This document shows positions 1-62,014 of a stretch of DNA of 62,014 nt, piece after piece; position 1 is the first letter of the stretch, and the number at the start of each line of letters is the position of its first letter. The translations under genes were made by a program, and so were the position numbers. The notes beneath the pieces were generated by a model. The model was not told the origin of the DNA. It was given only the letters and a program-made list of their open reading frames with translations, and did not search any database. Source of the stretch: Acidimicrobiaceae bacterium (GTDB lineage Bacteria; Actinomycetota; Acidimicrobiia; Acidimicrobiales; RAAP-2). Location of the stretch: NCBI GenBank assembly GCA_003164095.1, contig PLRX01000100.1, forward strand, positions 1 through 62,014, written 5' to 3'.

Positions 1-29
1 GCGGGACCACCGGCGGCTTCGGCGGATGA
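1..29 (+). CDS. 3' end of an upstream gene with a Gly-rich tail (partial)
   Basis: Only the last eight codons are inside the window; they read GTTGGFGG and end in TGA at 27-29. The stop overlaps the ATG of the next gene as ATGA, so the two genes are probably translationally coupled. The tail closely resembles the C-terminus of the adaptor protein that ends at 5054 and the Gly-Phe stretches of the lipoprotein at 2159-3091. The missing gene may therefore be a second adaptor or another envelope protein of the same transporter group (inference). Confidence 0.6.
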
Positions 30-829
30 CCCCGGCGGCCGACGGACCAGGTTCCCCGGATCCCGGGGTGTGGCGCATGGAGGACACCGGGCAGGTCCCG
101 GTCGAGCCGACCGCCACCCATCCCGCGGTGCGCCGGGCGGTGATCGAGGTCGTGGACGTGTGGAAGACCTACAGCTCGGGCACGCTCAGGGTCGACGCGC
201 TGCGTGGTGTCACGTTCGACATCCACGCCGGCGAGTACGTGGCGGTCATGGGTCCCTCGGGCTCGGGCAAGTCGACGCTGATGCACATCCTCGGTTGCCT
301 GGACGTCCCGTCGTCGGGGGACTACCGGCTAGCCGGCGACGACGTGAGCACCATGTCCGAGGACGAGCTGGCCCACGTGCGGAACAAGCGGATCGGGTTC
401 GTCTTCCAGCAGTTCAACCTCCTGGCGTCGTTGTCGGCGTGGAGGAACGTGGAGCTCCCCCTCCTCTACGCCGGGATGGAACGGACCGAACGCCGCCACC
501 GTGCGCTCGAGTCACTGGACCGCGTCGGGCTCGGCGACCGCGTCGACCACCGCCCGGGCGAGCTCTCGGGTGGCCAGCAGCAACGGGTGGCCGTCGCACG
601 CGCACTCGTGACCGACCCCGACCTGATCCTGGCCGACGAGCCGACGGGCAACCTCGACTCGGTGTCGGCCCGTGAGGTCATGGCCCTGCTCGACGAGCTC
701 CATGCCAGCGGGCGGACGATCGTACTGATCACCCACGACGCCGAGGTGGCCGAGGCCGCCGGACGTTCCATCCGGATCCTGGACGGCCAGTTGGCCGACC
801 CGGCGCTCACCGGCGGGGCCGCCGGATGA
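26..829 (+). CDS. MacB/LolD-type ABC transporter ATP-binding protein
   Basis: This is a 267-residue ATPase of the MacB/LolD/FtsE group, which energises MacB-type permeases rather than classical importers. Walker A is GPSGSGKST at about residues 76-84, the signature is [15 protein letters not shown], and Walker B is [14 protein letters not shown]. The ATG at 26 is chosen because it overlaps the preceding stop as ATGA; a later in-frame ATG near 77 would also give a full domain. The stop overlaps the permease start by four bases (ATGA). The partner permease and a downstream HlyD-like adaptor suggest export of a peptide, drug or envelope component. The substrate cannot be read from the sequence. 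Confidence 0.93.
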
Positions 830-2070
830 ATCTCCTCGAGACGTTCCGGACCGGCCTGGGCGCCGTGCTGTCGCACCGCCTCCGGTCGACGCTCACCGTC
901 GTGGGCATCATGATCGGCATCACCGCGGTGATCCTCACAGTGGGGCTGGGCGAGGGCGCCCAGCAGCAGGTGGGGTCGGAGATCACGGCGCTGGGATCCA
1001 ACCTGCTGACGGTGACGCCGGGCAGCACGACCTCGAGTTCCGGCGTCCGCGGCGGCTTCGGGTCGGCGTCGACGCTGACCGTCGGTGACGCTGCCGCCCT
1101 GACCTCCAAGGTGGTGGCCCCCGACATCCGTACCGTGGCGCCGGCCGACTCCGAGAGCGAGAGCCTGGTGGCCGGAACGACGAACTGGACGACCACCGTG
1201 GTGGGCACGGACCCGTCGTGGCTGACCGTCCGCGGCCGCTCGATGACCGAGGGCCGCTTCATCGTCGCCCACGACCTCGCGACCCAGGCCCCGGTCGTCG
1301 TCCTCGGAGCCACCACGGCCCAGGAGCTGTTCGGATTCCGTGACCCGGTGGGCCAGACGGTCGACGTCGCCGGGGTGCCGATGTCGGTGATCGGCGTGCT
1401 GAACAGTGTCGGCTCGTCGTCCAGCTCGTCGACGGTGGCCGACCCCGACGACCAGGCGGTGGTCCCGCTCACCACGGCGTCCGCCCTCCTGTTCGGGGGC
1501 ACGACCAGGAACTCCGTCAGCCAGATCCTCATCCAGGCAACCTCGTCATCCGCGCTGTCCGCCGCCTACCAGGAGGCCGACGCCGAGCTGCTCAACCTCC
1601 ACGGCATCACCACCTCGACGGCGGCCGACTTCACCATCACCAGCGAGCAGGAAGTGCTCTCGACCGCCACCTCGGTGGACCGCACGCTGACGGTGCTGCT
1701 CGGCGGCATCGCCGGCATCTCGCTCCTGGTGGGGGGCATCGGGGTGATGAACATCATGCTGGTGTCGGTGACCGAGCGGATCCGGGAGATCGGGCTCCGC
1801 AAGGCCCTCGGGGCGACCCCGCGCGTCATCCGCCGCCAGTTCCTGGTGGAGGCGTCCGTCCTCGGCACCGTCGGCGGCCTGCTCGGCGCCGTCCTCGGCG
1901 TGATCGGCGCCGAGGTGCTGCCGCACTTCATCTCCGACCCGATCACCGTGTCACCGGCGGCGGCGGTCGGCGCCATCGTGGTCGCCATCGTCATCGGCAT
2001 CGTCTTCGGTGTCTACCCGGCCAGCCGCGCCGCCAAGCTCCCGCCCATCGACGCCCTCCGCAGCGAGTGA
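826..2070 (+). CDS. MacB-like ABC transporter permease (FtsX family)
   Basis: This 414-residue membrane protein has the MacB layout. One transmembrane helix lies near residues 18-42, a large extracytoplasmic MacB-PCD domain covers roughly 45-270, and three helices form the C-terminal FtsX domain. That domain contains the family stretch [21 protein letters not shown], shortened here to its core [17 protein letters not shown], followed by RKALGAT. It overlaps the ATPase by four bases and would form a dimeric mechanotransmission transporter with it. In Gram-negative bacteria MacB works with MacA and TolC; a single-membrane actinobacterium lacks the TolC part, so here it probably acts on envelope or secreted substrates (inference). 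Confidence 0.92.
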
Positions 2071-2097
2071 CGCCGTGATTCCCACACAATCCGACCA

Positions 2098-2103
2098 TAT
2101 GAT
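2098..2103 (+). promoter_or_regulatory. -10 box TATGAT before the lipoprotein gene
   Basis: TATGAT is a near-consensus -10 hexamer in the 88-base gap after the permease. It would start transcription near 2110 and give a leader of about 50 bases before the ATG at 2159. No good -35 box is visible. It suggests that the lipoprotein and adaptor can be transcribed separately from the ABC genes. Confidence 0.45.
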
Positions 2104-2127
2104 CCCGAACCTCCAGATCCCGAACCT
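2101..2127 (+). repeat. 15-base-period direct repeat in the lipoprotein leader
   Basis: The 12-mer GATCCCGAACCT occurs at 2101-2112 and again at 2116-2127, separated by CCA. The copies sit on the end of the -10 box and on the first transcribed bases. This is a plausible place for a regulator or RNA-binding factor, but no function is known. Confidence 0.6.
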
Positions 2128-2158
2128 TTCCGTACCCCAGTCAACGAAGGAAGCAGCC

Positions 2159-3091
2159 ATGCACAACGACCACACACGCAACCCAGGAACCACCCCGGCG
2201 CACCTGCGCCAGCGGGGCATGCGGGTCCGCCAGCTCGCCGTGCTCGGCGCGGTCGGGGCAGCCGGTCTCGCCTTCGCCGCCTGCGGAGGCTCCTCGGCCG
2301 CGTCGACCACCTCGTCGACGGCCGGCGCAACGTCGGGCTCCTCGTCGGGCTCGTCGACGCCGCCGAGCACCCTGCCCGGGGCCTCGGGGACGATCGCCGC
2401 GGTCGCCGCCACCTCGCTCGAGGTGCAGAACACCCAGACCGGCCAGACCACGGTGAACTACACGTCCTCGACGACCATCCACCAGATCACCACCACGACG
2501 GCGTCGGCGGTGACGGTCGGCTCCTGCATCTCCGCGTTCGGCAAGCCCACCTCGACCTCCAAGTCGTCCACTCCCTTCGGTGAGCCGATCACAGCGACCA
2601 CGGTGTCGATCACCCAGCCGGTGTCCGGCGCGTGCGAGCGCGGCGGGTTCGGCGGCCGCACCGGCGGGTTCGGCGGCGGTCCCGGCGGGACGGGCACCGG
2701 CGGCACGAGGCCGACCGGGACGTTCAAGCCTCCGGCAGGGCGGTCGTTCGGTAACGGCTCGTTCGGCGCCGCCTCCGGACAGGTGACCGCGGTGTCCGGC
2801 AGCCAAGTGACGGTCAACGAGACGAACCCGCAGACCAAGAAGGCAACGTCCGTGACGGTCACGCTGGCCGCCACCACGGCCTTCACGACCACCCAGACGG
2901 GAACCGCGGCCGCCATCGTGGTCGGGCAGTGTGCCCGGGCGACCGGCACGGCGGACAGCACCGGCGCGATCACCGCCCAGGACCTGACGATCTCTGCTCC
3001 GACCAACGGTTCCTGCACCAGCGGCTTCGGATTCCGGGGGGGCTTCGGTGGGGGTGCCGGCGGCGCCGCTAGCTCGGCAACGGGTGCCTGA
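2159..3091 (+). CDS. Putative lipoprotein with two DUF5666-like repeats and Gly-Phe-rich segments
   Basis: The 310-residue product starts at the ATG at 2159, which follows the ribosome-binding site GAAGGAAG. The N-terminus has Arg residues, a hydrophobic stretch and Cys42 in the context LAFAAC. This resembles a lipobox, although Phe at -3 is not canonical. A Ser/Thr/Gly-rich spacer follows. Two related beta-rich segments (about residues 77-145 and 205-285) share the patterns GxIxAVxxTSLxV and VVGQCARATG, resembling the extracellular DUF5666 domain. Between and after them lie Gly-rich stretches such as GGFGGRTGGFGGG. It lies between the ABC permease and the adaptor, so an accessory surface role in that transporter is likely. 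The biochemical function is unknown. Confidence 0.75.
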   Translation: MHNDHTRNPGTTPAHLRQRGMRVRQLAVLGAVGAAGLAFAACGGSSAASTTSSTAGATSGSSSGSSTPPSTLPGASGTIAAVAATSLEVQNTQTGQTTVNYTSSTTIHQITTTTASAVTVGSCISAFGKPTSTSKSSTPFGEPITATTVSITQPVSGACERGGFGGRTGGFGGGPGGTGTGGTRPTGTFKPPAGRSFGNGSFGAASGQVTAVSGSQVTVNETNPQTKKATSVTVTLAATTAFTTTQTGTAAAIVVGQCARATGTADSTGAITAQDLTISAPTNGSCTSGFGFRGGFGGGAGGAASSATGA

Positions 3092-3101
3092 ACCTTCGGG
3101 C

Positions 3102-5054
3102 GTGATCTCCACGTCCGCCCTCGACGCCTCGGACCACGGTGGTCCTGACGCGCCGCCGAACCCACGTCAGGCGCCACGCCGGCCAGCCCGGTCGGTCCCG
3201 TGGCGGCTGCTGGTCGTCCTTGTGGTGGTGGCCGCCCTCGTCGTGGCGTGGTTGCTCACCCGCTCGTCCGGCCCGGCCTACCGCACCGCTCCGGTGACGA
3301 CCGGCACGGCCGTGGCCACCCTCTCGGCGGTCGGCACGGTCACGCCCGTGCAGCAGGCCGATCTCACCTTCGCGACGGACGGGACCGTCGGCAGCGTCGA
3401 CGTGACCGTGGGCCAGCAGGTCTCGGCCGGACAGATGGTCGCCTCACTCGACCCGACGTCGCTGGAGACGGCGGTCGTCAACGCGCAGGTGGCGCTGGCC
3501 TCCGCCCAGGCCACATTGGCATCGGACGAGGCCGCGCAGACCGACGCATCCACCTCGACCTCGACCGGCTCGTCGACGTCCGGTTCGACGGGTGGTCGCA
3601 CGGGCACCGGCTCGACGACGTCCGGTTCGACGGGCACGGGGACGAGCTCGACGGTGTCGAGCGCCGAGGTGGCGAAGCTCCAGGCCACCCTGGTCGCCGA
3701 CCAGCACCAGCAGGATGTAGCGGCGACGCTCGCAGGAACGGCACTGGCGACGGCAACGAGGGTGTGCACAGCCTCCACTTCGGGCGCGAGCACCTCGGGT
3801 ACCGGGTCGTCGGGTGCGACGTCCGACGCTCCGACTGGTGGCACCCCACCCGGGGGAGGCAGCGGCGGCGGGAGCGGTGGCAGTGGCGGGGGAGGCAGCG
3901 GCGAAACCTGCACCCAGGCCCTGGCGGCGGCCACCTCGGCCCACCAGGCGCTCGTGGCCGCCATCGCCCAGGTGACCAAGGACGAGGCGGCACTGTCCGC
4001 CGCGCTCGGGATCGGGTCGTCGGCCGGAACGGGGGGCTCGGGCGGCACGGGAGGCTCGGGCGGGACGGGCACTCCGGGAAAGGGAGGCACCGGCCCGTCG
4101 GCCGCCACCGAGACCGCCCTGGTGACTCAGGTGGCGGCGACGACCACCGCCACCTCCTCCTCGTCCGGAACGGGTCAGTCGGGCACAGGTGGCGCCGGTG
4201 GGTCGTCCACGTCGGCATCCTCGACCGCCAGCGGGCACGCCCGGACGGTCACGGCCCAGGTGATCGCCCTCGACGAGACGAATGTCGACGCAGCCCAGGC
4301 CGCGCTCGCTTCGGCGCAGCAGGACGTCGGTGACGTCAACCTGGTCAGCAGCATCTCCGGCACCGTCGGGGCAGTGACGCTGGTCGCCGGCCAGTCCGTC
4401 GCGGCCGGGTCGCCGTCGGCCACCCCGCAGGTCGTGGTGGTCGGACCAGGTGACGACTATCAGGTGGCGACGACCGTTCCGGTCACCCAGGTAGCGAAGG
4501 TGAAGGTGGGCCAGCAGGCTCTCGTGACCCCCGACTCCAGCTCCGGCACCGTCGTCGGGACGGTGACCGGCATCGGTGTGCTCGGGACCACCACGACCTC
4601 GACCACCACCTACCCGGTGACCATCGGCATCCAGTCGGCCGCCCTCGGCCCCTTCTCCGGTGCGGACGCCACGGTGCAGATCGTGCTCGCCCGGGCGACC
4701 GGTGTGACGACGGTGCCGACCTCGGCCGTGCAGACGGTCGGGACCACCCGCGTGGTGACCGTGGTGGACGGCGGCACCACGAAGGAGGTCCGGGTGACCG
4801 TGGGCACGTCCGGCGCCCTGCGGACGCAGATCCTGTCGGGCGTCCACATCGGGCAGACCGTCTCCCTGGCCGCCATGGACGCACCGGTCCCGTCGTCGTC
4901 GACGACCACCCGCACGGGCATCGCCGGCCTGGCCGGGTCCGGTGGCTTCAGTGGCACCGGTGGCTTCAGTGGCACCGGTGGCTTCGGCGGTACCGGTGGC
5001 TTCGGGGCCGGAGGAGCAGGCGGGTTCGGCGGGGCCTCACGCACCGGGGGCTGA
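3102..5054 (+). CDS. HlyD/MacA-type periplasmic adaptor-like protein
   Basis: The protein is about 650 residues with one N-terminal transmembrane helix (LLVVLVVVAALVVAWLL). A barrel-sandwich (lipoyl-like) half-motif contains VGSVDVTVGQQVSAGQMVASL. A second half-motif contains ISGTVGAVTLVAGQSVAAG, and beta-barrel segments follow. The region where adaptors normally have a coiled-coil hairpin (about residues 130-400) is broken by Ser/Thr/Gly low-complexity inserts. The C-terminus carries GGFSGT-type repeats. The start is uncertain: GTG at 3102 lies ten bases after the preceding stop, and GTG at 3048 would overlap that gene. It is expected to work with the MacB-like pair upstream. Confidence 0.85.
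   Translation: MISTSALDASDHGGPDAPPNPRQAPRRPARSVPWRLLVVLVVVAALVVAWLLTRSSGPAYRTAPVTTGTAVATLSAVGTVTPVQQADLTFATDGTVGSVDVTVGQQVSAGQMVASLDPTSLETAVVNAQVALASAQATLASDEAAQTDASTSTSTGSSTSGSTGGRTGTGSTTSGSTGTGTSSTVSSAEVAKLQATLVADQHQQDVAATLAGTALATATRVCTASTSGASTSGTGSSGATSDAPTGGTPPGGGSGGGSGGSGGGGSGETCTQALAAATSAHQALVAAIAQVTKDEAALSAALGIGSSAGTGGSGGTGGSGGTGTPGKGGTGPSAATETALVTQVAATTTATSSSSGTGQSGTGGAGGSSTSASSTASGHARTVTAQVIALDETNVDAAQAALASAQQDVGDVNLVSSISGTVGAVTLVAGQSVAAGSPSATPQVVVVGPGDDYQVATTVPVTQVAKVKVGQQALVTPDSSSGTVVGTVTGIGVLGTTTTSTTTYPVTIGIQSAALGPFSGADATVQIVLARATGVTTVPTSAVQTVGTTRVVTVVDGGTTKEVRVTVGTSGALRTQILSGVHIGQTVSLAAMDAPVPSSSTTTRTGIAGLAGSGGFSGTGGFSGTGGFGGTGGFGAGGAGGFGGASRTGG
4940..5010 (+). repeat. 18-base tandem repeat encoding GGFSGT/GGFGGT
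   Basis: About four imperfect copies of an 18-base unit lie at the 3' end of the adaptor gene. The first two copies are identical and the later ones diverge. They encode a Gly-Phe-Ser/Gly-Thr tail like those of the neighbouring proteins. The array is prone to copy-number change by slippage. Confidence 0.7.
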
Positions 5055-5125
5055 GCACCGGGGTGGCTTCGCCGTGGCCGTCGGGGCGGCGGCGGCCGGC
5101 GCGCCGGTCGGGCCGGCGGTGGGGG

Positions 5126-5131
5126 TAGCGT
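5126..5131 (+). promoter_or_regulatory. -10 box TAGCGT, leaderless arrangement
   Basis: TAGCGT fits TANNNT and ends eight bases before the ATG at 5139, so transcription would begin at or very near the start codon. No Shine-Dalgarno sequence is visible. The preceding gap also holds the 12-base palindrome CCGGCGCGCCGG at 5096-5107. Confidence 0.5.
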
Positions 5132-5138
5132 CGCCGCC

Positions 5139-5639
5139 ATGAACACCGACCCCCTGGTCACCGAGGCCGTGTACGACACCGGGGTGCGGCGGCTCCAGCA
5201 CGCCTACGCCGACGTGGTCAACCGCCGTGCGTGGCCGGAGCTCGAGTCCCTGTTCCGCCCGGACGCAGAGGTCGTGATCGACCGGCGGGCCGGCGATCCG
5301 CTCCGCCTCGTCGGCGGGGCGGAGGTCGGTGCCTTCATCGGTTCGGCCATCGCTCACTTCTCGTTCTTCGAGTTCGTCATCCTGAACGCGCACATCGCCT
5401 TTCCCGACGGCGTCGACGCGGGCACGGCGGTGTGCCGGCTGTTCATGTGCGAACTGCGCCAGGACGAGACGACGGAGCGGTTCACCACCGCCTTCGGGCT
5501 CTACCACGACCGGTACGTGCTGGAGACGGGACGCTGGTGGTTCGCCGAACGCCGGTACCACTCGCTGGCCCGGCACAGTGGGGTCCTCGACGTGTTCTCC
5601 CTTCCCTCCGACCCCGGGATCACCGTTCCGGGCGCCTGA
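5139..5639 (+). CDS. SnoaL/NTF2-fold family protein
   Basis: The 166-residue protein has the cystatin-like cone of the SnoaL_4/NTF2 superfamily. An N-terminal helix (RRLQHAYADVVNRRAW) precedes the turn FRPDAEVVIDRRAG. Later beta strands contain GLYHDRYVLETGRWWFAERRYHSL. The Trp-Trp-Phe-x-x-Arg ending is typical of SnoaL-like proteins in actinobacteria. Members include small hydratases, isomerases and non-catalytic binding proteins, so no reaction is assigned. It begins at an apparently leaderless ATG and is followed 55 bases later by the SixA-like gene on the same strand. Confidence 0.8.
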   Translation: MNTDPLVTEAVYDTGVRRLQHAYADVVNRRAWPELESLFRPDAEVVIDRRAGDPLRLVGGAEVGAFIGSAIAHFSFFEFVILNAHIAFPDGVDAGTAVCRLFMCELRQDETTERFTTAFGLYHDRYVLETGRWWFAERRYHSLARHSGVLDVFSLPSDPGITVPGA

Positions 5640-5694
5640 CGTGGGCCCCCACCGCATCAGCCACCAGGACCGTCACGCGTGGGAGCATCAGGGC

Positions 5695-6162
5695 ATGCCG
5701 CTCCTCGTGGTCCGACATGCACGCGCCGGTCGGCGGAGTGCCTACGAGGGGGACGACCTGGATCGCCCGCTTTCGACGCGCGGCCGTGCCCAGGCCGAGG
5801 GGCTGGTCCCCCTGCTGGTCGGCTACCAGCCCCGTCGCATCCTCTCGAGTCCCGCGATCCGCTGCTTCGAGACGGTGCGACCGCTCGCCGAGTCGCTGGC
5901 GCTACCCATCGAGTCGGTGGGGGAGCTGGCCGAGGGCCGGGGCGCCGATGCCTTCCGACTGCTCCGACGGATGGCCGGCGAGCCGGCGGTGCTGTGCACC
6001 CACGGCGACATCGCCGCCGAGCTCCTGGAGGACCTGACCCCCGGGATGTCGTCCAAGGCCCGGTACAAGCTGCGCTTGCTGAAGGGCGAGGTGTGGGTGG
6101 TGGGGACGTCCGGGGACTCGCTCGAGATCGTCGAGCACCTCCACCAGGAACCCCGACGGTGA
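5695..6162 (+). CDS. SixA-like histidine phosphatase
   Basis: This is a 155-residue member of the histidine phosphatase (RHG) superfamily. Arg7-His8 lie in LLVVRHARAG, the stretch DRPLSTRGRAQA follows, and the second catalytic His is in CTHGD at about residue 103. The small size and the RPLSTRG motif match SixA-type phosphohistidine or nucleotide phosphatases, and the C-terminal domain of actinobacterial MutT1. The ATG at 5695 places the catalytic motif at the N-terminus as usual; upstream in-frame codons would overlap the previous gene. The physiological substrate is unknown. Confidence 0.85.
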   Translation: MPLLVVRHARAGRRSAYEGDDLDRPLSTRGRAQAEGLVPLLVGYQPRRILSSPAIRCFETVRPLAESLALPIESVGELAEGRGADAFRLLRRMAGEPAVLCTHGDIAAELLEDLTPGMSSKARYKLRLLKGEVWVVGTSGDSLEIVEHLHQEPRR

Positions 6163-6255
6163 CCGGGTCACGGCCGGCCGATCGTCGGCAGGGGCTCCTA
6201 CGTGTTCCGGGGCCGGCGCCCGGTGCGTCCGACCGGGCCGTGGTCGGTCGACCGC

Positions 6256-6261
6256 TACGCT
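6256..6261 (+). promoter_or_regulatory. -10 box TACGCT before murL
   Basis: TACGCT ends ten bases before the ATG at 6271, compatible with a leaderless or almost leaderless murL-murD2 transcript. No Shine-Dalgarno sequence precedes the ATG. Confidence 0.45.
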
Positions 6262-6270
6262 GACCGCCCG

Positions 6271-7641
6271 ATGACCGACCCCCTCCGCTTCGACCCGGGC
6301 TCGTACGACGCCTTCCGGGTCGTCGGTCGGGACTACGACGCGGACACCCGGACGATCACGCTCCGCTACGCACTCGACGACCGGGTCGAGTTCGTCGAGA
6401 CCATCGCGTTCGAGACACCGCCGGGCCCGGACGCCGGCCCGGGTCGGTCGACCGGCGCCGGGTTCGAACGGGCCCTCCTCCACCTCCACGTGGCCGCCGG
6501 GACCAGCTACTACAAGACGGCCGCGCCCCGGCAGGTCGTGGTGGAGGGGGAGTCACTCAGCCCTCCCGAACTCGACGTGTACCACCGGCTCTACGACGAC
6601 GGCCTCCGGGAGTTCGCGGTGACCAACGGGCTCCCGGTGCCGCGACCGGTGGCCGTGACGGCGGGACGTGGCGTGGCCGGGCACCCGCTAGCACCGGAGG
6701 GCCTGCTCCGCCCCGGGCTCCTCGTACCCATCGGGGGTGGCAAGGACTCGATGGCCCTCATCGAGTCCGTCCGGGACCTCGGCCCGCGGCTCTTCTGCGT
6801 CAACCCCCATCCCCTGATCCTCGAACTGGCCGAGGAGGCCGGACTCGAGCTGCTGGTGGTCCGGCGCCGCCTCGATCCCGGGCTCGCCGCGCTCAACGCG
6901 GCGGGGGCCCTCAACGGGCACGTGCCGATCACCGCGATCGTCTCGCTCATCGCCGCAGTCGGCGCGTTCGTCCACGGGTACGACACGGTGGCCATGGCCG
7001 TCGAGCGATCGGCCAGCGAGGAGACGGTCACCGTCGACGGCGTGGCCGTCAACCACCAGTACTCGAAGAGCCGGGAGTTCGAGCTCCTCCTGGCCGGACT
7101 GCTGCAGCAGACGGTCGCCCCCGAGCTCACGTACGGGTCGGCGCTCCGTCCCTACTCGGAGCTGGCGATCTCCCGGGCCTTCGCCGGCCTGACCCGGTAC
7201 CACGGAACCTTCTGCAGCTGTAACTCCGCCTTCCGCCAGGGCGCCGGCCCGGCCGACCGCTGGTGCGGGCACTGTCCGAAGTGCCGCTTCGTCGGCCTCA
7301 TGCTGGCGCCGTTCCTGGAGCCCGACGAGCTCACGGCCATCATCGGGACGGACATGTTCGCCGACGCCGGACAGGTGACCGGATTCGCCGCGCTCATGAG
7401 CGACGTCGACAAGCCCTTCGAGTGCGTCGGCGAACGCCGGGAGTCGGCGGCCGCCCTCCGCCTGCTCGCCTCCCGACCGGCATGGCGCGACTCGGCGGTG
7501 GTGGCCGCACTGGCCGACCGGGCCTCGAGCCTGGTCGACGACGTCGACCTGGACGCACTGCTGGCACCCGATGTCACGCTCTCCTTCGCCGATCCGGAGG
7601 TCGCCGCCGCGGTCGCTGCCCTCCTGGCGGTCCACCGGTGA
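6271..7641 (+). CDS. murL: UDP-MurNAc-L-Ala-L-Glu epimerase MurL
   Basis: The 456-residue protein fits the MurL family described in Xanthomonas. That enzyme uses ATP to epimerise the terminal L-Glu of UDP-MurNAc-L-Ala-L-Glu to D-Glu. It shows the nucleotide-binding motif PIGGGKDS at 153-160. A Cys cluster follows: CSC at 315-317, then WCGHCPKC with Cys332, Cys335 and Cys338. The stop overlaps the start of a Mur ligase (GTGA), which is exactly the murD2 partnership expected. An organism using this route does not need glutamate racemase for the wall. The start at 6271 is the first ATG after a -10 box; a GTG at 6202 is possible. Confidence 0.87.
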   Translation: MTDPLRFDPGSYDAFRVVGRDYDADTRTITLRYALDDRVEFVETIAFETPPGPDAGPGRSTGAGFERALLHLHVAAGTSYYKTAAPRQVVVEGESLSPPELDVYHRLYDDGLREFAVTNGLPVPRPVAVTAGRGVAGHPLAPEGLLRPGLLVPIGGGKDSMALIESVRDLGPRLFCVNPHPLILELAEEAGLELLVVRRRLDPGLAALNAAGALNGHVPITAIVSLIAAVGAFVHGYDTVAMAVERSASEETVTVDGVAVNHQYSKSREFELLLAGLLQQTVAPELTYGSALRPYSELAISRAFAGLTRYHGTFCSCNSAFRQGAGPADRWCGHCPKCRFVGLMLAPFLEPDELTAIIGTDMFADAGQVTGFAALMSDVDKPFECVGERRESAAALRLLASRPAWRDSAVVAALADRASSLVDDVDLDALLAPDVTLSFADPEVAAAVAALLAVHR

Positions 7642-9011
7642 CCGGAGACGGCGGGTCCGGGAGCGAGGGGGCGCTCGACCAGGCCCTCGGCCGGCGGGTG
7701 GCCGTGTGGGGACTGGGAGCCGAGGGGGTGGCGCTCGCCGCCCTGGCCGTGGCCCGGGGTGTGGAACCGCTGCTCGTCGACGACCGGCCCGGCGAGGCGG
7801 CCGAACGGGTGGCCGACGCGGTCGGCGTCCGGTTGGCCGTCGTGGCGCCGGGGGACGTCGACTGGTCGGCCGTGGACGTGGTGGTGCGCTCGCCCGGGGT
7901 GAGCCGATACCGACCGGAGCTGGCGGCGGCCGAAGCGGCCGGTACCGCCGTCACGACGACCATGGCCCTGTGGCTGGAGGACCACGCCGATGCCCCGGTG
8001 GTGGCCGTCACCGGGACGAAGGGCAAGAGCACCACGGCCTCACTGACGGCCGCCATCCTGGAGGCCGACGGACGCCGGGTGGAGCTGATCGGCAACATCG
8101 GCGTCCCGGTCCTCGACACCTACGGCGGGCCGCGACCGGACGCGTACGTGGTGGAGGTCTCGTCGTACCAGGCGGTCGACGTCACCCGCTCACCCGCGGT
8201 GGTGGTGCTGACGAGTCTCGCCCCCGACCATCTCGACTGGCACGGCGGCGTCGAGCAGTACTACCGGGACAAATTGCGGCTGGTCGAGGCGGGGCCCCCG
8301 GGGCGCCTGGCGGTCAGCGCCGGCAACGAGGAGGCCCTGTCCCGCACGTCGGGCCACCCCGACCGCACCCTGTACGGACCCGAGGGACGGGTCCACGTGG
8401 ACGACGGGGGTTGGCTGGTGGTCGACGGTGCCCGACTTGCCGACACCGCGCGCCTGCGTGTTGCCGGTCGCCACAACGTGTGGAATTTGTGCGGCGCGGT
8501 GGCCGGGGTGCTGTTGCTGACCGGAGAGGCACCGTCGGCGGCGGCCGTCGAGTCGGCCATGGCCGGGTTTGGCGGGCTGCCCTCGCGCTGTGCGGTGGTG
8601 GGGGAGCGCGCGGGCCGGGTCTACGTCGACGATGCTCTGGCCTCCAACCCGTTCGCCTCGGCGGCGTCAATCGGGACCTTCGACGGGCGGCCGTTGACGG
8701 TCATCGTCGGTGGTGCCGACCGTGGCGTGGATCCCGGGCCGCTGGTGGAGGCGCTGGCCGCCCACCGCCCGCCGGCGTCCGTCGTGGTGCTGCCGCCGGA
8801 GCCGGGCCGGCTGGCCGGCGCACTCGCCGGGGTGGCCGGCCAGGTGCGGGAGGCGTCCGACCTGGCCGATGCGGTTGCAGTGGCGACCGAGCTCACCCCG
8901 GAGGGCGGTGTGGTGCTGTTCAGCCCCGGTGCGCCCACCCCGGAAGGTGGCGGCGGCTACGGGGAGCGGAGCCGGGTGTTCGTCACGGCGGCCGGGTTGG
9001 GGCACGGGTGA
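7638..9011 (+). CDS. murD2: UDP-MurNAc-L-alanine--L-glutamate ligase MurD2
   Basis: This 457-residue Mur ligase has the ATP-binding motif GTKGKST at 126-132. An N-terminal Rossmann segment reads VAVWGLGAEGVALAAL. The central-domain stretch is SSYQAVDV, followed by LAPDHLDWHGGVEQYY. The C-terminal domain includes FSPGAPTPEGGGGYGERSRVF. The close coupling to murL argues for MurD2, which adds L-Glu to UDP-MurNAc-L-Ala, rather than a classical D-Glu-adding MurD. Sequence motifs alone do not separate the two. The GTG at 7638 gives a four-base overlap with murL. Confidence 0.87.
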   Translation: MTGDGGSGSEGALDQALGRRVAVWGLGAEGVALAALAVARGVEPLLVDDRPGEAAERVADAVGVRLAVVAPGDVDWSAVDVVVRSPGVSRYRPELAAAEAAGTAVTTTMALWLEDHADAPVVAVTGTKGKSTTASLTAAILEADGRRVELIGNIGVPVLDTYGGPRPDAYVVEVSSYQAVDVTRSPAVVVLTSLAPDHLDWHGGVEQYYRDKLRLVEAGPPGRLAVSAGNEEALSRTSGHPDRTLYGPEGRVHVDDGGWLVVDGARLADTARLRVAGRHNVWNLCGAVAGVLLLTGEAPSAAAVESAMAGFGGLPSRCAVVGERAGRVYVDDALASNPFASAASIGTFDGRPLTVIVGGADRGVDPGPLVEALAAHRPPASVVVLPPEPGRLAGALAGVAGQVREASDLADAVAVATELTPEGGVVLFSPGAPTPEGGGGYGERSRVFVTAAGLGHG

Positions 9012-9076
9012 CGTCCGGGTGGGTTGACGGAGCGCGTGGTCCGGGCAACGGTGGTCGGACGGAAGGGGAGGGCGAC

Positions 9077-10132
9077 GTGTCCGAGATCACCATCATCACC
9101 GACAGGGTCGTGACCGTCCCCGGCGAAGCCGATGCCACGCGTGGGACGTTCCTCGTGGCACCCGACGACCTGGCGACAGCGCTCGGGTGGGAGCTCAAGC
9201 CCTCCGGGCTGTGTCGCGGTGACGTGTGCGTACCGGTCCGCGACCTGGACGCCGTCCGGGTGGGGGACCTGCTCGACCTCTCGGCCGTAGCCGCCGCCGT
9301 CCGCCAGCACACGGTCGTCGACCTCCACGCCGGGATCATGGCCGTGTCACTCCCGGCCGAGCTGCGCCGCGGGGCGCTCCGCGACCTCGAGGCCCCGGAC
9401 TTCACCCTTCCCGACCTCGACGGTACGCCGCGGTCGCTGTCCGAGTGGGCCGATCGCAAACGCCTGCTGGTCACGTTCTCGAGCTGGTGCGGTTGCCGCT
9501 ACGACCTGCCCGGCTGGCAGGCGCTGCAGGACGAGCTGGCCGACGACGGGTTCCAGGTCGTGGCCGTGGCCATCGACCAGGACGCCGACGACGTGCGCCC
9601 CTTCACCGGCGGTCTCACGATCCCGGTCCTCTACGACCCCCAGCACCTGCTGACCGAGCTCTACGCCATCTCCAACGTCCCGACCGTGGTGTGGATCGAT
9701 GAGCACGACCGCATCGCCCGTCCCAACGCCGAGGCCTTCGGGACCGACACCTTCGCCGACTTCACCGGTGCCGAGTCGGCCCCCCACCTCGACCTCGTGC
9801 GCCGGTGGGTCCGCCTGGGCGAGGTGCCGCTGGACGAGGACGAGGCACGTGACGCCGTCGCCGACCTGACCGACGACGAGGTGCTGGCCCGCCTGCACTT
9901 TCGCATCGCCGCGGAGGCGCACCGCCGGGGCGACACCGGGACCACCCGGCGCCAGGTGCTGCGGGCCGGCGAGTTGGCGCCCGATGACCTCACCATCTGG
10001 CGGGCCGGCATGCCGCTCATCGGCGAGGACCCGTTCGGCCAGGACTTCCTCGACCGGTACGACGAGTGGCGGGCGAAGGGCAGCCCGGTCCACTCGCTGC
10101 CCTCGGCGCGGGGCGCCGACACGCCCGCCTGA
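9077..10132 (+). CDS. TlpA/AhpC-type redoxin with a WCGC active site
   Basis: The 351-residue cytoplasmic protein starts at GTG 9077 after the strong ribosome-binding site GGAAGGGGAGG. Residues 1-100 are not a recognisable domain, though they contain CRGDVC. Residues about 103-265 form a thioredoxin-fold redoxin: APDFTLPDLDGTPRSLSEW, then FSSWCGCRYDLPGW, then the cis-Pro loop SNVPTVVWIDE. The active site reads WCGC (Cys138, Cys140), so the second Cys is one position closer than in the usual CxxC. The C-terminal 80 residues are helical. It lies 65 bases after murD2 on the same strand. A thiol-redox or peroxidase role is likely, partner unknown. Confidence 0.8.
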   Translation: MSEITIITDRVVTVPGEADATRGTFLVAPDDLATALGWELKPSGLCRGDVCVPVRDLDAVRVGDLLDLSAVAAAVRQHTVVDLHAGIMAVSLPAELRRGALRDLEAPDFTLPDLDGTPRSLSEWADRKRLLVTFSSWCGCRYDLPGWQALQDELADDGFQVVAVAIDQDADDVRPFTGGLTIPVLYDPQHLLTELYAISNVPTVVWIDEHDRIARPNAEAFGTDTFADFTGAESAPHLDLVRRWVRLGEVPLDEDEARDAVADLTDDEVLARLHFRIAAEAHRRGDTGTTRRQVLRAGELAPDDLTIWRAGMPLIGEDPFGQDFLDRYDEWRAKGSPVHSLPSARGADTPA

Positions 10133-10164
10133 CGGAGCGGCCGGTCACGGGCTGCCGCGCCCGC

Positions 10165-11016
10165 TTAGCGCAGGCGCCAGTCCAGACGGGTGCCGGAGGC
10201 GAAGCGCTCCTGGCCCTCGGCCAGCGCCTCCTCGCTGTTGCCGAGCCCCACGAAGGCGTAGCCCAGCGCCAGCGCCTGGCCGCGGGTGAGGTCCCGGCCG
10301 GCCCACAACGCCCGGAGCGAGCCCTGGACGGCCAGGGCCGGAGCGTCGGCGATGGCCCGGGCCGCCCAGGCTGCCTTGTCACGCAAGTCGGCGACGTCGG
10401 TGGCCAACTCGGACACGAAGCCGATCTGGTGGGCCCGCTGCGCGCTCATCCGCTCGCTCGCCCCGAGCAGCGTCATCCGGGCGAGCTCGCCGAAGGGCAT
10501 CCGCCCGGTCAGCTGCAGTGGCTCGAAGGCTGCGGCCATGCCGTAGGTGACGTGCGGGTCGAAGAAGGTGGCCTGCTCGGTGGCGATGACGAAGTCGACC
10601 TCACCCAACAGGTAGAAGGCCCCACCGCAGGCCATGCCGTTGACCGCGCCGATGACCGGCTTCCACAGGTCGCAGGTCTTCGGGCCGAGGTCCTCGCCCG
10701 GGTCGTCGAACATGAACGGCGTGGCGCCGGCTCCGACGTGGACCGGCTCGCCGTCCTCGCCCAGCGTGGCATCGCCGGTGGCGTCGCCGAGCGCCTCGTT
10801 GCGGTCGATGCCGGTGCAGAACGCCTTGTCGCCGGCCCCGGTCAGCACGACGGCCCGGACGTCGTCGTGCCGGCGCAGGGCCCGCCACAGCGTGCGCAGC
10901 TCGCGCTGCATGACGGCGTTGAACGCGTTGTAGACGTCGGGGCGGTCCAGGGTCACCCAGGCGACGCCGTCGTCCTCCTCGTAGCCGAGGGTCTCGAAGG
11001 AGGGGATGGCGGCCAT
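10165..11016 (-). CDS. Crotonase-superfamily (enoyl-CoA hydratase-like) protein
   Basis: This 283-residue crotonase has the N-terminal VAWVTLDRPDVYNAFN, the CoA/oxyanion segment GDKAFCTGID, and NGMACGGAFYLLGEVDFVIA. The positions that hold the two catalytic Glu residues in classical hydratases read FDPHVTYG and MAAAFEPL, so hydratase activity is uncertain; hydrolase or isomerase chemistry is possible. The start is preceded on the minus strand by GGAG. It is convergent with the redoxin gene and divergent from the MaoC gene at 11163. Confidence 0.85.
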   Translation of the reverse strand: MAAIPSFETLGYEEDDGVAWVTLDRPDVYNAFNAVMQRELRTLWRALRRHDDVRAVVLTGAGDKAFCTGIDRNEALGDATGDATLGEDGEPVHVGAGATPFMFDDPGEDLGPKTCDLWKPVIGAVNGMACGGAFYLLGEVDFVIATEQATFFDPHVTYGMAAAFEPLQLTGRMPFGELARMTLLGASERMSAQRAHQIGFVSELATDVADLRDKAAWAARAIADAPALAVQGSLRALWAGRDLTRGQALALGYAFVGLGNSEEALAEGQERFASGTRLDWRLR

Positions 11017-11162
11017 GGGCGGGCTCCGTTCTCGCTCGGCGGTGCCGGGCCGGGGCCCGGGCTTGCGCGGTAGCGTGCGCAGCGGGCACCCTAGCGCCCA
11101 CCCGGTGGGACCCGCGAGCGAAGCGCCCGCCGGACGACGATCGACGACAAGGGGAGTTCCAG

Positions 11163-11660
11163 GTGGCAGACGACATCCTCAGCACCATCATCGGCACGCC
11201 GACGGGTACGACGGTGGTCACGGTGGAGCGGGGCCAACTGGCGCTCTTCGCCACGGCGGTGAAGGACGACGACCCGGTCTACCGCGATCCGAGGGCGGCA
11301 GAGGCCGCCGGGCTGCCCGGCATCCCCGCCCCCCCGACCTACCCCTTCGTGATGGGAAACTTCGGCGCCTACCCGGAGCTCCAGACCGAGGACGCGCCGT
11401 CCGGCAACCCGATGGGGGCCGTGCTCGGCCCGCTGATGGCCAACGGCGGCCTCATCCTCCACGGCGAACAGGAGTTCACCTACCACCGCCCCGTCTTCGG
11501 TGGCGACGTCCTGGAGGGCACGGGCCTCGTGGTCGACGCCTACCAGAAGGAGTCGAAGGGCAAGACCATGACGTTCGTGGTCGTCGAGACGGCCTGGAGC
11601 GACAGGGCCACCGGCGAGCCGGTGTGCACGTCACGGATGAACATCATCCACCGCGTCTGA
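11163..11660 (+). CDS. MaoC-type (FAS1_DH-like) hot-dog dehydratase
   Basis: The 165-residue protein starts at GTG 11163 after AAGGGGAG. The sequence FATAVKDDDPVYRDPRAAEA followed by GIPAPPTYPF is the N-terminal MaoC hot-dog signature. It is shared with the HadA/HadC subunits of actinobacterial (3R)-hydroxyacyl dehydratases and with UPF0336 proteins. Such subunits often need a partner hot-dog subunit carrying the catalytic Asp-His pair. The stop shares its A with the next start (TGATG), so it is translated together with the crotonase. A role in beta-oxidation or fatty acid/steroid side-chain hydration is inferred. Confidence 0.82.
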   Translation: MADDILSTIIGTPTGTTVVTVERGQLALFATAVKDDDPVYRDPRAAEAAGLPGIPAPPTYPFVMGNFGAYPELQTEDAPSGNPMGAVLGPLMANGGLILHGEQEFTYHRPVFGGDVLEGTGLVVDAYQKESKGKTMTFVVVETAWSDRATGEPVCTSRMNIIHRV

Positions 11661-12547
11661 TGGCCGCCGACGCGCCGGCGGGCTCCGACACCGCACCCAC
11701 GTCTCCTTCGCCCGCAGCCGCCGCCCCCGGCGGAACGGATGACGCCGTGCTGCGGCGGATCGAGGACGGGGTGGCCTGGATCACCCTCAACCGGCCGGAG
11801 GCCGGCAACGCCATCACCGCGGCCATGCGGGACCAGGTCGTGGTCTGGTTGGAGGAGGCGTCGGCCGACCTCGCCGTCCGCGTCGTCGTCCTGACGGGCG
11901 CGGGGGAGAAGGGCTTCTGCACCGGTGCGGACCTGCGGTCCCAAGGTCCCGGGCCGACCCGACCCGAGGGCGCTCCCGACCGGGCGGTCGGCGACGCGGC
12001 GAGGCTGATCCGCACGGGCTGGCAGCGGCTCGTGAGCGCGGTGCTCGACTGCGAGAAGCCGGTGATCGCGGCCGTCAACGCCACGGCGGCCGGTGGTGGC
12101 ATGCACCTGGCACTGGCCTGCGACCTGGTGCTCGCCGCCGAGGAGGCCAGGTTCATCGAGGTCTTCATCCGTCGCGGCATCGCCCCCGATGCCGGCGGCG
12201 CCTACCTGCTGGCCCGACTGGTCGGCCCCCAGAAGGCGAAGGAGCTCTTCTTCTTCGGTGACGACGTGCCGGCCCGGGAGGCCGAGCGGATCGGTCTGGT
12301 CAACAAGGTGGTGCCACGGGCGGAGCTCGATGCGGAGGTGGCGGCATGGGCGGCGCGACTGGCCGCAGCGCCGACCAAGGCCATCGGCGTCGCCAAGTAT
12401 CTGACCAACCGGGCCCTCGACACCGACCGGGCCACCGCCCTGTGGGACGAGGCCGTGGGTCAGGAGCTGGTGACGGGAACCGAGGACTGCAAAGAGGGAC
12501 TGACCGCCTTCGCCGAGCGCCGGCCGCCGGTGTTCCGGGGCTGGTAG
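11660..12547 (+). CDS. Crotonase-superfamily (enoyl-CoA hydratase-like) protein
   Basis: The 295-residue protein has an Ala/Pro/Ser-rich N-terminal extension of about 30 residues before VAWITLNRPEAGNAIT. Further motifs are GEKGFCTGADLRS, NATAAGGGMHLALACDLVLA and RRGIAPDAGGAYLLARLVG. The first catalytic Glu position is not conserved and the second is Asp (PDAGG), as in several isomerase- or EchA-type members. It is translationally coupled to the upstream MaoC protein. Confidence 0.87.
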   Translation: MAADAPAGSDTAPTSPSPAAAAPGGTDDAVLRRIEDGVAWITLNRPEAGNAITAAMRDQVVVWLEEASADLAVRVVVLTGAGEKGFCTGADLRSQGPGPTRPEGAPDRAVGDAARLIRTGWQRLVSAVLDCEKPVIAAVNATAAGGGMHLALACDLVLAAEEARFIEVFIRRGIAPDAGGAYLLARLVGPQKAKELFFFGDDVPAREAERIGLVNKVVPRAELDAEVAAWAARLAAAPTKAIGVAKYLTNRALDTDRATALWDEAVGQELVTGTEDCKEGLTAFAERRPPVFRGW

Positions 12548-12663
12548 TCGGCTCGGACCTCGTGGTGACAGACGGTTCCCGGTGTGCCCGGCGCGGCCCC
12601 GACGGGGCGTCGAGGGCGCCCGGCCAGAACTGGAACGGGTTCTGTTTCCGGATGGCGAGATGC

Positions 12664-12669
12664 TAGAAC
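12664..12669 (+). promoter_or_regulatory. -10-like box TAGAAC, leaderless arrangement
   Basis: TAGAAC ends seven bases before the GTG at 12676, the spacing expected if the start codon is the first transcribed triplet. The last base deviates from TANNNT. Confidence 0.35.
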
Positions 12670-12675
12670 TGCGAG

Positions 12676-13152
12676 GTGCACATGATCGGTGAGACCCACC
12701 TCCTTCCTGCGTCCACGTACGCCGACTGGATGGCCGTGCTGCGCATCGGCCTCGGTCTGTGGTGGATCAAGAGCTTCGCCCACAAGGACCTCGGGGGATG
12801 GCTGAAGCGGGGGTCCGGTATCGAGTGGGGCGGCTCCGTCGCCGAGAAGCACAAGTGGGGCTTCGTCAAGACGGGCTTCGACAAGGTCGTGCGCCCGCAC
12901 CCGATCCCGATGGCGTACGTCGTCGTGTTCTCGGAGCTGGCCCTCGGCCTCGGCCTCGTCCTCGGGTTCCTGACGCCGATCGCGCTGGTCTGCAGCATCC
13001 TGCTGAACCTCCTCTACTTCGTCCTGATGATCAGCGACTGGGCGGAGCAGGGGCAGAACCTGATGATGATCCTGGCTGCCGTCGTGGCGCTGATCACCGA
13101 GTCGTGGCTCGTGTTCTCGGTCGACCACCTGCTCCACCTCTTCGGGGCCTGA
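12676..13152 (+). CDS. DoxX-family membrane protein
   Basis: This 158-residue protein has about four hydrophobic segments. Typical DoxX features are an N-terminal WMAVLRIGLGLWWIKSF, the central AYVVVFSELALGLGLVLGFL, and C-terminal helices LVCSILLNLLYFVLMISDW and MMILAAVVALITESWLVF. DoxX proteins are small integral membrane proteins linked in mycobacteria to redox homeostasis and detoxification. The start could be GTG 12676 or ATG 12682. It lies four bases before the acyl-CoA dehydrogenase gene and probably shares its transcript. Confidence 0.8.
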   Translation: MHMIGETHLLPASTYADWMAVLRIGLGLWWIKSFAHKDLGGWLKRGSGIEWGGSVAEKHKWGFVKTGFDKVVRPHPIPMAYVVVFSELALGLGLVLGFLTPIALVCSILLNLLYFVLMISDWAEQGQNLMMILAAVVALITESWLVFSVDHLLHLFGA

Positions 13153-13156
13153 GTCG

Positions 13157-15412
13157 ATGGCCATCGGGATCCAGGAGGAGCACGAGGAGCTCCGGCAGGC
13201 CGTACAGGGCTGGTCCGAGGCCCGCGACGTCGCGGCGGCCGTCCGGGTGGCGCTCGACGCCGAGGCGGACGCCGTCCCGCCCTACTGGGGCGACCTCGCC
13301 GCCCAGGGCCTCCTAGGCATCCACGTGCCCGACGAGTTCGGCGGTCAGGGCGCCGGCATCGTCGAACTGGCGGTCGTGGCCGAGGAGCTCGGCCGTGCCG
13401 CCGCCGTCGGTCCGTGGGACACCTCGATGGTCGTCGCCGGCGTGGTGGCATCGGGCGGGAACGCCACCCTGGCCAAGGCACTGCTGCCCGGCCTGTGCGA
13501 CGGGAGCGTGACGGCGTCACTGGCCATCCCGACGGCCGGCCCGGACGGGTCGCCGCTGGCACCGGCCGACCTCGTCGGTGAACCCGGACCCGACGGTGCA
13601 CTCGTCGTGACCGGGACCGTCCGACCTCTGGTGCACGGGGCCGTTGTCAGCCATGTGCTCGCCCCGGTGACGGTGGGCGACGCCACCCGCTGGGTCGTGC
13701 TCGAGCGGGACGACGCCTCCGAGGTGGTCCAGCTCAAGAGCTTCGACCCGACCCGACCCGTAGCGTCGTGGTCGCTCGACGCCTCGGTCGTGGGGGCCGA
13801 GCGGCTCCTCGACGTCGCCACGGGGGCCGTGCGGGACCTGGCGCTGGTGGTGCTGTCCGCCGAGGCGGTCGGCGGCGCCCGGTGGTGTGTCGACACCGCG
13901 GCCGAGCACGCCCGCACCCGTGAGCAGTTCGGCCGGCCGATCGGCCAGTTCCAGGGCGTCAAGCACCGCGTCGCCAACATGCTCGTCTCCGTCGAGCAGG
14001 GGGTGGCCGCCACGTGGGACGCCGCCCAGGTGCTGGAGGCCGAAGGCGGCACACCCTCCGGCGAGGAGACCGACCAGGCCAGCATGGCCGTGCACCTGGC
14101 TGCGGCGCTGGCCCTGGACGGCTACGTGGAGGCCGCCAAGGGCGCGATCCAGGTCCTCGGGGGGATGGGCTTCACGTGGGAGCACGACGCCCACGTCCAC
14201 CTCCGCCGGGCCACCACGCTGCGGCAGCTGGCCGGCGGCACCGCCCCCCTCCGGGCCGAGTCGGCCCGCCTGGCCCTCGCCGGCTGGCGCCGCCGGCTCA
14301 CTATCGACCTCCCGCCCGAGGCCGAGGCGCTGCGGGCCGAGATCGACGAGCTGGTGGCCTCCGTCGTGGCCATCGAGGACGAAGTCGAGCGGCAACGGGC
14401 GATGGCTGACCACGGATTGCTGGCCCCCCACTGGCCATCCCCCTGGGGGCGCGACGCCGGGGCGGTCGAGCAGCTGGTCATCGACCAGGCGTGCGCCGAG
14501 GCCGGCCTCAAGCGGCCCAACTTCGCGGTGGCCGCCTGGGCGCTGCCCACGATCATGGCCCACGGCACCGCCGAGCAGACCGAGCGGTTCGTGGGGGCGA
14601 CGATGCGGGGCGACATCATCTGGTGCCAGCTCTTCAGCGAGCCCGGTGCCGGATCGGACCTGGCATCACTGACCACGCGGGCCACGCGGGTCGACGGGGG
14701 CTGGTCGCTGACCGGTCAGAAGGTGTGGACGTCGGTGGCCGCCCGTGCCCACTGGGGCATCTGCCTGGCGAGGACCAACCCGGACGTCCCGAAGCACCAG
14801 GGGATCACCTACTTCCTCGTCGACATGCACTCCGCCGGCATCGAGATCCGACCCCTGCGTGAGATCACCGGTGCCGCGCTCTTCAACGAGGTCTTCTTCG
14901 ACGACTGCTTCGTGCCCGACGAGTGCGTGGTGGGGGAGATCGACGGCGGGTGGAAGCTCGCCCGGACGACCCTGGCCAACGAGCGGGTGTCCCTCTCGTC
15001 CGGCTCGGCCTTCGGGGGCGCACTTGAGGGTGTGCTCGACCGGATCGCCACCCACCCCGAGCTCCAGGACCCGGTGACCCTCGACCGGCTCGGCCACCTC
15101 CTGACCGAAGCACAGTCCCTCGCCCAGCTGGGCATGCGGGCGACATTGCGGTCCGTCGGCGGCCTCCAGCCGGGCTCGGAGTCGAGCATCCGCAAGCTGG
15201 TCGGGGCCGAGTTCGACCAGCGGGTGCACGAGTTCGGACTCGACATCTGCGGCCCCGAGGGTGCGGTCTTCGACGGCGAGGCGGCGGTGTCGGCCTACAT
15301 GGTCCTCCAGTCGAAGTGCATGACGATCGCCGGTGGCACGAGCGAGGTCCAGCGCAATGTGATCGGCGAGCGCCTGCTCGGCCTGCCCCGTGATCCCGAG
15401 CCGGGCCGGTGA
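13157..15412 (+). CDS. Fused double-domain acyl-CoA dehydrogenase (FadE34-like)
   Basis: The 751-residue protein is two acyl-CoA dehydrogenase halves in one chain. The first half (about 1-375) has EFGGQGAGIVELAVVAEELG, TREQFGRPIGQFQGVKHRVA and IQVLGGMGFTWEHDAHVHL. The second half (about 385-745) has the FAD-binding FSEPGAGSDLASL, QKVWTSVAARAHWG and GGTSEVQRNVIGERLLGLP. This resembles M. tuberculosis FadE34, where one chain replaces the alpha2beta2 heterotetramer of steroid side-chain dehydrogenases. Bulky cyclic acyl-CoA substrates are therefore plausible but unproven. It follows the DoxX gene by four bases. Confidence 0.9.
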   Translation: MAIGIQEEHEELRQAVQGWSEARDVAAAVRVALDAEADAVPPYWGDLAAQGLLGIHVPDEFGGQGAGIVELAVVAEELGRAAAVGPWDTSMVVAGVVASGGNATLAKALLPGLCDGSVTASLAIPTAGPDGSPLAPADLVGEPGPDGALVVTGTVRPLVHGAVVSHVLAPVTVGDATRWVVLERDDASEVVQLKSFDPTRPVASWSLDASVVGAERLLDVATGAVRDLALVVLSAEAVGGARWCVDTAAEHARTREQFGRPIGQFQGVKHRVANMLVSVEQGVAATWDAAQVLEAEGGTPSGEETDQASMAVHLAAALALDGYVEAAKGAIQVLGGMGFTWEHDAHVHLRRATTLRQLAGGTAPLRAESARLALAGWRRRLTIDLPPEAEALRAEIDELVASVVAIEDEVERQRAMADHGLLAPHWPSPWGRDAGAVEQLVIDQACAEAGLKRPNFAVAAWALPTIMAHGTAEQTERFVGATMRGDIIWCQLFSEPGAGSDLASLTTRATRVDGGWSLTGQKVWTSVAARAHWGICLARTNPDVPKHQGITYFLVDMHSAGIEIRPLREITGAALFNEVFFDDCFVPDECVVGEIDGGWKLARTTLANERVSLSSGSAFGGALEGVLDRIATHPELQDPVTLDRLGHLLTEAQSLAQLGMRATLRSVGGLQPGSESSIRKLVGAEFDQRVHEFGLDICGPEGAVFDGEAAVSAYMVLQSKCMTIAGGTSEVQRNVIGERLLGLPRDPEPGR

Positions 15413-15675
15413 CGGACCGCGTGCCCGGCCGGCATGCCGACGACGGGGCCTGCCCGGACGACGCCGGGGCCGGCGACCACGTGGCGTCGGCGGGACGGCC
15501 GGCGGACGGTGCCGGGTTCGTCCACAGCGGGCCCCGACGGGCGATCCGCTCCGGTGGGTGCCGCGGCACCGCGTGGTGGGGCACTGGGAGACTGACCGAC
15601 CATGACCGGGGAGCCCGGTGGTGGCCGCACGAGGCCCGGATGCGGGCCGAGGAGGAGGGAGTGGGACATGGCTGA
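15409..15675 (+). CDS. Possible small ORF, doubtful
   Basis: An 88-codon frame starts with a GTGA overlap on the acyl-CoA dehydrogenase stop and ends inside the first codons of the MaoC gene. The first part has the G/C-rich third positions of real genes; the second half does not. The predicted protein is rich in Gly, Asp, Arg and His with no recognisable fold. It probably is not a gene, and the stretch may simply be the leader of the MaoC gene. Confidence 0.15.
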   Translation: MTDRVPGRHADDGACPDDAGAGDHVASAGRPADGAGFVHSGPRRAIRSGGCRGTAWWGTGRLTDHDRGARWWPHEARMRAEEEGVGHG

Positions 15676-16099
15676 CGCAGTGCTGTACTACGAGGACGTC
15701 GCCGAGGGCGACGAGGCCCCGGAGCTCACCCACGTGCTGACCCGCACCGACCTGGTGGCCTATGCCGGCGCGTCAGGGGACTACAACCCGATGCACCACG
15801 ACGAGGTCAAGGCCACGGCGGCCGGCCAGCCCAGCGTGTTCGGCCATGGCATGTTCTCGATGGGACTGCTCGGCACGGCAATCACCCACTGGGTGGGCGC
15901 CGGCAACGTGAAGCGGTTCACCGTGCGGTTCGCACGCCAGACGTGGCCCGACGAGGAGCTCCGCTCCAGGATCGTCGTCACCGGGAAGCGCACCGAGGGC
16001 GATGCCCACCTGCTCGACCTCGACGTCCGACTGCACAATGCTGCGGGCGAGGAGAAGGTGGTCGGCGAGGCCACCGTCCAGGTGCCGGCCCGCGGCTGA
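15668..16099 (+). CDS. MaoC-family (R)-specific enoyl-CoA hydratase-like protein
   Basis: This 143-residue hot-dog protein starts at ATG 15668, preceded by GAGGAGGGA. It contains the hydratase-2 motif YAGASGDYNPMHHDE, with the catalytic Asp and His, followed by FGHGMFSMGLLGTAI and VKRFTVRFARQTWPDEEL. This subunit carries the catalytic residues that the MaoC protein at 11163 lacks, so the two might form a heteromeric hydratase, although they are not adjacent (inference). Confidence 0.88.
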   Translation: MADAVLYYEDVAEGDEAPELTHVLTRTDLVAYAGASGDYNPMHHDEVKATAAGQPSVFGHGMFSMGLLGTAITHWVGAGNVKRFTVRFARQTWPDEELRSRIVVTGKRTEGDAHLLDLDVRLHNAAGEEKVVGEATVQVPARG

Positions 16100-16133
16100 C
16101 GCGCCACCGTCCACCCGGTCGGGAACGGGCCCG

Positions 16134-16152
16134 GTGCGTCCCCCGGACGCAC
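16134..16152 (+). terminator. Hairpin after the MaoC gene
   Basis: A perfect 8-bp stem, GTGCGTCC with GGACGCAC, closes a CCC loop 35 bases after the MaoC stop. There is no T tract. It may end the catabolic transcript before the importer operon. Confidence 0.5.
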
Positions 16153-16252
16153 GAAGGCCGAGGGTACAGTCGATCCCCGGTGGGGTTCGGTCGTTGCAGG
16201 TCGCCCGGTAGGTTCCACGGACGACTGGTGGCGTGAGTACCCGGGGAGGACT

Positions 16253-17620
16253 GTGGAGCGACGGCGTCGACGAAGGCTCCCGATCCCCCGCGTCGCCGGC
16301 GGGAGGCGGTCGACCGGCCTGACCGCCGTAGTCGCGACCCTGCTCGCGCTCGGCTCGTCGCTGCTGGCCGGGTGCGGCAACGTCACCGTCCTGACGGTCT
16401 CCCACGCCGGGGACACCGACGGGGTCACCGCCTCGACGATCAGGGTGGGCGCCCTGGGCTCCTTCAGCGGCTTCGCCGCTCCTGACTTCGCCCCGGTCGA
16501 GACCGGCGCCGCTGTCTACTTCGACCAGCTCAACGCATCCGGGGGCGTCTACGGCCGCAAGATCGTCTACTCGCCGATCGTCGACGACGGGACCTCCCCC
16601 TCGGGCAACACGGCGGGCGCCCAGCGCCTGGTCCAGAGCAAGGTGTTCGCCGTGGTCGGCGTGGGGACACCGTTCTTCACCGGCTCGTCGATCCTGCGCT
16701 CCCAGGCCGTCCCGACCTTCGGGATCCAGGAGAACACGAATGCCCAGTGGTCGGGCCCGACGATGTTCGGGGCCGGCGGTTCCTACATCGCCAACTCGCT
16801 GCCGATGCCCCAGGTGGCCTACGTGGCCCAGCAGACCCACGCCCGGACCGCCGCCGTCCTCGCCTACAACGTGGCGCAGTCCTCGGGGGGCTGCGTGGCC
16901 GTGGTCAATGGCCTGAAGCGCTACCACGTGCGCACCCCGGTGATCGACTTCTCCATTCCCTACGGGGCGGCCACCCTCGACGCCGATGTCACGCGGATGC
17001 AGCAGGCCGGTGTCGATTTCGTGGCCACCTGCATGGACGCCACCGGCGACATCAAGCTGTCCCAGACCCTCCAGCAGCACGGCATGGGGTCCGTGACGCA
17101 GTACTGGCTCGACGGGTATGACTCGCAGATCCTCCACAACAACGCCGCCGCCCTCGACGGGGCCTACTTCCTGCTCCAGCAGACGCCGTTCGAGGTGACC
17201 CGGCTGGACCGCGGCGTCTACCCCGGCATCGACGCGTTCAACGCCGCGCTCCGTCGCTTCGCCCCGGGCACCGCTCCCTCGGGCACTGCACTGGCCGGGT
17301 GGGTCAGTGCCGACCTGTTCGCCGAAGGTCTCCGGGCCATCGGCAACGACGTGACCCGCACCGCGCTGGTCCGGGCCATCAACAAGCTCACCGCCTTCAC
17401 GGCGGACGGGGCCTACCCGCCGGTCAACTGGCAGATCGCCCACACCGCCGTCAACGATCTCGACTGCACGACCTACGTGCGCGCCGTGGGTGACCACTTC
17501 GTGCCCGTCTTCACGACGCCGCAGAGCGTGTACTCCTGCTACGACCAGACCGGTGCGGCCCATCTGTCCACCCAGACCGTGACGACGCTGCCCCTCCAGC
17601 CCGGGGTGCCCGGCCGGTGA
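16253..17620 (+). CDS. Branched-chain-amino-acid-type ABC transporter substrate-binding lipoprotein
   Basis: The 455-residue product has a basic N-terminus, a hydrophobic core and a lipobox LLAGC (Cys41), so it should be anchored outside the membrane. The mature part begins with the LivJ-like IRVGALGSFSGFAAPDFAP and continues with GGVYGRKIVYSPIVDDGTSP, as in type I periplasmic-binding proteins (Peripla_BP_6). GTG 16253 is preceded very closely by GGGGAGGA. It is the first gene of a four-gene importer unit. The ligand may be an amino acid, but LivJ relatives also bind aromatic acids, urea and others, and the catabolic neighbours favour a carbon source (inference). Confidence 0.88.
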   Translation: MERRRRRRLPIPRVAGGRRSTGLTAVVATLLALGSSLLAGCGNVTVLTVSHAGDTDGVTASTIRVGALGSFSGFAAPDFAPVETGAAVYFDQLNASGGVYGRKIVYSPIVDDGTSPSGNTAGAQRLVQSKVFAVVGVGTPFFTGSSILRSQAVPTFGIQENTNAQWSGPTMFGAGGSYIANSLPMPQVAYVAQQTHARTAAVLAYNVAQSSGGCVAVVNGLKRYHVRTPVIDFSIPYGAATLDADVTRMQQAGVDFVATCMDATGDIKLSQTLQQHGMGSVTQYWLDGYDSQILHNNAAALDGAYFLLQQTPFEVTRLDRGVYPGIDAFNAALRRFAPGTAPSGTALAGWVSADLFAEGLRAIGNDVTRTALVRAINKLTAFTADGAYPPVNWQIAHTAVNDLDCTTYVRAVGDHFVPVFTTPQSVYSCYDQTGAAHLSTQTVTTLPLQPGVPGR

Positions 17621-19719
17621 CCCAGTTCCTCAACTACGCCGTGCCCGGCGTGCCCTTCGGGTGCGTCTTCGCGCTCATGGCCGTCGGCCTCGTGCTGACC
17701 TACAAGGCGTCGGGAGTGTTCAACTTGGCGTTCGGTGCCCAGGCCTTCGTGTCGGCCCTCGCGTACGTGTCGCTCGACCAGGACGGCTGGCCCCGGTGGG
17801 CCTCCACCGTCATCGCCGTGCTCGTCATCGGGCCCCTGGTGGGGGTCCTGCTCGACCGACTCCTGTTCCGGCGCATCCGCACGGCCTCGCCGCTGGTCAA
17901 GCTGGTGCCCTCACTGGGCCTGCTCGTCGCGCTGCCCCAGCTGGCGATCATCATCGCCGGGTCGGAACCGTCGATCCCGCCGCCGGCCATCGTGGGCAAT
18001 GCCCAGCGGGTCTACCTCCACCTCGGTTCCGTGCCGCTCAGCGGTCTGGAGCTGTCGATCAGCGCCGCCACCGTCGTCGTGGTGGCCGGCCTCGTCGTGC
18101 TCTTCCGGTTCACGCCGGTCGGCCTCGAGATGCGCGCCGTCGTCGAGAGCCCGCGCATGACCGAGTTGGCCGGGGTGAACGCCGGGCGGGTGAGTGCCTT
18201 CGCATGGATCCTGTCGAGCATCATGGCGGCCCTGGCCGGCGTACTGCTGTCCCCCCTGTACTCACAGCTCGACCCGCAGAACTTCACCGTGCTGCTGGTG
18301 TGGGGCGTCGCCGGGGCCGTCATCGGCCGGTTCGCCAGTCTCCCGTTGGCACTGGTCGGAGGGCTGGCCCTGGGCATCGCCCAACAGGTGGTCGCCGGCT
18401 ACATGCCGGCGGGGGTCATCGCCAACGGTCTGCGACCGTCGCTGCCGTTCGTCGTGCTGCTCGTCTTCCTGCCGCTCGTCCGTCAGCGCCAGGTCGACGA
18501 CCCGCTGTCGTCCTGCGACCCGCCGTCGTCGGCCTCGGAGGCCGCCACCGCCGGCTTCCGGTCGGCGTCGACGGTTGCGACGTCGGGGGGTGCCGTCCAT
18601 TCGGTCGGGGTGTGGCACCAGCGTCTCGAGGGACTGCCCGGCTCGCGCATGACGGGGATCCTCGTCCGCCGGCCGACTGCCACATTCGCCTGGGTGGTGG
18701 GGGGGCTCGCCATCCTGTCGGCGCTGACCTGGGTGCCACCCGACTGGCTCCTGACGATGAACCAGGGGGTGGCCTTCGCCATCATCTTCCTGTCGCTCAC
18801 CCTGCTGACGGGCATGACCGGACAGATCTCGCTGTGCCAGGCCACCTTCGCCGGGTTGGGCGGCTTCATGGCCGGGCAGCTGGCCAACCACTTCGGGCTG
18901 CCCATCGTGCTCGGCATGGTGGCCGGCGGGCTGCTGGCCGCGGGACTCGGCGTGCTGGTGGCCATCCCCACGCTCCGCCTGGCCGGACTGCCGCTGGCCC
19001 TGGCCACGTTGGCCTTCGCCCTGCTGGCGGACAACATCCTCTTCCCCAACTCGTGGATCGGCAACGGGGCGGGCGGGATCACCGTCCCCCGACCGTCGGC
19101 CGGACCGGTGAGCTTCGCGGCCGCCAAGCCGTTCTTCCTGCTGTCCCTGGTCATCCTCGGCGTCTGCGCGGGCGTGGTGAAACTCGTGGGGGACGGCACC
19201 ATGGGCCGCTACCTCTCGGCCGTGCGCGGCAGCGAGCTGGCCGCCAATGCGGTGGGCATCGACGTCTACCGCCTGCGGGTGCTGGTGTTCGCACTGTCGG
19301 CCGCACTGGCCGGCGTGGGGGGTGCGCTCTTCGGATCCCTCGAGGGATCGCTGTCGGCCAACGACTTCGGCTACCAGATCTCGGCGGTCCTGTTGGTGGT
19401 CGTGGCCATCGTGGGGCTGGGCTCGATCGCCGGGGCGGTCGTGGCCGGCGTCGTGTACACCACCCTCCAGGTGGCGGTCACCTCACTGCCCTCCCGGTTC
19501 GCCGGGTTGGTGGCGGTGCTCTTCGGCCTGGCCACGCTCAGCTACACCCGGCACCCCGAGGGCTTCCTCGACTTCCTGAGCGGCAGGGTCCAGACAGCCA
19601 TCGCCGACCGGCGCTCCCATCGGCTCGGGGACGGCCCGGCGGAGCACGGCCCCGTCGACGGCGGAGTGGGGGAGCGCCCCGCGGCGGCGCCCGATCCGGT
19701 GATCGGAGGCGCGGGATGA
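17617..19719 (+). CDS. Fused LivH-LivM ABC transporter permease
   Basis: This 700-residue membrane protein joins two permeases that are normally separate. The LivH-like half (about 1-290) begins FLNYAVPGVPFGCVFALMAV and includes TYKASGVFNLAFGA. A linker of about 50 residues rich in Ser and Ala follows. The LivM-like half (about 340-660) includes SLTLLTGMTGQISLCQATFA and the EAA-like stretch SELAANAVGIDVYRLRVLVF. The C-terminal 45 residues are hydrophilic. Start and stop overlap the neighbours (GTGA, ATGA). The fusion fixes the permeases in a 1:1 ratio. Confidence 0.92.
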   Translation: MTQFLNYAVPGVPFGCVFALMAVGLVLTYKASGVFNLAFGAQAFVSALAYVSLDQDGWPRWASTVIAVLVIGPLVGVLLDRLLFRRIRTASPLVKLVPSLGLLVALPQLAIIIAGSEPSIPPPAIVGNAQRVYLHLGSVPLSGLELSISAATVVVVAGLVVLFRFTPVGLEMRAVVESPRMTELAGVNAGRVSAFAWILSSIMAALAGVLLSPLYSQLDPQNFTVLLVWGVAGAVIGRFASLPLALVGGLALGIAQQVVAGYMPAGVIANGLRPSLPFVVLLVFLPLVRQRQVDDPLSSCDPPSSASEAATAGFRSASTVATSGGAVHSVGVWHQRLEGLPGSRMTGILVRRPTATFAWVVGGLAILSALTWVPPDWLLTMNQGVAFAIIFLSLTLLTGMTGQISLCQATFAGLGGFMAGQLANHFGLPIVLGMVAGGLLAAGLGVLVAIPTLRLAGLPLALATLAFALLADNILFPNSWIGNGAGGITVPRPSAGPVSFAAAKPFFLLSLVILGVCAGVVKLVGDGTMGRYLSAVRGSELAANAVGIDVYRLRVLVFALSAALAGVGGALFGSLEGSLSANDFGYQISAVLLVVVAIVGLGSIAGAVVAGVVYTTLQVAVTSLPSRFAGLVAVLFGLATLSYTRHPEGFLDFLSGRVQTAIADRRSHRLGDGPAEHGPVDGGVGERPAAAPDPVIGGAG

Positions 19720-20495
19720 GCGACGTCGGGGCCACGCGACCGCTCCTCGTCGCCGATGGGATCACCAAGCAGTTCGGCGGGATCACCGCGCTCGACCACG
19801 TGGACATGGAGGTGGCCGCCGGCGAGGCGGTGGGCGTGGTCGGTCCCAATGGCGCGGGCAAGACGACCCTGTTCAACTGCCTGTTCGGGTTGGAGGACCC
19901 CGACGAGGGCACGGTCGTCTTCGACGGCAAGCGCATCAACCGGATGCCGGTGTGGAAGCGCAGCCGCCTGGGGATCGGCCGGACGTTCCAGCGGATGGAG
20001 CTCTTCGAGGGGATGACGGTCGCCGATCACCTGCTGGTGGCCGAGCAGGCGGCCAGCGGGACGGTCCGGGTCTGGCGGGACTTCGTCCACCGCGGTGGCC
20101 CGACCCCTGCCGAGCTGCACCATGTGGAGGAGGTCCTCGGGCTCCTGGGGCTGAGTGACCTGGCCGGGCGCCCCGTGGACACGCTCGACCTGGGCCACGC
20201 CCGTCTGGTCGAGCTGGGCCGGGCCATGATGGGCACGCCCCGCCTGCTGATGCTCGACGAGCCGTCGTCCGGGCTCGACTCCGACGACACGGCGCGGCTG
20301 GCACGGATCCTCGGGGAGACCCGCCGCACGACCGGGGTGGCGGTGGTGCTGGTCGAGCACGATCTGGCTCTGGTCGAGTCGACCGTCGACCGCCTCTACG
20401 TCCTCAACTTCGGCAAGGTGCTGGCCTCGGGCGCGGTGGACGACGTCCTGGCCGACCCCGAGGTCCGACGGGCCTACCTCGGGAGCACGGCGTGA
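19716..20495 (+). CDS. livG: LivG-type ABC transporter ATP-binding protein
   Basis: The 259-residue ATPase starts at ATG 19716 in an ATGA overlap. Walker A is GPNGAGKTT, the LivG/BCA family stretch is GIGRTFQRMELFEGMTV, and Walker B is RLLMLDEPSSGLDSDD. The ABC signature, normally LS(Y/G)GQQR, is degenerate and reads DLGHARLVELGRA. This suggests weaker or asymmetric ATP hydrolysis, with LivF carrying the canonical signature. It forms an operon with the substrate-binding protein, the fused permease and LivF. Confidence 0.9.
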   Translation: MSDVGATRPLLVADGITKQFGGITALDHVDMEVAAGEAVGVVGPNGAGKTTLFNCLFGLEDPDEGTVVFDGKRINRMPVWKRSRLGIGRTFQRMELFEGMTVADHLLVAEQAASGTVRVWRDFVHRGGPTPAELHHVEEVLGLLGLSDLAGRPVDTLDLGHARLVELGRAMMGTPRLLMLDEPSSGLDSDDTARLARILGETRRTTGVAVVLVEHDLALVESTVDRLYVLNFGKVLASGAVDDVLADPEVRRAYLGSTA

Positions 20496-21265
20496 CCGCC
20501 ACGGCCGGCGACCGGGCCACGGTGGAGGCGGTGGGCGAGGGCCAGCCGCTCCTCGAGCTGCGGGACGTGGGTGCGTCCTACGGCCCCTACGAGGCGCTGT
20601 TCGGGGTGTCGTTGACGGTGCGTGCGGGCCGCGCCCTGGCCCTGGTCGGCGCCAACGGGGCGGGCAAGTCGACGGTGGCGCGGGTGGTGTCCGGCCTCGT
20701 GCCGACGACCCGTGGCACGATCCGGTTCGACGGTCGGGACATCACGGGACGGCCGGCCTACGAGATCGCCCGGATGGGGCTGTCCCAGCTCACCGAGGGT
20801 CGCTCCGTGTTCGCCTCGCTGACCGTCGAGGAGAACCTGACACTGTCCTTCCGTCGGGCGCTCGGCCGCAGGGGCGTGCCCGACGCGCTGGCCCGGGCGT
20901 ACGCCGCCTTCCCCCGGCTGGGCGAGCGGCGGACGCAGTCGGCGGGCACGCTGTCCGGGGGCGAGCAGCGCATGCTGGCCCTCGCTCGGGTGCTGGTGCT
21001 CAAGCAGCGCCTGCTCGTGGTGGACGAGCTGTCGTTCGGGCTCGCGCCGGTGGTGGTCGACGAGGTATACACCGCACTGGAGCGGGTGTTGGCGTCGGGG
21101 ACCTCGCTCCTGCTGATCGAACAACACGTGGACCGCGCCCTGGTCCTGGCCGACGACGTCGCCGTCCTGAGCAAGGGGCGAGTCGTCTACGACGGCCCGG
21201 TGGCCGGGGTCGAGGGGCGCCTCGGCGACCTGGTGCTCGGCCGGCCCGATCCCGGCGAGGGGTAG
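20492..21265 (+). CDS. livF: LivF-type ABC transporter ATP-binding protein
   Basis: The 257-residue ATPase starts at GTG 20492 (GTGA overlap). Walker A is GANGAGKST, the signature is LSGGEQRMLALARVL, and Walker B is RLLVVDELSFGLAP. The family motif LTEGRSVFASLTVEENL is also present. It completes the four-gene importer and is convergent with the SDR gene at 21311, 45 bases away; no strong terminator hairpin was seen between them. Confidence 0.9.
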   Translation: MTATAGDRATVEAVGEGQPLLELRDVGASYGPYEALFGVSLTVRAGRALALVGANGAGKSTVARVVSGLVPTTRGTIRFDGRDITGRPAYEIARMGLSQLTEGRSVFASLTVEENLTLSFRRALGRRGVPDALARAYAAFPRLGERRTQSAGTLSGGEQRMLALARVLVLKQRLLVVDELSFGLAPVVVDEVYTALERVLASGTSLLLIEQHVDRALVLADDVAVLSKGRVVYDGPVAGVEGRLGDLVLGRPDPGEG

Positions 21266-21310
21266 GGCCGGCCGGACGACCGGGTGCCGCGCGAGGGTGT
21301 CCGCGGTCGA

Positions 21311-22213
21311 CTACGCCAGGCTGAACGGCGGGACGCCCGACGAGACGTCCTTGAACAGCTCGCCCTTGGCGGCGGTCAGCTCGGCAGGCGTCCACATCGA
21401 GTCGCGGTGCAGCTCGCCGACCGGGTGGAAGCCGCCCATGGCCCAGATGTCGCCGCCGTAGACGATGAAGTTCTGGCCGCTGATGTCTGCGGCCTCGTCG
21501 GTGGCGAGGAACGTGACCAGCTGGGCGACGTTGCGGGGGTCGAACTTGTCGAAGCCGTTGTCGGCCTTCGCCATCTCGCCGAAGATGTTCTCCGTCATGC
21601 GGGTGCGTGCGCGGGGGCTGATGGAGTTGCACGTGACGCCGTAGCGACCGAGCTCACGGGCGAGCACCCAGGTCATCGACGCGATGCCGGCCTTGGCGGC
21701 CGAGTAGTTCGCCTGGCCTGCGTTGCCGAACAGCCCGGCCTCCGACGAGGTGTTGATGATGCGGCCGCTGACGTCCTCGCCGGCCTTGGCCCGGCCCCTC
21801 CAGTAGACGGCGGCGTGGTGGGCGGGGGCGAAGTGGCCCTTCAGGTGGACACGGATCACGTCGTCCCAGTCCGACTCCTCCATGTTGAAGCACATCTTGT
21901 CTCGGAGGATGCCGGCGTTGTTCACCAGGATGTCGAGCTGCCCGAAGGTGTCGACGGCCTGGTCGACGAGGGCCTTCGCGCCCTCCCAGGAGCTGACGTC
22001 CGAGGCGTTGACCGCGGCGTCGCTGCCACCGGCCTTGATCAGGTCGACGACCTCCTCGGCCGGGTGCTTGTCGTCACCTTCGCCCTGGAGGGAGGCACCG
22101 ACGTCGTTGACGATCACCTTCGCACCCTCGGAGGCGAGCAGGAGTGCCTCCTCGCGTCCGATCCCCCTGCCTGCGCCGGTGACGATGGCGACCTTGCCGT
22201 CGAGCATTCCCAT
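21311..22213 (-). CDS. SDR oxidoreductase similar to the 17-beta-HSD4/MFE-2 dehydrogenase domain
   Basis: The 300-residue short-chain dehydrogenase has the NAD-binding TGAGRGIG, a long insert after beta-2 (NDVGASLQGEGDDKHPAEEV), the NNAG motif and the active-site YSAAK with an upstream Ser. The VNDVGAS insert and the GELHRDSMWTPAEL tail resemble the (3R)-hydroxyacyl-CoA dehydrogenase domain of peroxisomal MFE-2 and the actinobacterial Hsd4A-type steroid enzymes. The ATG is preceded by AGGAGG. It fits the hydratases and the fused acyl-CoA dehydrogenase nearby. Confidence 0.87.
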   Translation of the reverse strand: MGMLDGKVAIVTGAGRGIGREEALLLASEGAKVIVNDVGASLQGEGDDKHPAEEVVDLIKAGGSDAAVNASDVSSWEGAKALVDQAVDTFGQLDILVNNAGILRDKMCFNMEESDWDDVIRVHLKGHFAPAHHAAVYWRGRAKAGEDVSGRIINTSSEAGLFGNAGQANYSAAKAGIASMTWVLARELGRYGVTCNSISPRARTRMTENIFGEMAKADNGFDKFDPRNVAQLVTFLATDEAADISGQNFIVYGGDIWAMGGFHPVGELHRDSMWTPAELTAAKGELFKDVSSGVPPFSLA

Positions 22214-22343
22214 GGTGTCCTCCTGAGTTGGTCGTAGCTGTCGTTGATCTGTGGGCGATCATCGGGCCGCGCACGTTGACGACGTGGCGGAACCGGGGAA
22301 GCATGGCCGAAACCCACCCCCTCCGCAAGAACAGGACCCGCCC

Positions 22344-23141
22344 GTGACGCCAGCTCCCGCCCCATTCGACGTGGCCACCCCGGACCGACCGTTGTCCGGC
22401 CGGACGGCTCTGGTGACGGGCGGCGGGCGCGGCATCGGCCGGGCGATCGCCCTGGCCCTGGCCGCCGACGGGTGCGACGTGGCGGTCAACTTCCGCCGGG
22501 ACGCCGACGCTGCGGCCGCCACGGTGGCCGATCTCGAGGACCTCGGGGTCCGGGCCATCGCCTACCCGGCATCGGTCGACGACCCGGAGGCCGCCACCGG
22601 GCTGGGCGAGGCCGTGCTGGCCGACCTCGGTCCGGTCGACCTCCTGGTCTGCAACGCCGGCATCGCCAGCCGGGGCCGCACGGTGGCCGAGACCTCCCTC
22701 GACGAGGTCGACCGGCTGATGCGTACCCACGTCTATAGCGCGTTCCAACTGTGCCGCGTCCTGCTCCCGCCCATGCGCGAGCGACCCCGGGGAGACCTGG
22801 TGTTCATCTCGTCGGTGGCAGCCCGCCAGATGGCGGCCCGTTCGGCGCCCTACACGATGGCCAAGGTGGCCCTCGAGTCGCTCGCCATGACCCTGGCCAA
22901 CGAGGAGCGGGCCAACGGCATCCACGCCAACGTGGTGGCGCCGGGGTTGGTCGACACCGAGATGGGACGCCGACTGGTGCGAGGGGCGATGGGGGTGGAG
23001 GACATCAGCACCCTCGACGCCACGTCGCCGTTCGGCCGGGTCTGCCGCCCCGAGGACATCGCCGCGGTGGTCCGCTTCCTCGTGTCACCGGGAGCCGGCT
23101 ACGTGACGGGCCAGGTCGTCACCGTCGACGGCGGGGGCTGA
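22344..23141 (+). CDS. FabG-like SDR oxidoreductase
   Basis: The 265-residue short-chain dehydrogenase has TGGGRGIGRAIALALA, NAGIASRG, an active-site Ser in FISSVAARQ and YTMAKVALE. The C-terminal GYVTGQVVTVDGGG is typical of FabG-type 3-oxoacyl reductases. The GTG at 22344 gives a normal N-terminus; AGGAC lies a few bases upstream. It is divergent from the SDR at 21311 and convergent with the F420-type gene. The substrate is not determined. Confidence 0.87.
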   Translation: MTPAPAPFDVATPDRPLSGRTALVTGGGRGIGRAIALALAADGCDVAVNFRRDADAAAATVADLEDLGVRAIAYPASVDDPEAATGLGEAVLADLGPVDLLVCNAGIASRGRTVAETSLDEVDRLMRTHVYSAFQLCRVLLPPMRERPRGDLVFISSVAARQMAARSAPYTMAKVALESLAMTLANEERANGIHANVVAPGLVDTEMGRRLVRGAMGVEDISTLDATSPFGRVCRPEDIAAVVRFLVSPGAGYVTGQVVTVDGGG

Positions 23142-23169
23142 GCATCCCGTCGGCGTCGGCGTCGGCATG

Positions 23170-23616
23170 TCAGCCGGCGGGCGGCTCCAGCACGAGCACG
23201 GGGATCACCCGTTCGGTCGCCTTCTGGTAGTCGGCATACGGGGGGTAGGCCTCGACGGCCCGCTCCCACCAGAGGTCGCGCTCGGCCCCGTGGACCTCCC
23301 GGGCGATGCGGTCCTCCTTACGGGGACCGTCCTGGAGCTCGACGAGCGGCTCGGCCACGACGTTGGCGTACCAGTAGGGGTGGGTGGGGGCCCCACCCTG
23401 CGAGGCGACGATGGCGTGGATCCCGTCGTGCTCGACCTGCATGAGCGGCGTCTTGCGGATCTTGCCGGACCGGGCGCCACGGTTGGTGACGATGACCACG
23501 GGCATCCCGGTGTCGAGGAGCGTGGTGGCCTCGGTGCCACCCGACGCCTCGTAGCGGGCCACCTGCTCCCGGACCCACTCCTGCGAACTCGGCTCGTACT
23601 CACCTGTCAGGGGCAT
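23170..23616 (-). CDS. Ddn-like deazaflavin (F420)-dependent oxidoreductase
   Basis: This 148-residue protein belongs to the split-barrel family found mainly in high-G+C actinobacteria (nitroreductase family deazaflavin-dependent oxidoreductase, including mycobacterial Ddn). Typical segments are [36 protein letters not shown] and [19 protein letters not shown]. These enzymes use F420H2 to reduce quinones or xenobiotics. The ATG at 23616 is used; an in-frame GTG at 23631 is possible. The nearest neighbour upstream on the same strand is the tRNA gene. Confidence 0.88.
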
Positions 23617-23713
23617 GGTCCAAGTGAACACCCCCGGCGGCCGGCCCGCCAGCGGATCCCGCCCGGGAACGGGCCCGGGCGGGGCGTCCCGGGTGTCGCG
23701 CCAGATCACAACG

Positions 23714-23795
23714 TGCGGGCGAGAGGATTCGAACCTCCACCCCCGAAGGGACCGGGACCTAAACCCGGCGCGTCTGCCGATTCCGCCACGCCCGC
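23714..23795 (-). tRNA. tRNA-Leu (anticodon UAG)
   Basis: On the minus strand an acceptor stem GCGGGCG pairs with CGCCCGC. The D-arm follows, then an anticodon stem CCGGG/CCCGG around the loop TTTAGGT, with TAG as the anticodon. There is a long class II variable arm and a T-arm with GGTTCGAATCC. The long variable arm and UAG anticodon identify tRNA-Leu reading CUN codons. CCA is not encoded. Confidence 0.95.
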
Positions 23796-23874
23796 GTGGC
23801 CGCCAGACTACCGACGCCCGGCACCGGGGCCGGGCAGGGGTGGCCGGCTCCCGGGAGCCGCCGGGCCCCCTGGC

Positions 23875-23880
23875 TATAGT
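23875..23880 (+). promoter_or_regulatory. -10 box TATAGT of the polysaccharide locus, leaderless
   Basis: TATAGT is a near-consensus -10 ending seven bases before the GTG at 23887. Transcription would start at or next to the start codon. It is the only clear promoter at the left end of the run of overlapping genes that follows. No -35 match is visible. Confidence 0.55.
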
Positions 23881-23886
23881 CAGCCT

Positions 23887-25068
23887 GTGCCGACCCCGCC
23901 TGCCGCCCCGTCCTCCTCGCCGTCGTCCAGTTCGTCCGCCACCCCGTCCGACCCCGGCGCCGACGCCGGTCCTGGAACGCCGGCGGGCTCCGGCGAGGCC
24001 GGGTCCGAGGTGGCCGACCGCATCCGCTACCTGGACGAGGTGATGGCCGAGATCGACGCCGAAGTGCGTCGTCGGCGGGCATCGGGCGACCTCCCGGCCG
24101 GCTTGGAGCGCGAGCTGGACGAGCTCTTCCTGGAGTTCTCGCCCGTCGGCCTGCAGGGGCGGGCCCGGCTGCGCGAGACGCTCTCCCTGGTCGACGGTTC
24201 GGCCTACGTGGACATCGCCGTCCCCACGGCATCCAACAAGGCGGTGGGCAGCTACATCAAGCGTGCCGTCCGCAAGGGCCTCGGCTGGTACATGAACTTC
24301 ATCGTCGCCCAGATCGTGAAATTCGCATGGTCCGTGTCCCGCATGTTCCACGTGGTCGTCGACCACATCGAGGACCTCGAGGCGGCGGTGGATGCGCACC
24401 GCTCGCCCGATCTCCCGGCGGCGCTGCAGCCGTCGGCCAGCGACGGCGCCTCCTGGTGGGCCCCGGCCGCCGCCGAGGCGCTGGCCGGTGTGCGTGAGCG
24501 GGTGGTGGTGGCCGACTGCGGCGACGCCTCACTGGTCGAGTCGCTGCTGGCCGCCGGCGTCGACGCCTACGGGGTCGACCCGTCGGACCTCGCCCTCGAG
24601 CCGGCGCTCGACCGCGGAGTCGACGTGCGGGCCGAGGGGGTACTCGACCACCTCGACGTCGTGGCCGACGAGATGCTCGGCGGGATCGTGCTCACCGGCT
24701 CGGTCCAGTGGCTCCGCCCCAACGAGCGGGAGCGCCTGCTCGACCTGGTCTCGACCCGCCTGGCTGTCGACGGGACCCTCGTGCTCCACTCGGCGTCGCC
24801 GGGAGCCTGGGCCGCCTCGGCACCCGCGGTGGTCCGGGACCTCGCCCCGGGGCACCCGCTCCACCCGGAGACGTGGGCCCACCTCCTCGGGGGGAGGGGA
24901 TTCGCCGTCGCCTCTACCATCGCCGGGGGTGAGGACCGGCGGCTCGCCCACGTGGGAGATGCCGACGCCGACGCCGACGCGGGCACCGTCAACGCCGTCA
25001 TCGACGCCATCAACGACCTCCTGCTCGGTCCGACGGAGTACCTCGTGGTCGCCACGCGGGAGCGGTGA
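23887..25068 (+). CDS. Methyltransferase-like protein of the polysaccharide locus
   Basis: The 393-residue protein begins with a Pro/Ser/Ala-rich disordered segment of about 45 residues. A charged helical, coiled-coil-like region follows ([20 protein letters not shown]), then an amphipathic stretch. From about residue 200 a Rossmann-like domain resembles class I methyltransferases: [37 protein letters not shown] and [12 protein letters not shown]. The SAM-binding GxGxG loop is degenerate, so catalysis is doubtful. It shares [10 protein letters not shown] with the protein at 27408 and directly precedes a glycosyltransferase (GTGA overlap). It could be a scaffold, a chain-length factor or a modifying enzyme (inference). 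Confidence 0.72.
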
Positions 25069-26159
25069 CCGCCGTCCACCAGTTCGTGCCCGCTCTCCTG
25101 CCCCGGGACGCCACGGGGGACCACACACGCGCCCTGCGGGACGCCTTACGGGCCGCCGGCTGGGAGTCCGACATCTACGTCGAGGCCGCCCACGACGAGC
25201 TCCAGGACGAGGCGACGTATTTCGAGGAGTACCCGTCCCGCGCTCGACCGGGTGACGTGCTCCTCTACCAGTTGGGCACCTCGTCACCCGTGGCCGAGTT
25301 CCTGCTCGGCCGGGACGAGCCTCTGGTGCTCGACTATCACAATGTGACCCCGGAGTCCTATTACGAGGGGTGGGAGGAGCACACGGCCGCCAAGGTGGCG
25401 CTGGCCCGTGAGCAGGTCGCCGCTCTGGCACCCCACGCGGTGCTCGGCATCGCGGACTCCGCCTTCAACGCACGCGAGCTCGAGGAGCTGGGCTGCCGGG
25501 CGACGGCGGTGGTGCCGATCCTGGTCGACGACGAGGTCGTCCACGGTGCGGTGGACCCGGCCGAGCGCGCCCGACTGGCCGCCGACCACGGGGATGCCAC
25601 CGTGCTCCTGTTCGTCGGGCGGATCTCGCCCAACAAGTCGCACCAACGGCTCGTCGAGGCCCTGTGGGTCTACCGCCGGCTCTACGACCCGGCCGCCCGC
25701 CTGCACCTGGTCGGGCCTGCGGTCACCCCGTCCTACGCCGAGGCGGTCTTCGCTTTCGCCGACGAGCTCGGACTGTCGGACGCGGTGCGCCATGCCGAAG
25801 GGCTGACCAAGGCGGAGCTCGCCGCCTGGTACGAGGACGGCGACGTGTTCGTGTGCCTGTCCGAGCACGAGGGGTTCTGCATCCCGCTGCTCGAGGCAAT
25901 GGGTGCCGGCACGCCCATCGTGGCCCTCGACGCAGGTGCGGTCGGCGAGACACTGGCCGACGCGGGGATCCTGCTGCCGGAGGCCCGTCCGGCGACCGTG
26001 GCCGCAGCCGTCGACCGGATCCGGCGCGACGACGACCTGGCGGCGTGGCTGGCCGACGCCGGGCGCCGCCGTCTCGAGGACTTCGCCGCGGCGACGACCC
26101 GGCAGCGCTTCGTGGACGTGCTCGCCGGTGTCGTCGGGCGCGAGCCGGTGGTGGCATGA
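25065..26159 (+). CDS. GT4-type glycosyltransferase (set A)
   Basis: The 364-residue GT-B enzyme has an N-terminal domain with TGDHTRALRDALRAAGWESD and DYHNVTPESYYEGW. The C-terminal GT4 domain has FVGRISPNKSHQRLVEAL and the EX7E motif EGFCIPLLE, which binds the nucleotide sugar. It is closely paralogous to the proteins at 28445 and 32541, which share the (N/D)YHxxTP signature. It overlaps both neighbours by four bases. It probably adds a sugar to a lipid-linked glycan on the inner face of the membrane; donor and acceptor are unknown. Confidence 0.88.
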   Translation: MTAVHQFVPALLPRDATGDHTRALRDALRAAGWESDIYVEAAHDELQDEATYFEEYPSRARPGDVLLYQLGTSSPVAEFLLGRDEPLVLDYHNVTPESYYEGWEEHTAAKVALAREQVAALAPHAVLGIADSAFNARELEELGCRATAVVPILVDDEVVHGAVDPAERARLAADHGDATVLLFVGRISPNKSHQRLVEALWVYRRLYDPAARLHLVGPAVTPSYAEAVFAFADELGLSDAVRHAEGLTKAELAAWYEDGDVFVCLSEHEGFCIPLLEAMGAGTPIVALDAGAVGETLADAGILLPEARPATVAAAVDRIRRDDDLAAWLADAGRRRLEDFAAATTRQRFVDVLAGVVGREPVVA

Positions 26160-27418
26160 AGCTCGCCTTCGTCACGCCCCGCTACGGCCCCGAAGTCATC
26201 GGCGGGGCGGAGACGGCGGCGCGGATGCTGGCCGAGCGACTGTGCCTGCGGCCCGGCTGGGAGGTCGAGGTGCTGACCAGCTGCGCGCTCGACCACCTCA
26301 CGTGGGAGAACACCGAGCCGGCCGGCACGAGCGTGGTGAACGGGGTGACCGTCAGGCGATTCCCGACAGCGTCCCCGCGGACCCTCGACTACTTCGCGCT
26401 GGACGGGCAGCTGCGGGTGGCGCCCGAGGTGGCCACGCTGTCCGAGACCCGCACGTGGGTGGCGCTCAACGGACCGATGTGCCCCGGCCTCGTCGATGCC
26501 GTGGCGTCCACGGACGCCGATGTCATCGCCTGCTATCCCTACCTGTTCGCCACCACCGTGGACGCCATCGCCGTGTCGGAGGTGCCCGTCGTGCTGCACC
26601 CGGCGGCGCACGACGAGCCGGCCCTCTACTTCTCGGCCTTCCGGCGCAGCTTCCGCGACGTCGACGGGTTCGTCTACCACACCCGGGCCGAGCGGGACCT
26701 GATGGAGGACGTGTACCGGATCGGTGCCCGGCCTCAGGTCGTGCTCGGACTCGGCGTCAACGACCCGGCCGGCGTCGGGCGTCCGGGCGGCGACGTGCTC
26801 GGCCTCGGTGACCGCCCGTACCTCTGTTATCTGGGCCGGGTCGACGAGCACAAGGGCTGCGGCATGCTCGCCGACTACTTCGCCGAGTACAAGGAGCGGA
26901 ACCCGTCGGACCTGGCACTCGCCTTCGTCGGCCCGGTGTCGGCCAAGGCGCCCGAGCACCCGGACATCGTGGTCACGGGAACGGTGTCGGAGGCGGACAA
27001 GTGGGACATCCTGGCCGACGCCCGGGTCATGGTGACACCCTCGGCCTACGAGTCGTTCTCGCTCGTGGTGCTCGAGGCCTGGACCCTCGGCGTGCCGGTA
27101 CTGGTCAACGGGGCGTGCGCGGCGACCATGGAGCACTGCCGGCGCTCGGGTGGGGGCCTCTGGTTCGACTCCTACCGGAGCTTCGAGGCCACCGTGGGCC
27201 GACTGGCCGGCGACGCCGGACTGCGAGCCGCGCTGGGCGAGGCCGGCCGCCGGTACACGGAGCACAACTACCTGTGGCCCTCCATCATCGACCGCTACAC
27301 GACGTTCCTCGAAGGTGTGGTGGCGCGTGGTCGTCGGCTGGCACTGCGGCCGGCCCGCCTCGACCTGCAGTCAGGAGGCACGGCCTACGTGCGCGAGGGG
27401 GTGGCCGGTGGCGGCTGA
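26156..27418 (+). CDS. GT4-type glycosyltransferase (set B)
   Basis: The 420-residue GT-B enzyme starts MKLAFVTPRYGPEVIGGAET, which includes the acceptor-side glycine loop. The C-terminal domain has YLGRVDEHKGCGMLADYF, GTVSEADKWDILADARV and the EX7E motif ESFSLVVLE. The AHDEPALYF motif is shared with its paralogue at 33679. It is coupled to the set A enzyme by ATGA, so an A-B pair may add two successive sugars (inference). Confidence 0.88.
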   Translation: MKLAFVTPRYGPEVIGGAETAARMLAERLCLRPGWEVEVLTSCALDHLTWENTEPAGTSVVNGVTVRRFPTASPRTLDYFALDGQLRVAPEVATLSETRTWVALNGPMCPGLVDAVASTDADVIACYPYLFATTVDAIAVSEVPVVLHPAAHDEPALYFSAFRRSFRDVDGFVYHTRAERDLMEDVYRIGARPQVVLGLGVNDPAGVGRPGGDVLGLGDRPYLCYLGRVDEHKGCGMLADYFAEYKERNPSDLALAFVGPVSAKAPEHPDIVVTGTVSEADKWDILADARVMVTPSAYESFSLVVLEAWTLGVPVLVNGACAATMEHCRRSGGGLWFDSYRSFEATVGRLAGDAGLRAALGEAGRRYTEHNYLWPSIIDRYTTFLEGVVARGRRLALRPARLDLQSGGTAYVREGVAGGG

Positions 27419-28448
27419 GCACGGATCCAATGGTGCGGGAGGGCCGGACGGTCCGGACCCCAGGGCCGGGTTGGCGCCTGACGAGCGGGCCCTGCTCGAG
27501 GCGTTCGACCGCCTCCGCCCCCAGGGGACGCTGCGGTGGAACTTCGACGACGCCGTGCGCCGGCTCACCGAGCCCCCTGACGTGCCGGGCCGCTCGTCGC
27601 CGTGGACCGGCCTCCCCGCCGACCTGTGGGAGCGGGGGAGGAGCACCAAGGCCTCGGAGCGGGTACTGGGTGACGTGGTCACGGTCGTGTCCCAGGACCT
27701 CACCGAGTACACCGACCGGGCCGTCGAGGAGTCCCGAGGGCTGATCGACCTGTCGGTGGACGAGCTGCGACGGGCGACCCTCGACGCCGTGCGGTTCCTG
27801 TCGGCCCGGGTCGACCGGCTCGAAGCCGCTGCCGACCCGTTCGGGATCGAGGCCGGCGAGCTCGAGCTCCCGGTCCCGGACACGTTGGACTGGTCCGGTC
27901 AGGTCGCAGCCTGGGCGTCAACCCGTGGCGACCTCCCGGCGGTGGTGGGCGAGCTCAGTGCCGACGGACTCGTGGCCTCCGTCGCTGGAGCCGGGGTCGC
28001 AGTGGACGCTGTCGACCCCCGGGGTGAGGTGGTCTGGGCGAAGGTGTCGTCGTTGCCGGGCGGGGCCGGAGCCGGGTCGGCCGCCGTGACGGTCACGATG
28101 GCCGAGGTCGTCGACCACCTGCGAGGTCTGGCGACCGACAGCCGGGGCAGCGTGATCCTGTCCGGCTGTGTCGACCGCGCCGGCCTGGCCGGCAAGGTCG
28201 AACTGGTGGACGAGGCCATCCGGGTGGTGGCGCCGGGAGGCACAGTGGTGCTGCTGGTGTCCGACCAGGCCGCCTGGGACGCCGGCCTCGACCCCGTGGT
28301 GCGGGACCTGCTGCCCGGCCGGCCCCTCCACCCCGAAGCGTGGCGGCTGGTCCTGTCCCACCGGGGCGTGCCCGGCTCCGAGTGGCACCACGCACCATCG
28401 GGGGCCGTGCACGCCGTGCACGCCGTGGTGGCGGAGGTGGGCCGGTGA
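27408..28448 (+). CDS. Second methyltransferase-like partner protein
   Basis: The 346-residue protein starts at GTG 27408, 11 bases inside the previous gene. The N-terminal half is hydrophilic and helical, with coiled-coil-like stretches such as TEYTDRAVEESRGLIDL and FLSARVDRLEAAADP. The C-terminal half keeps the end of a methyltransferase-like fold (VILSGCVDRAGLAGKVELV, VVAPGGTVVLLVSDQAAW) and the shared block DLLPGRPLHPEAW. The SAM-binding glycine loop is not recognisable. It looks like a diverged paralogue of the protein at 23887 and again stands directly before a set A glycosyltransferase. Confidence 0.65.
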   Translation: MAAEHGSNGAGGPDGPDPRAGLAPDERALLEAFDRLRPQGTLRWNFDDAVRRLTEPPDVPGRSSPWTGLPADLWERGRSTKASERVLGDVVTVVSQDLTEYTDRAVEESRGLIDLSVDELRRATLDAVRFLSARVDRLEAAADPFGIEAGELELPVPDTLDWSGQVAAWASTRGDLPAVVGELSADGLVASVAGAGVAVDAVDPRGEVVWAKVSSLPGGAGAGSAAVTVTMAEVVDHLRGLATDSRGSVILSGCVDRAGLAGKVELVDEAIRVVAPGGTVVLLVSDQAAWDAGLDPVVRDLLPGRPLHPEAWRLVLSHRGVPGSEWHHAPSGAVHAVHAVVAEVGR

Positions 28449-29578
28449 GCGGGATCCACCTCTTCGTCCCCATGCTCCACCGACGGGATGCGGTGGGGGA
28501 GCACACCCGGGCGCTGCGCGATCGGCTCGTCGCCGATGGCATCGAGTGCCGTGTCTACATCGACATGCCGGATCCCGACACGGTCGAGGAGACCCTTCCG
28601 TACCGGGACTACGAAAGCGACGCCCGCCTCGGCGACGTGCTGGTGTACCAGATGGCCACCAGATCGGACATGGCCGCCTGGCTCGCCGCTCGGCCGGAGC
28701 CCGTCGTCGTCAACTACCACAGCATCACCCCGGCGGAGTACTTCGTCCCCTGGAACAACTGGATCGCCCGGCACCAGGTCGCTGCGGCCCAGGATCTCGC
28801 CGGCCTGGCACCGACGGCCGCCCTCGGCATCGGGGTGTCGGCCTTCGACGCGGAGGAGCTGCGGCTGGCCGGTTGCCCGGAGGTGGCCGTCATTCCCGTG
28901 GCCAACGTCCGGCTCCCGCCGCCACCGCCGGACCCCGGGGCGTTGGCCGCCCTCGAGCGCCAGCCGGGCGGGCCGACGTGGCTGTCCGTGGGTCGACTCG
29001 CCCCCAACAAGGGCCACGAGGACACCATCGCCGCCCTGTTCGTGGCCCGGGCCACGTCCGCGCCCGACGCCCGCCTGACCATCGTCGGTTCCCCCACGGA
29101 GCCCAACTACTCGCGGGCGCTGCACCGGTACGTGGCCGAGCTCGGGCTGGCCGGTGCGGTCACCTTCGTGTCACGGCTCAGCGACGCCGAGCTCTCGGCC
29201 CGCTACGCGGCGGCGGACGTGCTGGTGATGCTGTCCCGCCATGAGGGATTCGGGGTGCCGCTGCTCGAGGCGATGTCCCACGACGTCCCGGTCGTGGCCT
29301 ATGCCGCCGGCGCCATCCCCGACATCGTGGCCGACGCCGGGGTCCTGCTCGACGATCGCGCGCCGCGGCGGGTGGCGGACGAGATCGCCGCGCTCCTGGC
29401 CGATGATGGCCGGCGTGGTGCGCTGGTGGAAGCGGGCCATGCCCGACCGGCCGCCCTGGGGCTCGACCGGGCGGCATCGGACCTGGTGGCGGCCCTGCGG
29501 GGCGTCGCCGAGCGGGTGGGACGCGGCCCCGTCGGCGCCTCCGTCGTGGCCGCACCGGGCGCCCCCCTGCGTCCGTGA
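28445..29578 (+). CDS. GT4-type glycosyltransferase (set A)
   Basis: The 377-residue GT-B enzyme starts at GTG 28445 (GTGA overlap). It begins [20 protein letters not shown] and carries [11 protein letters not shown], the set A signature. The GT4 domain has [19 protein letters not shown] and the EX7E motif EGFGVPLLE. It is a paralogue of the enzymes at 25065 and 32541 and is followed by clpP after 29 bases. Confidence 0.88.
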
Positions 29579-29593
29579 GCGCCCCTGACCAAC

Positions 29594-29599
29594 TAGGCT
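29594..29599 (+). promoter_or_regulatory. -10 box TAGGCT before clpP, leaderless arrangement
   Basis: TAGGCT ends nine bases before the clpP ATG, so clpP and the exporter genes behind it may have their own promoter inside the polysaccharide locus. Confidence 0.5.
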
Positions 29600-29607
29600 C
29601 ATCGCTC

Positions 29608-30270
29608 ATGGATTCCCCTCTCCACCTGCCCGCGTCCGTACGCTCGACCGGCACCGCCGGGGCCCCCGAGATGAAGTCCAACTCCGATGTCGGGCCCGGC
29701 TCCGACATCTTCCAGCGCCTCCTCAAGGAGCGCATCGTCTTCATCGGCTCGGCGATCGACCAGAACACGGCCAACCTCGTCTGCTCGCAGCTGATCCTGC
29801 TCGAGGCCGAGAGCCAGGACCGCGACATCTCGGTGTACATCAACTCGCCCGGCGGCTCCGTCACGGACGGCCTCGCCATCTACGACACCATGCAGTACGT
29901 GCAGTGCGACGTGCGCACCATCTGCATCGGCCTGGCCGCCTCCATGGGCCAGTTCCTGCTGTGCGCGGGCACCCCCGGCAAGCGGTTCGCCCTTCCCCAC
30001 AGCCGCGTCCTCATGCACCAGCCGTCCGGCGGGATGCAGGGCCAGGCCTCGGACATCGCCATCCAGGCCGAGCAGATCATCTACCTCAAGCGCATGCTGG
30101 CCGAGCGGATCTCCTTCCACACCGGCCAGCCGGTGGAGCGCATCGAGGCCGACTCGGACCGTGACCGCTGGTTCACCGCGGAGGAGGCCCGCGAGTACGG
30201 GTTCATCGACGAGGTGATCCAGAAGGACGCCACGCAGATGCCGACGGCCGCCTCGGGGTCCGCCACCTGA
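29608..30270 (+). CDS. clpP: ATP-dependent Clp protease proteolytic subunit
   Basis: The 220-residue protein is ClpP. The catalytic Ser112 is in [10 protein letters not shown], His137 in LMHQPSGG and Asp182 in EADSDRDRW, all conserved. [18 protein letters not shown] is also standard. The N-terminus is about 20 residues longer than typical and includes a propeptide-like stretch. No clpX, clpC or second clpP lies nearby. Instead the stop shares its A with the wzm start (TGATG), so this ClpP is made together with the polysaccharide exporter. Confidence 0.96.
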
Positions 30271-31268
30271 TGAGCCTCGGTGTCGACGAGCCGGCAGCGG
30301 CCGGCCCCGAGCCCGAGCGCCCGACGATCATCGGGGGGAGCACCCGGTTCGTGCCGGGTCAGAGCCACGACCGCATCACCGTGGTCAACGGCAAGGTGCA
30401 GCTGGGCCAACGCCTGGTCGACCTGTGGCGTAACCGGGACCTCCTCATGCTCCTCACCCGCACGGAGCTGAAGGTCAAGTACAAGGAGTCGGTGCTCGGC
30501 TACGCGTGGTCGATGCTCAACCCGGCCCTGGTGCTGGGCATCTACTACATGATCTTCAAGGTCATCTCGCGGACGCCGCAGCCCCATTTCGCCATCTGGC
30601 TGTTCTGCGGTCTGCTCGTGTGGAACCTGTTCAACAACTCGGCGCAGGGCTCGACCACGGTGGTGGTGGGGAAGGCCGGGATCATCAAGAAGGTCGCCTT
30701 CCCCCGAGAGCTCCTGGCCATGTCGACGGTCGGTGTCGCGGTGGTGCTGTTCGCCATCCAGTGCGGGGTCCTGATCGCCTTCCTGATCGGTTTCCAGCTC
30801 ACACCGGCCTGGGGGCTCCTGTGGCTCCTGCCGTTGGCGTTCATCGCCCTGCTGGTGTTCACCAGTGCGGTGTCGATCTTCCTGTCCGCCGTGAACGTCT
30901 ATCTGCGGGACACCCAGCACCTGACCGAGGTCGCGCTGATGGCGTGGTTCTGGCTGACGCCGATCGTGTACCCGTTCGGGCTGGTGGCGAAGCACCTCGC
31001 CGCCCACCACCTGACGTGGCTCTACCTGGCCAACCCGATCGCACCGATCGCCATGACGTTCCAGCGGGTGATCTACAACCAGACGCAGTACATCGCGACC
31101 GTCGCACAGGGCAACTCGACCCACGTGGTGACCCACGTGCTCCCCTCCTACGGGGCGAGCTGGTACGCCATGATGATCGGCATCGTCTTCGTGGTCAGCG
31201 TCGGTCTCTTCCTCCTCTCGCTGGTTGTCTTCGGCCGGCTCGAGGGCAACTTCGCCGAGGAGCTCTGA
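30270..31268 (+). CDS. wzm: ABC-2-type polysaccharide exporter permease (Wzm/TagG-like)
   Basis: The 332-residue protein has a hydrophilic N-terminus and about six transmembrane segments. The family entry motif LTRTELKVKYKESVLGYAWS is followed by LNPALVLGIYYMIFK. It also has VYLRDTQHLTEVALMAWFW and PIVYPFGLV, typical of Wzm, TagG and RfbA. With the adjacent ATPase it would export a finished lipid-linked polysaccharide across the cytoplasmic membrane. The stop is one base before the ATPase start. Confidence 0.92.
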   Translation: MSLGVDEPAAAGPEPERPTIIGGSTRFVPGQSHDRITVVNGKVQLGQRLVDLWRNRDLLMLLTRTELKVKYKESVLGYAWSMLNPALVLGIYYMIFKVISRTPQPHFAIWLFCGLLVWNLFNNSAQGSTTVVVGKAGIIKKVAFPRELLAMSTVGVAVVLFAIQCGVLIAFLIGFQLTPAWGLLWLLPLAFIALLVFTSAVSIFLSAVNVYLRDTQHLTEVALMAWFWLTPIVYPFGLVAKHLAAHHLTWLYLANPIAPIAMTFQRVIYNQTQYIATVAQGNSTHVVTHVLPSYGASWYAMMIGIVFVVSVGLFLLSLVVFGRLEGNFAEEL

Positions 31269-31269
31269 C

Positions 31270-32544
31270 GTGAGTACCGCCATCGAAGTCCGGGACATCT
31301 CCAAGCAGTTCCGGCTCTACACCGAGAAGCAGACGTCCCTGAAGGAACGGATCATCAAGGGCGGCAAGATGCCCTACACGCCGTTCTGGGCGCTGCGCGA
31401 CGTCAACGTCGACATCCAGCAGGGCGAGACCTTCGGCATCCTCGGCCGCAACGGCTGCGGCAAATCGACCCTGCTCAAGTGCATCGCCGGGATCCTCAAG
31501 CCGACGTCGGGCGAGATCCGGGTGCGGGGGAGCCTGGCCGCCATGCTCGAACTCGGCGCCGGGTTCCAGCAGGACCTGTCCGGCCGGGACAACATCTTCC
31601 TCAACGGGTCGCTGCTGGGCCTGTCCCATGCCGAAATCGAGAAGCGCTACGACGCCATCGTCGCCTTCGCCGAGCTCGAGGACTTCATCGACAACCAGGT
31701 GAAGTTCTACTCGTCGGGCATGTACGTCCGACTCGGGTTCGCCGTGGCCGTCAACGTGGAGCCCGACGTGCTGCTGGTCGACGAGGTCCTGGCCGTCGGC
31801 GACGCGTCGTTCCAGCGCAAGTGCCTGGACCACGTGAAGAAGTTCCAGAGCGAGGGCCGGACCATCGTCGTGGTCAGCCACGCCACCGACGTGATCCGGC
31901 AGAACTGTGAACGGGTCATGGTGATGAACCACGGCCAGGTGATCACCATCGACGAGCCGGGTGAGGGGATCCGGGTGTTCCTGGCCGACCTGCTCGGCGT
32001 CGGCACGCTCGAGCACTCGGAGTCGGGCGGGATCGAGGGCAACGTCCTGGCGATCGGTGCGGTCCACGCCGACCACGGCGGGAGCGGCGAGCGGATGCAC
32101 CTCTACCCGGGCGAGTCCCTCACCATCACGGCCGACCTCGACAGCCTGGCGCCCGTGCCGAACGCCATGGCCACGATCGCCATCCACGACGACCGCAACG
32201 AGTTGGTCTTCGCCTCCGACCCCGACGACCCGATGTGTGCCATCGAGGTTCCCGAGGGCGGCGGCATCGTGCGCTTCCACTTCCCCGAGGTCCCACTGCT
32301 CGACGGCACCTACTCGGTCAGCGTCGGCGTGCGCAGTGCCACCGAAACAGCCATCTACGACTGGAAGGACCAGGTCACGAAGTTCGAGGTGGCCAATCCG
32401 GGTCGGTCGACCGGTCGGGTGCGCCTGCTGCCCGACATCAGCTTCCGGCTGCGGGGACTCGGCCTGACCGGCGAGGTCCCGGCGGTCAGCAGTGGCGACT
32501 ACTCGCCGCTCCCCCTGCCAGGCTGGGAGGAGTCGACGGCGTGA
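31270..32544 (+). CDS. wzt: Polysaccharide exporter ATPase with C-terminal recognition domain (Wzt-like)
   Basis: The 424-residue protein has an ABC domain at 1-245 with Walker A GRNGCGKS (59-66), the polysaccharide-exporter signature YSSGMYVRLGFAVAV and Walker B DVLLVDEVLAVGD. Residues about 255-400 form a beta-sandwich like the Wzt C-terminal domain: HLYPGESLTITADL, FHFPEVPLLDGTYSVSVG and IYDWKDQVTKFEV. In Wzt that domain reads the modified non-reducing end of the glycan and licenses export. This implies that the glycan made here carries a terminal modification. GTG 31270 follows wzm immediately. Confidence 0.92.
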   Translation: MSTAIEVRDISKQFRLYTEKQTSLKERIIKGGKMPYTPFWALRDVNVDIQQGETFGILGRNGCGKSTLLKCIAGILKPTSGEIRVRGSLAAMLELGAGFQQDLSGRDNIFLNGSLLGLSHAEIEKRYDAIVAFAELEDFIDNQVKFYSSGMYVRLGFAVAVNVEPDVLLVDEVLAVGDASFQRKCLDHVKKFQSEGRTIVVVSHATDVIRQNCERVMVMNHGQVITIDEPGEGIRVFLADLLGVGTLEHSESGGIEGNVLAIGAVHADHGGSGERMHLYPGESLTITADLDSLAPVPNAMATIAIHDDRNELVFASDPDDPMCAIEVPEGGGIVRFHFPEVPLLDGTYSVSVGVRSATETAIYDWKDQVTKFEVANPGRSTGRVRLLPDISFRLRGLGLTGEVPAVSSGDYSPLPLPGWEESTA

Positions 32545-33632
32545 CCGCCGTCACCAGGATCGACCAGGTCATCCCGACGCTGGCCAGCCGCGATGCCATC
32601 GGGGGCCACGTGATGCAGCTCCGGGACCTGCTGCGGTCCCGTGGGTACGCGTCGGACATCTTCTACGGCAATGCCAGTCCCGACCGCCTCGACGAGGGCC
32701 TCCCGATCACCCGCGTCGGCGAGCCGTCGAGCACTGGACGCGTGCTCCTCTACCAGCTGTCCATCGGGAGCGGCGTGGCCGATATCTTCCGCGACCGACC
32801 CGAGCGCAAGTTCGTGAATTACCACAACATCACGCCGGCGGACCTGCTCGAGGCATGGATCCCTCAGGTCGGCGAGGAGGTTCGATGGGGGAGGGCCCAA
32901 CTGCGCGAACTGGCCTCGGTGACCGAGTTCGCCATCGCCGACTCGGAGTACAACGAGTCGGAGCTGCTCGCCGCCGGCTATCCGTCCACGACCACGGTGC
33001 CGCTACTTATCGACCCCGAGGACTTCACCGGTTCACCCGACCCCGTGCTGAGTGCCCGACTGGACCGCCAGCGACAGGCAGGTGGGAGCGACCTGTTGTT
33101 CGTGGGCAAGGTGTCGCCGCACAAGGGCCAGCACGACCTCGTCAAGGCGCTCGCCGCCTACCGACGGCTCTACGACCCGCGGGCCCGCCTCCACATCGTG
33201 GGCGGCGCCATCTCCGAGGAGTACCAGCGGGCCGTAGAGCGCTTCGCCGGCGAGCTGGACCTGGCCGATGCGGTCGAGTTCGCCGGGTCGGTCACCCACG
33301 AGGAGCTGATCGCGTACTACGAGCACTGTGACGTGTTCCTCTGCCTCTCCAACCATGAAGGCTTCTGCGTCCCGTTGCTCGAGTCCATGTACCACCGGCT
33401 GCCGATCGTCTCCTACCAGTTCACCGCCGTGCCCGAGACGGTGGCCCAGGCCGGCCTGATCCTGCCCGACAAGGAGCCGGCCCGGGTCGCGGCCGCCATC
33501 CACCGGGTGGTGGAGGACGCCAGGCTGCGGGCGGAACTGGCCACGGCGGCCGGGGAGCGGGTCGACTGGTTCGCCCTCCACCGGGTCCAGGACGGGTTCG
33601 TCGCCGCCCTGGAGACTGCCTGCGCCGCGTGA
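32541..33632 (+). CDS. GT4-type glycosyltransferase (set A)
   Basis: The 363-residue GT-B enzyme starts at GTG 32541 (GTGA overlap with wzt). It shares DAIGGHVMQLRDLLRSRGY and NYHNITPADLLEAW with the set A enzymes at 25065 and 28445. The GT4 domain has FVGKVSPHKGQHDLVKAL and the EX7E motif EGFCVPLLE. Lying after the exporter, it may belong to a later duplication of the module. Confidence 0.88.
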   Translation: MTAVTRIDQVIPTLASRDAIGGHVMQLRDLLRSRGYASDIFYGNASPDRLDEGLPITRVGEPSSTGRVLLYQLSIGSGVADIFRDRPERKFVNYHNITPADLLEAWIPQVGEEVRWGRAQLRELASVTEFAIADSEYNESELLAAGYPSTTTVPLLIDPEDFTGSPDPVLSARLDRQRQAGGSDLLFVGKVSPHKGQHDLVKALAAYRRLYDPRARLHIVGGAISEEYQRAVERFAGELDLADAVEFAGSVTHEELIAYYEHCDVFLCLSNHEGFCVPLLESMYHRLPIVSYQFTAVPETVAQAGLILPDKEPARVAAAIHRVVEDARLRAELATAAGERVDWFALHRVQDGFVAALETACAA

Positions 33633-33678
33633 CCCCACGCCGTCCCGGGCCGGAAGGCGGGTCCCCCGGCGGCCCGGC

Positions 33679-34899
33679 ATGAGGATCGCCTTCGTCGTCC
33701 CGAGGTACGGCCCGGCCATCATCGGCGGGGCCGAGACGGCCGCCCGGCTGCTGGCGGAGCACCTGGTCACCCGCAAGGGCTGGGACGTCGACGTCCTCAC
33801 CACCTGCGCCGAGGACTTCGTCACCTGGGAGGACGTCTACCCACCGGGTGAGGAGCGCATCGCCGGGGTCCGGGTGGTCCGCATCCCATCGGCCGCCGGC
33901 CGCGAGCTCTCGTTCCACCCGCTGTCGGCGGCCCTCCTGGCCGACCCGACGTCCGCCTCGATCGACGACGCCGAACGGTGGTTGGACCTGCAGGGACCGG
34001 TCGCCCCCGACCTGGCCGATGCGGCCGAGGCGTGGGACGGCGATGCGATGGTCTTCTACCCCTACCTCTACTGGCCGACGGTCCGGGTGATCGGCCGGGT
34101 GCGGGTCCCGACGATCCTGCATCCGGCCGCCCACGACGAGCCGGCCCTGTACCTGCCGATCTTCCCGGCGGTCTTCGACGCCGCCGACGCCCTCGTGTTC
34201 CAGACCGGGGCCGAGCGCCACCTGGTCGAGTCGATGTTCCCCGTCGCCTCCCACCACCAGCTGCTCCTCGGCCTGGGCGTCGACGACCCCGACGACCCTC
34301 CGGCCGCCACCGGTGCCGTGTCTGCCGACGGACGCGGGGACGGACCGGGGCCGACGCCCGACGCCCCGTTCCTCACCTGCCTCGGGAGGATCGACGACCA
34401 CAAGGGGACCACACTGCTGGCCGCCTACTTCGCCCGCTACAAGGAGCGCCACCCGGGGCCGCTCCGACTCGTACTGGCCGGACCGGTGGTCGAGGCACCC
34501 CCGCCGCACGCGGACATCGACGTGGTCGGCCCCGTGTCTGAGGCGGACAAGTGGGACCTGCTGTCCGGTGCCGCGGCCGTCGTGTCGCCGTCACCGTGGG
34601 AGGCGTTCTCGCTGGTGGTGGCCGAGGCCTGGAGTGCCAGGACGCCGGTACTGGTGAATGCCGGGTGCGCGGCAACCGTCGAGCACTGCCGCCGCTCCGG
34701 GGGCGGACTGCGCTTCGACGGGTACGGCGAGTTCGAGGTGGCGGTGGACCGGCTCGTCGGCGACGAGGCCTTCGGAGCCACCCTGGGTGCCCGGGGCCGT
34801 GCCTACGTGGACGCCCACTTCCGGTGGCCGGTCATCGTCGACCGGTATGCCGCATTCGTCGAGGCCGTCGTCGTCCGGGGCGCACGCACCCAGCGCTGA
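33679..34899 (+). CDS. GT4-type glycosyltransferase (set B)
   Basis: The 406-residue GT-B enzyme begins MRIAFVVPRYGPAIIGGAET, nearly identical in pattern to the set B enzyme at 26156. It shares AHDEPALYLPIF, LGRIDDHKGTTLLAAYFA and VSEADKWDLLS. The EX7E motif is EAFSLVVAE. It is the last gene of the forward polysaccharide locus and is convergent with the GT39-like gene 32 bases away. Confidence 0.88.
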   Translation: MRIAFVVPRYGPAIIGGAETAARLLAEHLVTRKGWDVDVLTTCAEDFVTWEDVYPPGEERIAGVRVVRIPSAAGRELSFHPLSAALLADPTSASIDDAERWLDLQGPVAPDLADAAEAWDGDAMVFYPYLYWPTVRVIGRVRVPTILHPAAHDEPALYLPIFPAVFDAADALVFQTGAERHLVESMFPVASHHQLLLGLGVDDPDDPPAATGAVSADGRGDGPGPTPDAPFLTCLGRIDDHKGTTLLAAYFARYKERHPGPLRLVLAGPVVEAPPPHADIDVVGPVSEADKWDLLSGAAAVVSPSPWEAFSLVVAEAWSARTPVLVNAGCAATVEHCRRSGGGLRFDGYGEFEVAVDRLVGDEAFGATLGARGRAYVDAHFRWPVIVDRYAAFVEAVVVRGARTQR

Positions 34900-34931
34900 G
34901 GGGCGACTGAACGGTCCATCGGTGCGGCCGG

Positions 34932-36836
34932 TCAGTTGGTGAGGGCGTTGCCCAACGGGAGCGGGACATCGGTCGTCACGATCGGCACGCCGAGTATCGA
35001 CGCACCCGGAGTGATCCTCCACACCAGGTAGCCGGCGATCCTGGCGTGGGGGACGAGTGTCGCCTGGCCACTGGTCAATTCGTCCAGACCGCGCAGTGCC
35101 GGCGAGGCGATCAGGTAGACCGAGCCGCCGGGGGCCACGGCCACGGTGCTGCGGCCGTCGTAGTACAGCGACCCGCCGTACTCGGCGTACTCGGAGGTGC
35201 CGGGAGAGACCAGCACGATGTGCTGCGACGGCAGGATCGAGCCGGCCTGCCGGAAGAAGGACTCGCCGCCGTCCAGCGAATCGATGACGATCACGTCGGT
35301 GGTCGGATGCACCGACGCACCGAGGCGGGCGAGCTGTGCGTCGATCCGGTCGACCGAGCGGATGTGGGCCAGGGTGTCGTCGAAGGGGGCCTGGTACCTG
35401 GCCTGGGTGAACCAGAGCCCGTGGGCGCCGAACTGCGTGCGGAAGGGCAGCACGCCCCCAGCGGTCAGGAAGCGGTCCGCGCCGAAGACGGCGATGGCCA
35501 CGACCGCGGCGGTGGCTACCACACCCCAGGCGCGTGCCCACGCCCGGTGCCCGGGTCGGGAGTGCAGGAGCGCCGCCGGTGCCAGGAGCAGCGCGATGAC
35601 CGTGCCGGGCAGGTAGGACAGCAGATAGCCACCCTTGGCGAACTGCACCAGGGCCACGATGGCCATCGGTGGCACCGTGGCGGCCACCAGGATCGCCGTC
35701 CGGGACTGGTACCAGGGCCGCCCCCACGGCGGCGGACGCCGACGGTGTCGGGGCCCGGTGGTCCTGGGAACGGCGTCGTGCGCATGACGGTCGGCAACGG
35801 GGCCGCCCGGTGCCACGTCGGCGTCGTCGGTGCGGCGGACGGCGCGCACGAGGGCGCGGACGCCGAGTCCGAACGCGGCCACCATGGCCAGGGCCGCCAA
35901 CGGGAGGAGCGCCACGGTGGTGTAGGCGGCAAAGGTGCCGAGGTTCACCGAGCTGCCCGAGGCGTGCTCGAGGACGGAGGTGGCATCGGCCGCCCCCTGG
36001 GATTCGATCCGGCTGGCCCGGAGCCACGTCGTGATCCCACCAGGCTGGGCCAGGGCCATGGGGACGACCCACGCGGCGAGTGCTGCGAGGCCGAGGCCCA
36101 CGGCCGTCAGGGCCTCGCGGGTCCTGCGTACGGATCCGAGGACCGCCAGCAGGGCCAACGGCAGGAACATCGCGCCTGCGGACTGGCGGAAGCCGGTCAC
36201 CAGGGCGAGGGCGAGCAGCGCACCGGCGCCGTGCCAGGAATGGGGGCGGGCCCGCCAGGCCAGGATGATCAGTAGCGGCGCGATGGCCAGGTCGAAGGAG
36301 TACACCGCGACGGTCGAGCCGCTGAACCAGGCGAACGGCGACGTGGCGACGAGGACGCCGGCGAGGATGCCCACCCAGCGCCCCCCGAGGTCCCGTCCAG
36401 CGACCACCGTCAGCCCGGCCGCGGCGGCCGATGCCACGGCCGCCACGAGCACGAGTGACTGCACGGTGCCGACCCCCGTCTCATGGAGCAGCCGACCCGC
36501 CTCCACGTAGAGCCAGTAGCCGGGCGGCTGGGGTCGCCCATGGGTCACGTCGAAGCGGGACACGGCTGCGACGTACTGGGCGGAGTCCCAGTCCGTGGGA
36601 CCGTGGGCCGCAGTGACCAGACGACCGACGAGGGTCGCCACCCCGATCACCCAAGGGGTCAACAGGTCGAGCACCTGGAGGCGTACGGTCGCCGCCCGGT
36701 CGGACGCGAGACGACCCGGCCTGCGACGAGGTGCCGGACGATCGCCGCGGGAAGGGTCGGCCGGTCGCTGCGCCACCGACGGACCGTGGACCACCGGGCC
36801 GGTGCCCGCGCCGATGACGGTCCGTTCATAAAACAC
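34932..36836 (-). CDS. Polytopic GT39-like glycosyltransferase
   Basis: The 634-residue membrane protein has about ten hydrophobic segments. The first extracytoplasmic loop reads PTDWDSAQYVAAVSRFDVTH and then GRPQPPGYWLYV; the acidic Asp-Ser/Asp-Asp-type site is where ArnT, PMT and GT39/DUF2723 enzymes bind a polyprenyl-phosphate sugar. The C-terminal 200 residues form a soluble extracytoplasmic domain. It starts at GTG 36836. It would transfer a sugar outside the membrane to protein or glycan, possibly to the Thr/Ser-rich secreted proteins encoded next to it (inference). Confidence 0.8.
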   Translation of the reverse strand: MFYERTVIGAGTGPVVHGPSVAQRPADPSRGDRPAPRRRPGRLASDRAATVRLQVLDLLTPWVIGVATLVGRLVTAAHGPTDWDSAQYVAAVSRFDVTHGRPQPPGYWLYVEAGRLLHETGVGTVQSLVLVAAVASAAAAGLTVVAGRDLGGRWVGILAGVLVATSPFAWFSGSTVAVYSFDLAIAPLLIILAWRARPHSWHGAGALLALALVTGFRQSAGAMFLPLALLAVLGSVRRTREALTAVGLGLAALAAWVVPMALAQPGGITTWLRASRIESQGAADATSVLEHASGSSVNLGTFAAYTTVALLPLAALAMVAAFGLGVRALVRAVRRTDDADVAPGGPVADRHAHDAVPRTTGPRHRRRPPPWGRPWYQSRTAILVAATVPPMAIVALVQFAKGGYLLSYLPGTVIALLLAPAALLHSRPGHRAWARAWGVVATAAVVAIAVFGADRFLTAGGVLPFRTQFGAHGLWFTQARYQAPFDDTLAHIRSVDRIDAQLARLGASVHPTTDVIVIDSLDGGESFFRQAGSILPSQHIVLVSPGTSEYAEYGGSLYYDGRSTVAVAPGGSVYLIASPALRGLDELTSGQATLVPHARIAGYLVWRITPGASILGVPIVTTDVPLPLGNALTN

Positions 36837-36841
36837 ATGTC

Positions 36842-36847
36842 AGCGTA
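36842..36847 (-). promoter_or_regulatory. -10 box TACGCT of the GT39-like gene (minus strand)
   Basis: Read on the minus strand, TACGCT ends five bases before the GTG at 36836, so a leaderless or nearly leaderless transcript is expected. The box lies in the same divergent gap as the sigma-28-type promoter of the next gene. Confidence 0.45.
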
Positions 36848-36904
36848 CCGAGCAATGTGCCGGATGCCGGGTATCCTCCGCCCGGTCGGAGCGGGGAAAT
36901 CGGC

Positions 36905-36931
36905 TCAAGTTCGGAGTATTCGCGCCGATAC
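36905..36931 (+). promoter_or_regulatory. Sigma-28 (FliA/WhiG/SigD)-type promoter
   Basis: TCAAGTTC at 36905-36912, eleven bases, then GCCGATAC at 36924-36931. The FliA/WhiG consensus is TAAAGTTT-N11-GCCGATAA; 13 of 16 positions match with the exact spacer. Transcription would begin near 36939, a few bases before GTG 36946 and about 90 bases before ATG 37030. Confidence 0.6.
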
Positions 36932-37029
36932 GGGTTAGAACAAGTGTGTCCGACCGACGGCCGTCGGCGCCGGGATGGCCGCGAGCAGGTGAACCGTCGG
37001 GTTTCCTGACGGAGGAGACGAGGGATTCG

Positions 37030-39315
37030 ATGCAACTGGGGAACCGTGGACGGCAGTCGGGCGCGCTCGAGGCGAGACACCCGGGACACACCCGGAGCCG
37101 ATGGGCGCGCACGACGAGGGCGGTGTCGGTGGCCGCACTGGTAGGCGCAGTGTCCCCCGTACTGGCCGCGACGTCGGCCACCGCCGCCCACGCAGGGCCC
37201 GCGCCTCGGATTCCCGGCATCTCGCTGGCCTGGCAGCAGGTCCTCCCGGACGCGGGGTCGCCCATCGCCGAGAGTTCGCCCAACGTCGCCACCCTCGACA
37301 ACGGAGGCAACTCGGTCGTCGTCGGCGACCGGGCGGGCAACGTCTACGCCTTCCACCTGTCCAACGGGTCCCAGGTCTCCGGCTGGCCGGCCAACGTCGG
37401 TGCCCCCGTCGACTCGACCCCGTCGGCCGCGCCCAACGGCTCGGGAGCCGATGACATCTTCGTGGGATCGGGCAACGCAGGGGATCCCAAGGCCGGTGGT
37501 TACACCGGCATCACCAGCACGGGCATCCCCTTCTGGTCACGCTCCGCCGTCGATCCGCAGGGAAACGAAGGGGTCCAGGCCTCGCTGGCCGTGGGCACGT
37601 TGCAGGGAGCCCAGTCCGTGGTCGCGCCGTCGCTCGGCATGGAGGAGTACGCGCTGAACACCGCCACCGGCAACGTCGTGCCGGGCTGGCCGTTCTTCAC
37701 GGCGGACAGTGGCTTCACCACGCCGTCGCTGGCCGACCTCTACAACAACGGTCAGACCGAGGTCGTGACGGGGGGTGACTCCTCGACCGGTTGGGCCGAT
37801 GGCCAGCACTACACGGCCGGCGGCCACCTGCGTGTCATCGGGAGCGGTGGGAACCTCATCTGCTCCTACAACACGAACCAGACCGTCGACTCGTCGACCG
37901 CGGTGGGGAACTTCCTCGCCGGAGGGGGTACGGGCATCGTCTTCGGTACCGGCAACTTCTTCCCGGGTGCGCCGGACACGAACATGCTGTTCGCCTCGGA
38001 CAACCACTGCAACATCCAGTGGCGGGTCGACCTCGGCGGCAACACGGTCTCCAGCCCCGCCATCGGCGATGTGCTGGGCAACGGCGGCGAGCAGGTGGTC
38101 GAGGGCGTGGACACCGGTTCGAACGGTGTCGTGTCCGTGCTCAACGGTGCGAACGGTCAGCAACTGCCGGGCTGGCCGGTGACGACCCCGGGACGCATCA
38201 TTGGCGGCGTCACCCTGGCCGACCTGACCAACGGTGGCTACAACGACGTGCTCGCCCCGACCACCGACGGGCTCGAGATCTTCGACGGCAAGACGGCCCA
38301 GCTGGTCGCCACGCTCGGCCAGGGTGCGGTCGCCCTGCAGAACTCGGCCCTGGTGACCACCGATCCCGACGGCTCCATCGGCATCACCATCGCCGGCTAC
38401 GGGGCGGGTAACGAAGGCATCATCCAGCACTACGTCGTGAGCGGCTCCACCGGCCACTCGCTCGGACTGCGCTCGTGGCCCCAGTTCCACCAGAACTCGC
38501 AGCTGACCGGCTGGCTGGCCGCCGCCGCCCCCGGTCACCTCAACTCGCCGATCGTGGCCATGTCGTCGACGCCGACGGGCCACGGGTACTGGAACGCGGC
38601 CTCTGACGGCGGCATCTTCGCCTTCGGTGACGCCGCCTTCCATGGTTCGATGGGCGGCCAGCCGCTGACGCGCCCCGTGGTCGGTATGGCCGCGACGTCG
38701 GACGGCAAGGGCTACTGGGAGGTGGCCGCGGACGGCGGCCTGTTCGCCTTCGGCGACGCGGACTTCCACGGCTCCATGGGCGGGCAACCACTCGCCCAAC
38801 CGGTGGTGGGGATCGCCGCCACTCCGGACGGGAGGGGCTACTGGGAGGTGGCCGCGGACGGCGGCCTCTTCGCCTTCGGCGACGCGGGCTACTTCGGCTC
38901 GACCGGGAACATCCGGCTCAACCGTCCGATCGTGGGCATGGCGTCCACGCCGGACGGGCGCGGCTACTGGCTGGTCGCCTCCGACGGCGGGGTGTTCGCC
39001 TTCGGGGATGCCGGCTACTTCGGCTCGATGGGCGGGCAGCAACTCAACAGGCCCATCGTGGCGATCGCGGCCCACGGCTCGAGCGGCTACTGGCTCGTGG
39101 CCTCCGATGGCGGCGTGTTCAGCTTCGGGTCGGCGCCGTTCTACGGCTCGACCGGCAACCTGACACTCGCTCAGCCGGTCGTCGGCATGTCGCCCGGACC
39201 GCGCGACGACGGGTACTGGATGGTGGCGGCCGACGGAGGCATCTTCGCCTTCGGCGACTCCGAGTACTTCGGCTCGATGCCGGCGGTGCTCGCTCCACCG
39301 CGTGGGTTCGACTGA
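37030..39315 (+). CDS. Secreted FG-GAP/VCBS-like protein with six 42-residue C-terminal repeats
   Basis: The 761-residue protein has a long Arg-rich N-terminus and a signal peptide core AVSVAALVGAVSPVLAATSA ending near AHA. Residues about 75-510 look like a beta-propeller of FG-GAP/VCBS type, with recurrent phrases such as SLADLYNNGQTEVVTGGD and TLADLTNGGYNDVLAPTTD. From residue 519 six repeats of about 42 residues follow, each starting GYW and containing DGGxFxFGDAxFxGS. The ATG at 37030 has AGGG and GGAGGA upstream; GTG 36946 is an alternative start 28 codons earlier. It probably acts on the cell surface. No enzyme motif was seen. Confidence 0.82.
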   Translation: MQLGNRGRQSGALEARHPGHTRSRWARTTRAVSVAALVGAVSPVLAATSATAAHAGPAPRIPGISLAWQQVLPDAGSPIAESSPNVATLDNGGNSVVVGDRAGNVYAFHLSNGSQVSGWPANVGAPVDSTPSAAPNGSGADDIFVGSGNAGDPKAGGYTGITSTGIPFWSRSAVDPQGNEGVQASLAVGTLQGAQSVVAPSLGMEEYALNTATGNVVPGWPFFTADSGFTTPSLADLYNNGQTEVVTGGDSSTGWADGQHYTAGGHLRVIGSGGNLICSYNTNQTVDSSTAVGNFLAGGGTGIVFGTGNFFPGAPDTNMLFASDNHCNIQWRVDLGGNTVSSPAIGDVLGNGGEQVVEGVDTGSNGVVSVLNGANGQQLPGWPVTTPGRIIGGVTLADLTNGGYNDVLAPTTDGLEIFDGKTAQLVATLGQGAVALQNSALVTTDPDGSIGITIAGYGAGNEGIIQHYVVSGSTGHSLGLRSWPQFHQNSQLTGWLAAAAPGHLNSPIVAMSSTPTGHGYWNAASDGGIFAFGDAAFHGSMGGQPLTRPVVGMAATSDGKGYWEVAADGGLFAFGDADFHGSMGGQPLAQPVVGIAATPDGRGYWEVAADGGLFAFGDAGYFGSTGNIRLNRPIVGMASTPDGRGYWLVASDGGVFAFGDAGYFGSMGGQQLNRPIVAIAAHGSSGYWLVASDGGVFSFGSAPFYGSTGNLTLAQPVVGMSPGPRDDGYWMVAADGGIFAFGDSEYFGSMPAVLAPPRGFD
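38584..39303 (+). repeat. Six 126-base coding repeats (42-residue units)
   Basis: Six consecutive in-frame units code for GYW-x-VA-x-DGG-(I/L/V)-F-x-FGDA-x-(F/Y)-x-GS-x-G, then a variable loop and PVVGMA-x-TPDG. The last copy is shorter. The units are diverged at DNA level, so they are old protein repeats rather than a recent tandem array. Confidence 0.85.
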
Positions 39316-39423
39316 GCCCGCACGCGCTGCTGAGACGGCACAGGCGTGGTCCGAACATGACCGCCCGGTTCGGCGCACGTCGAGGACGGGGAGGGGCGTC
39401 CCCCTGAGGGCGATGGTCCGGAC

Positions 39424-39429
39424 CTATCG
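39424..39429 (+). promoter_or_regulatory. -10 box TATCGT before the SpoIID-repeat gene
   Basis: TATCGT ends four bases before ATG 39433 and ten bases before the in-frame GTG 39439. A transcript starting seven bases downstream would begin near 39436 and favour GTG 39439 as a leaderless start. Confidence 0.4.
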
Positions 39430-39432
39430 TTG

Positions 39433-41526
39433 ATGGACGTGTCCGATCAGCGATCCAGGGGCGTCGCTGCGGCGTCTCCACCATCCGTCGTCTCCGGCGT
39501 CCACCGGCACCTGCGCCACGCCCTGGTGGCCGCGGCGGCCTGCGTGGCGGGTGTGGTGCCGCTGGCGGGCACCGTGGCCTTCGCGCCGACCGCCCAGGCC
39601 TACCCGTCGGCAACCGTCAACCTGACGGGTCACGGCTACGGGCACGGCCGAGGAATGGGCCAGTGGGGCGCCTTCGGGTATGCCTACGACGGCTGGTCCT
39701 GGCAGCAGATCGTCGGGCACTACTACTCGGGTAGCACGCCGACGGCTGTCTCGGCGTCCCAGGACGCCACCGACATCCGCGTCGTCATGACCGAGAACAA
39801 CGGCAACAGCGTGATCGTGACCTCAGGTAACGGCTTCCTCCTCTGGGGGCAGCGCTTCACAGCCGGGCAGGCGGTGGAGATGGTGCCCAATGGCGCGGGC
39901 ACGTGGAGCCTGTACTCCGGGTCCTCATGCGGCGGACCGTGGTCGGGCCCGTTCGCCACGGGTGCGCTGAACCCCGTGGTGATTCCCGACCACGAGACGG
40001 TGATCGGCGACCCGCCGGCCACCGTGGCCGCGGACGCCCTGCAGCTGTGCCAGGCGGGCGGCAACGTCTCCGTCCGGGGCGTGCTGATGGCCAGGTACAA
40101 CACCGGCTCGCCCGCCGCGCCCCGGACGGTCAACGTTCTGCCGCTGGAGGACTACGTCGCCGGGGTCGTGCCCAACGAGTCGCCCGCCTACTGGGGGACC
40201 CTGGGCGGGGCGGGGGCGCAGGGCCAGGCCCGGGGATTCCAGGAGCTCGAGGCCCAGGCGGTGGCCGCCCGCTCCTACGTCATGGCCGCACTCGGCTCCT
40301 ACGGCGACTACGCCGACACGTGCGACCTGACCTGCCAGACGTTCCGCGGCATCGCCAACGACAGCCCGCTCACCGACGCCGCCACGATGGCCACCTCATC
40401 GGTCGTCATGGAGGAGGGTGGCCGGATCATGACCACCGAGTACTCGGCCTCCACCGGCGGGTACACAGCGCCCGGCACATTCCCGGCGGTCGTCGACGAC
40501 GGGGACTCGATCTGTCCGCCCGGTGTCAACGGCGCTTGCAACCCGAATCACACGTGGCAGGCCTCCGTCCCGGTCACGTCCATCCAGTCCACCTGGCCGC
40601 AGCTGGGCACGCTGGAGTCGATCTCGATCACAGGGCGCAACGGCTACGGCGACTGGGGCGGCCGGGTGACGTCGATGACCCTCGTGGGATCGTCGCAGGA
40701 CGTGGTCGTGACAGGCGACCAGTTCGCCGCGGCGTTCAACCTCCTGTCGGACTGGTTCATCCCGACGAACGCCCTGCCGAGCGCGGCGGTGGGCATGGCG
40801 TCGACGCCGGACACCAGGGGCTACTGGATCGCCGGGTCGAACGGCACGGTACGCGCCTTCGGGGATGCCGCACCCGTCGGCTCGGCCGGTGGTCAACCGC
40901 TGGCCGCACCGGTGGTCGGCATCGTGGCCACACCGGACGGGAAGGGCTACTGGGAGGTCGCGGCCGACGGCGGCGTCTTCGCCTACGGTGACGCCGGCTT
41001 CTACGGCTCGGCCGGGGCCCTGCACCTGAACCAGCCGATCGTCGGCATGGCCCGCACGGCGACCGGTCGCGGCTACTGGCTGGTGGCGGCGGACGGTGGC
41101 ATCTTCAGTTACGGCGACGCCACGTTCCACGGCTCGACCGGGGCGATGACCCTGAACAAGCCCGTCGTCGGCATGGCGGGCACGCCGGACGCCGGCGGGT
41201 ACTGGCTCGTCGCGTCGGACGGCGGCATCTTCGCCTTCGGCGATGCCGTGTTCTACGGCTCGATGGGCGGGCAGCCGCTCAACCGGCCGATCGTGGGCAT
41301 GACGACCGGCGCCGGAGGGACCGGCTACCGGCTGGTCGCCTCGGACGGTGGCATCTTCGACTTCGGCAACGCCGGGTTCTTCGGCTCGGCCGGCAACCTC
41401 GTGCTGGCCCAACCCATCGTCGGCATGTCGGCCACCCCCGACGGCGGCGGCTATTGGCTCGTGGCCGCGGACGGCGGCATCTTCAATTACGGGAACGCCG
41501 GCTTCTACGGCTCCGGGTCGTCCTGA
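39433..41526 (+). CDS. Secreted SpoIID/LytB-domain protein with six 42-residue repeats
   Basis: The product is about 697 residues. A signal peptide (VAAAACVAGVVPLAGTVAFA, cleaved near AQA) is followed by the SpoIID-family entry GHGYGHGRGMGQWGAFGYAY. The SpoIID/LytB core is LPLEDYVAGVVPNESPAYWG, LEAQAVAARSYV and EYSASTGGYT. SpoIID cuts glycan strands of peptidoglycan, and LytB relatives enhance amidases. From residue about 463 six repeats follow that match the neighbouring protein at 37030. Start candidates are ATG 39433 and GTG 39439. The repeat domain probably targets the protein to the envelope (inference). Confidence 0.88.
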   Translation: MDVSDQRSRGVAAASPPSVVSGVHRHLRHALVAAAACVAGVVPLAGTVAFAPTAQAYPSATVNLTGHGYGHGRGMGQWGAFGYAYDGWSWQQIVGHYYSGSTPTAVSASQDATDIRVVMTENNGNSVIVTSGNGFLLWGQRFTAGQAVEMVPNGAGTWSLYSGSSCGGPWSGPFATGALNPVVIPDHETVIGDPPATVAADALQLCQAGGNVSVRGVLMARYNTGSPAAPRTVNVLPLEDYVAGVVPNESPAYWGTLGGAGAQGQARGFQELEAQAVAARSYVMAALGSYGDYADTCDLTCQTFRGIANDSPLTDAATMATSSVVMEEGGRIMTTEYSASTGGYTAPGTFPAVVDDGDSICPPGVNGACNPNHTWQASVPVTSIQSTWPQLGTLESISITGRNGYGDWGGRVTSMTLVGSSQDVVVTGDQFAAAFNLLSDWFIPTNALPSAAVGMASTPDTRGYWIAGSNGTVRAFGDAAPVGSAGGQPLAAPVVGIVATPDGKGYWEVAADGGVFAYGDAGFYGSAGALHLNQPIVGMARTATGRGYWLVAADGGIFSYGDATFHGSTGAMTLNKPVVGMAGTPDAGGYWLVASDGGIFAFGDAVFYGSMGGQPLNRPIVGMTTGAGGTGYRLVASDGGIFDFGNAGFFGSAGNLVLAQPIVGMSATPDGGGYWLVAADGGIFNYGNAGFYGSGSS
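40819..41520 (+). repeat. Six 126-base coding repeats (42-residue units)
   Basis: Six in-frame units of the same family as those at 38584-39303. The first is degenerate (GYWIAGSNGTVRAFGDA), and the fifth has GYR instead of GYW. The equal copy number in both proteins supports a closed six-unit structure, such as a six-bladed propeller. Confidence 0.85.
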
Positions 41527-41562
41527 ACGCCGAGCCAGGGGTCGGCGGTCACTCGACGGCGG

Positions 41563-43008
41563 CTACTTGACGATCCTGACGGTGGAGGTGTTGTCGGCCG
41601 TCCCGAAGGCTGACACGAAGGAGGAGTTCTCGAACAGTAGGTTGCCGCCGTTTCGAACCCTCCATGTCGGAACGTCGATCGTGCCGCCCCCAGCCTCCCG
41701 TCCCACGGCAACGCCGAGGAAGGTGAGCGAACCACCGTCCTGATTGATGCACGGTTGGGGGTTCAGGCGCCTGCATGAGATCGCTCCGCCGACGAACGTG
41801 ACCTGCGCGTTGCTGCCGGGACTCGAAAGGGCGACGTGATGGAATCCCGTGCAATCGGAGATGGTGATCGGACCACCGAGGAACTCGACCATGTTGAACC
41901 CGGCGTCGTCGATGCAATTGGAGATGGTGACATTGTCGGAACCACGTCCGGCGATGTCGGATTCGAAGTCGAACCCGGCGTCAGCGGGGCTGACGATGTG
42001 CACGTTGTTCAACGTCGAATCGGACACCTCTGCCAAGGTGACTCCCTGGCGTCCGGCGTTGATGGTGGTGAAGCCGTCCACTGTCAGTCCGGTGACTGGA
42101 GTCCGATCGATCGGCGTGTGCGCGACGAGTTCCAGTCCGTCACCCCACGTGTCCTTGGCGGTGACACCGATGATGGTCACGTCGGTGGCGGACACCAGCT
42201 TGATGCCGGCCTCGGTCACCAACTTCGGGTGGAAGGCGCCAGTCGCGTTGGCTCCGAGCACCGTCAGTCCTGAGAGGGTCACGTGGGAAGTCTCATGCAC
42301 GCTGATGATCGGCTTCAGGCAGTCCCAGCTGGCATCGGGAGGCACCACGGTGGACGGGTCGTAGAACGTGCCCCCGATGATGGTGATCGGGCTCCGCAGA
42401 TGGATGCCCTGGGGAACGTCGTAGCAGGCGGTTGTCGACGACCGGAAGACCGACCCGGCGGGTAGCGAGTCGAGATACGTCTGCAGGCCCGGCGTCGCGG
42501 GCGAGGAACAGGTCGAGTCGAACGTGGCCGGACCGGGGACCGTGGTCGGTTCCGTCGTCGCTGTGGTTGTGGGCGGAACGGTGGTCGTTGACGTCGGGAC
42601 CGTGGTCGTGGTCGTCGTCGTCGTGCCCGTACCGCCCTGTCCCGACCGACCAGTGGACGACGGCTGGGTCGTGGCGGTGGGCGCCACCGTGGTCACGGTG
42701 GTGGACGTCACGCCTGCGGGCGTAGTGGTCACGGTGGTCGTCGACGTGGTCACCGACTGGGGGCGCGTGGTCGTGGTCACCGTGGTCGTCGGCGACACGA
42801 CGGTGGTTCGCGTGGTGGCGCGGCCGGGAGCGGCGGTGGCGACGACCTGGTGGGTGCCCACGGCGCCGGCGGGCCCGGTGGGGGCACTTGCCACCAGTGC
42901 CGTGCCGACGAGGACCGCGACCACGGCGATACCGGTCCCGATGCGCGTGCCGATCGACCGGCGCGGGCGAATGCCCTGCCGGAATCCTGCGTCCTGCCCC
43001 TGCTGCAT
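41563..43008 (-). CDS. Secreted right-handed beta-helix protein with Thr-rich stalk
   Basis: The 481-residue protein starts at the minus-strand ATG at 43008, preceded by GGAGGGG. It has a basic N-terminus, a signal or anchor helix (GIAVVAVLVGTALVASAP) and a Thr/Pro/Val-rich stalk at about 60-160. A pectate-lyase-like parallel beta-helix follows, with coils such as SHVTLSGLTVLGANATG, TDVTIIGVTAKDTWGDG and DSTLNNVHIVSPADAGFDF. It contains paired Cys residues. No polysaccharide-lyase catalytic set could be identified, so it may be an adhesin-like or glycan-binding protein. Its leader carries the c-di-GMP-type riboswitch. Confidence 0.82.
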   Translation of the reverse strand: MQQGQDAGFRQGIRPRRSIGTRIGTGIAVVAVLVGTALVASAPTGPAGAVGTHQVVATAAPGRATTRTTVVSPTTTVTTTTRPQSVTTSTTTVTTTPAGVTSTTVTTVAPTATTQPSSTGRSGQGGTGTTTTTTTTVPTSTTTVPPTTTATTEPTTVPGPATFDSTCSSPATPGLQTYLDSLPAGSVFRSSTTACYDVPQGIHLRSPITIIGGTFYDPSTVVPPDASWDCLKPIISVHETSHVTLSGLTVLGANATGAFHPKLVTEAGIKLVSATDVTIIGVTAKDTWGDGLELVAHTPIDRTPVTGLTVDGFTTINAGRQGVTLAEVSDSTLNNVHIVSPADAGFDFESDIAGRGSDNVTISNCIDDAGFNMVEFLGGPITISDCTGFHHVALSSPGSNAQVTFVGGAISCRRLNPQPCINQDGGSLTFLGVAVGREAGGGTIDVPTWRVRNGGNLLFENSSFVSAFGTADNTSTVRIVK

Positions 43009-43010
43009 GG

Positions 43011-43149
43011 CCCCTCCATCTGCCCACTGAGGGTCGGGCGCGCCAAGGCGGCATCGATGGTGGTGCCTGCTCCGGCAACCCGGCTGACTCGGTGAGCCCC
43101 GTGGTGTTGCGTCCCCTCCTCGCAGAGGGTTTGCCCTTGTCCTGCAGGC
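43011..43149 (-). promoter_or_regulatory. Cyclic di-GMP-I (GEMM-I) riboswitch in the beta-helix gene leader
   Basis: Read on the minus strand from 43149: an outer stem GCCTGC (43149-43144) pairs with GCAGGC (43070-43065). Inside are AGGGCAAACC (43137-43128), a stem CCCTCT/GGAGGG closed by a GCGA (GNRA) tetraloop at 43123-43120, GGACGCAA (43114-43107), and AGCCGGGTTGCCGG (43085-43072). These blocks, their order and the GNRA loop match the GEMM-I aptamer, in which that tetraloop docks in the other helix. Downstream, CCCTC (43033-43029) can pair with GAGGG of the Shine-Dalgarno sequence (43016-43012), a possible translational switch. No fold was computed. Confidence 0.8.
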
Positions 43150-43179
43150 TCCGTCTCCTGTGCACGGTGCCTTATGAGT

Positions 43180-43208
43180 ATCGTACGCTTCGTGTGCAAT
43201 TACCGCAA
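43180..43208 (-). promoter_or_regulatory. Promoter of the riboswitch-beta-helix transcript
   Basis: On the minus strand TTGCGG (43208-43203) is followed by 17 bases and TACGAT (43185-43180). Transcription would start near 43173, just before the outer stem of the riboswitch, giving a leader of about 165 bases. The rest of the 352-base divergent gap (43009-43360) holds the riboswitch and, to the right, a possible N-terminal extension of the flippase gene. Confidence 0.55.
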
Positions 43209-43346
43209 TGAGTGATGAGGAAAACGCACAACGTGGTGACAAAGGTCCCTCGCCCGCCGTACACGGGGTCGACGCCGCAGGTGCCTCCGTGTCCGTCGGG
43301 GGACCGACGGGTGCGCGGAGTCCTCGGGACGAGGTGTCCCGCCACC

Positions 43347-43352
43347 TAGTCT
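43347..43352 (+). promoter_or_regulatory. -10 box TAGTCT, leaderless arrangement
   Basis: TAGTCT ends nine bases before the ATG at 43361. It supports that ATG over the upstream in-frame ATG at 43208. Confidence 0.4.
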
Positions 43353-43360
43353 CAGGACGG

Positions 43361-46021
43361 ATGGACGAGGCAGCGACGGACGGACAGCGAACAGTGGCGA
43401 AGGCGGCGACCGATCCCGGTCCGCCGCCTGCGCCTGCACCCGACGTACCGCAGGGCACCGGCCGGTGGTCGGCACGCTCGTGGCGGGCCATCTTCTTCGC
43501 CCCCGTCGGGGACGGCCGTCGTCGTCGGCGGGGCAGCGACGCCATCCGCGTCGGGATCGCGCTGCTGGTGGTCGTGATCTGCTGGCTCGCCACCCGCGTC
43601 AACCCGTCCAGCGAGAAGGCCCTCATCAGTGCCGTCACCCCGGTGCCCGAGGGCATCAAGTGGCTGGTGACCTCGGTCGCCTGGGTGGGCTCGGTCGGAC
43701 TCGTGGTCGTGGTCGTGGCCCTCGCCCTGATCTCGCGCCGGACCGAGGTCATCCGTGACACCGTGCTGGCGGGGGCCGGTGCCTGGTTGGTGTGCGTCGG
43801 ACTCGGCGTCCTGCTCGGCCCGGACGGCGGCCGACCGACGGCCACTGCGCCCCACGGGTTCGACCTGGCGTTCCCGGTGGCCCGGGTGGCGGCAGCGGTG
43901 GCGGTGGCCGCCGCGGCCATGCCCTATTTGAGCCGCTGGGTCCAGCGGGCGATCCTCGTGACGGTCGCCCTCCTGGCCGTGGCCACCATGGTGTCGGGCT
44001 ACGGGCTGCCGGTTGCCGTGCTGGCCAGCCTGGCGATCGGCGTGCTGCTCACCGCGATCGTGCACCTGGTCTTCGGGTCGCCGCTCGGACTCGCCTCGGC
44101 CGCCGAGGTGAAGCTCCTGCTCGCCGACCTGGGCATCGCCGTCGATGGGATCGAGCCTGCGTCGAAGCAGTCATGGGGGATGGGCAGGTTCTCGGCACGA
44201 CTGGACGGCAGCAGCCTCGACGTGTCGTTCTACGGCCGCGACGCGGCGGATGCGCAGCTGCTGTCGAAGACGACCCGATTCCTCCTCTACCGGGACTCCG
44301 GCCCCACCCTCACCTTCACGCGCCGCCAGCAGGTCGAGCACGAGGCGTACCTGACGTTGATGGCCGACCGGGCCGGTGCCCGGGTCGCCACCGTCCTCGC
44401 CGCCGGACCGGCGGGACCGGCGAAGGACGCGCTGTTGGTGACCCGGCCGCCGCCCGGTCGGCGGCTCGCCGAGCTCGCTCCCTTCGTCCTGCCGGCGGCG
44501 GAGACATCCGATGGTGGGGAGGACGGGGGTTCCGCCGGAACGGACGTCCTGACCGAGGCCGTGGAGTCGGACGTCCGGCCGGATGTCGTGGAGTCGGACG
44601 CCGTGGAGTCGGACGCCGCCGCGCCCGCGCCCACCGACCGCGCCCTCACCGACGAGGCACTCGACGGGATCTTCGCCCAGGTGCTCAACCTGCGGCGCGC
44701 CGGTATCGCCCACGGCGCACTGTCGACCGAGACGATCGTGCTCGCCGACGATGGCACGTCGGGTCTCGTGGACATGCGCGCCGCGGCCACTGTGGCCACC
44801 ACCGACCAGCTCGACCGGGACCTCGCAGCGACGATGGCCGCGACGGCGTTGGTGGCCGGACCGGAGCGGGCCGCTGCCGCCGCGGCCCGCACGGTCCCGT
44901 CCGACGCGCTGGCTGCCGCCCTGCCGTACCTCCAGCGGGCCGCCCTCGACCCGATCGCCTCGCGGACCCTGCGGGGTAAGAAGCCGATCCTGGCGGCACT
45001 ACGCGACGAAGGGGCCAAGGCGGCCGACATCGAGGTCCCCAAGCTCATCGAGCCGCGACGCATCAGCTGGGTGAACCTCGTCCTGGTGGTGGGCACCCTG
45101 ATCGGCGGGTGGGCGCTCATCGGCGTGCTGGTCAACGTGACCCACTCGTGGAGCACCATCACGGGCGCCAGGTGGGGCTGGGTGGCGGCCGTGTTCGTGC
45201 TTGCCCAGGCCGTCTACCCGGCCCTGGCCGTCACGACGATCGGATCGGTGACCGACACGATCCCGTACGGCAGGACCGTCGCCCTCGAGGTGTCGAACAC
45301 CTTCGTGTCCCTGGCCGGGGGCACGATGGGCTCACTCGCCACCCGCGTCCGCTTCTTCCAGCAGCAGGGCTACGACGCCACGCTGGCCGTCAGCTCCGGC
45401 GTCCTGATCTCCACGGCGAGCTGGATCGTGAAGGGCGGCCTGTTCGTGATCGCCATCCCGATCGCCATCTCGCAGTTCCACTTCGGCGATGCCCCGACGA
45501 GCACCGGTGGCGGGTCGGGGAGCTCGACGGCGACACTGGTCTGGATCATCGTCATCGCCGTCGTTGGGCTCGGGATCGTGCTGGGACTCCTGTTCGCCAT
45601 CCCGCGGTGGCGGCGGCTGGCAGCGGCCAAGCTCCGGCCGAAGGCGTCCGAGGTCTGGAAGCACCTCAAGGTGCTCTCCACCCACCCCCGCAACCTGGTG
45701 GAGATCTTTGGTGGCGAGATCGTCGGCCAGCTGTTGGTCGCCATGGCCCTGGGCGCCGCACTGCACGCCTTCGACCAGCACCTGAGCCTCGCCTCACTGC
45801 TGATCGCGCTGACGCTGGGGTCGATGATCGGCGGCATTTCGCCGGTGCCGGGTGGCATGGGCGTGGTGGAGGCCGGGATGATCCTGGCCCTGACCGCGGC
45901 GGGCATCCCCCAGGACGACGCTGTCGCGGCTGTCTTCGTCCAGCGGCTCTTCACCGCCTACCTCCCGCCGATCTGGGGCTGGTTCTTCCTCATCTGGATG
46001 CGGAAGAAGGAATATCTGTAG
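43361..46021 (+). CDS. Membrane protein: pseudokinase-like domain plus MprF/AglD-type flippase domain
   Basis: The protein is about 886 residues (937 if ATG 43208 is used). After a disordered Pro/Ala-rich start come several transmembrane helices. A cytoplasmic domain (about 250-540) has a protein-kinase outline: VEHEAYLTLMADRAGARV for the N-lobe and AGIAHGALSTETIVLADDG for the catalytic loop. The catalytic Asp is replaced by Ala (HGA, His451), and DFG reads DMR. Residues about 565-870 are an LPG_synthase_TM/UPF0104 domain with GGTMGSLATRVRFFQQQGYD and PGGMGVVEAGMILALTAAGI. Such domains flip lipids or lipid-linked sugars. No lysyltransferase domain is present. Confidence 0.8.
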   Translation: MDEAATDGQRTVAKAATDPGPPPAPAPDVPQGTGRWSARSWRAIFFAPVGDGRRRRRGSDAIRVGIALLVVVICWLATRVNPSSEKALISAVTPVPEGIKWLVTSVAWVGSVGLVVVVVALALISRRTEVIRDTVLAGAGAWLVCVGLGVLLGPDGGRPTATAPHGFDLAFPVARVAAAVAVAAAAMPYLSRWVQRAILVTVALLAVATMVSGYGLPVAVLASLAIGVLLTAIVHLVFGSPLGLASAAEVKLLLADLGIAVDGIEPASKQSWGMGRFSARLDGSSLDVSFYGRDAADAQLLSKTTRFLLYRDSGPTLTFTRRQQVEHEAYLTLMADRAGARVATVLAAGPAGPAKDALLVTRPPPGRRLAELAPFVLPAAETSDGGEDGGSAGTDVLTEAVESDVRPDVVESDAVESDAAAPAPTDRALTDEALDGIFAQVLNLRRAGIAHGALSTETIVLADDGTSGLVDMRAAATVATTDQLDRDLAATMAATALVAGPERAAAAAARTVPSDALAAALPYLQRAALDPIASRTLRGKKPILAALRDEGAKAADIEVPKLIEPRRISWVNLVLVVGTLIGGWALIGVLVNVTHSWSTITGARWGWVAAVFVLAQAVYPALAVTTIGSVTDTIPYGRTVALEVSNTFVSLAGGTMGSLATRVRFFQQQGYDATLAVSSGVLISTASWIVKGGLFVIAIPIAISQFHFGDAPTSTGGGSGSSTATLVWIIVIAVVGLGIVLGLLFAIPRWRRLAAAKLRPKASEVWKHLKVLSTHPRNLVEIFGGEIVGQLLVAMALGAALHAFDQHLSLASLLIALTLGSMIGGISPVPGGMGVVEAGMILALTAAGIPQDDAVAAVFVQRLFTAYLPPIWGWFFLIWMRKKEYL

Positions 46022-46055
46022 ACCAGGCGCGCCGCGCCGCCGCGGGCGGTTCCGC

Positions 46056-46727
46056 TCAGCCGTCGAGCCGGCGGGGCCCCGTGTCCTCCAGGCCAGGGAA
46101 GTTCCGCAGCCGGCCGAGGGTCCCGAGCCTGCCCACGTTCACCCCGGTGTCGGCGGCCCGCAGCATCCGCAGGTCGCCCCGGCTGTTCCCGTAGGCCCAC
46201 AGCCGGGCGTCCTCGAGGTCGTTGTCAGCCATCCACAGCCGCAACCGACGGATCTTCTCCTCACCCCGGCAGTTGCCACCCTCGTAGCGCCCGGTCAGTC
46301 GGCCCGACTCGTCGACCTCGAGCAGTGTGGCGATCGACCCGTGGGCCGCCAGCCGCTCGGCGGCCACCCGGATGTAGGCGTCCGGCGAGGCCGACACCAC
46401 TACGATCCGGTCGCCCCGGCCGCGGTGCCAGTCGAGCCGCCGGCGCACGTCGGGCCGGACGTGTGCGGCCAGGTGGCCCACCGCGAACTCGGCGCCCACC
46501 CGGTCGAGGTGTTCGGCGTCCACTCCGCCGAGCACGCGGGTGAACAGCTCCTCCTTCGTCCGGTCGGCCACTTCACCGCCGGCCACCGCGGCATGGGCCA
46601 GGCGCGGTGCCAGCTGGGCCGAGGCCCGGGCCACGGCAGCACGACCGGCCACCGCACTCAGGAAGTCGAACACGCTCCCGCCGGTCGTCAGGGTCCCGTC
46701 GAAGTCGAATGCGGCGACGTCAGGCAC
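46056..46727 (-). CDS. HAD-IB family phosphatase (SerB-like)
   Basis: The 223-residue protein starts at GTG 46727 after GGGGGA. It has the HAD motif FDFDGTLT (Asp8, Asp10), motif II VVVSASPDAYIR and the late acidic motif YGNSRGDLRML. The spacing and the small helical cap match HAD-IB enzymes (PSP/HPP-like hydrolases of phosphoserine, phosphoglycolipid or sugar phosphates). It lies 12 bases downstream of the crotonase gene and is probably co-transcribed. Confidence 0.85.
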   Translation of the reverse strand: MPDVAAFDFDGTLTTGGSVFDFLSAVAGRAAVARASAQLAPRLAHAAVAGGEVADRTKEELFTRVLGGVDAEHLDRVGAEFAVGHLAAHVRPDVRRRLDWHRGRGDRIVVVSASPDAYIRVAAERLAAHGSIATLLEVDESGRLTGRYEGGNCRGEEKIRRLRLWMADNDLEDARLWAYGNSRGDLRMLRAADTGVNVGRLGTLGRLRNFPGLEDTGPRRLDG

Positions 46728-46739
46728 GATTCCCCCGAC

Positions 46740-47525
46740 TCAGGCGTCGGTGCCGGCGACGGTCGCCCCGGCCCGGCCCGCTCCATCGGCGAAGCGCGAC
46801 GCACCCTCGAGCGCCTCGCCCGAGGACAGGCTGTCGAGGCCGAGCCTGGTCTCGACCAGGAGCGCCTCGTCCACCGGCAGGTCCCACTGGGCGAGCGCCG
46901 ACCGGCGGTCGTTGCGCATGCAGGCCTGGGGGAGAGCGGCGAGCTCGGTGGCCCAGGCGATCGACTCCTCGAGTGCGGTGCCCGACGGGACGACCCGGTT
47001 GGCCAGTCCCATGGACAGCGCCTCCGCCGCCCCCACCGCACGGCCACTCAGGATCAGGTCCATGGCCCGCCCCTCGCCGACGATGCGGGGGAGCCGGACG
47101 GTGCCACCGTCCACCAGCGGCACGCCGAAGCGCCGGCAGAAGACGCCGAACACGGCGTCCTCGGCGGCGACCCGGAGATCGCACCACACGGCGAGCTCGA
47201 GCCCACCGGCGACGGCATGGCCCTCGACGGCGGCGATCACGGGCTTGGAGAGCGCGAGTCGTGTCGGCCCCATCGGCCCCGGGCCGCCCTCGGTGACGCG
47301 GTTGCCCGTGCCCGAGGCGATGGATTGCAGGTCGGCGCCCGCACAGAAGGTGCCGTCGGCGCCGGTCAGCACGGCGACGGACGCGGTGGCATCGGTGTCG
47401 AACGCCTCGAACGCCGTCAGCAGGGCGTCGGCCGTCGGTCGGTCGACGGCGTTGCGACGCCGGGGGCGGTCGATGGTCACGATGGTCACCGGACCGTGTC
47501 GCTCCACGCGCAGGGGATCGCTCAT
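46740..47525 (-). CDS. Crotonase-superfamily (enoyl-CoA hydratase-like) protein
   Basis: The 261-residue protein has VTIVTIDRPRRRNAVDR, GADGTFCAGADLQSI, EGHAVAGGLELAVWCDLRVA and CRRFGVPLVDGGTVRLPRIV. The oxyanion-hole residues are present. The first catalytic Glu position is not conserved and the second is Asp, as in the crotonase at 11660. It starts at ATG 47525 and forms a two-gene unit with the HAD phosphatase. Confidence 0.87.
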   Translation of the reverse strand: MSDPLRVERHGPVTIVTIDRPRRRNAVDRPTADALLTAFEAFDTDATASVAVLTGADGTFCAGADLQSIASGTGNRVTEGGPGPMGPTRLALSKPVIAAVEGHAVAGGLELAVWCDLRVAAEDAVFGVFCRRFGVPLVDGGTVRLPRIVGEGRAMDLILSGRAVGAAEALSMGLANRVVPSGTALEESIAWATELAALPQACMRNDRRSALAQWDLPVDEALLVETRLGLDSLSSGEALEGASRFADGAGRAGATVAGTDA

Positions 47526-47598
47526 GGTCTCAGCATGGCTGCTGGCGGGCGGTCCGGCCAGTACCCCCGATTCCGGTCGTTAAACCTGACGGATCCGG

Positions 47599-47627
47599 TC
47601 GACAATTGCCCGGGACCCGGCTAAGGT
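47599..47627 (+). promoter_or_regulatory. Promoter of the peroxiredoxin gene
   Basis: TCGACA (47599-47604), a 17-base spacer and TAAGGT (47622-47627) make a good housekeeping-type promoter. Transcription would start near 47634, giving a leader of about 140 bases that ends in the ribosome-binding site AAGGAG. Confidence 0.6.
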
Positions 47628-47772
47628 GTCGTCCTGTCGCTCCGGGAGAAACCGGTGGGCCGCCGGTGGACCGGTCCGCACCAGGCGACGAGCAGCGCAG
47701 CACCGCTGCAGCCACCGACGCACACCACCGCCCGAGCGCGAACGCACGAGCACGAACGACAAGGAGCACGAC

Positions 47773-48408
47773 ATGGCCATCCGCCTGGGCGACGAGGCCC
47801 CCGACTTCACCGCCGACACCACCGAAGGCACGATCAACTTCCACGAGTACCTCGGGGACAGCTGGGGCGTGCTCTTCTCGCACCCGAAGGACTTCACGCC
47901 GGTCTGCACGACCGAGCTGGGCGCCTTTTCCGCCGCCAAGGCCGAGTTCGACAAGCGCAACACGAAGCTCATCGGGCTGTCCGTCGACGACGTCTCCTCC
48001 CACAGCAAGTGGGCCGGCGACATCGAGGAGACGCAGGGCACGGCCCTCGCCTTCCCGCTGATCGGCGACGAGGACCGCAAGGTGGCCGACCTCTACGACA
48101 TGATCCACCCGAACGCCAATGACACCCTCACGGTGCGCTCGGTGTTCATCATCGGCCCCGACAAGAAGGTGAAGCTCACCCTCACGTACCCGGCCTCGAC
48201 CGGCCGCAACGTCGACGAGATCCTCCGGGTCATCGACTCGCTGCAGCTGACCTCCGACTACAAGGTCGCCACCCCGGTGAACTGGAAGGACGGCGACGAC
48301 GTCATCGTCGTGCCGGCCCTGTCGGACGAGGAGGCCACCGAGCGCTTCCCCAAGGGGTTCACGGCCCTCAAGCCGTACCTGCGGGTCACCCCCCAGCCCA
48401 ACAAGTAG
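47773..48408 (+). CDS. 1-Cys peroxiredoxin (Prx6-type)
   Basis: The 211-residue protein has the Prx6 active site HPKDFTPVCTTELG with peroxidatic Cys45. The C-terminal domain of this class is also present (VATPVNWKDGDDVIVVP, then FPKGFTALKPYLRVTPQP). It reduces hydrogen peroxide or organic hydroperoxides in the cytoplasm. ATG 47773 follows AAGGAG. Its own promoter and a strong downstream hairpin make it a single-gene unit. Confidence 0.93.
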   Translation: MAIRLGDEAPDFTADTTEGTINFHEYLGDSWGVLFSHPKDFTPVCTTELGAFSAAKAEFDKRNTKLIGLSVDDVSSHSKWAGDIEETQGTALAFPLIGDEDRKVADLYDMIHPNANDTLTVRSVFIIGPDKKVKLTLTYPASTGRNVDEILRVIDSLQLTSDYKVATPVNWKDGDDVIVVPALSDEEATERFPKGFTALKPYLRVTPQPNK

Positions 48409-48435
48409 TCCCCACCGCCCCCCGGGGTGGGTGCT

Positions 48436-48475
48436 GACGCACCGGATCCGGCCGATGGGCCGGATCCGGTGCGTC
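48436..48475 (+). terminator. Perfect 18-bp hairpin after the peroxiredoxin gene
   Basis: Bases 48436-48453 pair without mismatch with 48458-48475 around the loop GATG. The stem contains GGATCCGG twice. There is no T tract. The hairpin begins 28 bases after the stop and probably ends the peroxiredoxin transcript. Confidence 0.8.
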
Positions 48476-48745
48476 CGGGCCGTTGTCGCAGGCCCTAACC
48501 CGACGACCGGGACGACGGTCCGGGGTCCGGTCCCGTGACGACCGTGCAGTCCAGGCGGGGAACGACGCCCCGGATCCGACACCAGGCGGCACCCCGGCTC
48601 CCGCCCCCGGCGGGGCACCGGACACCACTTGACGAGGGCGGATCCCCGGATGGACCGCCTCCGCTGGTCGGTTCCTGCTACCATTACCGGGTCGGCGTGT
48701 TCTGTCCGCCGGCCACCACCACGATTCCAGAGGTCTACTTTCCAC
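48476..48745 (+). other. Non-coding stretch before rpsO
   Basis: With the terminator hairpin this forms a 337-base gap without a convincing gene. The only promoter-like element noticed is a -10 box TACCAT at 48679-48684, which would give an rpsO leader of about 55 bases. No known riboswitch or small RNA was recognised. The ribosome-binding site of rpsO is weak (AGAGG about 15 bases before the ATG). Confidence 0.4.
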
Positions 48746-49003
48746 ATGCCAGACAAGCAGGCAACCATCGCCGAGTACCGTCTCCACGACACGGACACGG
48801 GCTCGCCCGAGGTGCAGATCGCCATCCTGAGCGAGCGCATCGTCCACCTGACGGAGCACCTGAAGGTGCACAAGGGCGACCACCACACACGCCGCGGCCT
48901 CCTCAAGCTGATCGGCCGTCGCCGTCGCCTCCTCGACTACGTCCGCAACAACGACGTCGAGCGCTACCGCGAGATCATCAGCCGACTCGGCCTCCGCCGC
49001 TAG
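48746..49003 (+). CDS. rpsO: 30S ribosomal protein S15
   Basis: The 85-residue protein is S15. It has the conserved [35 protein letters not shown] and [13 protein letters not shown], ending in [12 protein letters not shown]. It binds 16S rRNA in the small subunit platform. The order rpsO-pnp is conserved in bacteria; here 256 bases separate the two. Confidence 0.97.
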
Positions 49004-49017
49004 GCACACCAGACGCT

Positions 49018-49039
49018 CCGCCCGGCTCCGGCCGGGCGG
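49018..49039 (+). terminator. Hairpin after rpsO
   Basis: A 9-bp perfect stem (CCGCCCGGC with GCCGGGCGG) with loop TCCG starts 14 bases after the rpsO stop. It is followed by TCGCAATTTCT, a weak T-containing tail. It may terminate or attenuate rpsO transcripts before pnp. Confidence 0.6.
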
Positions 49040-49171
49040 TCGCAATTTCTCCGCCGGCCGCGTGCCGGGGGATCGCAGGTCGGCACCACGTTGTCCTGCA
49101 GCAGGAACGGCCCCCACGCCGTGGGCGACCGTGTCACACCACACCAATTGGGCTCCCATCGAGGTCAGTCA

Positions 49172-49221
49172 CCAGTTGCCGATCACCGGGCCCGACCGTG
49201 GGCCGGGTGGCCGACAACTGG
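49172..49221 (+). promoter_or_regulatory. Large leader hairpin before pnp
   Basis: CCAGTTG (49172-49178) pairs with CAACTGG (49215-49221). An internal loop follows, then CACC/GGTG and GGCCC/GGGCC close the loop GACCGT. It ends 38 bases before the pnp start. In E. coli the pnp leader folds into an RNase III-cut stem that PNPase uses to autoregulate; this hairpin could play a similar part (inference). Confidence 0.45.
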
Positions 49222-49259
49222 GAACTGGCTCGGGGAGTCCCCGAACCACAAGGAGCGTC

Positions 49260-51746
49260 ATGTCCGACGCCATTTCCGTTTCGACGCCCATCAGCGGCAC
49301 CGACAAGACACTCAGCTTCGAAGCCGGCAAGCTGGCCCAACTGGCCGACGGCGCCGTCGTCGGCCGCATCGGCGACACCGTGCTGCTGGCGACGGCCACG
49401 GCCTCACGATCGGTGCGCGAGGGGGCGGACTTCTTCCCGCTCACCGTCGACATCGAGGAGCGCACCTACGCCGCCGGCAAGATCCCCGGCTCGTTCTTCC
49501 GCCGGGAGGGCAAGTCGTCGGACCAGGCCATCCTGACCTGTCGCCTCATCGACCGGCCGCTGCGCCCGTCCTTCCCGAAGGGCTTCCGCAACGAGGTCCA
49601 TATCGTCGGCACCATCTTCGGCGCCGACCAGGTGAACCCGCACGACGTGCTCGCCATCAACTCGGCCTCGGCCGCACTGATGCTGTCGGGCATCCCGTTC
49701 GAGGGCCCGATCGGCGCCGTCCGGGTCGCCTACTCCACCGACGGGCAGTGGATCCCGCACCCGACCTTCCAGGAGGGCGAGGAGTCGACCTTCGAGCTGG
49801 TCGTCGCCGGCCGTGCCCTCGACGAGACACCCGACGCCGAGATCGCCATCATGATGGTCGAGGCCGGCGGCTCGGAGCGTTCCTTCCAGTACTACGAGGA
49901 GGGCGCTCCGCAGGTCACCGAGGAGGTCCTCGCCTCCGGCCTCGAGTCTGCCAAGACGTGGATCCGCGAGTCGATCGTCCTCCAGCGTGAGCTCGTGGCC
50001 GCATTCGCAGCGGCTCGGGGCACCATCGAGACGATGGAGTACTCGACGTTCTCCGACTACGGCGACGACGTGTTCGCCCGGGTCGAGGAGGTCGGTGCCT
50101 CCGGACTGGCCGCCGCCAACGTCCTGACCCCGAAGGCCGAGCGCAACGCCGGACTGGCCGAGGTCACCGAGTCGATCCTGTCCCAGTTGGCGGACGAGTT
50201 CGACGGGCGCGGGGGCGAAGTCAAGGCCGCCGTCCGGGGCCTGACCAAGAAGCTGGTCCGCAAGCGGATCGTCGAGGAGGGCCTCCGCATCGACGGGCGC
50301 ACCACCACCGACATCCGCCCGCTGTCCGCCGAGGTCGACCTCTTCCCGACGGCCCACGGATCGGCGCTGTTCCAGCGTGGCGAGACCCAGGTGCTCAACG
50401 TCACGACCCTGGGCATGCCCCGCATGAACCAGCTGCTCGACACGATCACCCCGGTCGAGTTCAAGCGGTACATGCACCATTACAACTTCCCGCCCTTCTC
50501 GACCGGAGAGACCGGCTTCATGCGTGGCCCGAAGCGCCGCGAGATCGGCCACGGCCTCCTGGCGGAGCGGGCCCTCCTGCCCGTCATCCCCTACGAGGAG
50601 GACTTCCCCTACACCTTCCGTCTGGTGTCCGACGTGCTCTCGTCCAACGGGTCGACGTCTATGGCATCGGTCTGCGGCTCGTCCCTGTCACTGATGGCCG
50701 CCGGCGTGCCCCTCAAGGCACCGGTCGCCGGTATCGCCATGGGCCTCGTCTACGACGGCGGCCAGTACGTGACCCTCACCGACATCCTCGGTGCCGAGGA
50801 CGCGTTCGGCGACATGGACTTCAAGGTGGCCGGAACCCGTGACGTGGTGACCGCCCTGCAGCTCGACACCAAGATCGACGGGTTGCCCCTCGATGTCCTC
50901 ACCAAGGCACTCATGCAGGCCAAGGACGCCCGGCTCGCCATCCTCGACGTGATGGCCGCGGCGATCCCCGAGCCCCGTGCCGAGGTCGCCGCGTCCGCTC
51001 CGAAGATCATCTCCTTCGAGATCCCGATGGACAAGATCGGCGAGGTCATCGGCCCCAAGGGCAAGGTCATCAACGCCCTGCAGCAGGAGACCGGGGCCGA
51101 CATCGCCGTCGACGACGACGGCATGGTGGGTACGGTCACCATCGGTGCCAAGGACGGCAACGCGGTGGAGGAGGCCCGTCGACGCATCTCGACGATCCTC
51201 GACCCGCCGCTCGCCGAGGTGGGTGCCACCTACCAGGGCAAGGTCGTCAACATCACCAAGTTCGGTGCCTTCGTGAACATCCTCCCCGGTCGCGACGGCC
51301 TGCTGCACATCTCCAAGATGGGCCAGGGCAAGCGCATCGAGCGGGTGGAGGACGTCTTCGAGCTCGGCCAGCCGGTCGAGGTGAAGGTGGACGACATCGA
51401 CCCGCAGGGCAAGGTCAGCCTGTCGCTCGCCGGTGAGGCACCCGCCTCCTCCTCCGGCGGCGGCGGCGGTGGTGGTCGCTCGCGTGGCGAGAGCTCGTCC
51501 CGCGGTGAGAGCTCGTCCCGCGGCGAGTCCCGCGGTGAGAGCTCGTCCCGCGGCGACCACTCCGATCCCGACGGCGGCGAGGAGCCCGCGCCGCGTCGCC
51601 AGACCGGTGCTCCCGCCGGTGCGGCCTCCTTCGAGGACGCGTTCGAGGAGGAGCTGGTCCAGGAGTTCGGGGACCTCGGTCCTGCGGCAGCCGAGACGTC
51701 CGACCGCCCGAGCGGGGGCGGCCGGGGCGGTCGCCGTCGTCGTTGA
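49260..51746 (+). CDS. pnp: Polyribonucleotide nucleotidyltransferase (PNPase)
   Basis: The 828-residue protein starts at ATG 49260 after AAGGAG. It has two RNase PH domains (about 1-240 and 330-560), an all-helical linker, then KH (ISFEIPMDKIGEVIGPKGKV) and S1 (GATYQGKVVNITKFGAFVNI) domains. Phosphate-binding stretches such as SSNGSTSMASVCGSSLSLMA are conserved. It degrades RNA 3' to 5' with phosphate and also makes tails. After S1 an unusual 100-residue disordered tail contains repeated SSSRGES units and ends GGRGGRRRR. Confidence 0.97.
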   Translation: MSDAISVSTPISGTDKTLSFEAGKLAQLADGAVVGRIGDTVLLATATASRSVREGADFFPLTVDIEERTYAAGKIPGSFFRREGKSSDQAILTCRLIDRPLRPSFPKGFRNEVHIVGTIFGADQVNPHDVLAINSASAALMLSGIPFEGPIGAVRVAYSTDGQWIPHPTFQEGEESTFELVVAGRALDETPDAEIAIMMVEAGGSERSFQYYEEGAPQVTEEVLASGLESAKTWIRESIVLQRELVAAFAAARGTIETMEYSTFSDYGDDVFARVEEVGASGLAAANVLTPKAERNAGLAEVTESILSQLADEFDGRGGEVKAAVRGLTKKLVRKRIVEEGLRIDGRTTTDIRPLSAEVDLFPTAHGSALFQRGETQVLNVTTLGMPRMNQLLDTITPVEFKRYMHHYNFPPFSTGETGFMRGPKRREIGHGLLAERALLPVIPYEEDFPYTFRLVSDVLSSNGSTSMASVCGSSLSLMAAGVPLKAPVAGIAMGLVYDGGQYVTLTDILGAEDAFGDMDFKVAGTRDVVTALQLDTKIDGLPLDVLTKALMQAKDARLAILDVMAAAIPEPRAEVAASAPKIISFEIPMDKIGEVIGPKGKVINALQQETGADIAVDDDGMVGTVTIGAKDGNAVEEARRRISTILDPPLAEVGATYQGKVVNITKFGAFVNILPGRDGLLHISKMGQGKRIERVEDVFELGQPVEVKVDDIDPQGKVSLSLAGEAPASSSGGGGGGGRSRGESSSRGESSSRGESRGESSSRGDHSDPDGGEEPAPRRQTGAPAGAASFEDAFEEELVQEFGDLGPAAAETSDRPSGGGRGGRRRR
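51479..51556 (+). repeat. Short tandem repeat coding for SSSRGE units in the PNPase tail
   Basis: About four imperfect copies built around GAGAGCTCGTCCCGCGG encode Ser-Ser-Ser-Arg-Gly-Glu units; one copy is shortened. Array length could vary between strains. Confidence 0.65.
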
Positions 51747-51755
51747 GCATGCACA

Positions 51756-51794
51756 CCCGTCGTGGGTCGGCCCCGGTGGCCGGCCCACGACGGG
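51756..51794 (+). terminator. Strong hairpin after pnp
   Basis: An 11-bp perfect stem (CCCGTCGTGGG with CCCACGACGGG), one T-G wobble and a further 5 bp (CGGCC/GGCCG) enclose the loop CCGGT. It starts 10 bases after the pnp stop. No T tract follows. Confidence 0.75.
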
Positions 51795-51857
51795 ATCGCT
51801 CGGCGCTCGTGACCGGTGTGTGCCCACTTCGCTCGGCCCGGTGAACGGGACCTGCAG

Positions 51858-53114
51858 ATGATCCGTACCGACCGGCTCGAGTCGGGGCTCACCGTGGTCA
51901 CCGAGTCGATGTCCGAGGCCCGCTCGGTGTGCATCGGCTTCTGGGTCGGCACCGGCTCCCGCGACGAGTCGGCCGAACTCGCCGGGTCCAGCCACTTCCT
52001 CGAGCACCTGCTGTTCAAGGGGACGGACGACCGGTCCGCCTCGGCCATCGCCGAGTCCGTCGACGAGGTGGGCGGCGACTTCAACGCCTTCACCACGAAG
52101 GAGTACACCTCCTTCTACATCCGCCTCCTCGCCGAGCACGTCGACCTCGGTCTCGACATCCTGTCGGACATCATGTGGCGACCAGCCCTACGTGCCGTCG
52201 ACCTCGACGCCGAGCGCCAGGTCATCCTCGACGAGATACTGATGCACGCGGACGAGCCCGCCGACGAGGCGGCTGAGCAGAGCTCGGCCACGCTCTTCCC
52301 GGAGCATCCGCTCGGCCGCGAGGTGCTCGGGACCGAGTCCTCGGTGGCCGCCATGTCGGCCGACCGGATCCGTGAGTTCTTCGACGAGCACTACCTGCCG
52401 GGCAACATGGTCGTCGCGGTGGCCGGCGATCTCGATCACGACCGGGTGGTCGCCGGGCTGGCCGAGCGTGCTGGCGGACGAGGGGGAGGGGCGACACCGC
52501 CCCGCACTGCACCTGACGATCGGGTCTCCCCGCTGGCCGTGACCCGCCGTGCCACCGAACAGTCCCACGTGGTGCTGGCGGCCCGGTCCGTCGACCGGAA
52601 CCATCCGAGCCGCTACGCGCTCGCCGTCCTCAACCACGTCCTCGGTGGGGGACTGTCCAGCCGACTGTTCCAGGAGATCCGTGAACGCCGGGGCCTGGCC
52701 TACTCGGTCTGGTCCGAGCGGGTCGCCTACGACGACGCCGGCTTCCTCAGCGTCGGCCTCGGCACCGGTCCGGAGCACGTCGAGGAGGTCCTCGACATCG
52801 TCACGTCGGAGCTCGCGTCTCTCGGCGCCGACGGGGTGACCGAGCGGGAGCTCGCCATCGCCAAGGGGAACCTCCGTGCCGAAACCCTGCTGGCCTGCGA
52901 GGACTCGGGCGCGAGGATGAGCCGGATCGGTGCCGGCATGCTCCTGCACGGCGAGGTCCTGACCGTAGACGAGGTGCTCGCCCGCGTGGAGGCGCTCACC
53001 CTCGACGACGTGCACGCCGCCGCCAGGTCGCTTGTCGCCGCACCCCGGACCCTTTCCGTCGTCGGTGCCTTCGACGAGTCCGACTTCGATCCGGGGGCAC
53101 TCGGCCTGGGCTGA
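51858..53114 (+). CDS. M16-family zinc metalloprotease (processing-peptidase-like)
   Basis: The 418-residue protein has the inverted zinc motif HFLEH (His46, Glu49, His50) and the downstream acidic ligand region in ERQVILDEILMHADEP. The C-terminal domain has LNHVLGGGLSSRLFQEIRER and GLAYSVWSE, as in mitochondrial processing peptidase beta-like bacterial proteins. In Streptomyces and other actinobacteria this gene also stands between pnp and dapB. ATG 51858 gives the normal N-terminus. Confidence 0.92.
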   Translation: MIRTDRLESGLTVVTESMSEARSVCIGFWVGTGSRDESAELAGSSHFLEHLLFKGTDDRSASAIAESVDEVGGDFNAFTTKEYTSFYIRLLAEHVDLGLDILSDIMWRPALRAVDLDAERQVILDEILMHADEPADEAAEQSSATLFPEHPLGREVLGTESSVAAMSADRIREFFDEHYLPGNMVVAVAGDLDHDRVVAGLAERAGGRGGGATPPRTAPDDRVSPLAVTRRATEQSHVVLAARSVDRNHPSRYALAVLNHVLGGGLSSRLFQEIRERRGLAYSVWSERVAYDDAGFLSVGLGTGPEHVEEVLDIVTSELASLGADGVTERELAIAKGNLRAETLLACEDSGARMSRIGAGMLLHGEVLTVDEVLARVEALTLDDVHAAARSLVAAPRTLSVVGAFDESDFDPGALGLG

Positions 53115-53217
53115 GACGGTGGTCCACCACGGCAGACCGTGGGCTCCGGCGACAGCTCGTGTTCCGACGCGACCTCGGTGCGGGGCGATCGGTTCAGGCC
53201 GTCACGGGCACCTTGGC

Positions 53218-53223
53218 TAGGGT
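53218..53223 (+). promoter_or_regulatory. -10 box TAGGGT before dapB, leaderless arrangement
   Basis: TAGGGT ends eight bases before the ATG at 53231. No Shine-Dalgarno sequence is present, so dapB is probably translated from a leaderless mRNA. Confidence 0.5.
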
Positions 53224-53230
53224 GACCGTC

Positions 53231-54055
53231 ATGCGAGTCGGAGTGGTGGGAGCCGGTGGACGGATGGGCCGCGAGGTGTGCCGCACCGTCCTGCACCGCC
53301 CCGGACTCGAGCTCGTCGTCGCCGTCGATCCGGGCACGCCGGGAGCCACTGTCGCCGAGTTGACCGGGGTGGCCGGACCTGATGCCGCGGAGCTGGCCGT
53401 GTCCGCCGATCTCGACGCGATCGCCGAGTCGGGCGCCGAGGTCGTCGTGGACTTCACCCACCTCGAGGCGTCGCGGGCCACACTCGCCTACTGCTCGGCA
53501 GCAGGCATCCATGTCGTGGTCGGCACCACCGGGTTCGACCAGGCGGACCTGGACGAGCTGGCGAGCCTCTTCCCGGCCGAGGGCGGCAGCGGTGGCCACT
53601 GCATCGTGGCGGCCAACTTCGCCATCGGCGCGGTCCTCATGATGCGGTTCGCGGCGATGGCCGCCCCGTGGTTCGACAGCGCCGAGATCATCGAGCTCCA
53701 TCACGAAGCCAAGCGTGACGCCCCGTCGGGCACATCGTTGCGAACGGCCGAGGGCATGGCCGCCGCCCGCGCCGAGGCCGGGCGCGGCGAGTTTCCCCCG
53801 GATGCCACGTCGACCGTCGTCGTCGAGGGCGCACGGGGAGGCGCGGGTCCCGGCGGCATCCGCATGCATTCCGTCCGACTCCCCGGGCTGGTCGCCCACC
53901 AGGAGGTCCTGTTCGGCTCGACCGGCCAGGGGCTGACGATCCGGCACGACTCGTACGACCGGACCTCCTTCATGGACGGCGTCGTCCTGGCCGTCGAGTC
54001 GGTGGCGTCGCGTCCGGGGCTCACCTTGGGCATCGAGTCCCTCCTGGGGATCTGA
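53231..54055 (+). CDS. dapB: 4-hydroxy-tetrahydrodipicolinate reductase
   Basis: The 274-residue enzyme has the N-terminal NAD(P)H-binding VGVVGAGGRMG. It also has VVDFTH, GTTGF, the catalytic block ELHHEAKRDAPSGTS and the C-terminal FMDGVVLAVESVASRPGL. It reduces the DapA product in the diaminopimelate/lysine pathway. The stop is followed immediately by the ATG of a TetR gene. Confidence 0.95.
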   Translation: MRVGVVGAGGRMGREVCRTVLHRPGLELVVAVDPGTPGATVAELTGVAGPDAAELAVSADLDAIAESGAEVVVDFTHLEASRATLAYCSAAGIHVVVGTTGFDQADLDELASLFPAEGGSGGHCIVAANFAIGAVLMMRFAAMAAPWFDSAEIIELHHEAKRDAPSGTSLRTAEGMAAARAEAGRGEFPPDATSTVVVEGARGGAGPGGIRMHSVRLPGLVAHQEVLFGSTGQGLTIRHDSYDRTSFMDGVVLAVESVASRPGLTLGIESLLGI

Positions 54056-54640
54056 ATGCCGGTGTCGGTGGACGCCCGCCAGCGGATCATCGAGGCGACC
54101 TACGCCTGCGTCGCCCGCCGGGGCATGGCGAAGACGACCGTCGAGGACGTAGCCAGGGAAGCCGGGATCTCGCGTGCGACGGTCTACCGTGCATTTCCGG
54201 GCGGTAGGGACGAACTCATGGACGCCACCGTGTCGTGGGCGGTGTTCGACTTCTTCGCCAAGCTCTACGACCGGATCCAGGGCGCCACCGACCTCGAGGA
54301 GGTGATGGAGCGGGGGATCATGTTCGCCCACCGTTCCATCGTCGAGCACGAGGTGCTCCAGCGCGTCATGCAGACGGAACCCGACACACTGCTGCCGGCC
54401 CTGACCGTCGAGAGCATCCGCATTCGCGAGGGGATCGCCCAGGTCCTGGCCCCCTTCGTGGTCGATCGGGGGCTGGCCGCGGGCGTGGACCTCGGGGACG
54501 CCGCAGACTTCCTTGCCCGGATGGTGCTGTCGTACATCTCCGCACCTGGCCGCTGGGACCTGGATGACCCGGCCCAGGTCGCCCGTCTGGTCCGCTCCGA
54601 ACTGCTGGCCGGGGTGGTCGTGCCTGCCGGGAGCCGCTGA
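54056..54640 (+). CDS. TetR-family transcriptional regulator
   Basis: The 194-residue protein has a TetR helix-turn-helix at about 7-55: RIIEATYACVARRGMAKTTV, then EDVAREAGISRATVYRAFPG. Its ATG directly follows the dapB stop. The ligand-binding domain is not assignable. The HTH is closely similar to that of the next gene (ISRATVYRAFPGGRDE versus VSRATVYRAFPGGRDE), so the two come from a duplication and may bind related operators. Confidence 0.9.
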   Translation: MPVSVDARQRIIEATYACVARRGMAKTTVEDVAREAGISRATVYRAFPGGRDELMDATVSWAVFDFFAKLYDRIQGATDLEEVMERGIMFAHRSIVEHEVLQRVMQTEPDTLLPALTVESIRIREGIAQVLAPFVVDRGLAAGVDLGDAADFLARMVLSYISAPGRWDLDDPAQVARLVRSELLAGVVVPAGSR

Positions 54641-54749
54641 CCGTCCTACCCGGGCGGTGGTCGATCCGGTCCCGGGCGGGTCGGACCTGTCCGGGTCGGT
54701 TCCGGTCCGGTGGTCGATCCGGGCGCTGACCTGGGTTCCAGGCCGGTGA

Positions 54750-54779
54750 TTGACGGTGAAACAAAACGTGACCTACCGT
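54750..54779 (+). promoter_or_regulatory. Consensus-like promoter of the second TetR gene
   Basis: TTGACG (54750-54755), an 18-base spacer and TACCGT (54774-54779). The start of transcription falls at about 54786, which is the first base of a GTG codon, so the mRNA is probably leaderless. This is the clearest -35/-10 pair in the window. Confidence 0.7.
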
Positions 54780-54783
54780 TTCA
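54757..54783 (+). promoter_or_regulatory. Inverted repeat, candidate TetR operator
   Basis: TGAAAC (54757-54762) and GTTTCA (54778-54783) are perfect inverted repeats 15 bases apart. They cover the spacer and the -10 box of the promoter at 54750-54779. Binding there would block RNA polymerase. Autoregulation by one or both TetR proteins is likely (inference). Confidence 0.5.
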
Positions 54784-54785
54784 TC

Positions 54786-55541
54786 GTGGCGCGCGCACAA
54801 GGGGGGCTCCGGGTCGTGGAGGTGGACACCGTGGTGCCCCTTGTCGTCCCGACGGCCACGAACCCGTCAGGGTCGATAGCCGAGTCGCCGCACCGTGTGC
54901 GGATTATCGACGGGGCGCTGGCCTGTCTCGCCCGCCATGGCACCGTGAAGACGACCGTGGACGACATCGCCCGACAGTCCGGGGTGTCGCGGGCCACGGT
55001 GTACCGGGCGTTCCCCGGCGGCCGCGACGAGATCCTGGGCGCCGTGGTCGACACCGAGATGGCCCGGCTCTTCTCGGCGCTGGGCGTGCGCATGGGCAAC
55101 GCCGGCGACCTGACCACGGCCCTGGTGGGCGGCATCGTCGAAGCCTCGACCCGCCTGGGGGACCACGCCGCACTCCACTTCCTGGTCGAGCACGAGCCCG
55201 GGATGATCCTTGGCCACCTGGCCTTCGACGAGTCGGACAGGCTCCTGGAGACCGCCTCCCGGTTCACCGCCCCGTTCCTGGCCCGCTGGATGAGCCCCGA
55301 CGAGGCCGAGCGGGTGGCCGAGTGGGCCGCTCGCATCGTCCTGTCCTACGCCATCGCCCCGTCCGACCGCCTCGACCTGTGTGACGAGGCCGACGCCACC
55401 CGCCTGGTGACCACGTTCATGCTTCCGGGGATCGAGGCACTGCAGAGTGCTCCGACCATGCCGATCGACATCTCGCCGTATCCGTCAAGGGGCGCCCGTC
55501 CGGGGCCCCGTCCGGCAGGGGGTCCGGTACCCGCCGGGTGA
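54786..55541 (+). CDS. TetR-family transcriptional regulator (paralogue)
   Basis: From GTG 54786 the product is 251 residues. About 35 N-terminal residues without a fold are followed by the HTH: RIIDGALACLARHGTVKTTV, then DDIARQSGVSRATVYRAFPG. The ligand domain contains HFLVEHEPGMILGHLAF and a Pro/Gly-rich tail. Earlier in-frame starts (TTG 54750, GTG 54756) lie inside the promoter, which argues for 54786. It lies 121 bases before the di-iron protein gene, a likely target. Confidence 0.88.
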   Translation: MARAQGGLRVVEVDTVVPLVVPTATNPSGSIAESPHRVRIIDGALACLARHGTVKTTVDDIARQSGVSRATVYRAFPGGRDEILGAVVDTEMARLFSALGVRMGNAGDLTTALVGGIVEASTRLGDHAALHFLVEHEPGMILGHLAFDESDRLLETASRFTAPFLARWMSPDEAERVAEWAARIVLSYAIAPSDRLDLCDEADATRLVTTFMLPGIEALQSAPTMPIDISPYPSRGARPGPRPAGGPVPAG

Positions 55542-55662
55542 CTCCTGCGGGGCCGGGCAGCACCATCCGACCTCGTCACAGCGACCTGCACCATCTGAAC
55601 TTCGACCGTTCCGACAAGACCACGAACACGACGGCAGCGTCCGTCCGCAAGGGGGAAACGAC

Positions 55663-56796
55663 ATGACCACCGAGATGAGCAGCAACGAGGACATCATCGG
55701 CCGCCAGGAACTCGACGACCTCGAGTCCATCCTTTCCGTGGTGGGCACCGATGACGCCGACGGCCGCCACGTCGTCCACTCGAATTACGACTCGATCTTC
55801 ACCTGGGACTACGAGAAGGGCGCGCGCCCCAAGCTGAACAAGCTCTACGAGAAGGCCAAGAACGCCCAGTGGAACGGTGAGACCGACCTCCCCTGGGACA
55901 CCGACGTCGACCAGGAGAAGTTGGTGGCCGAGGCGGCGGCAGCCCAGGGCGGACACGCCGTCGGCTTCGACATCGTCGGCACGCCGCTCGAGAAGTGGGG
56001 GGACAATGAGTGGATCGAACTCGGTGTCGAGAGCCAGAACTGGACGCTCTCCCAGTTCCTCCACGGCGAGCAGGGCGCCCTCATCTGCACGGCCAAGATC
56101 GTCGAGTCGGTTCCGTGGATCGATGCCAAGTACTACGCGTCGACGCAGGTGATGGACGAGGCCCGCCATGTCGAGGTCTTCGCCAAGTACCTCGACGAGA
56201 AGCTGTCCGGGCACTACCCGGTCAATGCCCATCTGCGGATGCTGCTCGACGACATCATCGCCGACTCCCGGTGGGACATGACCTACCTCGGCATGCAGAT
56301 CATGATCGAGGGTCTGGCCCTCGCCGCGTTCGGCTTCATGCACTCGATGACGCCGGACCCGCTCCTCAAGCAGCTGCTCCGCTACGTGATGGCCGACGAG
56401 GCCCGCCACGTCGCCTTCGGTGTGCTCAGCCTCCAGGAGTACTACCAGGAGCTGAATGCTGCCGAGCTGCGCGAGCGGCAGGAGTTCGCCTTCGAGGCAG
56501 CAGTGCGCATGCGCGACCGGTTCCTCCAGCAGGAGGTGTGGGACCGGATGGGCATCAACCCGAAGGAGATCCTGCCTGCCGTGCTGTCGGCTCCCGACCG
56601 GAACCAGTTCCAGGCCGTCCTCTTCTCGAAGATCGTCCCCAACTGCCGCAAGCTCGGCCTCCTGGACGCCGCCGACGGCTGGCTGCGCACCAAGTTCACC
56701 GAGCTGGGTGTCATCGAGTTCGAGTCCGCCGTCGACACGTCCGAGGAGTACGACGCCATGGCGGCGGTGCCGCCCACCCAGCGCGAACTGGTCTGA
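55663..56796 (+). CDS. Ferritin-like di-iron protein (AurF/R2-type fold)
   Basis: The 377-residue protein has the full carboxylate-bridged di-iron ligand set: Glu136 (HGEQGA), Glu166-x-x-His169 (DEARH), Glu216 (IEGLAL) and Glu246-x-x-His249 (DEARH). This is seen in AurF-type N-oxygenases, ribonucleotide reductase R2-like oxidases and related hydroxylases. ATG 55663 follows AAGGGGGAAA. An oxidation or oxygenation of an organic substrate is expected; the substrate is unknown. Two TetR genes stand directly upstream, so inducible expression is likely. It interrupts the dapB-dapA neighbourhood. Confidence 0.85.
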   Translation: MTTEMSSNEDIIGRQELDDLESILSVVGTDDADGRHVVHSNYDSIFTWDYEKGARPKLNKLYEKAKNAQWNGETDLPWDTDVDQEKLVAEAAAAQGGHAVGFDIVGTPLEKWGDNEWIELGVESQNWTLSQFLHGEQGALICTAKIVESVPWIDAKYYASTQVMDEARHVEVFAKYLDEKLSGHYPVNAHLRMLLDDIIADSRWDMTYLGMQIMIEGLALAAFGFMHSMTPDPLLKQLLRYVMADEARHVAFGVLSLQEYYQELNAAELRERQEFAFEAAVRMRDRFLQQEVWDRMGINPKEILPAVLSAPDRNQFQAVLFSKIVPNCRKLGLLDAADGWLRTKFTELGVIEFESAVDTSEEYDAMAAVPPTQRELV

Positions 56797-56868
56797 CCCG
56801 GACCGCGGCGACCCCGTTCGGGCGGGTTGCGGGAGCGGGGCAGCGGCGGGGGGCCGCACTGCTGCTGG

Positions 56869-56874
56869 TAGCCT
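56869..56874 (+). promoter_or_regulatory. -10 box TAGCCT before the dapA leader
   Basis: TAGCCT ends nine bases before GTG 56883. A transcript starting near 56881-56883 would open with the short leader frame described next. Confidence 0.4.
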
Positions 56875-56882
56875 CAGTCACT

Positions 56883-56924
56883 GTGAGCCCTCTCTGTACC
56901 CCCGCGCCGCGGACCGAACGATGA
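56883..56924 (+). CDS. Possible 13-codon leader peptide overlapping dapA
   Basis: GTG at 56883 opens a 13-codon frame (VSPLCTPAPRTER) that ends in TGA at 56922-56924, overlapping the dapA ATG as ATGA. It starts at the position where a leaderless transcript would begin. It could couple ribosomes into dapA, which lacks a Shine-Dalgarno sequence. It contains no Lys codon run, so classical lysine attenuation is unlikely. Confidence 0.35.
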   Translation: MSPLCTPAPRTER

Positions 56925-57835
56925 CGACGCCCCGCTTCGGGTCGGTGGTGACCGCCATGGTCACCCCCTTCGGTCCTGACGGCGCGTTGGACCTCGACGC
57001 CGCCGCTTCCCTCGCCCGCCACCTGGCCGACACCGGGTCCGAGGGGATCGTGGTCGCCGGCACCACCGGCGAGGGCCCCGTGCTCACTGATCCCGAACGG
57101 ATCGACCTGTTCCGTGTCGTCGTGGACGCGGTGACCATCCCGGTCATCGCCTCGTCCGGCACCAATGACACCGCCCACTCGATCCTGATGACCGAGGAGG
57201 CCGCAGCCGCCGGTGCCGCCGGCGTCCTGGTGGTCACCCCGTATTACAACCGCCCCTCCGTTGCGGGCCTGTCCGCCCACTTCCGGGCGGTGGCGGCGGC
57301 GAGCACGCTGCCGGTGGTGCTGTACGACATCCCGGTGCGGGCGGGACGCCGGATCGGCCCGGACCTCACGGTGCAGCTCGCACGCGAGGTCCCCAACATC
57401 GTGGCCGTCAAGGACGCCACCGGTGACGTCGCTTCGGCCGCCCGGGTGATCGCCGAGGCCCCCGACGACTTCGAGGTGTACTCCGGCGACGACTCGCTGA
57501 CACTGCCTTTCGCCTCGGTCGGTGGGGTCGGCGTCATCAGCGTCGCCTCCCACTGGGCCGCCCCACTCTTCGCCGAACTCCTGTCCGCCCACCGGTCGGG
57601 CGATGTCGACCGAGCAGCCGGTGCCAATCGTGCCCTGCTCGAGTCGTACCGCTTCGAGTCCTCCGATGAATACCCGAACCCGGTGCCGGCCAAGGCGGCC
57701 TGCAGGGCACTCGGCCTACCGGTCGGCCAGTGCCGCCTCCCGAACGCACCGGCACCGCAGTCCCTCGACGACCAGGCGCGGTCGGTCGTTGCCGGAGCCA
57801 CGGCGCTCATCCAGGCTCGGCAGTCGGTTGCCTGA
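56921..57835 (+). CDS. dapA: 4-hydroxy-tetrahydrodipicolinate synthase
   Basis: The 304-residue TIM-barrel enzyme has AGTTGEGPVLT, TPYYNRPS (Tyr109), VVLYDIPVRAG (Tyr135) and the Schiff-base Lys164 in VAVKDATGD. It condenses pyruvate and aspartate semialdehyde, the first step of the diaminopimelate pathway. ATG 56921 gives the normal N-terminus. The stop overlaps the presumed start region of rnj. Confidence 0.95.
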   Translation: MTTPRFGSVVTAMVTPFGPDGALDLDAAASLARHLADTGSEGIVVAGTTGEGPVLTDPERIDLFRVVVDAVTIPVIASSGTNDTAHSILMTEEAAAAGAAGVLVVTPYYNRPSVAGLSAHFRAVAAASTLPVVLYDIPVRAGRRIGPDLTVQLAREVPNIVAVKDATGDVASAARVIAEAPDDFEVYSGDDSLTLPFASVGGVGVISVASHWAAPLFAELLSAHRSGDVDRAAGANRALLESYRFESSDEYPNPVPAKAACRALGLPVGQCRLPNAPAPQSLDDQARSVVAGATALIQARQSVA

Positions 57836-59747
57836 GGCCCGGCGGTCCCGCCAGGGGGCACAGGACGGTTCGGACTCGGGTTCGCGCGCCGGCGCCGGCG
57901 CCGGCGCCGGCTCGGGCTCGGGTTCGGGTTCGGGCTCGGGGGGATCCGGACGGCGGCGCAAGTCGAAGTCGGCCGATGGGGCGCAGGATGCAACAGCGGG
58001 GGCGACGGGGACGGCCAAGGCGGCCAAGGCCACGGCCAAGCCGGTGAAGGCCACCGCCAAGGCCTCCAAGCGGACCGTCGGAGGTGGGTCCTCCGTCCGG
58101 GTCGTCTTCCTCGGCGGACTGGGCGAGATCGGCCGCAACTGTGCCTGCATCGAGGTGGACGGTCGGATCCTGGTACTGGACGTGGGGATCATGTTCCCCG
58201 ATCCGGACATGCCGGGCGTCGACCTGGTCCTACCCGACTTCACCTACCTCCGCGAGAACGCCGACCGGGTCGACGGTGTCATCCTGACCCACGGCCACGA
58301 GGACCACACCGGTGGTCTGGCCTACCTCCTGCGTGACTTCCCGCTCGACGTGTACGGCTCGGAACTCACGCTGTCGCTGGCCCGGAGCCGGGTCGACGAG
58401 GCGGGAATGGCCAGCCGGGCGACGTTCATCCCGGTGCGGGACCATGAGCGCCGCCGGATCGGGCCGTGCGACGTCGAGTTCATCCCGGTCACCCATTCCG
58501 TGCCGCATGCGTTCGCCACGGCCTTCCACACCCCGCAGGGGATCATCCTCCACTCGGGCGACTTCAAGATCGACCTCCACCCCGTGGACGGGCGCCGCAC
58601 CGACCTCGCCCGGATGGGGGCCCTGGCCTCCGACCCCGGCATTCGCCTGCTCCTCGTCGACTCGACGAACGCCGAGGAGCCGGGATTCACCGCCTCCGAG
58701 TCGACCGTCGGCGCCACCCTGGAGAAGGTGTTCCTGGCCAGGCCGGACCGCCGGTTCATCGTCACCAGCTTCGCCAGCCACATCCACCGGATCCAGCAGG
58801 TGGCCGATGCGGCCATCGCCGGCGGGCGGGTCATCGCCACTCTCGGGCGCTCGATGCAGAAGAACGTGGCCCTCGCCCGCAAGCTCGACCTCCTGCACAT
58901 TCCCGACAGCTCGCTGGTCGACATCGAGAAGGTCGACGACTACCCGCCGGGCCGTGTCTGCGTCATCAGCACCGGTTCGCAGGGGGAGCCCATGTCGGCC
59001 CTGTCGCGGCTCGCCACCGGCGAGAACCGCTTCTTCAAATTGCAGCCGGACGACGTAGTCGTCATCAGCGCCCATCCGATCCCCGGCAACGAGTGGTCGG
59101 TCGGACGGGTCATCGACAGCCTGCACCGCCTCGGGGTCGAGGTCATCCACTCGGGGGTGGAGAACGTCCACGTCAGCGGCCATGCCAAGCAGGGTGAGCT
59201 GGCCATGCTCATGTCGGTCACCCAGCCGGAGTTCCTCATCCCGGTCCACGGCGAGTACCGGCACATGGCCAATCAGATGCGCCTCGCCAACAGCATGGGC
59301 ATCGAGGGCGATCGGGTCCTGCTCTGCGAGGACGGCGACGCCGTCCGACTGGACGACCAGGGTATGCACCGCGACGGCAGTGTCCCCGGCGGCTACCTCT
59401 TCGTCGACGGCAGTTCCGTGGGCGACATCGGCCACGGCGTCCTGCGGGACCGCATGGTCCTGGCCGAGGAGGGCGTGGTCATGGCTGTCGCCACCGTCGA
59501 CCTCAAGCAGGGCGAAGTGGTTGGCGTGCCCCAGATCGTCACCCGCGGCTGGGCGTACGACCAGGACACCGACGCCCTCCTCGACGCGGCCCGGGCCCAG
59601 GTCACCAAGGCACTCGCACAGGCGTTGTCCTCGGGCAGCTCCGACCACGAGAGCCTCAACCGGGTGGCCCGCAAGGCACTGGGCAAGCTGGTGGGGGAGC
59701 GCACCCGTCAGCGCCCGATGATCGTCCCGGTCATCGTCACCGTCTGA
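57828..59747 (+). CDS. rnj: Ribonuclease J with a long N-terminal extension
   Basis: The metallo-beta-lactamase/beta-CASP core runs from about residue 90: VVFLGGLGEIGRNCACIE, LTHGHEDHTGG, LHSGDFKID and STGSQGEPMSALSRL, with AHPIPGNE later. It processes and degrades RNA endo- and 5' exonucleolytically. The start is uncertain. TTG 57828 overlaps the dapA stop and gives 639 residues with a Gly/Ser-repeat plus Lys/Ala-rich tail. GTG 58044 would remove most of that tail. Usual actinobacterial RNase J has only about 15-20 residues before the core. Confidence 0.93.
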   Translation: MPEARRSRQGAQDGSDSGSRAGAGAGAGSGSGSGSGSGGSGRRRKSKSADGAQDATAGATGTAKAAKATAKPVKATAKASKRTVGGGSSVRVVFLGGLGEIGRNCACIEVDGRILVLDVGIMFPDPDMPGVDLVLPDFTYLRENADRVDGVILTHGHEDHTGGLAYLLRDFPLDVYGSELTLSLARSRVDEAGMASRATFIPVRDHERRRIGPCDVEFIPVTHSVPHAFATAFHTPQGIILHSGDFKIDLHPVDGRRTDLARMGALASDPGIRLLLVDSTNAEEPGFTASESTVGATLEKVFLARPDRRFIVTSFASHIHRIQQVADAAIAGGRVIATLGRSMQKNVALARKLDLLHIPDSSLVDIEKVDDYPPGRVCVISTGSQGEPMSALSRLATGENRFFKLQPDDVVVISAHPIPGNEWSVGRVIDSLHRLGVEVIHSGVENVHVSGHAKQGELAMLMSVTQPEFLIPVHGEYRHMANQMRLANSMGIEGDRVLLCEDGDAVRLDDQGMHRDGSVPGGYLFVDGSSVGDIGHGVLRDRMVLAEEGVVMAVATVDLKQGEVVGVPQIVTRGWAYDQDTDALLDAARAQVTKALAQALSSGSSDHESLNRVARKALGKLVGERTRQRPMIVPVIVTV

Positions 59748-59779
59748 CCGGGACGCTCGACGGGGGCGTATGGGTTCCC

Positions 59780-59811
59780 GCCGGGCGTGGGGCAGGTGTC
59801 CGACGCCCGGC
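59780..59811 (+). terminator. Hairpin after rnj
   Basis: A 9-bp stem GCCGGGCGT/ACGCCCGGC with a 14-base loop begins 33 bases after the rnj stop. No T tract follows. Confidence 0.5.
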
Positions 59812-59878
59812 CGACGGGTGTAGGGCGGGTGGATCGCCGTCGCCCAGTGGTGTCCCACTGACGGAGGGTGGCCGGGAG

Positions 59879-59884
59879 TAGCCT
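59879..59884 (+). promoter_or_regulatory. -10 box TAGCCT before ftsK
   Basis: TAGCCT ends eleven bases before GTG 59895; transcription would start three or four bases ahead of the GTG. Confidence 0.4.
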
Positions 59885-59894
59885 TGAACCCACT

Positions 59895-62014
59895 GTGACG
59901 ACCGCCACCAAGCGTCCGGCAGGTCGATCCGGGGCATCGCGGCCGAAGGGCAAGGCGACACCCCCGTCTCGATCGCGCCGGAGCGCCCCCGCCAAGAAGA
60001 CACCGTCGGGCAAGGGCCGGAGTTCGAGCCGTTCCGGGGCGCGAAACACCCACGCCCGGGACTCGGGTGGGTTGCTGGCCTCGATGAGCGCGGTCGCCGC
60101 CGGTCACGCCACCGACCTCTGGGGTGTCGGCCTGGTCACGGTCGGGGTGCTCTTCGGCGTCGCGTTCTATGCGGGCTCCCTCGGCCCAGCCGGCAAGGAC
60201 GCACGTGTGGCGGTCGGCGACCTGCTCGGTTGGGGGCGCTTCCTCGTGCCCGTCGTGCTGGTGGCGGTGGGCGTCCGCATGCTCATGGGCCGCGGTGACG
60301 GCGCAGACGACGCACGGGAGGACGGTCGGGCGCGGCGCGAGCCGGCCCGTGCCGTCATCGGCGGCACGCTCGTCCTCCTGGCGGTGACCGGACTGGCCGC
60401 ACTGGCCGGTGGGTCGCCGGCGCTGCGGGCCTCCACCCACCAGCTATCGTCTGCGGGAGGGTGGATCGGGGCCGCCATCGCCGATCCGCTCGGGCACGCG
60501 CTCGGGGGATTCGGCACCACTGTCGTGCTGCTGGTCGTGGCCGGTGTGGGGATCCTGGTTTTCACCGGCGTGTCGGTCCGGACAGCGGCGGGCGGTGTCG
60601 TCCGTGCGGTGCGCTGGCTGATCGGTGCGGCACGGGGCGACCGCGCCGCCGATGAGGTCGACGAGGCGGCCGACGAGGCGGCCGACGAGCCGACCGATCC
60701 GTTCGGCAGAGCCCTCGCCCAGGGGCGCCAGCCGTCAATGGCGGCGGTGGCCCCCCCCGAGCCGGTCGACCAGGCCGTGGTCCAGCCCGAGTTGGCCGTC
60801 CACTCGGACGGGCCGGACGACGGTGCCCACGAGTCGGTCGTCCTTCCCGAGGCGGCGACCCGGCCCGGCAAGGGCGAACAGCTCGAGATGCGGATGGGCC
60901 CACCCACGGGCGACTGGACGCTGCCGCCGGCGAAGCTGCTCAAGCGGGCCAAGGCCCAGGTCATCGACGACACCGAAGTCGACGCCGCCGGCGCCGCCCT
61001 CGTGAGCGCACTCTCGGCTCACGGCGTAGAGACGCGCCTGGTCGGGCGCACCGTCGGGCCGACGGTCACCCGGTACGAGCTCGAACTCGGCGCAGGGGTG
61101 AAGGTGGCCAGGGTCACGTCGCTCTCCAAGGACATCGCCTACGCCATGGCGTCGCCCGATGTGCGGATCCTGGCACCGATCCCGGGCAAGTCGGCCATCG
61201 GCGTCGAGGTCCCGAACCGGAGGCGCCAACTCGTGGCGCTCGGCGACATCCTGGCCTCGCCCGAGGCCGCCAAGGCCACGCATCCCCTCGAGGTCGCACT
61301 GGGGCGGGACATCGCCGGTCGGGCCGTGGTCGCAAACCTGGCCGAGATGCCCCACGTCCTGGTGTCGGGCTCCACCGGCTCGGGCAAGTCGTCGTGCATC
61401 AATTCGGTGCTCACGTCGATCCTGACCCGGTCCACACCGGACCAGGTGCGGTTCATCCTGATCGACCCGAAGCGGGTGGAGCTCGGTCAGTACAACGACC
61501 TGCCCCATCTCCTGACCCAGGTCGTGGTCGACCCGAAGAAGGCGGCCAACGCTCTGGCCTGGGCGGTCACGGAGATGGAGCGGCGGTACGACCTGCTGGC
61601 CGAGGTGGGCCAGCGCGACATCACGGGGTACAACGCCGCCTTCGACTCCGGCGACCTGTCCGAGCACGAGGAGGCCCACCGCCTCCGGATGCAGGGCACC
61701 GACGGCGAGGTCGACGATGACGACGACTCCCAGCTCCGGTTCCCACGCCTGCCGTTCATCCTGATCGTCGTCGACGAGCTGAACGACCTCATGATGGTCG
61801 CCGCCCGGGACGTCGAGGAGTCGGTCTGCCGCATCGCCCAGATGGCGCGGGCCGTGGGGATCCACCTCGTACTGGCCACCCAGCGTCCGTCGGTGGACGT
61901 CATCACGGGTGTGATCAAGGCCAACGTCCCGTCCCGCATGGCGTTCTCGGTGTCCTCGCTGGCGGACAGCCGCGTCATCCTCGACCAGCCCGGCGCCGAG
62001 CGGCTGATCGGCAA
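59895..62014 (+). CDS. ftsK: DNA translocase FtsK/SpoIIIE (partial, runs off the right edge)
   Basis: The first 706 codons are present. A basic Lys/Arg/Ser-rich N-terminus is followed by about four transmembrane helices (for example FLVPVVLVAVGVRMLMG and TVVLLVVAGVGILVF). An acidic Asp/Glu/Ala linker follows, then the alpha/beta motor. Motor motifs are VGRTVGPTVTRYELEL, Walker A GSTGSGKSSCINSVL near residue 493, LIDPKRVEL and Walker B FILIVVDELNDLMMVAAR. It pumps chromosomal DNA through the division septum. The gamma domain lies outside the window. It follows rnj as in other actinobacteria. Confidence 0.95.
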   Translation, partial: MTTATKRPAGRSGASRPKGKATPPSRSRRSAPAKKTPSGKGRSSSRSGARNTHARDSGGLLASMSAVAAGHATDLWGVGLVTVGVLFGVAFYAGSLGPAGKDARVAVGDLLGWGRFLVPVVLVAVGVRMLMGRGDGADDAREDGRARREPARAVIGGTLVLLAVTGLAALAGGSPALRASTHQLSSAGGWIGAAIADPLGHALGGFGTTVVLLVVAGVGILVFTGVSVRTAAGGVVRAVRWLIGAARGDRAADEVDEAADEAADEPTDPFGRALAQGRQPSMAAVAPPEPVDQAVVQPELAVHSDGPDDGAHESVVLPEAATRPGKGEQLEMRMGPPTGDWTLPPAKLLKRAKAQVIDDTEVDAAGAALVSALSAHGVETRLVGRTVGPTVTRYELELGAGVKVARVTSLSKDIAYAMASPDVRILAPIPGKSAIGVEVPNRRRQLVALGDILASPEAAKATHPLEVALGRDIAGRAVVANLAEMPHVLVSGSTGSGKSSCINSVLTSILTRSTPDQVRFILIDPKRVELGQYNDLPHLLTQVVVDPKKAANALAWAVTEMERRYDLLAEVGQRDITGYNAAFDSGDLSEHEEAHRLRMQGTDGEVDDDDDSQLRFPRLPFILIVVDELNDLMMVAARDVEESVCRIAQMARAVGIHLVLATQRPSVDVITGVIKANVPSRMAFSVSSLADSRVILDQPGAERLIG

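Follow-up and report, generated by a model that had tools for sequence, protein, structure and literature searches.

The closest described relatives of the locus reported here are the c-di-GMP-I (GEMM-I) riboswitches of Rfam family RF01051. Class-I c-di-GMP riboswitches of C. difficile are reported (PMC6200980) to control a putative adhesin and other envelope proteins and to be mostly OFF switches. For the protein product, a relevant comparison is RbmB of Vibrio cholerae, a polysaccharide lyase with a parallel beta-helix (PMC11637428; PDB 9ozd, 9ozl). In the open-access literature, a search for "c-di-GMP riboswitch" in Acidimicrobi- organisms found no report, and riboswitch reports on Acidimicrobi- included none on this switch by title.

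The locus lies within a 62,014-base stretch of DNA that was analysed as a whole (hereafter the window), from a genus of the Acidimicrobiaceae as judged by its named relatives. It resembles the RF01051 systems in its match to the whole model, three-helix layout, GNRA loop and contact bases, and in that it sits within the 5' leader of a gene whose product is putatively exported; it differs from them in its lineage, in the beta-helix family of its target and in an expression platform that appears to be translational. The predicted exported target recalls the envelope targets of C. difficile, whereas, set against the mostly OFF switches of that organism, no terminator was seen at this leader. The modelled target shares the parallel beta-helix of RbmB; however, identity between the two is 12–15%, and the likeness is one of fold only, which does not imply the VPS-like substrate of RbmB.

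We propose, with a probability of roughly 0.8, that the leader carries a class-I c-di-GMP riboswitch in which the ligand sets how far ribosomes can reach the start of the beta-helix gene (43008), and that the product is an exported protein that might act on polysaccharide. Support for a class-I aptamer on a gene for a putatively exported beta-helix protein comes from the covariance model, from covariation, the contact bases, the c-di-GMP enzymes of the genome and the conserved pairing of aptamer and gene. The switch belongs to a known riboswitch class, and its kind of target is unusual without being unprecedented; the apparent novelty lies in its lineage-specific link to a beta-helix protein whose predicted fold is that of polysaccharide enzymes, and in a class-wide survey of targets. 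If this reading is true, an uncultured actinobacterial lineage would have one exported protein under the direct control of c-di-GMP, probably at the level of translation, and with it a concrete c-di-GMP output that can be tested.

The aptamer, its helices and the c-di-GMP machinery

An Rfam scan of all 62,014 bases at the gathering threshold returned two matches, one tRNA and RF01051. The latter is located at 43145–43071 on the minus strand, spans the full model (positions 1–87) and scores 55.7 bits against a cut-off of 35 (E 3.4e-8). A GEMM-I aptamer had been claimed here in the first-pass annotation, with the lack of any match above threshold named beforehand as refutation, and the claim is borne out by this match. 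The leader elements on which it was built, namely TTGCGG, a 17-base spacer, TACGAT, AGGGCAAACC, a GCGA tetraloop, GGACGCAA, AGCCGGGTTGCCGG, a 6-bp closing stem and the ATG at 43008, were all found on the minus strand where they had been placed. The genome to which the window belongs (G000; 3,717,433 bases or 3.72 Mb, 163 contigs, 95.5% complete) yielded this one copy only (43145–43071 minus, E 4.8e-10). RF01051 had no match in any of 14 control genomes, which argues against chance matches, sensitivity being a separate matter.

The aptamer (43071–43145, minus strand) displayed the following structural features: (i) a closing stem P1 of 6 bp, in which GCCTGC (43144–43149) pairs with GCAGGC (43065–43070), (ii) a P2 hairpin, CCCTCT-GCGA-GGAGGG (43114–43129), with the GNRA loop GCGA at 43123–43120, and (iii) a P3 hairpin at 43078–43105. 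Covariation was evaluated on ten genus aptamers, each of 75 bases, aligned with their flanks. Within P2 and P3, 98.4% of the cells were paired, a value that fell to 33–54% when the partners were slid, and four double-sided pair changes were counted against a shuffled mean of 1.7, with 4 of 500 shuffles as high. The letters of P1 are different in most relatives and still complementary; the duplex energy of P1 summed over ten leaders was -140.8 as compared to -115.9 (sd 8.9) with base-shuffled downstream flanks, and 10 of 2000 shuffles reached it. P1 is poor in one genome (G231, -6.7). The two helices and the closing stem that had been predicted from the window are hence upheld by its relatives, and P1, P2, P3 and the ligand contact bases of the window aptamer are intact.

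Searches of the own genome identified 16 GGDEF and 14 EAL matches, so that c-di-GMP is very probably made in this organism. Four MshEN matches were also found, and none to PilZ; the window RNA is thus one of few c-di-GMP receptors recognised in this genome by the searches made.

The leader and its expression platform

The putative promoter (43180–43208, minus strand) consists of TTGCGG (43208–43203), a spacer of 17 bases and TACGAT (43185–43180), and its -35 element shares bases with the start codon of the divergent gene. A consensus promoter scan found no promoter, TTGCGG-N17-TACGAT falling below its threshold. TTGC followed by 17–18 bases and a -10-like hexamer recurs in 6 of the 10 genus leaders, including that of G231, where no match to the divergent gene was found. 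The promoter put forward in the first-pass annotation is therefore present as a sequence with a recurring pattern, although it does not reach the score of a consensus promoter. If it is right, the leader would be about 165 bases long. The next open reading frame with a family match (39430–41526) lies on the opposite strand; the transcript looks to be that of one gene, and the switch probably serves that gene alone.

Between the aptamer and the start codon lies the expression platform (43009–43064, minus strand), which comprises a linker, a CCC (43033–43031) that could pair with a GGG (43025–43023), a candidate anti-Shine-Dalgarno (anti-SD) sequence CCCTC (43033–43029) and the SD sequence GGAGG (43017–43013), 4 bases 5' of the ATG at 43008. 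No terminator-like sites were found around the leader, and none of the ten platforms has a T run of more than two bases between aptamer and start. When the ten leaders were compared with dinucleotide-shuffled upstream sequence, the GGAG region of the SD was less accessible in the native sequence (Fisher combined p 6.6e-4, a value that is too small because the leaders are related), with single-leader p values from 0.003 to 0.81. Since neither a terminator-like site nor a long T run was seen and the SD is buried over the ten related leaders, control of the beta-helix gene is probably translational. Actinomycetota have been reported to favour translational riboswitches (PMC12452182). For the window itself the burial p value was 0.23, no better than chance; the CCCTC/GAGGG pairing that had been suggested to hide its SD can form, and is accordingly possible but unproven.

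Folding of the leaders with P1 formed or blocked changed SD access by about 0.1 or less in 7 of 10 cases. For the other three (G402, G398a and G398b), at one or both of the two lengths folded, formation of P1 clearly buried the SD further, which would mean an OFF switch. The window was slightly more open with P1 formed, at the SD (0.39 vs 0.29, with 40 coding bases) as well as at the AUG (0.62 vs 0.34, with 9 coding bases), which would mean an ON switch. Forcing P2 and P3 likewise gave no consistent sign of switching. Folds of these G+C-rich leaders vary with the length of coding sequence included, as in G403, where SD access was 0.01 with 6 or 9 coding bases and 0.57–0.90 with 40 or 45, and for this reason they were not relied on for the direction of switching. 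The platforms vary from leader to leader. A shared switching helix was considered and rejected: the 3' end of the aptamer, CCGGAG, can pair with CTCCGG in G403 and CTCCG in G404, and by eye has no such partner in G000, G398a and G310. In mechanistic terms, the canonical three-helix aptamer would sense c-di-GMP, ligand-stabilised P1 would alter base pairing within the 56-base platform, where the SD lies, and ribosome access to the gene at 43008 would follow the level of c-di-GMP.

The first codons of the gene (CAGGGGCAGG..., protein MxQGQ; 43008–42970, minus strand, in the window) are alike at the nucleotide level in G000, G403, G398a, G310 and G231, and might contribute to an RNA structure or act as a signal for translation.

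The beta-helix target, its linkage to the aptamer and alternative readings

The target gene (41563–43008, minus strand) encodes a protein of 481 amino acids. It begins with a signal or membrane segment, continues with a linker rich in Thr (which makes up as much as 52% of 60 residues) and has a predicted right-handed beta-helix domain at residues 162–481. By eye, the N-terminus is basic and hydrophobic and there is no obvious C-terminal anchor; judged from its sequence, the protein is probably exported. Against the gathering cut-off of 25.9 bits for PF13229, the full-length protein scores 25.0, just short of it, and the isolated domain 26.5; 11 of 12 homologous domains match PF13229 at E <= 0.001. 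No NCBIfam match was obtained for the target protein, and PADLOC found none.

Within the genus, the aptamer is present in 9 of 14 genomes and a homologue of the beta-helix protein in 10. In all nine aptamer genomes the homologous gene lies downstream of the aptamer, its start 57–67 bases past it; in G397 the frame from the start ends early (92 residues) and the homologous domain follows further on in another open frame. The tenth homologue (G399) is weak (E 1.1e-8), has no aptamer and comes from a genome that is 69% complete. Neither aptamer nor homologue was found in G395, G376, G400 and G401. If the two were independent, the chance that nine aptamers would all fall among ten protein-bearing genomes is 10/2002, about 0.005 when calculated by hand, which is only a guide because the genomes are related and some are incomplete. 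Five of the nine loci (G000, G403, G398, G404 and G310) have in common a SpoIID-type gene and, outside the switch, a divergent neighbour with a lysylphosphatidylglycerol (LPG) synthase transmembrane region (43208–46021, plus strand, in the window), which marks the shared locus; tblastn found neither neighbour in the stretches of about 3 to 18 kb available for G231, G396, G402 and G397. Further homologues occur on contigs without an aptamer match in G310 (C9 and C12), G404 (C245 and C164) and G403 (C458, with only 97 bases of upstream sequence), and the tenth genus aptamer, G398b, precedes a GH26-like protein. A pattern derived from the profile located eight beta-helix loci in GTDB genomes, each of them in a MAG of the Acidimicrobiaceae or Acidimicrobiales. 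A more distant homologue (21% identity over 196 residues, pairwise E 1e-8) lies downstream of a different GEMM-I aptamer, on G138 C40, which represents a second family of the order.

An AlphaFold2 model of the target, built with nine sequences, consists of nearly all strands (pLDDT 86.9, pTM 0.88) and agrees with a beta-helix. Its best Foldseek match in the PDB is the biofilm lyase RbmB of V. cholerae (E 9.9e-7, TM 0.55), followed by polygalacturonase and tailspikes, and the sole match of a PDB sequence search with the family profile is a phage tail fibre (7qoj, E 1e-5). The structural matches bear on the choice between an adhesin and an enzyme. The surface adhesin PfbA is among those returned by VIA-align (Z 26.5), Thr-rich stalks are found in six of the nine aptamer-linked homologues (absent in G231 and G402, not readable in G397), and the class-I targets described for C. 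difficile include a putative adhesin (PMC6200980). Against an adhesin, most of the best 50 VIA-align matches act on or bind polysaccharides by title, and they include the epimerase AlgE4 (Z 29.1, rmsd 2.4 over 282 residues), RbmB (Z 28.0) and polygalacturonases (Z 26.8–28.1). The list also holds phi29 gp12 (Z 29.4); in this comparison rows within 1 Z are tied, and absence from the list does not exclude a family. Furthermore, among 12 sequences (domain numbering) D129 and D186 are invariant and R159, E188 and E214 are conserved in 90% or more, with spacings of 27–30 residues, about one coil, so that these charged residues could line up on a single face, as they would in a groove for polysaccharide. 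A shared fold does not establish function; as modelled, the fold points to a polysaccharide-active enzyme as much as to an adhesin, and we give the adhesin somewhat less than even odds. The "surface protein" of the first-pass annotation is for this reason, and in view of the lack of an obvious anchor, a candidate reading; of its Thr-stalked beta-helix protein, the predicted fold and the Thr-rich linker were recovered in the window, whereas the stalk is not shared by all homologues. Our guess, guided by the model, is that the exported product binds or processes a polysaccharide of the cell surface or matrix.

Other alternatives concern the RNA itself. We take the numbering of the ligand contact bases G20, A47 and C92 to be that of the Vc2 structure; counting along the 75-base aptamer of the window, the corresponding bases are G, A and C. 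That the aptamer is a ligand-shifted variant, either c-di-GMP-I-GGC or a cGAMP type, responding to a signal other than c-di-GMP, would agree with a narrow cmscan search in which RF03167 (c-di-GMP-I-GGC), a family of related fold, was the best of its clan for the window at 53.3 bits. This score is nonetheless under the RF03167 cut-off of 59, the RF01051 cut-off is exceeded by 20 bits, and the window reads GACGCAAC where the RF03167 consensus reads GACGCGAA, so that it retains A where the variant has G. The name GGC presumably denotes the contact triad, with G at the A47 position. GEMM-I aptamers that sense cGAMP have A at position 20, where the window has G. The contact bases and the sub-threshold RF03167 score thus identify the window aptamer as the canonical c-di-GMP type, neither GGC nor cGAMP, and a shifted ligand is very improbable. 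A relic that folds and no longer controls the gene is also unlikely: at 55.7 bits the window ranks second lowest by RF01051 score among the ten aptamers of the genus, which span 54.6 to 67.5, its SD burial taken alone is not above chance, and decay may occur in the genus, as the altered C92 place and the shortened reading frame of G397 would indicate, but the window has lost none of its helices or contact bases, and aptamer and gene have stayed together in 9 of 9 aptamer genomes. We give hardly any credence to a coding role for the aptamer DNA. In the window no in-frame stop occurs over the 287 bases that precede the start, the frame being open from 43920, and the protein might on that account start further upstream; against this stand an in-frame stop located inside the aptamer or past it in five of the ten genus leaders (G398a, G404, G310, G402 and G231), the GGAGG just ahead of the ATG, and pairs that co-vary as RNA.

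GEMM-I aptamers across the class

RF01051 was found at 61 places (60 over the cut-off) in 34 of 395 genomes (33 over the cut-off) of the class, Acidimicrobiia, as named from its named relatives. Position 92 is C at all 61 places, position 20 is G at 59, A at one and C at one, and position 47 is A at 60, the remaining place (G199) being unread as the aptamer does not align there. The two aptamers with A or C at position 20 (G138:C79:31012-31085 and G131:C282:19689-19767) are candidates for an altered choice of ligand. The RF03167 cut-off was passed at 19 places in 13 of the 395 genomes, yet 60 of the 61 RF01051 places have A and none read has G at the A47 position; the RF03167 threshold does not seem to separate variant from canonical aptamers in this class. 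One place, in G213, matched RF03167 only (31.3 bits). In the G397 aptamer (L098, 1501–1575), T stands at the C92 place with G20 and A47 kept, and the downstream frame ends early; this combination could stem from decay, from an error in the assembly or from a shift in ligand preference.

To survey the targets, 61 downstream proteins were scanned, from 60 of the 61 class places plus G398b; the place on G138:C115 was left out as it has no clear downstream open reading frame, and the frames were chosen by eye from the two longest candidates per place. Pfam matches comprised the type IV pilin N-terminus (23), CAP (15), beta-helix (4), GH26 (2), HAMP (2), GGDEF (2), WxL (2) and EAL (1), with others found once or twice each, and by eye most of the other class targets begin with a signal-like segment. 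Given that targets across the class are mostly exported, the window's switch would be one case of a wider reliance on GEMM-I to control extracellular proteins, this genus having a target of its own. The target list, with 23 pilin-type and 15 CAP proteins among 61, suggests that this riboswitch mainly decides which extracellular proteins get made. More tentatively, and with greater doubt than assent, the class-I c-di-GMP riboswitches of the Acidimicrobiia could be viewed as one regulon whose members (type IV pilins, CAP-domain proteins, glycosidases and beta-helix proteins) are for the most part exported, and in which the switch of this genus would have been fitted to a lineage-specific, RbmB/AlgE-like matrix-polysaccharide enzyme, with c-di-GMP setting matrix remodelling at translation.

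Two GEMM-I aptamers of the class (L041 and L056, G197) precede HAMP-GGDEF-like proteins, which suggests feedback on c-di-GMP turnover. Two adjacent proteins encoded in the window, with a beta-propeller match (36946–39315, plus strand) and a SpoIID/LytB match (39430–41526, plus strand), both have repeats like GYWLVASDGGIFAFGDA, and repeats that resemble these by eye occur in GEMM-I-linked proteins of G079 (C11), G138 (C60), G330 (C35) and G131 (C282). About 5 kb from the gene for the Thr-rich protein, the window also encodes a TMEM260-like O-mannosyltransferase match (34932–36836, minus strand; PF11028, 24.5 bits, cut-off 24.2), and this protein might glycosylate the Thr-rich stalks.
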